64,000 bases of DNA from Coptis chinensis (taxonomy: Eukaryota > Streptophyta > Magnoliopsida > Ranunculales > Ranunculaceae), in assembly GCA_015680905.1 (NCBI GenBank), contig CM027377.1, positions 13,478,501 through 13,542,500 of the forward strand, read 5' to 3'. This document shows, piece by piece, positions 1 to 64,000 of the stretch. The first letter of the stretch is position 1, and each line of letters begins with the position of its first letter. The notes under the pieces are model-generated. The model saw nothing but the letters and a program-made list of their open reading frames with translations, had not been told where the DNA came from and did no database searches. A program made the translations under genes and the position numbers.

Positions 1-2
1 AC

Positions 3-56
3 TCTGATGAAGATGGGAATCCTGCAGCCCCAAAGAGGGATTCAAGACGAGCATAA
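3..56 (+). CDS. possible 3' end of an unidentified gene
   Basis: The window opens in a short open frame that runs to a TAA at 54-56 and translates as a polar, charged tail (SDEDGNPAAPKRDSRRA). Its composition looks like a protein C-terminus, and the following ~450 bases resemble a 3' UTR. Too little is present to recognise a family, and the frame could be chance. Another frame stays open to about position 69. Confidence 0.25.
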   Translation, partial: SDEDGNPAAPKRDSRRA

Positions 57-1200
57 ATGGTTGCCATGAACGGGGACATTGATGGCATAACAGCCTGTGA
101 CAGGAGAATTGCCACAGATACAGGCAGCACAAGTGCTGTAGCTGTGGAGGTGAAGTACTGGTAGTTTTTTAGGAATATGTGGATTGATCTCCTGATGATC
201 GTGCTTGTTCTCTCCATCGGGACTGATCGATCACAGATGAAGAAGAACTAAAAATGTCTCACAAGTGTATTGTATAACAAAAGAGAGCTAGGCTATGTGT
301 TTTCCCTGCTTGGAAGTCTTTATTGAATTTCTGCTTTGGTGGTGGTTTGGTTGATTGGTTTGGTGTTTTTGATGAAATAGATAGGTCAACTACTAAACTA
401 ACTCAGCTGCTGCAAACTTGGAGTTGTTTTAACATGGTTTTTAACAACACACATAGAGGCTCTTTCTTTGTGATCTCCACTCTTTTTTTTCGCTTTTGTT
501 ATTGAAGTGAGTAGCACGAAAAGAGCATGCGTAGTATATTATTAGCTTAATGCCTCAAACTAGCTTGGCTTTGAGCCTATTTTGCTTTTGGCAAAAAGAG
601 TTTGTTTTGGCCTTTGGGGTATCTTTGGATGTAATCCAACTCCAACCACATCAATCTTTGGTGGTCGATATGATAATGATGCGTAGTTTGCAAGAAAAAA
701 ATATTTTATTTCTTGACAAGGGAACTCTATAATATTTACTTTTTCTTCAAGGCAGCTAAGCTACTCATTATAGTCGCACAAAAATGGTAAACCGTTGTCA
801 TGACTGCGTACGGGTCACTGAATTGGGTCGTTTGATGGTTATAATCATAGCTGATTCTGGAGCTTAAGAAAAAATAGTGGGTCATACACCAAATATGAAT
901 GCTACATGTGCTGATATAGGCCGGAACAGTTAGGAATTTATTGGTTTTAGGGTAGGGGTGTGGATGGGGTAACTACCTGAAACCTAACCGGAACAGTTTA
1001 TAGTGGTTTTGGGTCTTAAAATATTAGACCCATTAAAAATTAAAAGTGGCCGGGTCTTTAAGAACCTGTTAAAACGGAATAATAAAAAATCGGTGAGTAC
1101 CTGAACTGAAACTGAAACCGAACCGAAACCAATTATTATGATTTTGATATATAAAATTTAATATTATATTACACTAAATAAATAATACAAACCCAAACAT
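57..1200. other. no gene recognised; possible 3' UTR then intergenic DNA
   Basis: The first ~450 bases could be 3' UTR of the leftmost gene. The rest is AT-rich, with short runs of ACCGAAACCGAAC-type simple sequence near 1080-1130 that recur near 2090-2130. The small open frames here have no coding character. Confidence 0.5.
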
Positions 1201-1203
1201 TAT

Positions 1204-1450
1204 AATATATAGTTTTTTTTAGGTGTAAATGTCTACTAAATATATAGGACTATCATAATAGTAAATAAATGTTATTAAATACATATTTTATAACATCACA
1301 TTGAATATGTGTATTATAAATATATATAGTTTTTTTTAGGTGTAAAAATCTACTAAATATATAGGGGTAGCATAATAGTGAATATATATTGTTGTAGTTT
1401 TTTTTAAATGCATGTTTTGTAACATTATATTGAACATGTGTATTATAAAT
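1204..1450. repeat. tandem duplication, unit about 120 bp
   Basis: Two adjacent, diverged copies both read TAGTTTTTTTTAGGTGTAAA, then CTACTAAATATATAGG, and end near TGTGTATTATAAATA. The copies start near 1210 and 1328. The region is AT-rich and non-coding. Confidence 0.7.
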
Positions 1451-1563
1451 ATTAATAATAATGTCAACGACTACACACATGTATAATATAAATTAATTAA
1501 TACAATGTAAATATTAACTAATAAACGTGTACATGATAATATTTATAAAAGTGAACATGCTTG

Positions 1564-1784
<221 letters not shown>

Positions 1785-2431
1785 ATGTACACGTGTTCGA
1801 TTTGAAATGTAAGTTAAAATATGCGTACATAACTACATACAATTTATGAGATGTATTTAAAGTTTTTAGAAAAATTTCAAAGATTATTGAATTTAGGACC
1901 ATTACAAGGGTTATTGTCGCACTAAAAACTAACTTTTATATCGGTTACGTAATTAAAAATGTAATTTTAGTAATAAAAATGTATAACCCGAGAAGGAATT
2001 GAAACCTGAATCAGAATTGACTTAATTAATGGGTATAGTTCCGAGTTTTAAAAAAAAAAACAAAAACCTGATAGGAACAACCGAACAATTAAAAATAGAA
2101 TCGAACCTGAAGCCGATAAAAACCGAACCGGCCCATAAACCACGCTAGTTTTAGTTTCCTTTGTTGCAGTTGTATTCACTCCTTAAATTAGAGTGGTACA
2201 GTTTCCATACTTAGTTCACTACTTAAATTAGAGTGATTAAGTTTCCATACTTAGTTTTTGAGGAATGTGACTGATGGCTGGTCTATACTCCTATGTCACT
2301 TTCAAAGATAAGCATTTTGATATTCCATATCCTCAAGATCTTGCAGACTGAGACCAGGTTATTGCCGCTGGATCTAAGCATGTCATTGGGTGTAGGGTTG
2401 ACGTTTCTTGTGTAGTATCTTCAGATATCGC

Positions 2432-2529
2432 AAAAAGCATTTTCGATCTTCACTATGGCTTATAATTATTTTATGAGAACAAAAAGCATTTTCGATCTTC
2501 ACTATGGCTTATAATTATTTTATGAGAAC
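2432..2529. repeat. perfect 49-bp tandem duplication
   Basis: The 49 bases beginning AAAAAGCATTTTCGATC and ending TTTTATGAGAAC occur twice in succession without a mismatch (2432-2480 and 2481-2529). The lack of divergence suggests a recent slippage or repair event. Confidence 0.95.
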
Positions 2530-3193
2530 GCAAAATAGAAAACATTGTTTTTGGAAGAATAGGTCCGCGTGGCGCGTACCATTCAAAAGCTAGAGTTAGT
2601 TGATTGCTCAATATTAGCATTCCTCGTCTCATTATATGAGATCTTGATACACATATACTATCGATGGGATTCATACCTTCTTGGAATATCAGTTCTCCAA
2701 AGATAATTATCCAAAGTTGCAGCATTGTTTATATATCTTGTTTATAAACTTTATATCATTGATTGAGTATAATATTTGGATATTTAAATCAAAACTCGGA
2801 ATCATTTGGGTTTAAATTATTCTCAATCGCCCAACTTGACTCGGATAGCTCTGATTAAACAAGGACATGTGATTGAGAAAAATCCAAAGTGAATCATGTT
2901 GGTAGTTTACTACTTTACTTGTAAATAAAAGCTATAATAGCATCTCTAGGTGGTGGTAGCATACTCTTTATATTTGAAGAAAAAGTTTGAAGAAGTTGGT
3001 CGTAAATTTTGACCAACTCTAGGTGGTCGCAAATTCGATAAGCAAAAGTCAACCCACGCGACAGTTGGAGTGTCGCCAAAGTACAATTCCAAAACAACTC
3101 ACGCGACATTAGGAGTGGCGCGCAACCATTCCAAAAGTTAAAAAAAAAAACTCATGCGACATTAGGAGTGGCGCGCGATAGTACTACTGGCGC

Positions 3194-3302
3194 GTGGTGC
3201 TGGTCAAAATATAAAAAAAAAAAGTGGGGCGACATTTGCAATGGCGCGCGACATTACCAATGTCGTCCCACTTTTTTTTTAATATTTTGACCAAAGACCA
3301 CG
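3194..3302. repeat. 109-bp imperfect palindrome
   Basis: The arms pair GTGGTGCTGGTC with GACCAAAGACCAC, continue through an A-run/T-run and GTGGGGCGACATT with AATGTCGTCCCAC, and meet around GGCGCGCG. It lies inside the inverted-repeat element. The flanking GCGACATTAGGAGTGGCGCGC motifs (3107-3180) are copies of the same core. Confidence 0.8.
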
Positions 3303-3584
3303 CCAAATTTGGCCCTAACGACCCTAACCCGCCCCATTTTTTTTAAGCCCTATAAAGCCCTACAACTTTTAGGGTAGGGCCGGGCCCTACGAAATGTAAT
3401 TTCTGAGGCGGGCTAAGATTCTAAAACATAGGTCCGACCCACAACCAAAAAATTGCAAAAAGCCCTTATCCGCCCAAACGGTTCATTTGCTTTCACCTAT
3501 AAATGGACATTCCATAATTGTTCGAACTTTTTGTTAAATATTTTCAATTAAAATAACATTGTCCTTTGATGCTTATCCTTAACA

Positions 3585-3935
3585 AATTATCTAAAAAGTT
3601 TGTTTTATATAAACAAAAAACTTGTTTTTACCGCTAGTACGAAGAACAATGAGCATTATCTAATAAAATAAGACCCAGCCCAAAAGATCATCAAGTCATA
3701 AACCATAACTTAATAATCCCTCAAGAAAAATATATTTAAGACCAAATTATATTTTTATTCACATTTAGAGGATGCCATTTTTTAAAACTAAAGATTTCAA
3801 TTCTAGCATTAAATAAAAATAACCCACCCACGATTTGTTTTATTAAAACCAAAAACAAAATAAGTTGGGTCCGAAAAATTTACATTTTAAAAATATCTCA
3901 AACCTTTTTATCACTTTATAGTTAAAAAGCCAATA
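3585..3935. repeat. diverged duplicate of 4815-5160
   Basis: The two stretches share AACAAATTATCTAAAAA, GCTAGTAC, CCCAAAAGATCA, ATCCCTCAAGAAAAATATAT, AAGACCAA and ACCCACCCACGATTT in the same order. One copy lies inside the inverted-repeat element and the other just outside its right end. The 4882-5121 copy keeps an antisense open frame of about 79 codons rich in hydrophobic residues. I do not recognise it and do not call it a gene. Confidence 0.75.
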
Positions 3936-4469
3936 TTTTCATTTCCATATATAAAAGCAGAAAGCTTGAATCACTTTTAAATTAGAAGAAAGGTAATATT
4001 ATATTTGTTTGAATCTATTATAGAAATAATTTATGATATTACAAATAGTTTAACAACTTCCATGACCCTTAACCAAAACTATTATGTTTCTTCTTTATAT
4101 ATATTACTTCTTCATTTAAAATGATAATATAATTATTTACCTCTATGTATTTCAATGTTAAATGTAATTTTAGTGAGGTTTGAGTCAATAAGAATCAAAT
4201 TCAATGTTGATGGTATTGTTCATTAGATTGTGGATGTGCATTTTAAATTTTTGGACTTATACAGATTATTATATGATTGGTTGGATGAACAATAGATTAT
4301 TCATACATTTTTTTTTGTAATATAAAAGTGAGTTTTAAAATGAATGTGGTAAAAATGAAAATATATAGGCTCATAGCTCTAAAGCCCCAATTCTAAAGCC
4401 CGAGGTGGTAAAACAATTTAAAGAGGGCTTCTTAGCTCATGTTTGATGTATTTCGACTTGTGACCCGCC

Positions 4470-5870
4470 CTATGAACAATGATTGAGGTATGAACAATAT
4501 ATAATATTTATTCATAAATGTTTATACGAATTATACCATTGCCCACCCCTATCTCATGAGGTATGAACATGATTGTTCAATATCAGCCATGTTTTTTTTT
4601 TTTTTGACCTTTGCAAAATTTTAATGTTGATACATTACCAATGTCGTTCCACATCCGCAACCAAATTGCAAAATTTGCGAAAAAGAATGCGAACAAACAG
4701 GTGATGCGACTGGATTTGTTACCACCTAGAGATGGAATTCCGAGATATTCCGAACTTTTCCTTCAAATATGAAGAAAAAGGCAGGTTATACTAACACCTA
4801 GAGATGCTCTAAGCCTATAACAAATTATCTAAAAAAGTTTGTTTTCTTTTCGAACTCAGACAAAACTGGATTTTTACCTGGCTAGTACAGATGACAGAAG
4901 TAATTATCTACATGGGCCAAGCCCCAGGCCCAAAAGATCAATGCGGCTAGCATAAACCAGCTCATAATAAATCCCTCAAGAAAAATATATATAAGACCAA
5001 TTTCGGGGAAAAACACTTTTAGAGGATGCCATTTTTTTTTGTAACTCATAAAGACAAATTCTAGCATTAAATAACCTACGAACCCACCCACGATTTCAAT
5101 TTTAATAACCCTCAAGGACAAAATAAGTTGGCCCGATCTTTTTACTTTTTTAAAAATATCAGTTTTACCTCTTTATGTTATTATAGATATAAAGTATAGG
5201 AATTTTTATTTATTTTTTAAATACCAGTTTCAACCCTTTGTGTTATGTTTATAAAACAGAGAAATTTAGTGATTACTCGTATCCAAATAGGTGAACATAC
5301 CTCATACACTATGTTGATGTATGAACAATGATTGTTCATACTCCAATAGGTGTTCTTATTAATCATACATTATGTTGAGGTATAAATAGTGATCGTGCAT
5401 AGCTTATATATGTTGAAGTATGAACAATGATTGTTCATATGAACATATGAAAAGTGATTGTTCATATGAACATATGAACAATGATTGTTCATAGCTCATG
5501 TTGAGGTGGTAAGAACAATTAATTTTCTTAGCTCATGTTTGATGTATGAACAGTGACCCCAAATAGGTATGAACAATGATTGAGGTATGAACAATATATG
5601 CTTGTTCATTCATACTCCAATAGGTGTTCTTACTGATAATACAGTATGTTGAGGTATGAACAATGATTGTTCATATCTCATGTTGTGGCATGAACAATGA
5701 TTGTGCATAACTCGTGTTGGAGTATGAACAATGATTGTTCATAGCTTATGTTGAGGTATGATTGTTCATACCCCAAATAGATATGAACAATTAATGTTCA
5801 TACTCTAATAATTCTTACTGATTATGCATTATGTTAAGGTATAAACAATGGTTGTTCATACTATATACAT
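4470..5870. repeat. array of short palindromes (ATTGTTCATA type)
   Basis: At least five exact copies of a 21-base palindrome, with arms TATGAACAAT and ATTGTTCATA around a central G, start near 5320, 5419, 5473, 5654 and 5723. Many degenerate copies lie between and before them. Spacers repeat phrases such as CTCCAATAGGTGTTCTTA and CTCATGTTGAGG. No coding frame runs through the array. Confidence 0.85.
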
Positions 5871-7283
5871 TGGGTTATTTGGGTTGATCTTTTGTTTTTA
5901 TTTGAAAATCCCGGTATACTTGACCTTTCATCTACCCGAGCCGTTTTTTATTTTGCATCAAGAGTATACTTGACATTTCATCTACCCAGTCCTTGTGAGT
6001 GATTAAAAAAAAAGTGATGTTGAGAGTGACTCTTTTGTCCGATTTGTCCTTGAGAGTTACTCCCTGTAAATCCCTAATGCATGGAAGCCCTCCATATATT
6101 TATTTCTCCATTTATTTATTTCTTATCTTTTTTCAAGATCCCCTTCACTTCAGCTTGATGGGCAATCGATCAATTTATTGGTTCAATTATGTATCATAGG
6201 ATGAGAGCTTGATCTGATGGTTGGTGAACTTGAAAAGATAACAGTAACAACATTCATGTAATGAAAAAGTTTGTAAATGAAAAAACAAAAAATAATTCAA
6301 AAGACTCACTTTCCAATTTTAATCGTAGTCTGGGATAGTCTGGGTTTTGAAACCATTGATAAGGATATTTTTTTTTGGCTTATAACAGCTAGAAAAACCA
6401 GATTTCATGTATTAATTATTAATGACAAACCGACTTTTTATATTTCATTCTTTCCAATTTTACCCTTCTATGCTTGGTATGCACATATTGTATATCTAAG
6501 ATGATGTGCACTTATATTTGTGCATACCGGATACTATTGTCTTTTTTTGGACAAGAGTCAACTATTTGTCCTTGAGAGTGTTTTAAATGAGGGTGGTTTT
6601 TTGGGTTCATTATTTCGAAATTTCTTCCTTATCAGTTTTGTCCCCATGAAAAATTCACAACAAATAAACTCTTGTAATCAAATATTCTTTACTATTTTCT
6701 TTTTCAAGATGATCACCACTTAATCATTTTATGAAAATAAACTCTTGTAATGAACATCACAAAGACTCTCGATAATTATACACCGCCACGAAATACGTAA
6801 TTATTGTATTGATCCAATAAGAATTAATTAATTCAGAAATATAAAAATGAAAAATATAATGAGAAACAAATTCATATTGGTTGAGTACTAAAGTGCAGCC
6901 AAGAGCAGAGCTGGCCATGGGAGGTGGGAAGGAGTTTGGTGTTAAAGGAATCATGAATCACGAGTTTGTTGTTAAGTCTTTATAAAGTTTAATTATATTG
7001 TTAGTTAGCGGATCTTCATCCTACTTAATAATTCAACACTTAGATATTTGGAATTTTTCAGTTGAAATGAGTTTTTTCGTACTCTTTACTTTTGTCTATG
7101 TAGATATATTTGTCTCTTCTTTTAACGTTAAATACAACATCTTTCATTTTCATAATGAAAATCCCCCAATTGTGCCAATCAATTACCAGTCCAATGGAGT
7201 TAGTTTGAAAACCATTATACCTTTCATCTTAAAAAGAAAATTTGAAACAAATAAATACAACACCACAACAAATAATGTGACTG

Positions 7284-7321
<38 letters not shown>

Positions 7322-8362
7322 CCTATAGATGAATTGGCATTTATGTGAATACAAAATAGAGCAAGGGATAGAATTTTTTGTTAAGGGGAATAAATGTATC
7401 CGAGATGTGTTATAATTTATAAAGATATTTGGTCTCCCTTGTGGCTTCATGTAATTTATTAACTTAGACTTTATTTTTCCAAGAAACTTATGATAATTTG
7501 TAGATGGAAGGAGTTCTAGCTAGGGACATATTTTATCTTGATACGTAAACAAACTCAAAAAAAATAAAGATTTTAAGTTTTATTAAAATTAATATTTTGT
7601 AGATATGATTTCCTAACTATTATAAACATTGTCACAAATAATCAAAAAAATCAAAAAATTCCAAATTTACCAAATGTTGTTAACAATTTACAAAATTTGG
7701 CTAATTATCAACCGTTCATTTTCACCATTTTTTATACTATATTTGGCAAGTTTTTAATTTTTTTTTTTTTTTTTATTATTACAATGTTTAGAATAGTTAG
7801 GAGATCATATCTATAAAATATTAGCCTAATATGAAATTTATAAATGCCCTAACGATTTTGAGTTTGTTTATGTGTCAAGATAAAATATGTTCCTAGAACC
7901 CCTCTCTTTGTAGATATGCTTATATAATTGCTACTGAAAAATTCTTCATGGTCAATTACTCAATTCTGTTGTAAACTACTATATAGGCTGATTTTGCCCA
8001 GATCGAACAACATGGTCAATTACTCAATTTTACTAACCGATGTAGTAGTAAACTCAACAAACTAATGGAACCTTAGACGGGCTTTTTCCAAACAAATTCC
8101 TGAGTCACATCGAGCTTCAACATGCCCCCACTTTAGAATTATTGTTTGGTGAAAGGATACAAAATTATAGTGGTTCAGAAATCTAAAAGCATGTATTAAT
8201 TGTATACTTAATCATCAATTATTCGTCTTGGTCCTAGATCACTAGATGTCTCGATGACTGAAGTCACCATTGCATGAAACTTTCATCTTTACCCAAATAA
8301 GAAAAGAAAAAGAAATACATGAAACTAGCATAACCATTAACCACCATTTCATATTATCATTC
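5871..8362. other. intergenic, no gene recognised
   Basis: AT-rich DNA with an (AT)n microsatellite at about 7287-7319 and poly(T) runs. Open frames here are short, hydrophobic by base composition, and show no family motif. Confidence 0.5.
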
Positions 8363-8371
8363 ACTAATAAA

Positions 8372-8757
8372 CGGTCAGGCTACGTTGACACTCCTAAATG
8401 ACACTCTAAATTGACACCCTTACTAAACACAATGATTTAATAGCCGATTTTTGATAGATATGATCTCCCCACTATGGATATGATATCCAAAAAAAATCAG
8501 CTCATTTCAATATGTGTAATTTTGTTAAAGTTGTGTTGAAGTTTGTAATTTTTTTAACGATCTATATTTTTTCAATTTTATAAATAAATTTGATAAGGCT
8601 AGATATGTCAAAATAAATTGAAATTTTGCAGACATGATCAACATGGTAAGAAGGCCATCTTCATCAAATATCAGCCATTAATTCATTATAGAAGTGAGGA
8701 TTTTAGTAAGTGTGTCAATTCAAAGTGTCATTTAGGGGTGTCAACGTAGCCTGACCA
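8372..8757. mobile_element. Mutator-like MITE with 9-bp target duplication
   Basis: Terminal inverted repeats of about 55 bp begin GGTCAGGCTACGTTGACAC at the left and end GTGTCAACGTAGCCTGACC at the right. The nonamer ACTAATAAA sits directly outside both ends (8363-8371 and 8758-8766). A 9-bp duplication is characteristic of Mutator-like elements. The ~270-bp interior has no coding capacity, so movement would have depended on transposase supplied elsewhere. Boundaries are seen directly; the superfamily is inferred from the duplication length. Confidence 0.88.
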
Positions 8758-8766
8758 ACTAATAAA

Positions 8767-9590
8767 AAACCAGTATGCAATAAATTCAAAAGTCAAAGAA
8801 GGAAGCTAACACACTATTGTTTGTGTTAGATAACTTAAACTAATAATAATATTACGACCAAACTAATGTTCCACAACTGCCGGGATTTTAGAATAACACA
8901 ATACACATTTCTTAAGTTTTTTAATTATCTATTGACTCTATTTGGCATGAATTTTCATTTGGTATTTCATTTGGTACAGCAGCTAGCCAGCTGCCAGCCG
9001 AGCACGGCGCAAGGCAGTCTCAACTCTCAACAGTAGGTGCCAAGGCTATAGGCCCAGTATATAATGGGCGTATTAATATTACTGCAGTCCAGTCTAAACT
9101 CCATTAACTTTATTTGCCAACTCTCTACACTCTACAGTGCCTACTGTCTACACTATTCAGTCTTCACCTCCAAATGCCATACTCTGCCATTTTCAAACCT
9201 CGATAATCTTCACAGAGAAAAGGGTAAACAACACTCACTCTTTCTTGATTCATTTCTGTTTTTATGCTTGTATGCACCAGTGCACCACCTCCATCATCAC
9301 AACCAGCCAAATCAGACGGTGTATAGTTGAAGGAAAAGATAATGCTCACTTCTCATAAACATGTTCATCTTTCATAGTTTTGGTTTGGTGGGGTTGCCAA
9401 GATTGAATATTCGTTTGCATATAGGGTTTAAGGGTAATGTGGATTGGGCTGGGTTTATGGGTTGGTGTTTTTATTTTGCATTATTTTGATTGCCCTAAAT
9501 TGTTGGCCCCAGTGTTCTTGTTATATAAATTCCTCCCTGACTGTAAAAGAAGAATAAAAGCAAGCAACAGCGTATCTTGATGATTTGAGA
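8767..9590. other. intergenic; possible upstream region of first F-box gene
   Basis: No gene is recognised. Short open frames near 9064-9358 overlap one another on both strands and carry no motif. A TTATATAAATT stretch near 9522 could be a TATA box for the F-box gene starting near 9590. Confidence 0.4.
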
Positions 9591-9596
9591 TGAAGA

Positions 9597-10930
9597 ACAC
9601 TGCCTTCAGAAGCAGTAACGAATATACTTTCTAGATTACCCACTGACTCACTCGTACAAGCTAGGCGGGTTTGCAAGTCTTGGTCCAACACAATCCATGA
9701 CCCTTACTTTCTGGCCCGTTATCAACCGCAGAATTACACTCAAAACAAGTGTTCCAGTTATGCTCTTTTAATTTATATTGTTGACACTAGTCTCTTCGAG
9801 TTTTGCTATGTGGAATATGATGGTAAAACACCCGCAATTACAAAGATTAATCACCCTCCAATTGAGTACAATACGTTTCCTGCAATTGTTGGTTCTTGTA
9901 ATGGTTTGATTTGTTTATCACGGACTGTCTTTAGCCGTAATTGTACCGCTCTTTACATGTGTAATCCGGTAACACGGGAATGCATCTACCTTCCAAAATA
10001 TGGGGACAGGGAGTATCTTCTGCACACTATGGTGAAAGGATTTTCTATACTACTACTATTGTACATACACCAAGAAGTGCAAACAATGCAGCCAAGAAAC
10101 TGGCAACCTTTGCTTTAACTTTAGTACCTACTGTATGGTTTAGTATAGCTCCAATATGGTTGAAACATAACCTGGAGCAGGACAATGTAATTATTGGTTA
10201 ACATAAATAAATAAGAATGATTAACAAAAAAAAAAAAAAAAATGGTGAAAGGATTTGGTTATAGTCCTACTAATGAGTACAAGGTTTTTGTAATATGCTG
10301 CACATATTGTGGTACAGATTTTGAGGGACAAGTTCTTGTTTATACTCTTGGTAAGGACACTAAATGGAGAAGGAACGGCAACGCCCCCTACTGGTTAAGG
10401 CACGACTATTCCTGTGTTCTTGTGAATGAAGCTCTTCACTGCCTGACCATGAGACTTTACTTCACTGATAATCAGATACTTGCGACAAAATAGTAGCGGT
10501 TTGATCTGGCGCATGAAGAGTTTCAAGTGATTCCATCACCACCTTGTTTTCGTCCTGTAAATCATTATTACCTAACTGAAAATCGCTTACTGGAGGAAAC
10601 TCTATGGACCAAGATATATTTGGTTCATCAACATGATGGACACATTGATAATATGGATGTTGAAGGAAACCCTATGGACCAAGAAGTACAGAGTTGGAAG
10701 GTCGCCAGATGAATTTATCCAGTAGAGTTCTACTGTCGTACAGTGGCAACGTTGATATTTTTTCTTACTATCCAAAAACTGGAAGCCTAGGGAAAACTCA
10801 CGAGTAAAAAGAGTCGAAGCAGGTCCTTACCTCAAGACTTGGGTATCTCTAAAGACCATCGGAGAAAACCCAATGAATAATCAGGAAGAATGGGTGAACC
10901 GGAAATCATTTTAGATGGGAAAGGGAAGCG
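9597..10930 (+). pseudogene. F-box protein (F-box associated domain type), disrupted
   Basis: The frame from about 9600 encodes a clear F-box (LPSEAVTNILSRLPTDSL, then RRVCKSWSNTI and HDPYFLARY). An F-box-associated beta-propeller-like region follows (INHPPIEYN, VGSCNGLICLS, LYMCNPVTREC). Intact homologues act as substrate receptors of SCF ubiquitin ligases. Against the sister copy at 12970, the ATG is out of frame by one base, so no in-frame start precedes the F-box. A LINE fragment interrupts the gene at 10044-10241, after which the frame resumes with GFGYSPTNEYKVFVI, YTLGKDTKWRRN and APYWLRHD. More indels follow near 10490. It cannot make the full protein and is a pseudogene. Confidence 0.88.
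10044..10241 (+). mobile_element. 5'-truncated LINE: RNase H tail, poly(A), 15-bp target duplication
   Basis: The 15-mer ATGGTGAAAGGATTT occurs at 10029-10043 and again at 10242-10256, flanking a 198-bp insert that ends in a run of 17 A. The insert's frame (PRSANNAAKKLATFAL, then a TAA) resembles the C-terminal end of the RNase H domain found in plant non-LTR retrotransposon polyproteins. Short 3' fragment, poly(A) and variable-length duplication together are the signature of target-primed reverse transcription. It lies in sense orientation inside the F-box pseudogene. Confidence 0.9.
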
Positions 10931-11415
10931 AGAAAGGAACAGGTGATCTCATTACAATTATCTATTGATTGAGCAAACCATTCTTAATGATTAGTGTAAA
11001 CTTTTCAAATCTAATCTTGTATTCCAAGTCGTGGAATCAAGTTCTTGTGTATCATTAGATTTCAAATCGATTCATACTCGACTTGTTCATATTGAGGATT
11101 GGTTGCCTGCAATGGCAACTCAATTTTTAATATTTAGAGATTACTTTTAGCCGTATATCCTCTTGGCAATTTATCCTCAATGCATGAATTCTGCGAAAGT
11201 GATCAGGATGATGTATGTATTTCTAAAAGTACTCGGTATGAATCAGGATGAGTACTCAGTACTCCCACCGGTTTATATTGCAAAAAGGTAAACCTTACAA
11301 GCCTCCCTAAGAGTTAGATCATTAAAAGGAGGCACACAAAGACGCTATAAGCCTAACATACCTAAGATCACTAGACATGCTACAATCAAACTCTAAGAAA
11401 GTAGAACTAGGAATC
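10931..11415. other. intergenic between F-box pseudogene and LINE ORF1
   Basis: Likely the former 3' UTR of the first F-box copy. No gene or clear repeat boundary seen. Confidence 0.4.
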
Positions 11416-12855
11416 CTACTTCCTAGCCATGATTTCCTTTACAATCTTAGGATGATCTTTCCTAAGATAAGTCTGCGCTTTCTCATAGTTACAAAAGAAA
11501 CCTTCGCAAGCACAACACACATAAGTGAGTCCCAAAGTGTCATCCCAAAACTCTTTTGTGTAGTCCTCAAGATGTCTCACCTTTTTGTTTTTGGTTAACG
11601 ACTTAACCTTCTTCATCATTGCAAGTGTAGGCTCTATTTCTCCTGAAGAACGCTCTTGGATCCTTTTGCTTCTTTTTGGCTTCACAGTAGTCCATTGATT
11701 CTCAGAAGTCGCTGCATATTTTGATGTGCTCTTAGGCAATGCAAGCGTTGGAGCCCCTATATACGTATCCCCAAACAACTCAAATTCACTCTCTGAGAGA
11801 TCGTCATCTACATCCTCATTTCCAACAACTAACCCTTCAAATATGTTTATTTCTCTATTATTTGGGAGTTGGTTAAGAGGAGTAACTCTTTGCTGGTGCC
11901 TTTGTATTGGTAGATCCAATATAGTAGGTATACTATCCTCTCTCGCTACCAAGTCTCCTGCTCCAACAGTAGTTGTTGGGCTTGTCCTCAGTTCCTTGCC
12001 TCTAACATTTGACTGATACCTGGTAGGCGTAGTCATATCTCCACCACCACCACCGGAACTGTTCTGTACTATGCTAACCTCTGCTTCCCCTGTAGCCACT
12101 GGATTATGCCTTATTACTATCAATAACAAGCTCTCCAGCCTCAGGAATAACCACTATAGCATTGTTAACTACAGGAGGAGAAGTTGCCACAATACTATGA
12201 TTAGTATTGAGTTGTTGAACCGTTACCTGGGCAGTAGATTGTTCAACTCCCCTCACATGATTCTGATTTTCAACTTGAATGTGCGGAGTAGTAACTCCTT
12301 GTGCAGTGCCACTAGTCTGACCAGTAGAAATGTTTACAATAGCACCACTAGTAGTAGTGTGCCCTTCCATCCATGTGTTTGCTCCTTGTACTGATGTATC
12401 AGCCCCATTTATATTGCCATTAGTAGTTCTTGGCACCCAAACTGATCGCGAAGGTGGGGAATCCAGGCATTTTGCCGTTGAATGCCCAAAATGACAACAT
12501 CTCGTGCATGAAGGAGGCTTCCATAGATATTCCACATCAACAAAAACATGTCTACCATGAAGCTTTAGCTTGACAGATTTTGGAAACTCAAAATCGAGGG
12601 GGATAGTAACACAAACCTTGGCAAAGTCGAGTCTTTTCTTTTGAGAAGTTGCACCATCCATACAAAAAAGTTCACTAATTAGATTAGCGAGAAAAGAAAG
12701 TCCATTTGAGATTACATGCGAAAAATCATTTTGAAGGAGAGACTGTCCCCATTTGGCACTAATAAAATCCTAAAGAACTTCTATTTAATGTTTTCCTAAA
12801 GAAAGTTGAGATTACAATTCCAAATAGGAACCCATATCTTCCACTGAGTCCATTG
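11416..12855 (-). pseudogene. LINE ORF1 (DUF4283 / CCHC zinc knuckle), frameshifted
   Basis: Reading leftward from about 12855, degenerate coding sequence gives LSFLANLISELFCMDGATS, RLDFAKVCVTI and VFVDVEYLWKPPSC, the order seen in DUF4283 proteins of plant LINEs. A zinc knuckle CTRCCHFGHSTAKC (CX2CX4HX4C) follows at about 12468-12507. The reading frame shifts by overlap near 12104-12129 and then continues to a stop at 11416. The second part is low complexity followed by a Cys-containing segment (YVCCACEGFF). In an intact element ORF1 is a nucleic-acid-binding protein acting before reverse transcription. No reverse transcriptase is attached here, so this is a fragment. Confidence 0.85.
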
Positions 12856-12969
12856 TGAAACAGACACGAAAGTTGAGGTTTTAGGTTTTGTCTTTACCGG
12901 CTAACCTATAATATCGACTTTCTAAACAATAAAAGAAGAAGAAGAAAAACACACACTTGAGGGTTGGAG

Positions 12970-14155
12970 ATGGAGAAGCTGCCTTCAGAATCAGTATCAA
13001 AGATACTTTCAAGACTACCCACTGACTCCCTCGGACAAACTAGGCTCGTTTGCAAGTCTTGGTCCAACACAATCCATGACCCTTGCTTCCTTACGATCAT
13101 CAACTTCAGCTGTACACTCAAAACAGAGACTCGGGTCACATCCTTCTCATTAAGAAGGATAATACCTGTCACCGTGAGCTTTACTACGTGGAATATGATG
13201 ATGGTCAAAATCCTAAAATTACAAAGATGAATCACCCTCCAATTAAGTACAATCTTATCTATCCTGCAGTAGCTGGTTCTTGTAATAGTTTGATTTGTTT
13301 ATCACAGACAGGCTACCTTTACTGGTGATTCTAGTCCTCTGTACGTGTGTAATCCAGTAACGCGGGAATGCATCAATCTGCCACCATATGATGACAACAA
13401 TAAGTATATTTTTGGTGGAGATACTGCGAGAGGATTTGGTTATAGTCCATCTATACTAATGAATACAAGGTAGTTGTAATATTGCATAAATCATGGGATA
13501 GAAGTTCCCTGGGACGAGTTTACATCTATACTTTAGGTAAGGATACTAGATGGAGAAGGAATAGCAATGCTCCCTACTGGTTGAGGTGGGACTGCTTGAG
13601 TGTTCTTGTGAATGGAGCTCTTCACTGGATAACACAAAATCTTTATATACCAAAAAAGACGTTAATACTTGTGATAAGATTGTAGCGTTTGATTTGGCAC
13701 ATGAAGAGTTCCGTGTGGTTCCATCGCCACCTTGTCTTCGTTCTGGAAAGGTATACAACCTAACGAAGTTGGAAGGGTGTGTATGTGTGACTGAAGATTC
13801 TTATTTTGGACATTATAGACACATTAAGATATGGATATTGAACAATTAGAGCAGTAAGGAAACAGTGTGGAGCAAGAAGTACAACATTCATCGAGAAGCT
13901 CTGTCCAATGCATACAATCAAATTCTGTTGTGGTGCAATAATGACATTGCTCTTTTTACTTATGATCCAATAATTGGAAGCCTTGGGAAAATTCAGGATC
14001 ACGAGGTACAGCGGGTAAGCAGAATTGAAATGGTTCCTTACATCAAGAGTTGGGTATCACTAAAGGCTATCGGAGAAAACCCAAGGATAATTGGGGAAGA
14101 AACTGAGAAAACCGGATATCATTTTGGATTGGAGAGGAAAGCGAAAAAGTACTAG
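12970..14155 (+). pseudogene. F-box protein (F-box associated domain type), multiply frameshifted
   Basis: It opens with an intact ATG and F-box (MEKLPSESVSKILSRLPTDS, then TRLVCKSWSNTIHDP). Compared with the sister copy at 9597, one base is missing between about 13090 and 13120. Further frame changes occur near 13312, 13460 and 13675. Recognisable blocks in successive frames are MNHPPIKYN, VAGSCNSLICLSQTG, LYVCNPVTRECINLP, YTLGKDTRWRRN, APYWLRWD, DLAHEEFRVVPSPPCLRS and finally YIKSWVSLKAIGENP to a stop at 14155. Intact relatives are SCF ubiquitin-ligase receptors. The repeated single-base indels point to a decayed gene; sequencing error at every site is unlikely because genes elsewhere in the window are clean. 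Confidence 0.87.
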
Positions 14156-16025
14156 TTGTACTATTCTTCTTCTGCTTTATCAAAATGCTTTTTGGTCCTT
14201 TTATCGAGTTTACTTCCAATATTTGCTTTGAGCTTCTTTGTTTTTCCTTCCAACACCATTTTGGGTTTTACTGATTATAACAACGTTATAGACAGCACAA
14301 GAAGGAACGTATCGGAGGGCAGGGAGCTAGAAATTAAAGAAGAGTGAACTGCAAATCAAACACACACTTTCTGATTTCAGCAGTGCCAAATGGAGCCTAC
14401 GTGCCTAACTGTGGTGCTTTTCGATGTTGTATTAAGACTCAAATACTCAATAGCAGAAACGCGGACCGGATATAAAGTGGCAGAAACAGCCAGTAGCAGA
14501 AGTTCCTTTTCAGAAGTAAAATTGAGCAGACTTGAGGAGCAAGGCTGTGCTTGGAATGAAACAAAAGTTAGCAGACTGTATACATCAATTGACTGTCTTA
14601 AATAAAAGGCTTTGAGGGGTTATGATGTTATCATGGTATAAATCTCATTTCATGGTCATGTCATGGATGGTAAATTAGATTGAAATTTCTGCTTTAGCCA
14701 TGGTGGCAAGGTTTTCACTAGATTCATCTGCAAAGTAGGTTAATAGGAAATGTGCCAGGGGATACCTAACTCATTAAAATTCAAACCAAGCACTAAATGC
14801 TATTTTCCCATGCCACTGATCGAGATATTAATGTTAAAAGGTACCTAGTGAATGTGAAAACCTTGTGGAGTTTTAGAATAAGATGTCCATACTGAAGAAC
14901 AAACCTACAGAAATTAAGTACGAGAAAAAATCAAAAATCAAAAGGCAAAATAGCTGAGCTGAATCTCAAGTACAATGATATGCAGATGCCTCCAAGCAAG
15001 AATCATTAGAGATGAAAGTTACCTGATGAGGCTCCAAATCGGCAAAGCTCGTGAAATGATCGAACTTCCGGCGGTATAAGAGCTTCTCCACCTGCTAAAA
15101 ACACTTCATAATGAGCTCCTAAGGTTGTCACCTGTGAGAATATGAGCGGCAGACTTTTTGTTTTCTTCCTAATCCCAAGTGTAGCTTTCAAGAAACATAA
15201 TAACAGTATTTGATAGCACACCGATCACGTTGAGCAAATTGCATTGGCCAAGTAAGACAAATTCAGCCAAAGCCAACCTGAGAAAACTAGAGCTCTGCCA
15301 AGTTCACCCAAGACTTCTTTTTCCTTTTCACCACGTCAAATAGCTAAAAGTTGTCTGGAACAACAGGCACTCAGGCAGTGAGCTTTGTTTTACTAATTTT
15401 ATCCATAAGAAGCATTTAGAAATACAATATACTAGACTTACCAAAAGCGTCCCTTTAGCTGGTATGAAGCATATTTATTTTCCATTGTGAAGAGCAGACC
15501 ACAAAGATAGCAGATCGTTCACAACTTCATTCTACAAACTCTTGCTAAATAGTGTTCTTACATTTTCAGTACAAAAAAAAACCGTATACTTGAGCATTTT
15601 TATTCAACGAGAGGTATAAACAGAATCCAGAAAAGGACAATTTCAAGAACTGCAAAAGCTGTAAGCTTGTACATGCGATCAAAATTTTATACAAACATCT
15701 TGAAGCATGGCTAGTGTTAAGTTGTTTTAAAAAGGCCAACAAGAATTAAAAGTATTTTCTCAACAACTTTCAAGTAAATCTGTAAATGACAATTACATGG
15801 TGTACAAAGAATCTGATATGAAATGAGCCGACCAAAATTTCATCCGCATGTAATTTGGTTACATTTGGTTACGTCAATGAAGCTTAATGCAGCAGCAATC
15901 ACATACTTGCATCAAAGACATTGCAGATTAAGCTGAAAGCGGTCTATTGTTTCTCATCTGTCTCAAGCCCCAATTTCTGCATATTATCCAACTGATGGTG
16001 AACAGGATTACCTTGACATACGACA
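14156..16025. other. intergenic; 3' flanks of two convergent genes
   Basis: The first few hundred bases follow the F-box pseudogene. The last ~400 are probably the 3' UTR of the membrane protein gene to the right. A minus-strand open frame at 15006-15221 contains YEVFLAGGEALIPPEVRS, which looks protein-like, but I recognise no family and see no flanking exon. Confidence 0.4.
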
Positions 16026-17060
16026 TCACTGAATATCCACTGACCCCGAGGAAGGAGCTGTTGCTTCTAATATCGTTTGTGATTCTTGCTCTAAACCTTC
16101 CATACTAGACGATCTACATGCAAAGTAGAAAACTGCACTCATCATAGAATCAATAAGCACCACAAATGAATACATAATCACCAGCAAAGGCCCTTCCCAT
16201 ATTCTCGAAGACCCATCACCGTAGCTCAAAGTCTTCACTCTATGCTCAAACAATCCCTCCACAAATGCCATCCCAATTGTCGATCCAAGAAATATCAAAA
16301 GACCTACTTGAGTCTGACCTTGAATAATAACACTAGACCGAAGCAAAGCTTGTGGGCCACAAACATCCTCCAAAACCGATATAACAATCGCAAGATTACA
16401 AATAATAATCACATTCGCAAAGATAATTGAAAACACAAACGCGATAACCATAGCAGGATAAATTTCCAACTCAGACGAAAAATGCAGTAGAGCAAACACA
16501 TTGCAAACAGCAACAAGCAGAACGAGAAACAACGCTAAACAGCCCGCAACAATCATAGAAACCCAAACATAAGTACTAACAAGACGCCTCCATATCTTCA
16601 AAATAATCCCAAAAAACTTCCCCGTATAAAACTTGTTCCTCGAATAAGTACAATCTACCATATACACAACAGCCGCTTTGGATAACAATGAGAATGTAAT
16701 GTGTAAAGGGACACTAAATATAGCCGTAAGTATAATCTCGGATAAACGTTGACATAAGTGTTTGATTAAATTACTCAAAGGAAGTCCACATGATTGTGCT
16801 ACTAATAACAATCTAATAGTAAGTCTTTTAAAAAAAGACTGATCCACTAACACATTAGATAGAATAATAGCTGAAACTGGACATATTAAAAGTGCTGCAA
16901 TTACCATAAAACCAGGGCAATTGTATCGTAGTATTCTAATCGTTTCTCGCAATATTTCCATTGCATTCATTGAATCAAACCGTTCGTTTATACTGAAACT
17001 TCTCCGTAGATTAGCATCCGGGGAGGCCAGCTCATTTTTCTCTTCGGAACTTCCATCCAT
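16026..17060 (-). CDS. plant multi-pass membrane protein, unknown function
   Basis: A single uninterrupted frame of 344 codons starts at MDGSSEEKNELASP. A hydrophilic N-terminus of about 45 residues precedes about six hydrophobic segments (roughly residues 47-72, 106-135, 163-192, 201-231, 251-269 and 292-315). The C-terminal tail is polar. The overall pattern and the block VISVLEDVCGPQALLRSS match a plant family of uncharacterised transmembrane proteins often annotated, without clear support, as 'polyadenylate-binding protein 1-B-binding protein'. A related gene lies at 29841 with the equivalent block VVESSWGLEPLRRSA. It is intron-free, as is that relative. I assign no biochemical function. 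Confidence 0.85.
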   Translation of the reverse strand: MDGSSEEKNELASPDANLRRSFSINERFDSMNAMEILRETIRILRYNCPGFMVIAALLICPVSAIILSNVLVDQSFFKRLTIRLLLVAQSCGLPLSNLIKHLCQRLSEIILTAIFSVPLHITFSLLSKAAVVYMVDCTYSRNKFYTGKFFGIILKIWRRLVSTYVWVSMIVAGCLALFLVLLVAVCNVFALLHFSSELEIYPAMVIAFVFSIIFANVIIICNLAIVISVLEDVCGPQALLRSSVIIQGQTQVGLLIFLGSTIGMAFVEGLFEHRVKTLSYGDGSSRIWEGPLLVIMYSFVVLIDSMMSAVFYFACRSSSMEGLEQESQTILEATAPSSGSVDIQ

Positions 17061-17475
17061 TTTATTGTTGAGTGGTAAGCTGAAAATGTAGATCTACTTG
17101 TTACTTGTAATAACAGATTGGGAAAAACGTTAATCACGGCTTAAGAGATTCGATCACGAGTTTGGCACGGAGGTTAAATGGAAGAGGAATGAGAAAGTAG
17201 ATGTGACATGTGATATGTGAGAGGAGAAATGAAGATTCTTCTTCTGCTTTCTGTCTTACTCGTGCTTTTTTCATTCGTTTTGGTCGATACGTTTTTTTTA
17301 CACTTGTAGTTCTAGGAGAAAAATTAGTTTACACGTTTAGGATATTTGCAACCCATGTCTTACAGCATACTCCATAGTAGAAAACTTTTGGGTTAACTAG
17401 TATTATTCCCAGTAGATCTTGACAAGTATAACAAAAGACATCCAAAAATTAAAACATGACATACTAATGAAATCG
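17061..17475. other. 5' flank of the membrane-protein gene and transposon junction
   Basis: This holds the likely promoter/5' UTR of the minus-strand gene and the unresolved left boundary of the hAT element. At 17390-17400 the sequence GGGTTAACTAG, followed by TATTATTCCC, matches the terminus of the fold-back MITE at 21804, so a fragment of that MITE family may lie at this junction. Confidence 0.45.
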
Positions 17476-19995
17476 TCACTTGCGAGGTTTTTTATCAAAT
17501 TCATCTATTACTAACTCTATATCAACTTCGTTAGCAAACTCCATTTCCATGTATATAACCATGTAATCCGCAAGAAACTCGTCATCCATCTTGTTACAGA
17601 GTCATATTTTGACAAATTTCATAGTTAAAAAGGCTTGTTTAGCAGCTTGCTATGGAGATAGGAAGAGTCAAGACAAAATAAATCAATCTATCAATCAAAT
17701 GATAAATAGTTGACTTTCTTGTTTCAACTAAAGCTCGACATAACTTAGAAATGATAGACAATTTCTAAAAACAATGATGACAAGTCACATCAAGCTTATA
17801 ATGTTATAGTTGACTTCTCAAAATAAGTATTTTATTCTTCGTGAAGTCTTCACAATAATATTTCTCGGCGAGCTTGCAAATATCATCAATATGAAAGTGC
17901 TTAAAAGCATCTTTCGGGTCCAAAGCCGAACTAAGATAAAGAAGCTCCATTGCCTCCTCAGAGAATCTACTCTTCAACTCCACCAACTGGTAATCTCAGA
18001 GAATCTATTCTTCAACTCCACCAACTGGTAATCTATTACATCATTGAATATATCAACGTGGTAGTGGTGCTCAACTGTAATACAATCATTCTGCTGGCAA
18101 GAACGATGTGTACCCATCATATGATGAGAGCTCATATTAGGAATATCAATGTCATGCTTCTTGCAAAAAGAAATCACATCCCCAAGAAAACTATCTCAAC
18201 TTGTTTCTCTAAACTCTTGAAGAAGCTCTTTCGTACTTGAGACTAAACCCATGACATTTAGAATGTCTTGAGACTTCACTTGCATGCAATAAATGAAACA
18301 TAAAGACAAATTCAAAGTCTCTCATAGCAACATAAGAACCCTTAGCTTCCCCACGCATGGTGTTACTAGACCCATTATTCATGATGAGTTCAATAACCGT
18401 ACAAATTGCATCATACATCTCCATCAAGCTACAAATGGATTCATAGTGAGAACTCCATCGAGTTTCTCTAGCTCGTTGTAATGTACAAACTTGATTAGCA
18501 CCTTGTCCACTATTAAGCTCACCAATTGCTAACAAATTTTCAATTTTCTCTTTTTAAGCTTTCTCTAACTCTTTCTTCCTCTTAGGCGGAACATGGAGAT
18601 TAACAATGGATGCCAACTTTGAAAAGAATAACCAAATATCGAAAACATCTTTAGAAGCCGCAACTAATACAAGTTGTAGTCGATGTGCAAAACAATGCAT
18701 ATAATATGCATAAGGACACTCCTTAAGAAATAGTGCTTGTAATCCATTCCATTGACTACGCATATTATTAGCACCATCATAATCTTGGCCTCTCGTATTT
18801 CCAATAAGCAAATTCCTACTAGCAAGAACTTAATTTGGAAATCTCTTTTTTCAAAGTTAATGCACAAGTGTCTTCAACACCAACAATTGCAAAAAACCTC
18901 TCTCTAACAAAACCATCACGATTAACAAATCTTATAATAATTGCCATTTGCTCTCTCTGTGAGTTATCTTGTGCTTCATCCACAAGGATACAAAATTTTG
19001 CATCACCAACATCCTCACGTATTTTCTTTCTCACATTTTCGGCAAATATATGCAAAAGTGCCTTTTGAATACAATGTGAAGTATACATGGCATTTCCCGA
19101 ACAATTACCTACTATTTCAGCAACTTTCTTGTTCAACAATTTTGAAAACTCGAACATTGCAAAGAAGCTTCCACAATTCCTTGATTTCTTTGACTCATCA
19201 TGGCCTCTAAAAGGAAACCCTTGTAGTGCAATCATCTGAATACATTGAACAACATTTCGGAGTAGGATCGATTATTTGCAATCGCTTCATTAGAAAGTCT
19301 ATTGATAACACTATCTATATGTCGAGAAGGATTCATTAGATTATCACAATACAATGTTGCCAACCTATGTGGAGAACAAAGACCACCTTCATGTTTCAAA
19401 AAAGGACATTGCTTCCCACTGTTAACTTTCTTCCAATTTCGAAACCTATTAATGGTAAACACTGGATGCTTCGGAGGATTGGTTTCAAAGAGAAAACAAT
19501 AGAAACAGTATGCTCTATCCTTGTGGAGTGAATACTTTAGCCAAGGAAATAGTTTGTACCAATTAGTATTTAACCGACGTCCTTGCTTTCCAAACATAGT
19601 CAATGGATAATTTTTTTCGTTCTCATGAGCCGGTCGACAAGGTCCCATTCTAAGATAAGCTACTCGGACTTCATCACGTTTGTTAAGAGGGTATTCATAT
19701 ATAGTAATACGTTTACCTGGATCACGTTCAAATAAAGAAGTGACATAAGTTTTCATATAGGTGTAACTTCTTGAGCTTTGGAAGAATGTTCAACTCCAAC
19801 TCTTTGGACTCGAGAGGAAGGTTCAACTCTTTTAATTTCGACAACTTGAACTTTGGTAGTACGTTGCTCATCCCCATCAAGTTTTGAATTATCAAGAATA
19901 GATGTTGAAGTTTTGCCACTTTCTGGTTTATCATCATTTCGCTTATAGAACGATAGAAGAGTTAATGATTTTTTGGGCGCTTGATGATGCGACAT
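17476..19995 (-). pseudogene. hAT transposase, TTF-type zinc finger / DUF4371 / hATC, frameshifted
   Basis: The likely start is MSHHQAPKKSL at 19995. The frame then breaks and resumes at about 19756 with a TTF-type zinc-finger region (GPCRPAHENEKNYPL, NWYKLFPWLKYS, AYCFYCFLF). DUF4371-like catalytic sequence follows (AKFCILVDEAQDNSQREQM, then RGQDYDGANNMR and CFAHRLQLVLVAA, which carries the conserved Asp and the His region). Near the end are SSALDPKDAFKHFHIDDICK and the dimerisation block HLIDRLIYFVLTLPIS. In-frame stops and shifts occur near 19750, 18815, 18540, 18190 and in the final 250 bases. A 38-bp duplication at 17959 adds another shift. It is inactive. Confidence 0.87.
17959..18034. 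repeat. 38-bp tandem duplication inside hAT transposase
   Basis: Two adjacent copies, 17959-17996 and 17997-18034, differ at one base. Because 38 is not a multiple of 3, the duplication shifts the transposase frame and repeats VELK(N/S)RFSE. Confidence 0.95.
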
Positions 19996-20659
19996 TGTAA
20001 CCTGAGATATTAAATAATTATCGATATACAATAGATAGAGAAAATAATTATCATTGGGCGTTATCACATCATCCACACAATCCAAAATTTCTAATGCATA
20101 AAAACAAAATCCAATTCAAACAAATAGTTCTATTGGTGTCACTAAATCCCTAGACAAATAAACAAATTCATATAAACAATTTAAATAAATTGGTGTCTTA
20201 ACTAAACTAATGTCTAATGCACAAACATTTAAACAACTGAACAAGTATCATAATAAGTTAATAAATTGAGAATAATTGAACTAAAAAATTTACCTTATGA
20301 GAATAATAAGAGTTTGCAAGAGTCGAAGAAGTGAAGAACCGAAGAAAAGAATAAGCAAATACTGAAATACTCCCAAGAGGCCAAGAACGAGGAAGAATAA
20401 CCGACAGTCAGAGAGTGTGAGATACTGAGATACTACCCGTTAGTGCCATCACCTGAGAGTTTAGACTTCAGAAGTTCTGAGTTACCCGAGAGTTTCTCTC
20501 TATTCGTTGTTGTATTTCTAAATTTCTAACTTCCTAAGTGACTGGGCTCAATGAGTCAATGGGCTGGACTAAGTTTGTTAGCCTTAAATTTCTATTTTGA
20601 ACACTACTACTTTTTTTTTTACGAAAGCTTGGGTGTGTTGCAGCCCACCCCCGCCCCTG

Positions 20660-21795
20660 CTATGAACAATTTTAATATCCATTGTTGGAACTTGGAACCA
20701 ACTATGTTTATGGTATCGTGACATGTTTTAGTTGCATTGCAAAACCTGACTTCAACCACATAAAGATGCCGCACATGACTCAGACACGAGTGGAGATGGA
20801 CATGGTGAATGAAAACAAGTTATTTTGGCTCATTCATGTTAGTCCCTACCTGAACATATTGAAATAGTAAAGCTCGACAGTAATGTAATGACGAATGTTT
20901 CTACTTACTTGTTTTTATATATTAGGATTTTTCTATTGAAAAAACACCCGTGGCGCAATTTGTAGCGTGCATATTTATTACCAATAATTGCACTGGGATG
21001 TAACTCAAATATGGTAGAACACCAACACAGTTGTTATTTTCTTTGTTTTCTTGCTAAATTGAAAATTTTATCCATATATCTGAACATATTGAAGTATTGA
21101 AGCATGAGTTTTGTACAGTAATGTTAATGTGGATGTAAAGGAATCCCATCAATTACGTGATGTGCAAGCACAACGATTACATTTATAATCGTGTATGGTC
21201 TATAGTGTTTTGAAACATCTTATTTGATAAAGTTTAGTTATGATGCTTTGTAGCAAACGAAAACTCGCAGCTCAACTTCTTAGACACTGGCGAAATATTT
21301 ATTTTTTAGTGGAGCCTTATAAATAGTTAGCTCAATCCAAATGCATTTCATATCGTTTTCCTACCTTACGACACTGCTAACAATTACTATGGATTTGTTA
21401 GGCTGTCCTTTGTGTTTTTCTCTCATTAAATTTCAGTTCTATTTCGATGTCCTTAGTTGAAGTCATTGTAGACAACTGTTTTTTATATTGTGCTTTGTCA
21501 TGACCACAGTTTGTTCTGAATTTAATTGATTTGTTGTATTTGTTAGTTTCCTTTTTGTTATTAATGTGATATTTTCTACTTTAACCCTCATGATTAGTTT
21601 GACATCACCCTCTTTTACTAAAGGATCCCAATAATGAGAAAATGCCTTCTCTCTCTCCCCCCCCCCCTCATATGTTTGTCAATTGGAATATAATGATACA
21701 TTTTTTAAAGACCCAAACTGATTTTCTGCACTTTTTATGAAATTGTGTTCCCAAATTAACGCAAATAAATCTTCTTCTTATTTGGAACTAATGTT
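20660..21795. other. intergenic, no gene recognised
   Basis: AT-rich sequence with a poly(C) run near 21657-21667. One short open frame at 20682-20867 has no family motif. Confidence 0.5.
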
Positions 21796-21803
21796 TTGTT
21801 TTT

Positions 21804-22029
21804 AGGATTTTTTAGTATTACCCCCCTACTAGATGAGCCAATTAGGATTTCCCCCAACTAGATGGGGAAATTAGGGTCTCCCCCCTGAGTACACACAAAA
21901 AAAAAAATATCAACTTGGGTTGACCGTATTTTTTTTAGTATGTACTTAGGGGGGAGACCCTAATTTCCCCATCTAGTTGGGGGAAATCCTAATTGGCTCA
22001 TCTAGTAGGGGGGTAATACTAGTTAACCC
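21804..22029. mobile_element. fold-back MITE with 7-8 bp target duplication
   Basis: Two arms of about 80 bp are nearly perfect inverses. The left contains TAGTATTACCCCCCTACT and CAATTAGGATTTCCCCCAAC; the right contains their complements, ending GGGGGGTAATACTA. They are separated by a loop of about 55 bp. TTGTTTTT occurs at 21796-21803 and again at 22030-22037, consistent with a 7-8 bp target duplication. There is no coding capacity. The outermost ~10 bases of the left arm have diverged (GGATTTTTTAG versus GGGTTAACTAG expected from the right). Confidence 0.88.
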
Positions 22030-22037
22030 TTGTTTTT

Positions 22038-25000
22038 ATTATCTACCAACTAACCATTATGGAAAACCCCTTGAAATTGATATTAATGTCCCACTTTTGT
22101 TGTTGCGCATGCGTATGAATGAATATTCACTAGTAGGATGTCTCTTGAGATTAAGCTATGGTTCATTTCATTTTGCTTAAAATCATTGGTTGGGTTATTA
22201 TTTTCGGTTGATCATGCATCTTCAAATTCATGCTGTTAATGTTTTGTTTGCTTCAGGGTACTTCTATTGCAGCCCTACAGCTTGCTTTGTAGTTGGAGTT
22301 TGGATTTGACAATATTCTAGGTACTCTTTTTTAACATGAACTATAATTTTTTCCCCCTATTATATAACGTTGGACTTTATCTAAACACCTTTAAAGAGGC
22401 GCACCTGAGTTGACAAATGTAGCTTGAGCCACCAGCACATAGAGGCGTGGGCGAGCTAGCCGTGCACCACGTTTTTATCCTAACCCCATTCCTCATCTGT
22501 CATTTTTAGCTTGCTAAGCCTATCTGGTGTCCATCCGCCTCCAACCATGATGCAACACCTACGTTCTCCTAGCTGCTCAACTCCGAGCCATCATCCTCAA
22601 CTTCCACCACCTCCTTCACCCTATCAAAACAAGAGGAAGAAAAAAGATGTTCGTTACCCATGTTTTCTCTGTCAAACAAATTCGTCCTTATCAGTATACA
22701 AACAACAATCAAATTAATTCAATCAAACCTTTTTATCTTCTCAACAGAAAAAAGAAACCCCCAATAAAATTGCTTAACGTGTTTTTTTCATGAAAGCTAA
22801 TTTCTTCTTTTTAAATCACGAAGAAGAAGAAGAAGAAGAAGAAAGCAAGTAACAAAAGGTAAGAAGACTGTTTCTTTCATTACTTATTCTTATTTGATTC
22901 ATTATTTCATGTTTGTCAATTGGGAATGTTATTTTTTTTTTCTGCATTTTTTTATTTATTTAATGGGGTTTGAAAATTGGATCAAAGAGAACATCAAAAT
23001 ACTTACAAATTGTAGCATTCCGAGGAAATTTGTAGAAGTTACTCTTCACAAACGAAAGTTACTGAAGCAGAATTCCTTACTCTAGAATAATTTGATTATC
23101 AGGAGATTTACTTTGGGTGTCCATTTGCGTAATACCCACTTTACGAGTCATCTTCAGGCACACCTACATTCTATTGTGGTTAAAGAATTTCTAATGCTAG
23201 AATCTTAGAGGAAGTTTGATGCTCTGTATTCACAAGTCGAGGAGGGGATGCGATGCCTGATTATGTAAACATAAGGCTTAGGTAGGCAATAAAAAGAAAA
23301 TAAGGACTAGCCTATATTTTAATATTTACTTGTGTGTTAAATGCCACTCTCTTGCTGCTGCCTTGAACTTAGGTAGAGTAAATTGCCATCGTGTTGTTTG
23401 CTGGAAGTCTTTATTCTTAGAATTGTGTAACAACCCCCTCCTAGTATATACCTATTACAATGTGAAGTTTGTGGGTTATGGTTGGCTTCATACCCTTTTC
23501 GTCTTAAAGTCTTAACGCTTAAGGATAATATGTCCCCGTGAACTCACTTGAAGAGACAAGTTACAACTAAGATTTCAAGATTCAGGATTGAAATTCTCGA
23601 AGAGGGGCTACAAAGAGGTATATTGACCTTTGGGACCTTAGGACACTCTAGCAGATTGATGGATGCTCCAGCTTTGTAAAATTGTTTTGTTTGAGAATTG
23701 GATAAAACCAATGTTCCGCATATTGTCCACTAATTAATATTGCGAGCTTATAATTATTAAGTTCGGCGAGAACTATACCCACCTAGCTTTGAGCTTAGCT
23801 CACCCAGATTTTTTAATGGTGTTTCGATTTGAGAATCACAAGGACACGGTAATTTTCGGAAAGGTGGCTTATTTATACCTAACTCAAGAATATTGCACTA
23901 ATGCTTTTAGGTTTTGGTTATGGAAGTAGAAACTTTGAAGTAAATTGCGAGTAGGAGAGCTGCGATTAAAATTAGCTTTGCATTTTGATTCCTTGGTTTT
24001 TCCTGACAAATATTACCATTTTATTAGTGTCATTATGATAAATGATTGAGTGAATCATAACCAGTTGGTGTTGTAGAGACTGAGTAAGTTGGAGAAATAG
24101 CAATATATATGGAGCAGTTGAGGCATCATATAATATTGTGCTGCAAAAGCTTTTGGTGAGTTGAAAAGTATCGATAATGGTTTAATTTTTAAAATCTAAT
24201 GAAATAATTAAGAAACGTGTTGCAATTGTACATCTTACTACTATGTTTTCATTGCGGGGGCTGAGATACTTTGACCACAATGTAGAAGCTGGGCAGTGTG
24301 TTATATTTGATATCCCCATAATTTAATTTATAAGAAAAGTGGTAGTGGATAACTTAATTCTTAATAACTTACCAATGGAGCATAGAATCTAACTATTGCT
24401 TATGGACAAGTAAAAAGGTCTGATCATAAGCGTAGTTCAGAGTTGATATGCACGCACCAAATGGAATTACATAGAGCATGAGCTTCAAGACATGTCGGTT
24501 CTACAGGTAGGGGCAAAGGTGCTACTACTTCTATTGGTCTTAGGTTTGCAAGTAGAGCATTGGATATTGAAGAGGTTTGAAACATTGCAGGAGGAGAACA
24601 TGGAAATGGAGGTGTTGGACTGTTGGAAGTAGTCGCAATATGACTGGATGTTTCGTAACATAATGCACTAACATTTATCGCTCTATTTCATTCTTTCGAG
24701 GAAGGACAAGGTAATGTCTTTAATTTCTTATTCCATTCTTCTCTCATTTTTTATTTTAATTTGAGAGTTGCATATGGAGTTAATTAATGGGGATTAATGA
24801 TCTATCATTGGAGTGCTTGGTCTAAGCTTTTTAAGTGTATAAGTTGAACCAAATGCTTTAAGATAATTAAAGACAATATTGATGGCTTAATCATATAGGA
24901 ACATGGTTCATGATAAACAGGCGGTTCACTATATAATTTTGTTATATTTGTATAATCTTGTTCATTGAATTATAATACCACTTAATGAGATCTAGCTTTT

Positions 25001-26917
25001 TCAGTTGCATCTCTAACTTTAGGAAGACTAGGAAGTTTATCCAGGAGGTTGTGGAATATTCGTTATTTCTGATTTTTTGATTGTCATCTTACATTCAAAT
25101 AGACACAGAAGTTGATGGGTAGTGAATAACACATGGCAATGAAGTTAATCGAAGGAGAAGACTGAGGCAACCCAAAGCAACACTAAGAGGACTCGGTATT
25201 TGAAACAAAAAGGTCAGTATACGTTTCTGAATTTTGGTTTCGATACTTGAAGGCTCTTCAAGCTCAAACAATTGTGGCTTTAGAGGAATAGCAAGAGAGG
25301 TCTAATTTGTAATGTCCAGCTTACTTACACTTAGTTATAGTGGCGGACTACAGCATGAACTGACAACCATATTAATTTGGAGTGGTGTTTATTTTATTTC
25401 ATTACATCGATGTGGATTGCCTTGCGAAATAACAATAGAGCTTTTCCACGCATTTGTATTTCGACGTGTTACTTTGTTGTCCCAGGTGGAATTTAGTTTT
25501 TTACCCACTGGGAAGACATTATGATGAAGAAGAGTACCAATATATAGAATTCAGATTTTGCAAATAAGTTATATTATGTGGGCTTAGCTAGCAAAATGAT
25601 ACAATGATAGATACATGTAACGACTTGACAATCACTGACACATCAAACCCTAATGGTTAATGGTAAAATAGTGATTAAGAATTATAGAAAGCAGTCCGAT
25701 TGAAACGAACGATGAGGAGAGTATAAGCTTTCACTAAATGGAAGCACTTAAAGGGTATGACAAGATTTGTTTATTACCAATGTTTTTATATGTGAGTTGA
25801 TAGTTGTTAAGAATTATTTGACCATCACATTGACTTTGAATTTCTTAAAAAAAGTGTGTGAAGGATTTTGGGAGACTTCTTCATCATATTGATACATTTT
25901 AGAGGTGGAGACAAGCACGTATTGAAGCACTACCTTTATGGGACAAAGACACAAAACGGAGATGATGCAGTCCCTAACAGAAATTGTACATGTTAGAAAA
26001 TATTGGCATGTACTCATTTTCTTAAATAGAGTTGCTGCAAGTACTGTAATTAGCCAATAGCATTGTAGATTTGTTTTGTCCAACTTCTAAGCTTTATACT
26101 ATTAAATTAATTTGGCTTACATCTATGTATTTCTATAGTTGTATACGAACGATACTATTAATGTCTGTGTGATGTACTTTTGAGTTGCCAACCATCCCCA
26201 AAATACTGATGATATCTCCTTGCTTTCCCTTTTGTTTCCAGAAGAAAATGATAGAACAAAAAATAAAAGTTATTGTACACTTGCAGGATCAATAGAGACT
26301 GTTTTGCACAATTACACTTTAGGAAGGCCAACCATATTTTCTTACAGGGAGCTCAAGAAGTGATGGGAGCTCAAATGTTGTATCTTAAGGGAATTATCAT
26401 AATGTAGACAGATAGAGTTGCTACTCTATGCTAAAAATTGAACAAAGTATTTTGGAGACTTTGGTTGCAGCCATAAAGTTTCGTAAATGATGTTCACCAA
26501 CACAGGGCATGAAGATGATTCATTTCGCAACTAATGTGGCAACACATTTTGGAGTAGCCTACGTCATTGTAATTTACATATGAAGTGTGAAGTGCATATT
26601 TTATCCTGTAAACATGATCTTTAATATTAAAATTATAAAATTTGGTGTATGGGAATGTAGAGCTTGGTTTTGTATAACAGTCCAAATGAAATTCAGAGGA
26701 CTCTCGGGTAAGATAAGGATAGACGGAGAAAAATATCTGAATTTAATTATGGGGATACTTTTTTAAGTCTTTTGGGAAGTAGAAGCCTTATATGGGAAGT
26801 AGAAGCCTTATATAGTATAGAGGATGTATGATGGGAGTTGCCACCTAAGGTGTAGTTGAAACCTTTAGTATGTTAGAGGAGTTAACTAACAAAGTCTTCT
26901 ACATCAAGCAAAATACC
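22038..26917. other. 4.9 kb without a recognisable gene; possibly Helitron interior
   Basis: Only short open frames occur. A (GAA)n microsatellite lies at about 22822-22843, and a 20-bp tandem duplication (GGGAAGTAGAAGCCTTATAT) near 26775-26815. Because a Helitron 3' terminus ends this stretch, part of it may be a non-autonomous Helitron whose 5' end I could not place. Confidence 0.4.
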
Positions 26918-26956
26918 TAAAAGATCCCAGGGCGTATGCCCCGGCCCAAAACCTAG
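26918..26956 (+). mobile_element. Helitron 3' terminus (hairpin + CTAG)
   Basis: A GC-rich hairpin with stem GGGC/GCCC around GTAT, plus flanking CC/GG, is followed eight bases later by CTAG at 26953-26956 and then T. This is the Helitron 3' structure: a hairpin about 10 bases before CTRR, inserted between A and T. It closely resembles the end at 54822 (both read GATCCCAGG-GCGTATGCCC then CCAAAA-CTAGT). The 5' TC end is not identified. Confidence 0.8.
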
Positions 26957-27623
26957 TAATGTTAATACGAATGTTTCTAATTGAAAGAGTCAAATTAATG
27001 TAGAGGTAGTATTTGTTCGACTGAACTCGGTTATGTCGAGCTGCCAACGTATTGAGTTTTTTAGTGAACTCGAATCAAGTCGGACGTAGTTCGAGCTTTT
27101 GATTGGTTGATTGGAAGGGATATGGAGATAGATGATCGAGAAGATAGAGAATTGGTCCTCTCTCGAGAATGGAGAAGACGCCTCCTTTTATAGGCGTTGA
27201 TCCCCCTTTTGCGCTGTCTTGATGATTGCTTTTACTCCTTTCGTTACGAAGTAATGATCTTTCATTAATGATGTTGTTGACTAGCTTGCAGCGGTTACAT
27301 TTCCTAGGTTGTTTGGACGACCTGACCTTAGGTTATATGCATGACCTGCTTGTAGTCTGGACACGTGGTCTGCCACGAGTGGTTGAGAGTGGAGGGTACT
27401 GACACAGCCCCCTTTCTTTGTATCACTGTTTGTAGAATAGTGGTGTAAAGAAAGATAATAAAGGAGATCGCGTGTCTTACTTGGTTAAAAATGGAGATTG
27501 TTACGAATTGAATTTTCTATGTTAGTAGGCTAGATGTCGTTTGTTGCTTAGAGCTTTGTTGTGAGTTGATGTGGTAGGTCCTACGTCGTAGCTCATAGTG
27601 CGTAGATCGTAGTTTGTAGATTT

Positions 27624-27820
27624 GATTTGACTGATAATTAGCCTTTGAGTGGTAATTACAGTTGAATTAAGCTTAACCATATCAGAGGCCTTAAGTTAAT
27701 TTGTGGTCCTTTTGGGGGTACCGTGGATTGGATTTGACTGATAATTAGCCTTTGAGTGGTAATTACAGTTGAATCAAGCTTAACCCTAGCGTTGGTGTTA
27801 AGTTAATTTGTACGCATTTT
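27624..27820. repeat. tandem duplication, period 107 bp
   Basis: GATTTGACTGATAATTAGCC with its downstream sequence (TTTGAGTGGTAATTACAGTT and AAGCTTAACC) occurs at 27624 and 27731. It is followed by two shorter repeats of TTTTGGGGGCGTCACTAT near 27850 and 27880. Confidence 0.85.
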
Positions 27821-28564
27821 GGGGGCGATTTTGTTGGTAGTTAGCTTTTTGGGGGCGTCACTATAGTTGATAGCTAGCCTTTTGGGGGCGTCACTATGGT
27901 TATTAGTCTTGAATTGACTGTATGTTGCTAGGCCCAGTTTTGGAGCTTTGAGCGGCCAGGTTAGAGATGGTTGTAGCTATCCCCCAGTTTGTAATAAAAG
28001 CAACTCTTTGTGGGTGTTAATGTTGTTTAGCCCCAGTGTTTGAGCTTGATTGACATGTTTAGATGGCAATAACTTGTCCTAGTTCGGAGATGGTTATGGC
28101 TAGCCCCCCAGCTTGATTGGCTTGCAATAAACTGCAAGGGAGTGAATTTCCATTTTGCAATTCGAGCGACTCACTGGTTTGTAGTATATGCGAACTGTTA
28201 AGGAGGGAACTATGTGCTTTGAATTGTTATATCTGATTCGAGAACACTTAGATGCTTCTCGATTTGGAATTGTTGATTCCTTGATTCGACAAAGTATTAT
28301 TTCCCCTTGATTTGTTATTTCAATTGATGATGGATATGCTGGCAACCTTTTGTAAGTGGTATAACTCCATGGCGAGCGAGATTTTTAGATTGATTGACAT
28401 CATCGATGCGAGATTTGTGGTGTGGTCAGTCTAGGACAACCTGGAATATTGATGTTCGTTCAAGCTCCAGTGAACTAATGACAACCTGTGTACAACCTGA
28501 ACTAACAGTGATTGTGTTCAAGTTGAACTGATAGTTGTAATATTAGTTGCTTCTTCCAGGTTGT

Positions 28565-29062
28565 AGACCTGCTCTGACCTGACTTGAGGATGACTTGATC
28601 TGAGGACGACCTGACCTGAGGATGACCTGAGCTGAGGATGACCTGATCAGAGGATGAGCTTATCTGAGGATGACCTGATCTGAGGACAACCTGACTTAAG
28701 GATGAGCTGATCTGAGGATGACCTGCTCTGACCTAACTTGAGGATGACTTGATCTAAGGACGACCTGACCTGAGGATGACCTGAGCGGAGGATGACCTGA
28801 TCAGAGGATGAGATGATTTAAGGATGAGCTGATCTGAGGATGAGTTGATCTAAGGACGATCTGACTTGAGGATGACCTGATCTGAGGGTGACTTGCTCTG
28901 ACCTGACTTGAGGATGACTTGATCTGAGAACGACCTGAGTTGAGGATTACCTGAGCTGAGGACGACTTGATCAGAGGATGATATGATCTGAGGATGACCT
29001 GACTTGAGGATGAGCTGATCTGAGGACGATCTGACTTGATGATGCGTTGATCTGATTGACGA
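28565..29062. repeat. 16-bp minisatellite with higher-order periodicity
   Basis: The unit GAGGATGACCTGATCT and variants repeat about 30 times. A longer block starting GCTCTGACCTGACTTGAGG recurs at 28571, 28725 and 28895, spacings of 154 and 170 bp that differ by exactly one 16-bp unit. Similar units reappear at about 29390-29475 after a 300-bp unique stretch. An antisense open frame across it simply translates the repeat. Confidence 0.9.
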
Positions 29063-29840
29063 CCTGGCTGAGTGATGCAGGAGGATCTGAGTAAGATGAT
29101 GCTGAGTTGTCAGATTGCACATTGATGGTACTAAAGTATCATGAGTTGGCGGATCAGTGCAAAGATGGCAAGTAATCGTGATATTTAGCTAATTGGAGTA
29201 AGTTTGGATGCGTTTTGGTATTCTAGCCATAACTTTGGCTACAGTTGTCAGAATCACGCGTGTGACCCCAATTCGGAAAGATCTCACCGGCATGCACGCT
29301 GTCACCACTTAGTTCCACTTTGTGGTGGTCATTTTCGAGGTCAAAATCCACTATTTTCTCTTGAAAATTCACCTTTTCTGTTTTTGTCCGACCTGAGCAG
29401 ATGATGCGCTGATCTGATGGACGACTTTGCTAAGGATGACCTGGCTTAGGACGACATGACTGATGACGACCTGGCAGAGGTCTTTGCATGAGATCTGGCT
29501 GAGGTTTTGATATAGCTCTATGATGAGTTGTGTTGGTGTGCGCTTCTCCTCATTGATATAGGTCTATAGATTAGTATACTCTAAAATTTTTGTTTGAGAT
29601 TGGTTGAACCAACGTTTTAGTTGACCTAGTAAGGAGCGACCTGTAGAGGTACTATTTGAGTGGACTCGGTTACGCAAAACGATTTTTATATCGAAATTTC
29701 GTAACATTTAAACTAGTAATAAATGTATTGTCCATTTGTCAATATTTATGTGCGAGAATATAATAAGTAGTCATCTTCATTTCTCCATTCTCATCTGCAG
29801 ACTAATCTCTCTCTTCTCTTCTCTTCTCTGTTAAAAAAAA

Positions 29841-30800
29841 ATGGCAACAGAAAATCTAAGTAGTTTCTGTTCCATCCTAAAAGAATCAAGAAAACTAATA
29901 TCATCTCATTCCCGCCATTTCCTAGCACTATCAGTCCTCTTCCTCCTCCCACTTTCCTTCTCTCTAATCGCATTCCCCACTCTTCAATCCACCATAACAA
30001 ACCCCGTCACAACCAAACCCCAAACTCTCCTCCGTTACAATCTCCATACTTTACAACGTTTCCCTGCTTTCTTCTCTCTTCTTTATACTTTTATCCTTAT
30101 TTTATTCACTCTTTCTGCTTCTGCTTCAATTACTTTTAGTGTTTATCATGCTTTCTATGCTCGACCTGTTAAGCTTGTTTCTGCTCTTGCCTCTTTGTCC
30201 AATTCCTTTTTTCGATTATTTGCTACGTTTTTTTGTGGCCAGGTTATGGTTTTCGCTGCTTTGATTGTTCTGGGCTTGGTTTGTTTTGGAGTGGTTAGAG
30301 GATTTGAGTATTTGGGTTATGAAATTGCTGATTTTAAGGTTGGGTATGTGATTGGTGTTGGACTTTTGGGATTTGTATTCTTTTGTTTACAGGTGAATTG
30401 GGTTTTAGCACCTGTGATTGTAGTGGTTGAATCGAGTTGGGGGTTGGAACCGTTGCGGCGGAGCGCGTATTTGGTTAAGGAGATGAGGTGGGTGGTGGTT
30501 TGTATGTTGTTGTATTTTGGTGGGATTGGGTGGTTGTTTGTTTGGGGGAGTTGGCAATCTTCAGTTGGTGAGGGTGTTTTGAGGGGGGTGATGTTTGTAG
30601 TGCAGACTGTTTTGGTTTCTGCGGCTTTGACAATGATGATGTTGCATTGTGTTGCGGCAAATACTGTGTTGTATATGTATTGTAAAGCTTTGCATGGGGA
30701 GCTTGCTGGGGAGATTGCGGAGGAGTTTGCTAGGGAGTATGTGACCTTGCCTTTTGATGATGAGAAGGTTCCTCATCTTGTTTCTTTTGTTCATCCTTGA
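29841..30800 (+). CDS. plant multi-pass membrane protein, unknown function
   Basis: An intact intron-free frame of 319 codons starts MATENLSSFCSILKESRKLI, at the first ATG after a pyrimidine-rich leader (TCTCTTCTCTTCTC) and an A-run. There are about six hydrophobic segments (roughly residues 26-45, 73-105, 124-150, 165-195, 214-235 and 245-283). The conserved-looking block VIVVVESSWGLEPLRRSAYL matches the position and pattern of the block in the 16026 gene, so both belong to the same broad plant family sometimes labelled 'polyadenylate-binding protein 1-B-binding protein'. The C-terminus is short and acidic (AREYVTLPFDDEKVPH). Function is unknown. The plus strand shifts from C/T-rich to G/T-rich within the gene, but the frame is uninterrupted. 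Confidence 0.87.
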   Translation: MATENLSSFCSILKESRKLISSHSRHFLALSVLFLLPLSFSLIAFPTLQSTITNPVTTKPQTLLRYNLHTLQRFPAFFSLLYTFILILFTLSASASITFSVYHAFYARPVKLVSALASLSNSFFRLFATFFCGQVMVFAALIVLGLVCFGVVRGFEYLGYEIADFKVGYVIGVGLLGFVFFCLQVNWVLAPVIVVVESSWGLEPLRRSAYLVKEMRWVVVCMLLYFGGIGWLFVWGSWQSSVGEGVLRGVMFVVQTVLVSAALTMMMLHCVAANTVLYMYCKALHGELAGEIAEEFAREYVTLPFDDEKVPHLVSFVHP

Positions 30801-33055
30801 AGAATGCGAGGTCGGTGCTTGATACTTATTATTGTGCTTCAGTATTTGTTTCTTCCTTTTTATGTACTTGTAAGTTACTATGTGAATCAATATGAACTTC
30901 AATGTTGTGTATGTTAAGAAAGATTATACGTATTTGCATTGAGTGGTTTTGGATTGCGTTCTGCTTGAAATCATTAGGTCCGTATCACTTTGCAGTTAAG
31001 TTGTTAAAAGAGTGAACTGGTTGGGCTTCTAGCCAAGTTAAATCTCCATTCACAAGTTTACAAATCTCACTAACGAGGAATGAAAGAGATGGTAACCCGC
31101 TGAATCAACCTATTGTAAATTTATTTTGTTCTACTCTAAAAGCTCAATGCAGCAAAGTAGGCTACAAACTTCACAAATCACATCAGGTATCTGCATTGAA
31201 AAGATGCATACCCTACCAATACTAGACGTAAAAGAGCAGTTTAAGTGTATGGTGAGATTTTGGATATCGTTGAAATTCTTGATACGGTTAGGAGCAATGG
31301 ATGTGATTGGCGTTTATCATTGTTTCGAAAAGCTAGATTCTTCTTGAATCTTGTATCCTCCAGAAGTTCATATAAAACCTCCATTAATCTTGTGGGGAAA
31401 CATTGATAAGGAGTCAGATAGGAGTGCTGAATAGCCTATGTGATTGCAATGTGTGAGTGTGTCTCCTCCCTCTCCCTAAAAAATACCTTAGTTTTTCTGA
31501 AAGGGATGATTGCTACAACAGTACTGTTGATGAAGTAGAATTCCCAGCTGTTGTGGGGAACACGAACACTTGTGGTTTTTTCTCCCTCCACGTCTAGTTA
31601 ACTGAAGTATCCATTGGGATTTGGGACACTTTCAGGAAACAGTTTTCGGTACATTTGTATCAGAAGGAAGTTCAATGACTAAGAAATTGATGGATGGCCT
31701 TTAGGATGTGAACTGTTCACTAGGCAAATGTGAACAATCCAATATTGTTCGTCAGTGAGGAATTACCTATTCTTGGTTCTTTTTGTGCTATCTACCTTTC
31801 ATTTTCACATTTAGCCTACTTTTAAGGGTGGTTGAATCTGGGTGCACCCAATTCCCTATTAAGTTACTATACAATGATGCATTTCTCAGTTACATGCTTG
31901 CGGTTGTCAGTTGATATCAGAGGGAAAAGCACTTTTTAATTATTGTTTATGTTAATTTTTAAGAGTTGTTTATCAATGACCTTCTACAATGCAGCTTTTG
32001 AGTTTGCTTTGCGGTGCTTCTTCTTGAGTGCTCTACTGCGCTAGAGCATGTGCACTTAGCTTAAGATGTCTACTTATCTATAAAACTTTTGATCTTTTAT
32101 TACCAGGTCTAAACTTTAAATACGTTGTTATAGTTCCAAACTTACACTATGACATATACTCCAGGAATTTGGACGTCCAGGAACGGGGAAGCATGAAGCT
32201 GATGCCAGATTTATAGCTTCAACAGAGCACAAACTGCAAACTCTGATATCATATCAATCAAGAGATTCTATATCATGTCACATGGTGAACTCAGAAAAAT
32301 GTCCACCTGACTCAAAGGAAGCTTTGTACCATGACTCGCATAGCATCAAAGATTCCAGTCCAGTATATTGAAAATAAAACAAATCCTTTTTCTTTTGTTC
32401 TTATTAACTCAAGCCTGTTTATTATTGATATACTAAATCTGAAGAAGTTACAATATAGAGAGGGGAGTTGCGTGACAGATGCAGACACATAATACTCTCT
32501 CCTTTTCTGTTTAAACACCACCAAGTTTGCGTTTACATTTTCTGTATCGAACATACAGCGTTCTACTGAAGGCAAAACCAATTCGAATCTCTTCTCTTCT
32601 GCTTCAGAATCACATTTACTATATATTTCTTTTATCGTCTGCATTTTGCTTCTTGGCATTTGTAGGCATTCTGTTCCTACTTTGTTTATTTTTATATATA
32701 ATTGAGAAAAGGGAAGAAAATATCTGATTCAGAAAATAATTTTGTTAAATGGGAGATTGAGTCTATCAATTGAAAACCCATGATAAAAAAAAAAAAAGCA
32801 ACGGATCCGTGACAAGTGTGACGTAACAAAATTGGCCTCACTCCTTAAAACAAATACAAGATATAGTTTGACATCTTCGAAGGATTCAACATTACACATT
32901 TGCTAAATTGTCCCAAGTTTATCACATGGATATGGATCAATACCACCTTTACAGCTTTACTCGCTAACGTCGCTCCACACTCCATAGGGTATTGTGATTC
33001 AAACCAAAACTTCGCATGATGAATCCTTATAAAGCTATGTGAGAACTTATGTGTG
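30801..33055. other. intergenic, no gene recognised
   Basis: The first few hundred bases are probably the 3' UTR of the membrane-protein gene, and the last few hundred the 3' UTR of tRNase Z on the other strand. Open frames at 31126-31347 and 32312-32659 have no recognised motif and no convincing splice partners. Confidence 0.45.
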
Positions 33056-36000
33056 TCAGATACCCTCTGTGAGTGCAAAAACACGACCTGCTAGATTTGG
33101 AGGCAGTGCAGAAACAGCTGCCCGGATTTCCTGATGACCAAAAATAAATGCAAGTTCAGAATAATTATATAGGACATGCTATTGGAAGATAAATTGGATA
33201 CCGACAACAATAATGTATAATGGTTCTTAATGCACATAAGGTCTACTTGGCTTTACTCCAAGAAAGTGAATAAATAAATATCCAATAAATGAGATAATAT
33301 ATCACTGGAAAACATACATCAGCTTCGTAGCGAGCAGAAAAATGGATTAGAAGTATTGCTTTGTTACATAACCTATCTGCATGACCGACTATCTGCACAG
33401 GAATTCCCACTAATCAGAACAAATTGATTTTGAGTTTTGAATTTTGTAAGAATGATACAGAATATATTAAAATCAAAAGCTGTACAAACGACAATTTGTT
33501 TCATGAGTTTTTTCAGACGGTTTACCTCAGATAGATGGGTGTGACCATAATCCCTTGCATGTTCCACTGTCTTTGCGTTGTCAACAAACGTACTCTGCAC
33601 ATGAACACAGAGAAAGAAGAAACATCAAAAGAATGTTTGCTGATCCCAATTCCGACAATAATAGCTGTGTCACAATTCGCAAGTAAGTACATAATAAATA
33701 ACACAATAACATTTTATGCAAGTTCAAAAACTTGAGGATTATATTACCCACGCATACTTATCACTGGAAACAAGGACCAGGTTTAATTATCTTATATTCC
33801 TGATTTTCCATGTTTTAAGTAGTGGAATTCTCAAAATGGCATATTAAGGCATTACTAAGTTTAAAATCTTCAAGCCAACCCATAATACATAGAGTGTCTC
33901 AGTCTGTATGTCTATCTGGATTTCTGTGTGTTCCTTTTTCTCCCTTCCAGCTCAATAAAACTAGGAGCATTTAACCTCGTTTGGGCTGTACAATCATCTT
34001 CTATCACCACTAATTTAATAAAATTGAACTGCTATTCAATACTATCTTCTTTAATTGATCTCTATTCAACTCTATCAGGATCAAGACATGTTTTACACAT
34101 CTTACCATTTGAATGACTCAATCCATGTCATAGATATATGTTCTCTCAGCTTCGAGCCTTATCAGGACATCCTTTGGTCTTTGTTGTGACTTGCGAGCAC
34201 CACACTTCACTGGCTATGTTTTACTTGTACGTCTAAATATAGTTTTTAAAATGTGCTCACTTCAGATTTTGTTTTACATGACTGACCTTGCCCATCTCAT
34301 AATTCACATATCTAGCGTGCTCATTCTATGAATATGTTCATAATGATCCCACCTTAAAGCAAGAGAATTGCAGCAGGTTGGTTACACCCCTAAAAACATT
34401 GTGAAGCACTTACCATGGACCCAATAAGATCATGTACGAAAATCAAAATGAGCAATTTCCTGCACCATTCTTGATCCCAACGTGTCGATTACACTATCTG
34501 TAGATTTCTGACGGCATAAGCCTGTATCTTAGGTTCTCACATTTATCATTCCACACGGATTCCGTAAGGGGTTTTTTAAGATTGATTTTAGGAGGTGAGA
34601 CTCTGACGTGTGGTCATCTTTATTTAATGTTCCATTTTCCCTGAGAAACCAACAAATTCCCAGAACCTGGCCAGTAACTGTGGATTCATGTTGAAGTCCA
34701 CTGACGTTTATCATACATGAAGTCTCCAGAGGATGCACCACTCCAAATACATTTATCAATGTAAAGGAAAGTTGCAACTTGCAACTCTTATTGTATTGAA
34801 CTTATGGGTTCACGTTTGCCATCAATAAGTAAAACACGGCACTCTACCTCAAACTAACCCATATCCACAACTGGTTATGTCAGGTTTAGATACTGTAGTA
34901 GGCCAAGTATGGTCCAGTATTGAACTGAAGCACAATCCTCTAAAAGCTAAACCGAAAAACTAAAGTGGAAAAAGTCCCAGTGCACACATTATTTGGGAAC
35001 TAATGAGATGGACATAAGCGGCTCTATATGCCTAAGGATCTGAAATAAAAGACTATTGATTTGAGAAATCTACAACAATCACATTAAATTCATCAATTGA
35101 AAAGCATGAGCAACAAGAGGACGCTGCAAGAGAACTTAAGAGATGGAATACCTCTACTATGAGAATTTTTGCATTTAGAACATCTGCATTGTTTTATGTC
35201 AACTATAAAGTCGGACGTAGTGTCTCCAGTAAAAGCAATTTCCGGCACTGTTACCGTGTCCGTAATCTGCCAAAATGCACAATATCAGCAAAAACCACAA
35301 GCACTACAAAGGAAATAGGGTCAGAGATCAAGAAAGATCAAAGGACTTGAAGAAACCGATAAAAGAATAAACACAAACAACTAGATTTGATGCGAGTTAA
35401 AAATTGGCAAACAAAACTTTGTGTAGATAATTAGTTTAGCATATTCATGATTGTGCTGCTAAAACAGACCTCCACACCTGATAACTTCAAATTCTTGATC
35501 TCGTTCCCTGGAAAGCCAACATACTCCTGCTTAAGTTTCTGCTTCATAGAGTAAACAATATACCCCTGCCAAAAATGTGTTTAAGACTTTAAGGAACAAG
35601 ACAAGAGTAAGACTAAATGAATGCACACAATGACAAACTTATGATCCTTAAAATGGTATGCTTAACAATGAAATTGGATAGTAAAAGTACCAGACTACCA
35701 GGAGTCCATGACCATTCAAAAGCGCCATAATGTACAAGTGCAAACGAAACAACTTCACTAAAAAGATTAAGTACAAGAAACTTCAACAAGCTAGAAGCAG
35801 AGAAAGCGTCACGATACCAAAACTGGAATTAGGTCCTAAAGTAGTATCTATATTAGTGTCCTGCCACCGTCCTGGTGATGCTTGGCAAAACACGACGCCA
35901 CTATGTTCTAAATCACCTAAGGCTACACTAAACTAACTGCGAAAAATCAAATAAAAACGTTTCCATTATCTCTCTATTGGTTCCTCACATTCCACTGTTT

Positions 36001-36725
36001 AGAAATACTTCAACACTCTACTCCACTTCTCTTTCACATTACACATCTTACAAAACCTTTTCCCTATGAACTAACAAATAATATAAGTGCATTTCATTAC
36101 CTGGCTTGGAATAGTATGATAAGTCCTAAATGCTCTTACTTTAATTCCCTTCCTCAACTCGAATTCTTCTCCTACACACAAACCAAACTTATAACTTCAA
36201 ACTCAAATTACCAAATCCCACAAACAAAATTACAAAACTTACCGATATCAAGACCAATAAGTTTGACTTTCAATTCTGACTGATCCATTGACCTATGAAC
36301 TTGAAGCAACTTCTCCACATTCTCTTTAATACAAACAGGTACAATAACAGTAGGTGGTTCCATTTTATACAGCCCTCTTGTAGCTACATACATTGGAAGC
36401 CCACCCTGAAATTATCAAAAAAAAAAAAAAAAAAAAACAGAAGGAGCCCAAGTTAGTAAATATATGCTAAGAAAAACTAAAGTGTGCTAAGGGAGTGAAG
36501 TGGGGAACTTACAATATGATCCATGTGAGCATGAGTAATAAAGAGAAAATCTTGAGAGATTGCCCGTTGTGGACATCTGCCTATATCGAATGCTAATTTG
36601 AGTGTGGGGAATATTACACATGTTTCTTGCCCTCCTATTGATAGTCCTTCTATTGGGTATCCTTCAATTTCTAGGACTTTCTTGTTCTTTGATGATGATG
36701 ATGATGAGTTTGTGGGTTTTTCCAT
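33056..36725 (-). CDS. short-form tRNase Z (ribonuclease Z), 8 exons, one frameshift
   Basis: This metallo-beta-lactamase endonuclease removes 3' trailers from pre-tRNA. Exons in transcript order: 36725-36513, 36405-36243, 36171-36101, 35565-35470, 35266-35152, 33594-33526, 33392-33318 and 33130-33056. All introns begin GT and end AG. Exon 1 starts MEKPTNSSS, contains GLSIGGQETCVIFP and ends in the zinc motif THAHMDHI (His65-xHis-x-Asp-His). Later blocks are FRTYHTIPSQ, EIAFTGDTTSDFI, EHARDYGHTHLSE, LIHFSARYEAD and ALPPNLAGRVFALTEGI before TGA. The exons sum to 877 bases, one more than a multiple of three. The extra base lies in an AAAA run (TTTT on the plus strand) in exon 5, between DFIVD and NNADVLNAKILIVE. 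Without it the product would be 291 residues, a usual short-form length. Confidence 0.9.
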
Positions 36726-37280
36726 TGGTTTTTTTTTTTTTTTTTTGGGTTTTAGAGAGGAAGAGGAGAGTTGGTAGTTTGGTAGTACTCGGTTATAGTT
36801 GAAAAAATGGTCCCATATCCATTTTTTCAACGTTGGGGCCTTGCCTTTTCTCAAGTTTTAACAGCGGGTGATTCGTTGACAGTGTTTTATGTCTTGTACT
36901 CTTGTGAAACAAAACTATAATTTACGCAACATATGAGTGGATCATGTTTAGAACAGCGATTGAAATTGAAACAGAAGTACTGAACTGAACTTGTTGAATT
37001 TGGATATTGATGTTGGGATCAAGATGTTCCGGCACCAATTTGTGCCGTGGTTAAAACATTGTCAAGTACCACAATTGAACGATATCATGATCTTGAAGTT
37101 TGATTGTTTGTTTGGTTCCTGTTTCTTTGTTTGTCTGTAACAGTGTTGTTGTACAAGAGCCTTGAAAGGTAACACTGCTAACAATCTAACAAAAATTAGG
37201 ATCCATTTGCGTTGTTAGGACTTGGGAGGAGAACTTGTCTCTGGGCAGCACCGTTACAGACAGAAAATGCGTCGTATGTA
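36726..37280. other. intergenic between tRNase Z and UXT-like gene
   Basis: Contains a poly(T) run at 36729-36746 (the A-rich tRNase Z leader), its promoter region, and the 3' UTR of the UXT-like gene. No other gene seen. Confidence 0.5.
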
Positions 37281-39793
37281 TCACTCTGCATGAAGTTGGA
37301 GCAACTCTCTAATACCTTCACAAACCTGCAAAAGCTCAACAATTAGTGATAGCAATTAGCAAATGAAGATCAGGGGGGTAATTCTTAATTCTTTCCAAAT
37401 GGTATACCATGAATATCTGCCTATACATTTTTCTTTTTCCAATTTGAAAGACCCTTGTGTTCACAAGTTTCTTCTGAAAAAATTGAATGGAAAACACACT
37501 TGTCACATGCCCGCAGGGAGGGATGCAACAGCATCATCCATGGGGTCAACAATTGAAACCGTTCCTAGTATCAAGGGGCTTTTACATCCCTCAAATTTAC
37601 AAATAGTATTCCAAACTTTCAAGTATAATTTTCTAATATTCACTACATAAACAAATTTGAAACTACTGGTCCTCTCTTTCTCGAGTACATAACGAAGAAA
37701 TGTACAATAAGTTCTACTAAGCAGGGAAAAGAAAATTAAATATTGTTGTAATCCTATTAAGTGCTCTGCTCTCCTAATTAGAGGGTGCAGTGGGGCACTA
37801 TATCAAAGTTGAGCTACTTCTTTCTGCCCATAAGCTATGCAAACAAAGGTGCAAGTTCTATTTAGGCGCTGCAGTGTGAGCCTAGGGGATAGTATCGTCA
37901 AAAGGCTTAAGGTGAATATATAGCCTAGGCAATGGACGTAGGACAGTGTAGTCCATAAGAAGACAAATACAAAGTAATGAAATATAGTATTATAGTTACC
38001 AAAAAGATGCTTACCAACTTGATTTGGGCTTTAATAGATGCAATTAACTTTGTATACTCCTCTATTTCCCTGCATAATAGCAACAGAAGTAAAATATGTC
38101 AATTAAAGCTCCATCAGGTTTAAAGATATATGTCTAAGGGACTCAAATGCAATATAGAACAACAAATGAGTAACCAGGCAAAAATATCATGTGGGACGAA
38201 AGGATGCCTAAGGTGCATTATTGTTGGGGAAAACGATACCAATCGATCTCCACCCCACTAAGATAGCTTATACTTGGACAATCTACTACTCCAATATGAA
38301 ATCTAATTTTTCACTACAACCTACAACCAACAACCAACAACCACAATCTTAATCTATGGATATAACTATCACAAACAAGCAATACAAAAATGTACCATGG
38401 TTCGGCCAATGATGCCTACTACCACAAGAGCTAATCATTTTATAAGTATGGGAAGGAAGATTATAATCACTCCTCTCAAGTCTTTCCACCTTACTAGATC
38501 ACTCCTCTCTCCTCACAAGTTTTTCTCTTTGCAAGAGTTTTCTTTCAATTTTGATTGTTCTCAAAATTGGGTTTCTATTCAAAATTTGGTTTTCCAAAAC
38601 CTAACTTCTGTTTTTATAATAATCTGAAATTTCGACGCATCTGTGAAATTTCGCGTTACTGTGGAGAAAATCAAAACCCGACTTATTTAGGCATGAGCGC
38701 GGGCGCTCTCTCAGATAGGCAAATCTGAGCGCGCGTGCGCCTTCTTATTTTCCCAACTTAAAAAGTCCAGTAACTTTGTTTCGTGAGAGGCTGAAAAAAA
38801 AAAACTATCTTCTTTTTCACGGCAAGAGCCAGGGGACGTGCCTTGGGCAAAGCCAATCTGAGTGCATGCGCGCTCAGACTTGTTCACACGAACAGTACCA
38901 GTTTCTCTCCTCTTCCTCATCCTCATGTGAGGGATAACTCCAACAATTATATGTAATGATTGCCTCTCTGTCCAAAATTTTCAAAATCTTTTGAAGCTAA
39001 TAATTGCAGTCACATTAGTTTCTGAGGAGTGGTAACAGTAATATATACAATACCATATAACGATACAAGAGGTTTAAATCTGTCCTTTTATAATCTTGTG
39101 GAGAAGTAGGCAAGATGAAATTGAATATACACGACATGATTATCACTGCAATCTCTATTTTCATACGCTCAAATGCTCAATAAATGTAAGCTGAATTAAT
39201 TAATCAATATAATTGCTTACGTGTTTAGGCTTGCTTCTTTCACCAAGATGAAGTTGATAGCTTCAGACCAAGTGAACTCCACATGAAATCCAAGACCAAC
39301 ATCCACAAATATATGCCGTGTATCCGGCCTGTAGAGATGCAAAAGAATATAAATGAGTAACTACAGAATACAAGCAATCAACAGCATAACATGTCAGTAG
39401 ATGCAAACATACACATCAGCTTCCAAGTACACTTCAGAACCAAGATTGACCAATGAACGGAGGCTACTGACACCATTCTTCTCCAGATTCTCTATATTCT
39501 TTCTTAGGTCTGAACTATAAAACATAGTCAAAGAAATAACAAACACCAAAAAAAAAAAAAAAAAATAATTTGCCCATCCTATAAAGAAACAAAAGGATAC
39601 TAAATTTTTTGGTGTTCAAAGACCTTGTCCCTGCAAAACATGAGATTCAGTTATTTATATTAATTTTTTTATATATAGACTCAGAGAAGTATAAATACCG
39701 TTCCCCAACAGCTCGTACGAGATCAGGCTTTAAGCGGCGGTCAACAAAGTCCTCATATCTTTGCACTTTTTCTTGCCGTCCAAAAATATCCAT
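37281..39793 (-). CDS. UXT/prefoldin alpha-like chaperone subunit, 6 exons
   Basis: Exons in transcript order: 39793-39699, 39630-39601, 39514-39413, 39328-39221, 38069-38015 and 37325-37281. They total 435 bases, an intact frame of 144 residues. The protein opens MDIFGRQEKVQRYEDFVDRR, continues LVRAVGERDKVFEHQKIYSD, then LRSLVNLGSEVYLEADVPDT, HIFVDVGLGFHVEFTWSEA and IEEYTKLIASIKAQIKL, and ends VCEGIRELLQLHAE. Coiled-coil ends around a short beta-hairpin region (GSEVYLEADV, HIFVDVGLGF) are the prefoldin-alpha fold, and the sequence matches the UXT branch. Family members work in prefoldin-like chaperone complexes and, in animals, in transcription cofactor complexes; the plant role is inference. 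Intron 4 is about 1.15 kb. The start is the first in-frame ATG. Confidence 0.9.
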
Positions 39794-40641
39794 CTTGCCG
39801 TCGAAAATGAGGACGTACCTGTTTTTGAGGTTTTGAGAGGACTGAGAAGAAGAAGATAAATTTTGGTCAACGTTGATGAAAAAGTCAAAATCGATATATC
39901 GTGACTTATTAAACCGATATATTCCGACACGATAAAAGAGGTTCCCGATGAGACAACTCGTTTTTTTTTTTTATTAGATCTCGAACCTAAAAACGCTATT
40001 AATTTTTTTGTTTCCGACACATAAACGAGTCGGTTCGCTCTTTATTTGCTTGAGGTATGTTTTATATGATTCTTCTGCCACTTATATTACGTGAATTTTG
40101 GTTGCATGTTTTGACTAAGTCAAATATAGATATGAAATTTCAGATTAGAATTCATTTTGTGATTATTAGACGGATATAAACAAGAAATCTATAGTTATGA
40201 ACTTGATCGGCCACTTTTGTGAACCGCAATTACGTTTCGTGATAAAAATTAGTATCAAGTATTAACCACAATAGTGTTAGCTGCTTCAGCTAATATGACG
40301 CAAACATAAGGGGAAGAAAGTAGTAGTAGTGAAATAAGTGTGCTCCTATGAAGCGAAGTAGTGCTAGACTTGGGTAATTAAGTTGTTTGATGCCAAAATT
40401 GTGTGAAGAAGACATAGTGCTCTCAAGTGTGAACGTTATCTGCATTGTCAATCTCTGGTTGACAAGTGCGATAGGTTATTAATTTCTTATGGTACGAGGA
40501 ACTTGATTTTATTTGTTTATATATAAGTAAGTTGGGGTATATACTCTAACTTACCACTTTATTATCTCCCTCTCGCAGTCACTTACTACTTGTCTTTTAC
40601 AAGTTTTCCCGGTGGAGTCAGAAGTATCCAAACAAACAGCT
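39794..40641. other. divergent intergenic region
   Basis: This region lies between the head-to-head UXT-like gene and the Pong-like ORF1 gene. It should hold both promoters. No clear terminal repeat of an element was found. Confidence 0.45.
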
Positions 40642-41694
40642 ATGACCCATAGAGGTGTCAGTTTCTCGGTAGTTGAGGATGAAACCATATGTAAAGCGTG
40701 GTTGGCAACTGGAAAAGATCCTGTTATTGTGTCAAATCAAGTTAATCAAACATATTGGGAACGTGTTCTGGAAGTTTTCAATCAGTTGATGGGAGGTGTA
40801 ACTAAAAGAACAAGTACCTCCGTGCAGACTCGATGGTGTCGAATCCATCAAAGCGTTAGCAAATTTTGTGGGTTTCTAACTCAGTTAGAGACGAATGATA
40901 AAAAGGGTCTCACTGAATTAGAGCAGGTAAGCACACATTTTTTTCGGTTTGCGCATAACATTGTTTGATGTGATAATCGTTACCTAATTCTCGTCCTTTT
41001 TTCTCCCAAGATAAATGAGGCAAAACGTGTGTACCACTCTGTTGAAGGCCAACCATTCAAGTTTGAGAGTTGTTGGAATATTCTAAAAGGAACTCCAAAG
41101 TGGGAGGAGCTTTGGTCGACTAAACTGAATACCAAGAAGGCCAAACCAACTTTGGACGTTGATGTTAGTGCAACTGGATTGGTACCATCTTCTAATCCTG
41201 CAACCCCATCATCGACACCATCAACACCTAGCACAGTTCCTTTTGATTCAGATGTTGATCCGATCTCTTTAGACGATCCCAGTAAAGAACGACCTATAAG
41301 AAGGAAGGTGGAGAATGAGAGGAGAATTGACGAGTGTGGCCACCACATGGCCAAGGTTGATGAAGCTAACTTGGTTTTGAAGGACTTTTTAACTGCTTTT
41401 GATGCACGCTTGAAGAAAAGTGAGGAGATTGCCCTTAGAGAATTGCACTTGAAAGAGCAAAAAATGCTAGAACGTAAAATTGAGAGAGAACAAAGAGTTA
41501 TGGATACGGATCTCAATGGCATGCCTCCTATGCAACGTGATTATTACATAGCACGTCAGAGAGAGATATTGGCTAGGTGGACTACAACTGGACAAGTTGG
41601 GGGGTCAAATGAGGGGCATAGTGTGTTACAAGGTGAAGAAAATAGTGGGGGTCAAAGTGAGGGAGGTCTTGGTGTAATTCTTAGATCTACTTAG
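40642..41694 (+). CDS. Pong/PIF-Harbinger ORF1-like protein (SANT/Myb-like + NAM-associated domain), 2 exons
   Basis: Exon 1 at 40642-40926 and exon 2 at 41011-41694 join in phase 0 with GT-AG ends, giving an intact 322-residue frame. The start is the ATG of MTHRGVSFSVVEDETICKAW; the frame is open upstream but has no earlier ATG. Residues ~5-95 look like a SANT/Myb-like trihelix (EDETICKAW, QTYWERVLEVFNQL, TSVQTRWCRIHQ). A Ser/Thr/Pro linker follows, then a charged coiled-coil region (RRKVENERR ... EREQRVMDTDLNGMPPMQRDYY) typical of the 'no apical meristem-associated' C-terminus. Such proteins are ORF1 of Pong-type Harbinger elements, or host genes derived from them. No DDE transposase gene lies beside it in this window. 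Confidence 0.78.
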
Positions 41695-41826
41695 ACTGCT
41701 TTCTCTGTCGCTGATAAAAGAAAATGTATCTATGTTTAATTTATGTTTGATGTAATCGGAATTTTAGGATATGTTTTAATGAAAACAAAAATGCTATGTT
41801 ATTAACTTATTATTCAAAATGATTTT

Positions 41827-41859
<33 letters not shown>

Positions 41860-42652
41860 TTTTTGTAGAAATATATAAGTCGAGATAGTGAAAGGAAATC
41901 ATTAGAAAGGTGCAGTCCCACTTCGATTGCTAGCAGCTCTTAGTTAAGGATTGAAGGTTTGTTAGGTTGCCTACAGGTTTTCCTTACCAGATCCATCTTT
42001 GTCCTAGCATTTTGCTGTATCCTGACCTTGCTTTTGAGAGTGAGACATCATCGCTGAGTTTGTTTATTTTTCTTCTTTCCGGGGGGGTTTATTTCTCCTC
42101 TTAGTTTCTCTTGTTTTGTGGTGTACCTCCTCATTTGTCCTTGTTAAAAAAGAGAATGAATGCAAGTGGTTTCTGATAGAAAACATGAGGACAAAAGGTG
42201 GCTTTGTGACACGTATCAGGTCTTCGCTTTTGTCTGGTTTTTTGATACAGTAGCATTCATGTGTTAGTGATGACTAACTGGTCTTGCTTGGTTATAATAA
42301 ATACCAAATGATGGTATTAAGTATAAATATCTGTTGCGGTCCTAAGTGCTTGTACTTTTTTTTGCAGTAAGAAATTATGATATTGAAGCTGCAGATGTGG
42401 TATTTGTTTGCGCTTTTCCTTGGTTTTTTCCCTTTTTTTGTTGTGGAATTTCTCTTTAAATTTTTCATTCAGACAAAGCTTTTGTATCTCATCATCGCAG
42501 ATTGTCTTTCTGAAGCCTCCTTTTAGTTTCCATTCACATTAAGTGGCCTTGAGGTTTATTTGATTTGAAGCAGCTTTGATCTGTTGCAGGTTTCATTTGG
42601 TTTGTGTGTGAAGCCGTTTTCTAGTTAAGAAATATTTGTAGCTAAATTTCAT
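41695..42652. other. intergenic and probable TMEM230 5' UTR/intron region
   Basis: Begins with the 3' flank of the Pong-like gene and a poly(T)/(ATT)n run at about 41822-41864. The remainder, with pyrimidine-rich stretches and several plausible splice signals, is likely TMEM230 promoter and leader. No protein frame. Confidence 0.4.
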
Positions 42653-43755
42653 ATGGCTACACGACGCCATGTCCAATATAGCCCTCTTTCTGGAAAGGAA
42701 GAGAGGGACTACAATGGAAGTGAAGATGACCCCCGCTTTGCTTACACTCCAAAGTCCTTCGATAGGGTCCCGTGGAAATCCATTGCTCTTGCTCTCTTTC
42801 TGCTTTTTCTTGGATCATCTCTACTTTTTCTCTCTTTCTTTATCTTCACAGGCCACATGGGAGGTGATCGATCACAGGTTTATGGCCTCCTGGGTCTTGG
42901 AATTCTCGCCTTTCTTCCAGGTATAGCAAACACAATCTATCAATTATTTTATATCTATCTTTTTGGTATTAGCAATTCTAAATTTGGAGTTTGATGTTAT
43001 ATTGCTTGATTCCCTTAATGCATGCATCTTTGCATCTTCTTATTCTCATCTGTTCTTTCCATATGTTCTTGGAAGTTGCAATAGTACCTCTGGTCTTTTC
43101 CTTTCAATGAGGAAGAAAGGCTTGATCATACTTGAAACTTTCTGTATGAAGATCAGTTCATGCAACTGGCCACTTGGAACAGACACAAAAAAGTTTTCTG
43201 TGCTCAATACTCCAACTTGTCATTTTCTCATATGACTTTTACCATAGATCTTGGCCCCTCAATTGAAATATCATCTTGCTTGATCTCTTTGGTTATGTCA
43301 ACCTTCAGATCTTCTTTGATTTAAAGGCTTTATTGTGCTAATGGTCTTTTTTAATGTTTCTGTGCCTTTACTTAGTGGTTGGAAATCAATTATGTAGAGG
43401 TTTTATTTCTGTATTATAACTTTTTCTAAAGATAAGTATAATGCTAAACACAAATTTCCCAAAGTTTTTCTTTAATATTATGAGCAGAAAATTCAGTAAA
43501 TGGCGTATATTTGGCATTTTAAGAATCCATTTTGGTTGGACAGTTCTAATGATGGTAGCCTGGTTAGGTGTTCTTTACAACTTCCTATCAAAGAAGCACC
43601 TTATACAATTTGTCATGTTTCTGTATTTAAACTTTCTTTGCATGATTGTTAGCTTATTACTTTGTTTGTTTCCAGGTTTTTATGAAACCCGTATTGCTTA
43701 CTATGCATGGAGGGGTGCCCAAGGATACCGATTTGCATCGATTCCTCGCTATTAG
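42653..43755 (+). CDS. TMEM230 homologue (UPF0414 family), 2 exons
   Basis: Exon 1 (42653-42920) and exon 2 (43676-43755) join within a Gly codon across a 755-bp GT-AG intron and encode 115 residues. A cytosolic N-terminus (MATRRHVQYSPLSGKEERDY) containing DDPRFAYTPKSFDRVPWKSI precedes two membrane segments at about residues 43-65 and 77-92. It ends FYETRIAYYAWRGAQGYRF-ASIPRY. The FYETR-IAYYAWRGAQGY block and the two-helix layout identify TMEM230, a small endomembrane protein linked in animals to vesicle trafficking; the plant role is not established. Length matches the family. The gene is intact. Confidence 0.93.
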
Positions 43756-44586
43756 GTGTGGTTTCTCAAAACAATCGGATTGTCACGTTTGTGTGAATTA
43801 TGTTGTAATCGTGTTACTCGAAACTGGATCCGTCATTTTACTGACAAAATAGTTCATGAATGTGTTATTGTCATTCCATAATAATAACTGTGTAATAATA
43901 GCTCTTATAAATTTACATAAATACTGACACTGTTAGTTTTGGCTGTGGAGGACCTTATGAAGGCACTGGCAGCTTAAAAAATCGTGTTACTTGGATGGTT
44001 GTATAGACCTGCTACTGGTTGGCGTTGTCTGAATGATATAATAATTTTCTGTGTGCCAAGCCTATTGGACGGCGCTTCAATGTCTCACATTCCTTTCATT
44101 CATAATATTTTGACTTTGAGGTACTTCCGTACAAGGTTACACTATGTAAGTAGTATTGGATGGGTGACATCAATAATGCTTATCACCAATCATTACTCCA
44201 AAGAAACGAAATCTTGAGCCAAATCTGGGTACTAAAACTATGCAAATGTATAATGACATGAATTTTTTCCCAATACGACTTGATCAAATCCTTGAAAAAA
44301 ACCAAAACATTTTCTTGGTTTTCATCGACAGCCTCAGTGCCTTACTCTTTTCCAACTTTAATTTTTCATCATATTTTCGGTTTACATGTCTACATCAAAT
44401 CTTGGCAATCTAGTGGGCATCTGAAATGAAGAAAATTTAACGATCCTAAACAAAACCACGGAAATATAAATTGGTTGAAAACGATATAAAATGTGTGGTG
44501 ACTCATTAATGTGTCAAACTAGCATATATAACAAAAGAGGCATGGGAATTACCGAAGCCAAAAAAGAAAAAAAAAAAATAGCACTG
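43756..44586. other. intergenic between TMEM230 and SnRK1
   Basis: TMEM230 3' UTR followed by AT-rich DNA and the SnRK1 promoter. A phrase near 44140-44165 (GTAGTATTGGATGGGTGAC) resembles part of 5S rRNA, but the rest of 5S is absent. Confidence 0.45.
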
Positions 44587-44597
44587 CCCTATAAATA
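44587..44597 (+). promoter_or_regulatory. TATA box and leader of SnRK1 gene
   Basis: CCCTATAAATAATA lies about 150 bases before the start codon. The transcribed leader is pyrimidine-rich (TTAATTTCTCTCTCCTCC) and probably contains a small intron from GTAAGT at 44652 to CAG at 44733, just three bases before the ATG. Confidence 0.6.
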
Positions 44598-44715
44598 ATA
44601 ACTCATTCCTCTCCTTCCAAAACTAAATTTTAATTAATTTCTCTCTCCTCCGTAAGTGTAAGTCTTCTTATTTATTTCTATATATCTCCATGAATTGTTC
44701 AAATAGATTTTTTGA

Positions 44716-49634
<4,919 letters not shown>

Positions 49635-49980
49635 ACTGAGGAGCATGAGTGAAATTCTGCCCAAGTAGTTTTATGCATGCTTGTGTGCTTGTTTTGTATA
49701 TGTGAATCCGTAAAGCTTCATTCCACTGCACCCTAAATTTTAAATTATGGGTTATTTGGCTGGTTGTGAGTTTGGTTCACTTTCAGCATCCGACTCTAGT
49801 GGAGCTTTTGGCTTTAATTGCCGGCCTATAGCTGTCAGCCACTTGTGTAACTTCAGCGAAAAAAACACTTATGTAACTTTGGAAAATGGTAGTAGGAATT
49901 GAACTCATCCGGAAATTTTAATACCTTTGTGGCGCTGAACTTCTCCCCGTAACTCTTTCATGATTTGCTGATCAAAAACA
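49635..49980. other. SnRK1 3' UTR and flank
   Basis: Follows the SnRK1 stop. The Helitron begins immediately after 49980. Confidence 0.5.
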
Positions 49981-50734
49981 TCTACTATCTATATACTAAA
50001 GCAGAGACGTTTAAAGGAGGATTTTCTCTCTCCTATGTGGTACTCTAATATGAGATATGAGAGTTAGTATTTTTTCTATTATATGTGGCACTCTAATATG
50101 AAAGATAGTATTTTCTAATAGCCTACAATTCCACATACATGGAACCTCTTTGGAGAGTTTGAGTGTATTTTCAATTTTTATATATTTGATCAAATAAAAA
50201 AAATATATTAAAAACAATAGGTGATTTGTAGAAGCTAACTTCAAATAATATTTAACGGAAAATCGGAAACTGGATGCAAATGCAAGCATTAAACTAATCT
50301 TAAAAAGTAATTAATAAAAAATTGGAATATGGATAGAACTGCATTAAACTAATCTCAAAGAATAATTAACGAAAAATTAAAACTTTGATGCAAATATATC
50401 AAACTAACATAAAAAAATAATTGTCGAAAAATCAAAAACTGGATGCAAATGCATTGAGCTAACCCTCAAAGATTAAATTAAAGGAAAATCAGAAACTGGA
50501 TGCAGCTGTATTGAACTAACTTCAAATAAAAATTAATTATAAATTGGAAACATAATGCAAATGCGTGGAACTAATCTTAAAAAGTAATTAACGAGAAATC
50601 GAAAACCGCATGCAACTGCACTGAACTAATCTCAAAAAATAAACTTGATGCAAAACCTCAAGAAATAATTAAAAGGTCCAACGATATGGCCACACCGTTT
50701 GGGATTTGAACTTTGAAAAAATATAAAGTTCTGT

Positions 50735-50880
50735 TTTTTGGCCTCTTGACCGGTGTGGGCACATCGTTTGGACTAAGTTCCAAACGGTGTGGCCAAGTCG
50801 TTTGGGACTTAGTCCAAACGATTTGGCCATATCGTTGGAGACTTAGTCCAAACGGTGTGACCATATTGTTGGGTTTACAC
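50735..50880. repeat. array of inverted-repeat units
   Basis: CGTTTGGACTAAG-type and CTTAGTCCAAACG-type arms alternate with GTGTGGCCA/TGGCCAT blocks at a period of about 32 bp, so the stretch can fold into several alternative hairpins. Fragmentary open frames on both strands are by-products. Confidence 0.75.
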
Positions 50881-51371
50881 AATAAACGATCTAGCCGGGT
50901 CGTTTAAGCTTGGGGTTTTCGAATTCAATTTTTTAAAACCAATGGCACACTTGTAATTTGTTTTTTTTAGATTTTTTAAGACCAATGACACACTTATAAT
51001 AATTGTTTTTTTTTTGAGTCTGCCCAACACAATATGGAGTACATAATAATAGGACTCTTAATATACATCAGGAGTTCAGGACTATAACTGATATACAAAC
51101 AAGACTATTGCTAAATGCTAATCAAAGTGAACTGAACGAAAAACATAACTTGAATTGTCCAAGTTAATCTTTATCACCTGTTTGTTGTGCATTCATTGTG
51201 GTTACATGCAAGGTTACGTTATATATTACCATTTTTTGATAGATTGCATTTTGCAGCTGCCTTACAGTGGGCGTCATAAACCGTATGTATTTCTAGGAAG
51301 GTTTGGGAAGTGGGCTTCCATGGGATGGAGGAGTGTTGAGCATCATTGCTAATGATCTAATATTACTTTCA

Positions 51372-51616
51372 GGGCCGACTATGAAGACAGGCCAACTAGG
51401 CGGCCGCCTAGGTCCCCAGTTTGTTAGTTAAATTTTGGGCCCCCAAGTATAATTTTATACCCACTAGACCACATGTAAAGGACTCAAGGTTGTTCAGTCC
51501 AGTCAAATTATATGCAGTCCAGTCCACTCAAACATTGGCCCACGTCCCATCGTATAAAAGCACTGTTCTAAAAATCGGTCTAGGCGGCCGCTTAGGAAGT
51601 CTCTAGGCGCTGCCTA
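51372..51616. mobile_element. hAT-like MITE fragments nested in the Helitron
   Basis: CAGGGCCGACTATGAAGAC followed by CTAGGCGGCCGCCTAGG resembles a plant hAT-like MITE end. A second block (CACTGTTCTAAAAATCGG then CTAGGCGGCCGCTTAGG) is a related terminus in a different context. Full element boundaries and target duplications could not be resolved. Confidence 0.45.
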
Positions 51617-54600
51617 ACCGACTGCAAACTTATTGAACTAACCTCAAACAATAATTAACGGGAAATCGGAAACTAGATGAAAATGCAACTTTATCAAATA
51701 ATAAATGAAAAATTGGAAACTTGATACAAATGCATTAAACTAATCTCACAGAATAATTAACGGAAAATCAGAAACTGGATGCAAATGCATTGAACCGACC
51801 TCAAATAATATAACAATTAACAACAAGAAATTGGAAATTGGATGCAAATGTATTAAACTAACCAAAAAGAATAATTAACGAGAAATAAGAAACTAGATGC
51901 AACTGCATTGAACTGATCTCAAAAAATAAATAACGGGAATTGGAAATTGGATGCAACTGCATTGAACTAACCTCAAAATATAAATAACGAAAAATCAGAA
52001 ACTGAATGCAAATGCATTGAACTAACCTCAAAATATAGTTGGGTTGTATGTTGTGGGAATGTCTCGATAAGTATAGTTTTGCATTTAAAATGATATTTAT
52101 CTTATCTCTTTCCGTATGATTGGAAACTCCTTGCTATTCAAGTAGCTTCAATATATATGAACTTCGCCTTATTAGGCAATCTCATAAAACTTCAATCAAA
52201 CTTCTATTATTAAACAACAAAATGAAGTGGAAGGGTTTTATCAAAGCTGAGTTCTTTTTTTTTAATGGAGAGTAAGGTTTTCACGTTATAAGAAATTTGG
52301 TTGAGTGATCAATATAATATTAATATATAATAGTTATGCATATTTGCCAATATTTTTAAGAGTAATTAATATAACAACACCCGTTCGTAGATAATCTTTG
52401 AAGATTTCACATAGTGAGTCATGCATAATTTAAATAATAATTAATGAAAAATCAGGAACTGGATAATCTTTGATGATCCCATGCACATAGTAAATTAAGC
52501 ATAATTTACTTTTATGTCATGTTTGCAAGGACACTACAAATGAATCACTAGACGTTAATATTATACACCTCATTGGATAATTATAAGGAAATCGAAAACT
52601 GGATTCAAATACATATATAACTGAGTTCAAAGAGTAATTAACGGGAAATCGGAAACTTTATGCAAATTGCATTATATTAAACTAACGACAGAGAGTAACT
52701 AACGGGAAATTAGAAATTGGATGCAAATCTTTTAAAAATATTTAATGGAAAATCTGAAATGATATGCAAATACATCAAAGAAACCTCAAATAATAATTAA
52801 TGGGAAACCAGAAACTGGATGCAAATGCATTTAACTTAACTCAAAAAATAATTAACAGAAAATCAAAAACCGAATGCAACTGCATTGAACTAACCTCATA
52901 AAATAATTGGTGGGAAATCGGAAACTAAATGCAAATGCATTGAAATAACCTCAAAAAATAATTAACGGGAAATCAGAAACTGGATATAATTGTATCGAAC
53001 TAACCTAAAAACATAAATAATAAAAAACTAGATGCAGATGTATTGCACTAACCTTAAAGAGTTATTAATGGAAAATCGGAAACTGAATCCAAATACAATA
53101 AACTAATCTCAAAGATTAATTAACGAAACATTAAAAAATGGATGAAACTGCACTGAACTAACCTAAATGAATAATTAACGGGAAATTATAAATTTGATGT
53201 AACTGCATTGAACTAACCTCAAAAAATAATTAACGGAAAATCGGAAACTTGATGCAAATGCATTGAACTAACCTCAAAGAACTATTAACATAAAATCAGA
53301 AATTGGATGTAACTAAATTGAACTAACCTCAAAGAATAATTAACGGAAAACCAACAATTGGATACAACTGCATTAAATTAAAATCAGAGATTAACTAACG
53401 GGAAATCCAACATTGGATGCAAATGTATTGAAATAACCTCAAAAAATAGTTAACTAGAAATCGGAAGTCGGATGTAACTACATCGCATTGACCTCAAAGC
53501 ATAAATGTCAACTTTTTTAGCCTTCTCACATGAGTAATTATAAGTAATTAGGAACCTAAAACAAAAGTGAGTTTGTAAAAACAAACTCTTACATGTATGC
53601 AAACTGTATAGAAATTGTAAACTAACCTAGAAAAACAATTAACGAGAAATCAGAAACTGGATACAGATATATTGAAATAACATCAAAGAGTAATTAACGG
53701 GAGATTGGAACCTGGATACAAATGCAATGAACTAATCTCAAACACTAATTAACAAAACATCGAAAACTAGATGCAACTATACTGAATTAACATTTTAATG
53801 AATAACTAACGGGAAATTATAAAGTTGATGTAATTGCACTGAACTAACCTCAAATAATAATTAACAGAAAATCGGAAATTTGATTAAACTGCATTGAACT
53901 AACCTCAAAGAATAATTAATGAGAAATTAGAAACTGGATGCAACGTAATACATTAAACTAATCTCAAAGAATAATGAATGAAAAATCAGAAACTTGATGC
54001 AAATGCATTTAACTAATAACCCTAAAACATATTTGTATTATATGTAGGGGGAATAAATGTCTCGACAAATATAGTTTTGCATTTCAACTAGTATTTATTA
54101 TAATTCTTTTACTGTGATTGGGAATGCCTTGCTATTCAAGTAGCTTCAATATTATCTTCGCCACATTGGGCATTCTCACAAAACTTCAATCAAACTTTTA
54201 TTATTAAACCTAACAATAAAAAGAAGTTGATGAGTTTTATCAAGGTTTGATGCTTCCTTTTTATAGAGAGTGGTATAAGAAATTTAAATGAGTAATTAAT
54301 ATAATTTTCATATCTCATAGCTATGCATAGTTGCTAATATTTTTTAGAATAATTTAATATAACGACACCTATTCGTAGGATACGTTCATGTGATAAAAAA
54401 TTTCAAGTGGGAGTAGTGTATTCTTTGAGGATATAAAAACAATCAATCTGTTTTAGTGATTTGTACACATTAGTACGTAAGCCGAACGGTGATGATTTAC
54501 CGCTAAATTACCATAAATCTAATAAAACTATTATACACGCTAGATCGAGTTTAAGATAATTTCATTTGAAAATTACGGATTAATATTTTAAACCACAAAG

Positions 54601-54822
54601 TGAAGAAGTTATCTCAATTTGATCCTTTAGTTTCCAAATAATTATGCACCATAATCGCTACTCATTAACGTATTTTGGTTTATTTTCAATAAAAATATAT
54701 TCTGATTCAAAAATTTGCCGCCGTAATTTTCAAATAGAATTTGTGTCAGACATTTTGTAAAGCCTTTTCAGCACACAAAATATTTAATAGATCCCAGGCG
54801 TATGCCCGGGTCCAAAATCTAG

Positions 54823-54946
54823 TTTGAACTACACTACGGTCAGGAGTCAGGACAGGCGTCATTTGAAGTATGGCTCGTCAGTCTTTACATTTTTTATACC
54901 AAATCAATGAATCTAAATTAAATTTTATTGTCTTTTGTTTTCATTC

Positions 54947-54978
<32 letters not shown>

Positions 54979-55280
54979 GCGTTTTTCTTATTTTGCTTAC
55001 TTTGGGGCAGTGTTTGTGATTCCAAACGAAATCTTGAAATTCCGACCAGTATTTCGAGTTTTCAAAAAACTGGAATTTCGAATATAGAGTAGAAATATTG
55101 ATTATTTTAAAATCAATTGAAATTCCAAATGATAGGGGTTGAAATTTAATGAATTTCGGTTTTTGAATTTGTCGGAATTTCGAGAATTCCAAAATCCCGA
55201 ACTATACTTTGGGCTGCCTTAGACATGTTGGAATCATATAATGTGTTGTAATGGAAACAATCAGGTTGAGGTTCCACAAA
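54823..55280. other. intergenic with ATT microsatellite
   Basis: Contains (ATT)n at about 54949-54978 and several short repeats of GGAATTTCGA and its inverse (55025-55195). No gene. Confidence 0.5.
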
Positions 55281-55284
55281 ATTA

Positions 55285-56643
55285 AGGCTAAGGCTAAGGC
55301 TGAGTCCAATGATTTGGAGTGCTAAAACACCAAACCACAATACAACAGTGGATAGGGTTAGCGGGATAGCGTGATTGGATCCAATGGTTTGTATTTTTTA
55401 CCCCCAGTGGCATAGGCGTGTAGAGGAAAGTCCAAAAAAGTCGGCCCATCTAGCCACATGGCGGGTGGAAAAAAAAATTTGTTTTGTATCCGCCATTAGT
55501 AATTTTGTTTCAAACCCCTTCCCCATTTTACCATTTCTCCCAACTATATCTCCTTCTTTTGCTACTGAACCAAAATTCCAGCCACCACACAGTATGACAT
55601 ATAGATTAGATTTCTTCTGGTCGCCACTTGTACTGGCGTGTAGACCATACGTTATATCGTTAAAACTGGTAGTATAAATAGGTAAAGTTATACCGATAGC
55701 GTTGGTGGGTTAGTGTTTCGACGCACCATTGGATCACAATTCTTGTCATATTTAGTGTTTTGCCGCACTATTGGGCTTAGCATAAGTCCAATGGTTTGGT
55801 GCCCCATCTCATCAAACCACAATAGTATAGTGTATAGAGTTAGCGGGTTAGCGTTTCCAAATCCAATAGTTTTTTTCACAGCCGCTAGTACCAATGGCAT
55901 ATAGGAATTTTTTATTTTGGACTCTCCAACCACCATTCTCTTCTCATTTCTCAAAGGCATGTGGGAACAAAATTTAAAAATAAAAATAAAAAATAGCCGC
56001 CACACAGTGTGGTGTGTGGCTTAGATTTCTGTTAACCGCCACTCATACTGGTGTGTAGACTTGACACTATCTCGTTAAAACTGGCGCTATATATAGGAGT
56101 GTGTAGACTTGATGCTATCTCGTTAAAACTGACGTTATATATAGGTAAACTTATACCGATAGTATTGGCGAATTAGCGTTTTAGCGCACCATTGGATCAA
56201 AAATTTTGTGATATTTGGTGTTTGGCCACACCATTGGACTTAACCTAAGGAGTATTGAAAACATAGATGTTAGGCTAAGTCCAATGGTTTGGTGCGCCAT
56301 CCCACCAAACCACAATAGTATAATGTATAGAGTTAGCGGGTTAGCGTTTCCAAAGCCAATGATTTTTTTCACAGCCACTAGTACCAATGGCGTATAGGAT
56401 TTTTTTTTTGGACTCTCCAACCGCCATTCTCAAAGGCATGTGGGAAACAAAATTTTTTTAATTCTAACTGCCACACAATGTGGCATGTGGCATAGATTTC
56501 TTCTACCTGCTACTCATACTGGCGTGTAGACTTGATGCTATCTCGTTAAAACTGGCGCTATAGATAGGTAAACTTATACTGATAGCGTTGGTGGATTAGC
56601 GTTTTGACGCACTATTGGATCAAAATTTCCGTGATATTTGGTG
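55285..56643. mobile_element. head-to-tail array of three MITE-like units
   Basis: Three diverged copies of a unit of about 470 bp begin near 55290, 55787 and 56273 with (GGCT)AAGTCCAATGGTTTGG. The first two end near 55780 and 56245 with the inverse (CACCATTGGACTTAACC or equivalent). Internal landmarks repeat in order: CACCAAACCACAATA, GTTAGCGGGTTAGCG, CCACTAGTACCAATGGCGTA, CTATCTCGTTAAAACTGGCG and CCGATAGCGTTGG. The last copy stops at 56643, where another repeat begins. No coding capacity. Confidence 0.7.
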
Positions 56644-57721
56644 TAAAGGAGCGTTTTAGTTATCCCTTACAAATGTGATAGGAGATAAGAATGGGTTTAG
56701 AAATGGGAAAGATTGAGTTTGTTGTTGAGCGAACTGCCTACGTATCTATCTCTCGATTCTGGGGGGAGAGAAGAATCAGGTCAGGCGTAGTTCATATAGG
56801 AGGTATTTATAGCTGGTGAATGTGGATATCTATCCAACACGTGTACTGACAAACACAAATGTATGGTCAAGATTGAGAAGGAGTGTTAAAATGGTGTTGG
56901 TAGGAATTCTGTAATGATGGAGAGTGGTTACAGTGGTTCGTAATTTGCGGTAATAGAATGTGTAAGTAAGGCTTTGACAATGATTGCTTCTAGAAGATAG
57001 GTTGAGTCATGATATAGAACGCTCTATGTGAAGTTGTGCGAGTTGATATGTTCTGGAAGAATCTAGTAGAACGGATGTGCGAACTAATGATGTAGGTCAC
57101 TCTGAAGGCAGTTCGGGGGACGAGGTCAGAGTCAGAGTTCGGTGTGGTATTTCCGCTCTGCTGGACACGTGATTGATATTCCTGAATGAGAATATCACTC
57201 TCTCACACAACCCCCTCTCAGTAGGTCGTGTTGTGCATTGAAGTGATCTGCTGAGAAACAACGGTGGCGCGTGTTGAGCATGAGTGAAGAAGCAAATTGG
57301 TGTGAATGGAAATACCCACCGTGCTATGGAGGTCAGTTCGTGTTGTATGATGAACTGATGTGGGGTGAAAGTTGGCACGTTGCTAGCACGTGAGAGAATC
57401 TGAGCAGTTGGTGAGGAAACATGTCGCCGCTTTTTCAGAAATTTTGAAAAGACAGGTCTTTGGTAGACGTGTGCGAGCTAGGACTTAGGTTGTAATCATG
57501 ATGCATTGGGAACTGGAGGGGCGGTTGTATAAAACAACTTTTGGAGATTCGAAAAGCCATTTTTTGTTTCGTTTCCAGAACCGCAGAGACTAGAACTCTT
57601 CAGGTTAGTGCTTCCGCCATTGTTGCTGCTTATTTTTCTTGTGTTCTTGTTTGTTGCGTTCAGTTGTTAGGTCGTCTTTAGCTTGTCTTGTTTAGGATAT
57701 GTAGTCACTAAAAAAAAGGGA
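56644..57721 (+). promoter_or_regulatory. LTR-like/leader region of gag-like copy A
   Basis: TGTAAAGGAGCG at 56644 may be an LTR start; the MITE array is cut off exactly there. A TATTTATAGC motif (about 56808) and an ACACAACCCCCTCTC stretch (57207) parallel those at 27186 and 27403. Nearer the gene, TTGTATAAAACAAC (57523) is a plausible TATA box. A leader intron may run from CAG/GTTAGTGC at 57604 to TTTAG near 57693. Confidence 0.45.
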
Positions 57722-60081
57722 ATGTCTGATTCGGACGATACTCGATCTGAAGAGATTCGAGAAATGTCGTTGAGTTGTGGGGAAATGGAGGATAAGAGGG
57801 AGGAATCAGTAGAGTTTGAGAGTGAGGATGTGGAGGAGGAAATACGATCTGAATCTGTTGCTGCTGTAGCTAGTACTTCAAGTCGTGATGAGGGGTCGTC
57901 CTCTAATGGGTTGCCCCCTAGGGCTGTAGATAAACGTGCAACAAAAGCTTTCGCTGATCTAAGGGAAATGTATGGTATCCAGGGGGGATACTTGGAGATA
58001 TACGAACTGGACAAGAACATAAAGGTGTTCAGTGAAAGGTACACACCACCAAACTATGGGATAATAGTCTGCGAGGGGCAGCTGAGGGCTGGTATGAGGA
58101 TACCGTTCTCGAAGCTGACTTGTGACTTTTTAACGTTCTGTTGGAAAGCGCCCTGCCAGTTTGTGAGTAATACCTGGCGGCTGCTTAGGGTGTTTGATCT
58201 GCTGAATGCGAGTGGTGAATACCGCATAGGGTTGCTGACATTATTGAGCATTACTTAGTAAAGTGATATCGTGCTTTTAACTTTAGCTTGCAAATGGTAA
58301 CAGGAAAATCTAGCGTGTTGGATGGTGTGAGCAATGAGGCTTGGGAGAGGAGGCTGTTGCTGTTAGTGGGGAACTTTCGTGCCTGAGGATGTAGTTTGCA
58401 AACTAGGATTTGCAATTTTTCGGGTGGGTAGGAGTGAATTATTCTGTTGTTTCGATGTTTGAGTTGTTGATATGTTAACTGACATGGTTCCGTGCTATTT
58501 TTGTAGAGCTCGTTATAAAGAAGCGAACTAATCGGGAGGTGATAGAGAAGTTTACGAAGTTAACTCGGGCTCATAAACGGGAGAAACTGCCAGAGGTCGC
58601 GCACTATTTTGTAGAGCGAGGAGGTCGCGTTATCAGGGAGAAGAGGAGAGATCAGAAGAAAAAGGCTCGGGGCCAAACTGTTCGTGACTCGTCTAGTGAA
58701 GCAGCGATGGAGAAGAATAAGAGCGACCTGGTGACGAGGGAGGACAGGAATCGCAGCCGCTCTGGTCCTAAGCGACCTGCCGGAGGTGCTGGAGCCTCGG
58801 GGGCTGGTGGGTCGGTTAGGCGATCTGAAAGGGGAGGGGGTTCTAGTAGCTCTCCCCTTGACTTGGATTAGATGGTCTTCAAGCCTCGCGAGCAGAGCAG
58901 CTGGTTGAAGAGAAAAGCTGCTGAGGCTGAGCCTAGGGCTACTAAGGTTGCAAGGGCTGCGGAACTCATTGTTGGGGGCAGCTCTGGTGCTAGTAGTGCT
59001 GCTGGTGGTGAGCAAGTTGGGGGTAAAACCACTTGTAGCACCAGGTCGAGGCCTGTGCCCGACCTGAGTCTCCTTGATCTGGAGACCTTTGGGGTCAGTT
59101 AGAGTCCACCACCAGTGTCCCGAGAGCCTAGCTCGTCTGCGAGGTTGAAAGTCTCTAGTAAGGTGAGTAGGAAGTCTGTTATGGCTGATGATGATTTGGA
59201 GCACCAAGTGGTGTACTTGGACGACCAGGGGTGCAGTGAACTGTAAAGCAAACCGATGTCAGCTTCAAGTCGAGTAAGATTGCGTCTTGTCTTATTGATT
59301 TCTTGTCTCTGGATGGCAGTCGTAAGGAACTGGACTCCAAAGGCCTTGTTGCAATTTTAGGCGAATGGATGTGGCTCACTGCCTGGTAAGTGACGCTCTT
59401 TAGATCTTGTTTATTACTTCTGTATCTGCATCGCAAATATCGACTGTTATTGTACGTTTATGTGTGTAGCTTGTGAGTGGATATCAGAAGCTAAAGGAGA
59501 TTGCTCAGATCGCTGAGTCTGACAGGGAGTCGGTGTCCAAGCTAAAGGAGGAATTTAAGAATGTCTAGGAGGCGTATGGCATTGATCGCCAGGAGTTCGA
59601 GGACCTGAAGAAAACACATCAGGACGTTTGCTTGACAAATATGGTGATGAGCACCGAGTTGGACGAAACAAAGCTGAAGCTTCGTGCTGTAAGTGAAGAA
59701 CTTGGTGCTACAAAGGCGGAGATTGCCAGAGTGACTGGTTATGCACAACACTGTAAAGACGTCGCTCGGTAGGCTACTGAATCATACGAAACCCTGGACG
59801 TGGATTTCCTCGAGTTGGAGGAAGAGTATAAAGCTTTTAAAGAGGGCCATGAACGCGGGGCTCCCAATACATCAGTGGTACCCGTACTGGGAGATCCATG
59901 TGATGCTCCTATCTTCTCTGCACCAGATCTGAAGGTCGCTGAGTCCCAAACTGAAGAAGTTGCTGTTGACGTGCTTGTGGATGTGGAAGTTGCTGGTCTC
60001 TCTATTGCTGTGGGTGATAGGAACGCTGTAGAGGTTGAACTGGATCCTCTATCGACTGAAAATTTGTCTGTTCTTCTTTGA
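57722..60081 (+). pseudogene. gag-like 'putative gypsy type' (PF04195-like) coiled-coil protein, copy A
   Basis: From MSDSDDTRSEEIREM the acidic N-terminus leads into NYGIIVCEGQLRAGMRIPF, then FCWKAPCQFVSNTWRLLRVF, the pattern of the plant 'putative gypsy type transposon' domain. A frame change near 58225 and a TGA follow (IIEHYLVK, stop, YRAFNFSLQMVTGKSS). Later segments are RTNREVIEKFTKLTRAHKRE, a Ser/Gly/Arg-rich linker, and a coiled coil (SGYQKLKEIAQIAESDRE ... LEEEYKAFKEGHERG) ending at 60081. In-frame stops occur at 58869, 59101 and in the coiled coil (59566, 59772). Related plant retroelement proteins serve as gag-like structural proteins. This copy is dead. Confidence 0.7.
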
Positions 60082-60138
60082 ATTTGTGAGTTGTGAGTGC
60101 TTTCTGCTTGTTCTGATGGTGTATGTTGTGATACATTA

Positions 60139-60572
60139 GAGCTGGTTTCCTGGGGTAACCTAGGCAGTTCTCTTTTCTTTTGGGTTGTAAAAATACTGAA
60201 CGAACTGGCTTCCCGAACTATTTTGAGAAGCTCGTGGGGTGATGAATAGTGACTGACCGAGTTGAATTTCCTGAGTAGACTCAGCAGCTCGGTTAGTAGA
60301 TGAACTGGGACCTAAGGTTGGTCGAGCAGTTCGTCTTTTGCCTTTATGAAATGCCTGTTTTTGCTTCTTTCGTTTTGTTTAAGCTCCTTGATGGTTTGAA
60401 TGTGTGATTCTTGATATTGTTGTAATTGTTTGGCTGTGTATGCGACCCTTAGTAAAAATGGGTGAGGCTTCGTAATCTGTGAGCCTAATTGAGCGTTTTG
60501 CTGCTTAATTCTAGCGTTGTATGGCTCAAATTATGAAAGGTCGGGTGAACGTCTTGCTCTTGTGAAGCGTTC
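60139..60572 (+). repeat. hairpin series A (five bulged hairpins)
   Basis: Downstream of copy A lie A1 60139-60170, A2 60201-60234, A3 60257-60292, A4 60299-60335 and A5 60547-60572. The typical form is an outer stem, a 5'-side bulge of 4-6 mostly T bases, an inner stem and a small loop. Example A3: CCGAGTTG pairs CAGCTCGG, with inner CTGAGT pairing ACTCAG. A4 has a 9-bp outer stem (GATGAACTG with CAGTTCGTC). Confidence 0.8.
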
Positions 60573-60912
60573 TCCCTTATAGATTGCTCTAGTGAGAGGA
60601 GACTGTAGCACATGTATGAATATGAACAGTTGGAGATACCAGATGATGGTTGCCAAGTGGCCTGACGTTTGGCATCTCGATGTAATTATGACGTGTCTTG
60701 GGAAGGTACGTTACTTGAACATAAATAGGAACTGTTGTTAGAAGTTCAATGGTATTTGCTCTACCTCTTCTTCAAGTTGTTCTCCAAGGTACTTGTGTCT
60801 GCTCTTTGCTCGCTGCAGGTAAGTGTCTTTCATTGTTTTCCTTACGTTTTGAATAAGATAGCTTTGTTTTTGTGATTGTTTGCTAAACGTTGGGTTGTTT
60901 GTAAAATATACT
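60573..60912 (+). promoter_or_regulatory. promoter and leader of copy B
   Basis: ACATAAATAGG at about 60719 is a plausible TATA box about 190 bases before the ATG. A leader intron may start at CTGCAG/GTAAGT (60820). Its arrangement parallels that before copy A. Confidence 0.45.
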
Positions 60913-61930
60913 ATGGCCAGGCGACGTGAAAGTGTTGCTGACGATGAGGGGGCGAGGGAAACCTCTCCCTTTGTGATGGAAGATATAGAATTTAAACCTC
61001 GTTGTCAATGCGATCGTGGCAAACGAAAGGTGGTTGCTCCTGAATCAAAAAGTAGAAAACAACCTAAATTTTCAGGTTGTTCTGCTGGAGGTATTATATT
61101 TAGGTCCCCTAGTCGTAGGGATGGGGCCGACTTGGCTGGTGAGGAACGTAGCGACCTGGGTTGGGGCCAACGTGTTGCTGGTGAAAGCTCTGTGCAGTGT
61201 ATTGGCGATCTGGGGAGCGAGTTCTTCTACACTGGGAATATAGGAAAGAAATGTATGGTGAAACGTTCTAATTGTAGCTTCCACTCAGCACCCATAGTGA
61301 CCTGTATTCTGGAGGGGATTGTGTTGGATGGTGACAAGGCAGAGCTTGAAGATGAAACCCTGGAGACAACTCTGAAGACCATAGATATGGCATGTTGTTT
61401 GGTGAGTTCCTTATCTGTACTGGTTTCTTGTTGTCTTGTTGTCGAATATAACATTAATGTTCCATTTGTAGTTCCTTGCTGAATATGATAAGTTAAAGAA
61501 TACCGTCCAATGTACTGATAATGGCAAAAATGATGTGAGAAAGGCCAAGAAAGAACTGGCGAGGATGCGAGCTGCGTGGGAGGATGATAAGAAGAAATTG
61601 CAAGCTATGACAAAAAAACACCCTGACGTAGCTGATGAGAGGTTGGTGTTGGTTATTTCAATGATGGACTTGCAAGAAAAGCTGGCTGTTGTGACGAAGT
61701 ACACTTAGCATTGCCAGGGCGTTGCACGCAAGGCGCAAGGTGCATACGACTGGGCATGCAGCGAATTTGCAATGCTGGAAGAGAAAAACTTGCAGTTGAA
61801 AGAGGCGTGTGATTGTGGGGCTCTAGGTACGAGTATGCATGTCGTACCAAGAGATGCGAGGAACGCTCCCTCGACCAGTGTTGCTCCCGATGTGCCTGCT
61901 GATGATAAACATATTGTTCCTGGTTCTTGA
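60913..61930 (+). pseudogene. gag-like coiled-coil protein, copy B (lacks N-terminal domain)
   Basis: Exon 1 (60913-61401) starts MARRRESVADDEGARETSPF and joins in phase 0 to exon 2 at 61472 (FLAEYDKLKNTVQ) across a GT-AG intron. A Lys/Glu-rich coiled coil (RKAKKELARMRAAWEDDKKK) runs to an in-frame TAG at 61706. Sequence continues after it to a second stop at 61930 and aligns with copy A (HCQGVARKAQGAYDWACSEF against HCKDVARxATESYETLDVDF; then ALGTSMHVVPRD against APNTSVVPVLGD). The PF04195-like N-terminal domain of copy A is absent. The stop at 61706 sits within a few residues of conserved HC, so the copy is probably inactivated or truncated. Confidence 0.65.
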
Positions 61931-62021
61931 TTATGGTTTATGGACTTGTATTTTGAATGTAAGCTGTGAAATACTTGAAATGTTTTGCCTGTTCCTTTCC
62001 TTGGAAGAGATTAAAACTATA

Positions 62022-62359
62022 GAACTAGTTTCCCAGGCTCGTCTAGGCAGTTCGCTTTGCTTTATGGTTACATCGCTACAGAATGAACTGGCTTCCACGT
62101 AAGTGGCAACTCGATATTTCCAAAAATTGTATGCAAACCGATCTGGATTTCTGGGTAGTCCCAGCAGATCGGTGGATTGGTGAACTGGTTTCCTGAGTTT
62201 GTTCAGGCAGTTCAAATTATGGATTTTTTGGAATGCATGTCATTTGCCTATGCTTAACTGCCTGTACTTATTGTTTTGTCCATAGTAAATAAGGTATGTA
62301 GGGGCTAAGGAACCTGAGAATTAGCTGGAAGAAACGTTTTGCTCGTAGAGAGCGTTCTT
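62022..62359 (+). repeat. hairpin series B (five bulged hairpins)
   Basis: B1 62022-62053, B2 62085-62112, B3 62137-62173, B4 62181-62214 and B5 62330-62359 occur in the same order as series A and at the same place after the gene. B3 has a perfect 9-bp outer stem (ACCGATCTG with CAGATCGGT), bulge GATTT, and inner stem CTGGG/CCCAG with loop TAGT. B4 pairs TGAACTG with CAGTTCA, with inner CCTGA/TCAGG. B5 pairs AAC with GTT around GCTC/GAGC, with a GTTTT bulge. Confidence 0.82.
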
Positions 62360-62433
62360 ACTTAGTTGCTCCTAGAGTTGTAGGTCGTCAACTAGTAAGA
62401 ACTATGTATGCTATGGAGCCTGGTAGCTCGAGT

Positions 62434-62712
62434 GAGCGTGTTAGCTTAAGAAAGCGTGGTGCTCGCTGAGAGCGTGTTAGCTTAAGAAAGCGTGGTGCTC
62501 GCTGAGAGCGTGTTAGCTTAAGAAAGCGTAGTGCTCGGTGAGAGCGTGTTAGCTTAAGAAAGCGTGTTGCTCGCTGAGAGCGTGTTAACTTAAGAAAGCG
62601 TGGTGCTCGTTGAGAGCGTGTTAGCTTAAAAAAGCGTAGTGCTCGCTGAGAGCGTGTTAGCTTAAGAAAGCGTGTTGCTCACTGAGAGCGTGTTAACTTA
62701 AGACAGTGTGTT
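62434..62712 (+). repeat. 36-bp tandem repeat, about 7.7 copies
   Basis: The unit GTGTTAGCTTAAGAAAGCGT then GGTGCTCGCTGAGAGC repeats head to tail with 0-4 differences per copy. Each unit contains GCTC-GCTGA-GAGC, the inner hairpin of B5 (GCTC-GTAGA-GAGC), and a CTTAAG palindrome. Confidence 0.95.
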
Positions 62713-64000
62713 GTGATATATGCTCTTTACTACTACTTAGAGTTTTGATCTCTAAGAATTGATGCAAAAGCACTCAAGGTTCCTTACTCACGATCTTCGT
62801 TTCGTAGAGTTAGAATAAAGATTCGAACTAAACTAAAGCTTAGAACAACTACAAATTGGAATTTACAATTAAAGGAAACTAAGGAGTAAGGTCATAATAT
62901 AAATGCTAGATTTTTCCTTCCTACATAAACATTAAGAAAACATTAACGTTGAAAACATTCACTTAATACCGAAATAGAGATTTGAAAGAGAAGGTGGAGA
63001 GTTAATCCTCCTCATGTGAAATTATCATTAGTGTTGATTTGAAAAAGGTTTTGATTCTTCCTAGACTCATAGACAAGTCCCTAACGGAAAAATAGATTTG
63101 ATCCCTAGCATGCATGGCTCACTAAAGAGCTCATACATGCTAGCAAGTGAAACCAAACAACGACTTATCTCTAAGCTCATTGCTTGATTCCTAACTAAAT
63201 TCTACACCAACTACCATTTTGGGATAGGATGTAGAGTTAGTTGTTCTTCCTAAACCTACCAAACCAACAACAATTGGTTTACCCTCACATGAGTTGGATT
63301 AACTCCCCAAAAGGGAAGTTATCTTATGATCCTTGGGACAAGGATTTATAAACTAAGAAAAATACAAAAGAGAGAGAGAGAGAGAGGAGAAAGATGAACA
63401 ATCAAACTCACTTCTATTTCTTTTCTAGAAGAAACAAGTGTTCCTCCATTAAAACTATTACAAGCTTTTTAATAAAAACTAAAACTAACTTCATTTCTTT
63501 CACTAAGGAACTAAAATAATGCCATGTGAGGAAAATAAGTCAAGGGAGTAAATGGAGTGTCCCCCACCCTTGTCTAATTTCTTCTCCATTTGAGAGAAAT
63601 CTCATTTCCTCCCACGTGAATTATCAAACCACATTAATGAATTTTTATCCACCACATTAAAACAAAGTGACACCTTGCCTTTTTTTTTCACTATTAACAC
63701 CTAATCTAATTTATTACATGCAAGGTGTCAACTTTGCACCAATAATTTGTTATCTTTGTCTTGACATGCTCCATGATTGATGACTCATCCAATCTTGTGG
63801 CCCCGCATAGTGGGTCCATGTGCAGTCCAGTGGCGGTCCGGTATTTTGGGCAAGTTGTTATAATTTCCTTTATCGTAGAGTTCATCGCCTACGATTGTCT
63901 AAGCATCTCTCGTGGTCGATTCGAGTCCCGGTTTCGAGAGGTAGGAGCTTTGGAAGTTTGATGCTTCGTGTGGATTTGGGAGAATTCAGATATACGTGCT
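62713..64000. other. no gene recognised to the window edge
   Basis: AT-rich DNA with a (GA)n run at about 63366-63387. Sequence near 63825-63990 (GTGGCGGTCCGG, CGATTCGAGTCCCGG) is more GC-rich but has no tRNA fold or protein frame that I can support. It may be the edge of another repeat. Confidence 0.45.

Follow-up and report, generated by a model that had tools for sequence, protein, structure and literature searches.

The window analysed here is a stretch of 64,000 nucleotides of the Coptis chinensis genome (935,630,033 bases), running from position 13,478,501 to 13,542,500 of contig CM027377.1 (G000:C1:13478501-13542500). It contains two ORFs, each followed by about four bulged hairpins, and a tandem array of short repeats (Table 1). 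The general hairpin shape is a lower stem of 6-12 bp, a 5' bulge of 4-6 nt (mostly U-rich) and an upper stem of 4-6 bp, capped by a short loop that is often a tetraloop. Series 1 occupies 60139-60332 and series 2 occupies 62022-62214. This is where an earlier note on the same DNA had seen two hairpin series, and the letters it gave for hairpin 3 were likewise confirmed. Its count of five hairpins per series holds loosely: the outlying fifth hairpin of series 1 resembles the downstream array unit and is unlike H1-H4.

Table 1. Hairpins, repeats and reading frames in the window. z compares single-hairpin RNA folding with shuffled sequence; CM E is the E-value from covariance models trained on other loci only.
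Feature	Position	Strand	CM E	z	Remarks
First antisense ORF, N-terminal exon	57722..58255	+			TRP28/Transposase_28-like, weak; first 'gag-like' copy of the earlier note
First antisense ORF, remainder	58530..60078	+			reading frames, broken by stops
Series 1 H1	60139..60170	+	9e-12	-2.8	GUAA loop, GUUU bulge
Series 1 H2	60202..60233	+	0.039	-0.9 (60197-60240)	lower stem mismatched in most copies
Series 1 H3	60253..60296	+	1.2e-9 (60256-60293)	-5.7
Series 1 H4	60302..60332	+	0.039	-3.9 (60298-60338)
Series 1 H5	60543..60576	+		-4.6	predicted fold without 5' bulge; related to array unit
Second antisense ORF	60913..61927	+			interrupted by stop at 61706-61708; intron 61402-61471
Series 2 H1' (type A)	62022..62053	+	8.8e-8	-0.05	decayed here
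Series 2 H2' (type C)	62084..62113	+	1.2e-8	-0.2	GUAA loop; lower stem decayed here
Series 2 H3' (type D)	62137..62173	+	3.4e-16	-5.2
Series 2 H4' (type E)	62181..62214	+	1.9e-11	-3.5	one G·U pair in 40/40 copies
Series 2 H5'	62330..62359	+		-0.8	start of array-type repeats
Tandem array, 36-nt units	62362..62785	+			GCTC/GAGC-type short hairpin per unit; outer copies diverged

Elsewhere in the window we note a block of imperfect repeats at 52006-54382 with many internal self-matches (71-83% identity), and, upstream of the element at 55585-56644, a short repeat of interspersed appearance in diverged direct copies (79-88% identity). Curated Rfam covariance models at the gathering score give a single match in the window, a U6 spliceosomal RNA gene or copy at 48943-49051 on the minus strand (83.8 bits). 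A known Rfam family is thereby ruled out for the hairpins.

Folded one at a time, six hairpins of the window copy (H1, H3, H4, H5, H3' and H4') do better than their shuffles. Folding of the other four (H2, H5', H2' and H1') is no better than in shuffled sequence, and the window copy is therefore partly decayed. In 38 of 40 copies, including the window, the outermost positions of H1 (60138-60171) do not pair. When the plus strand of the 64 kb is scanned with a bulged-hairpin descriptor, 60253-60296 ranks first (tied) and 62137-62173 fifth; 62181-62214 ranks eighth and 60138-60171 ninth. The remaining five of the top nine are two AT repeats and three unrelated hairpins. For the covariance models, the best match in the window beyond 60138-62214 has an E-value of 0.38.

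The core of the array hairpin is found 169 times, against 39 times in shuffled sequence. With 51 G·U to 32 A·C cells, the inner four pairs of the array hairpins give little indication of strand. The repeat length of the array varies by copy: the window has units of 36 nt, other copies have units of about 120 and about 138 nt. Arrays downstream of the hairpins in four other loci (L011, L015, L018 and L027) have differing repeat lengths and related hairpin cores.

The hairpins occur in many dispersed copies of one retrotransposon family across the genome. The pattern of H4' has 164 exact matches genome-wide and the reversed-pattern control none; the exact hairpin pattern has no match in viral contigs. 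Twenty 10-kb loci, taken as the surroundings of H4' pattern matches, share a common plan: along the hairpin strand come the first antisense ORF, series 1, the second antisense ORF, series 2 and the array, followed by integrase, RNase H and reverse transcriptase (RT) on the opposite strand. Among the matches listed, the 'gag-like' ORFs are seen on the hairpin strand in all 20 loci, and 18 of these loci have RT, RNase H or integrase, in opposite orientation, downstream of the hairpins; the other two loci (L013 and L028) have no pol match among those listed. Both antisense ORFs are not visible in every locus among the matches listed, partly since the stretches end. Pfam matches above their cut-offs are RVT_1 in L012 and RVT_3, RNase_H and Integrase_H2C2 in L018; rve in L010 falls below its cut-off. 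The ORFs that the earlier note called gag-like are antisense to pol, and a gag identity is ruled out by this orientation.

Queries with RT, RNase H and integrase give zero matches in the window, and the element copy there looks truncated or interrupted. At 62786-64000 the integrase end that most relatives have after the array (pol in 18 of 20) is missing, and other sequence is found instead.

The first antisense ORF of the window matches PF04195 (TRP28) with 15.5 bits (E 0.021), which is under the cut-off of 26.2. Its N-terminal exon is 59-67% identical to the ORF of locus L010, in which PF04195 has no match at E 0.001; used as a query for protein homologues, a portion of L010's first antisense ORF brought up 746 candidates, none of them at E 0.001. 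The C-terminus of the second antisense ORF partly resembles that of the first (40% identity over 62 residues). The intron of the second antisense ORF is GT-AG on the hairpin strand, with the donor GT kept in 11 of the 12 loci that have a match and the acceptor AG in all nine loci that reach the acceptor. This suggests that the hairpin strand is that of a spliced mRNA. Given the conserved intron together with the orientation of pol and the ORFs, the hairpins would belong to the RNA of the antisense ORFs.

From these sequences we regard the element as probably a Retand-like member of the Tat group of Ty3/gypsy, with antisense ORFs between integrase and the presumed 3' LTR. The label is kept at 'Retand-like' because PF04195 stays under its cut-off and the assignment draws on domains and layout. 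Grande, RIRE2 and Retand are all named in PMC11963269, an account of the Tat group. Every element in its description of Retand carries antisense ORFs in the interval from pol to the 3' LTR, 97% of clusters have TRP28 and about half have tandem arrays; Transposase_28 is given for 23% of Retand elements in PMC6317226. What our element shares with Retand as portrayed in PMC11963269 is an extended stretch from pol to the presumed 3' LTR that contains antisense ORFs and tandem arrays, with RT, RNase H and integrase on the opposite strand. It is unlike Retand in that TRP28 is under the Pfam cut-off and in having a pair of antisense ORFs, both of them accompanied by a separate hairpin series. The short-repeat array beside the hairpin series likewise resembles the tandem-repeat 3' regions of Tat elements (PMC11963269), whereas the series themselves are ordered and non-tandem, with stem letters that vary and pairing that is largely kept. 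The words hairpin, stem, secondary structure and inverted repeat have zero occurrences in the main text of PMC11963269, and a literature search of partial coverage found no published description of such hairpins.

This layout brings up one explanation in which the hairpins mark the boundary of converging transcripts: they would end, process or protect the 3' ends of the pol and antisense RNAs, or prevent long duplex RNA. The antisense ORFs and pol indeed converge here, and hairpins and array occupy the gap between them. However, series 1 lies between the two antisense ORFs, away from the boundary with pol, and a terminator would presumably need no recurring type of bulge and loop. We consider a boundary function distinctly unlikely.

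The order of the hairpins varies among subfamilies. For 81 of the other 163 H4' matches (in 80 stretches, L009-L088) and the two window series, 83 entries together, the order upstream of the H4' anchor is A-C-D in 34, A-B-C in 26, B-A-D in seven and something other or partial in 16. Homologues were also collected by BLAST with series 1 and series 2 of the window; from 774 and 963 first-look candidates, each search gave 40 scored matches. For 15 of the 40 series-1 places listed, a series-2 place is listed in the same orientation 1.8-3.2 kb further downstream. Covariance matches at E 0.05 in the 20 loci, some of which had supplied sequences to the models, fall in the two clusters apart from three weak matches of the R3 model (in L018, L020 and L027); a few of the matches are the same hairpins read on the opposite strand. 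Type C came out misaligned when all types were aligned together (A1), and no models were built from that alignment.

Loops and bulges are recurrent, and CUUG closed by G-C and GNRA are stable RNA loop classes. A CUUG loop closed by G-C is found in 43 of 78 hairpins of type A, and GNRA loops in 35 of 44 of type B and 32 of 67 of type C. Type D loops are mostly UAGA or UAGU; as a rule, neither class is seen in types D and E. In series 2 of the BLAST homologues CUUG is present in 36 of 40 H1' and GNRA in 32 of 40 H2'. The majority loops of series 2 (CTTG, GTAA, TAGT and TTTG) are all not self-complementary, so that kissing-loop dimerisation, as a form of the dimerisation signal suggested earlier, is without support and is rejected. 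The T-rich 5' bulge reported in the earlier note recurs as GUUU in most hairpins of types A (62 of 78) and C (52 of 67); it does not extend to type B, where AUAA is found in 28 of 44, or to H5, which is predicted to fold without a 5' bulge.

A different explanation sees the stems as DNA palindromes to which a TRP28 protein would bind, or as a cruciform, with no role as RNA. The half-sites GAACTG/CAGTTC do recur, and TRP28 is predicted as DNA-binding in PMC11963269. Type D, however, replaces the half-sites yet keeps the pairing, and neither the loop types nor the excess of G·U over A·C given below is explained by DNA sites or by the cruciform that the earlier note had proposed. We therefore hold an action as DNA to be very unlikely.

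Pairing was tallied in unselected sets, that is the 40 series-1 and 40 series-2 copies obtained by BLAST, the window included; some of these overlap the pattern-chosen loci. The eight hairpins hold 3220 Watson-Crick, 460 G·U, 179 A·C, 140 other and 41 gapped cells. Over the 101 stem pairs the commonest state is Watson-Crick in 90, G·U in nine, A·C in one and something else in one. The earlier statement that pairing is kept thus stands for 99 of the 101 pairs, which have a standard commonest pair, and breaks down in series 1 H2: here we find the sole standing A·C pair (A·C in 34 of 40) and another pair that is non-standard in 39 of 40. In H3 the compensatory changes that had been described are two-sided for the outer G-C to T-A and the inner A-T to G-C, whereas T·G to C-G is one-sided.

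Under strand-symmetric mutation, G·U and A·C would be expected in about equal numbers; for nine standing G·U pairs against one standing A·C pair, a two-sided binomial test gives p of about 0.02. In unpaired columns the bias runs in the opposite direction (C>T 14, G>A 25). Among 235 hairpins chosen by probes there are 399 G·U and 119 A·C cells. The majorities of nine clusters (the probe-chosen types plus H1 and H3 of series 1, without series 1 H2, bearer of the A·C) give 98 Watson-Crick, 16 G·U and 0 A·C cells. The probes for types A-D were fully paired, which favours pairing. One-sided branch changes from Watson-Crick lead to G·U in 167 cases and to A·C in 102. Inner branches account for 33, 13 and 5 changes to G·U, A·C and other states, and tip branches for 134, 89 and 61 (Fisher p 0.02 for kept versus broken, inner versus tip). 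Without the pairs that have G·U or A·C as their commonest state, about 206 G·U and 137 A·C cells are left, and much of the single change is therefore neutral decay.

Fold energies differ between the strands as well. RNAalifold yields -36.3, -34.0 and -49.4 kcal/mol for three architectures on the antisense strand against -16.4, -13.2 and -32.5 on the genomic strand (2.2-, 2.6- and 1.5-fold stronger), with z-scores of -11.3, -7.9 and -4.6 against -7.6, -5.4 and -4.3. The unselected sets show -31.3 against -5.9 and -25.2 against -9.0, with z-scores of -9.1 against -4.8 and -4.4 against -3.3. The consensus folds fail to reproduce all four hairpins as drawn. Alignments of both strands fold better than shuffled ones.

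On account of the G·U excess over A·C, the CUUG and GNRA loops and these energies, the evidence leans towards folding in the antisense mRNA, more than in genomic RNA or as a DNA cruciform. The hairpins, their recurrence and their place can be read from the sequences, the strand less firmly. The hairpins might instead work in genomic (pol-sense) RNA, in packaging or 3' control, their folding in the antisense RNA being incidental. They lie between pol and the presumed 3' LTR and so are expected in genomic RNA; the folds of H3' and H4' on that strand are almost as good as the antisense ones, genomic-strand alignments of all three architectures beat shuffled ones (0 of 60 each), and series 1 H2 has its standing A·C pair. 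Against this are the nine standing G·U pairs to one A·C, the G·U pair present in every H4' copy, the occurrence of the CUUG and GNRA loops on the antisense strand, and genomic-strand energies that are less than half as strong in two of the three architectures. A role in genomic RNA is in our view unlikely. The earlier note's proposal of a retroelement RNA signal is accordingly borne out as to structure but not as to molecule and context, for which RNA of the antisense ORFs is favoured, and packaging becomes less likely.

The strict test of covariation, an APC-corrected G-test run on every pair of columns against a tree null, finds 0 significant pairs in all four types. In a relocation null, where the changes of each column are kept and moved on the tree, pairing as high as observed is reached in 0 of 300 cases for types A, C and D; type B is not above this null (79/300). 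The measure for the other strand is also high (9/300 for A, 0/300 for C and D), and the relocation test fails to tell the strands apart. For the unselected close homologues the paired fraction is not above the relocation null in H1 and H3 of series 1 (187/300) and is weakly above it in series 2 (17/300). The covariation score is matched by 0/500 and 2/500 shuffles; the count of two-sided pairs is not above shuffles (198/500 and 351/500). Double transitions convert G-C to A-T without selection. Covariation exists between subfamilies and is weak or absent in close copies and in the strict test. Change in close copies is mostly decay after insertion, the selected signal being seen between subfamilies and in the standing pairs.

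The earlier note had named two observations that would speak against its reading, stems broken as often as restored and pairs arising by duplication of one palindrome. Both are partly seen: on tip branches, changes that break a pair and changes to G·U occur in similar numbers (150 and 134), and the hairpins of one series look like duplicated modules. It might be argued that the hairpins are functionless now, one ancestral palindrome having been duplicated into series, spread by copying of the element and left to decay. The likeness of hairpins within a series, the mostly neutral change in close copies, the negative strict test and the mismatched H2 of series 1 all agree with this. Nonetheless, stems change on both sides between subfamilies while nearly all pairs keep a standard commonest state, types A, C and D pair above the tree null, and the loop types are kept. 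We give the absence of function a very low probability, and selection for structure in the retroelement, as originally proposed, is supported.

The reading we tentatively prefer, with close to an even chance of being right, is a cis-acting hairpin array in the 3'UTRs of two spliced antisense mRNAs, serving as a multi-site landing pad for one protein. The 3'UTR assignment is made because each series is placed after an antisense stop, and the landing array is proposed because bulge and loop recur while stem letters drift. The Tat-group (Retand-like) Ty3/gypsy element would transcribe two spliced mRNAs antisense to gag-pol, each carrying about four bulged hairpins in its 3' untranslated part. Most hairpins would offer a like, U-rich short 5' bulge and a stable loop, the stem letters being free to vary. 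One protein may then recognise the bulge and loop of a helix at several places in each RNA, and its docking would control export, stability or translation of the antisense mRNA. We infer that the antisense RNA is made and folded in the cell and that such a protein binds it. The first candidate would be the element's own antisense (TRP28-like) product, the second a host factor. The basic stretch at 58530-58868 of the first antisense ORF (29 K+R and 16 D+E in 113 residues) would fit an RNA-binding role, without showing one.

RRE, TAR and CTE are retroviral multi-hairpin RNA elements with clustered bulged stem-loops. The hairpins described here are similar in that bulged stem-loops are clustered in the RNA of a retroelement and suited to protein binding at multiple points. 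They differ, if our reading of the strand is right, by lying in antisense rather than genomic RNA, and are likened by form alone. A more specific version of the preferred reading, which we regard as doubtful, is an RNA-protein circuit of the antisense strand in which the antisense-encoded proteins recognise hairpins in their own 3'UTRs, as an analogue of Rev/RRE.

According to PMC11963269, it is unknown what the antisense ORFs of these plant elements do. A folded RNA signal after each antisense ORF would offer a way to study the working of the antisense genes, and the proposal predicts a specific RNA ligand for the antisense-ORF proteins. If true, it would be a structured RNA element of a retroelement's antisense message and not of its genome.
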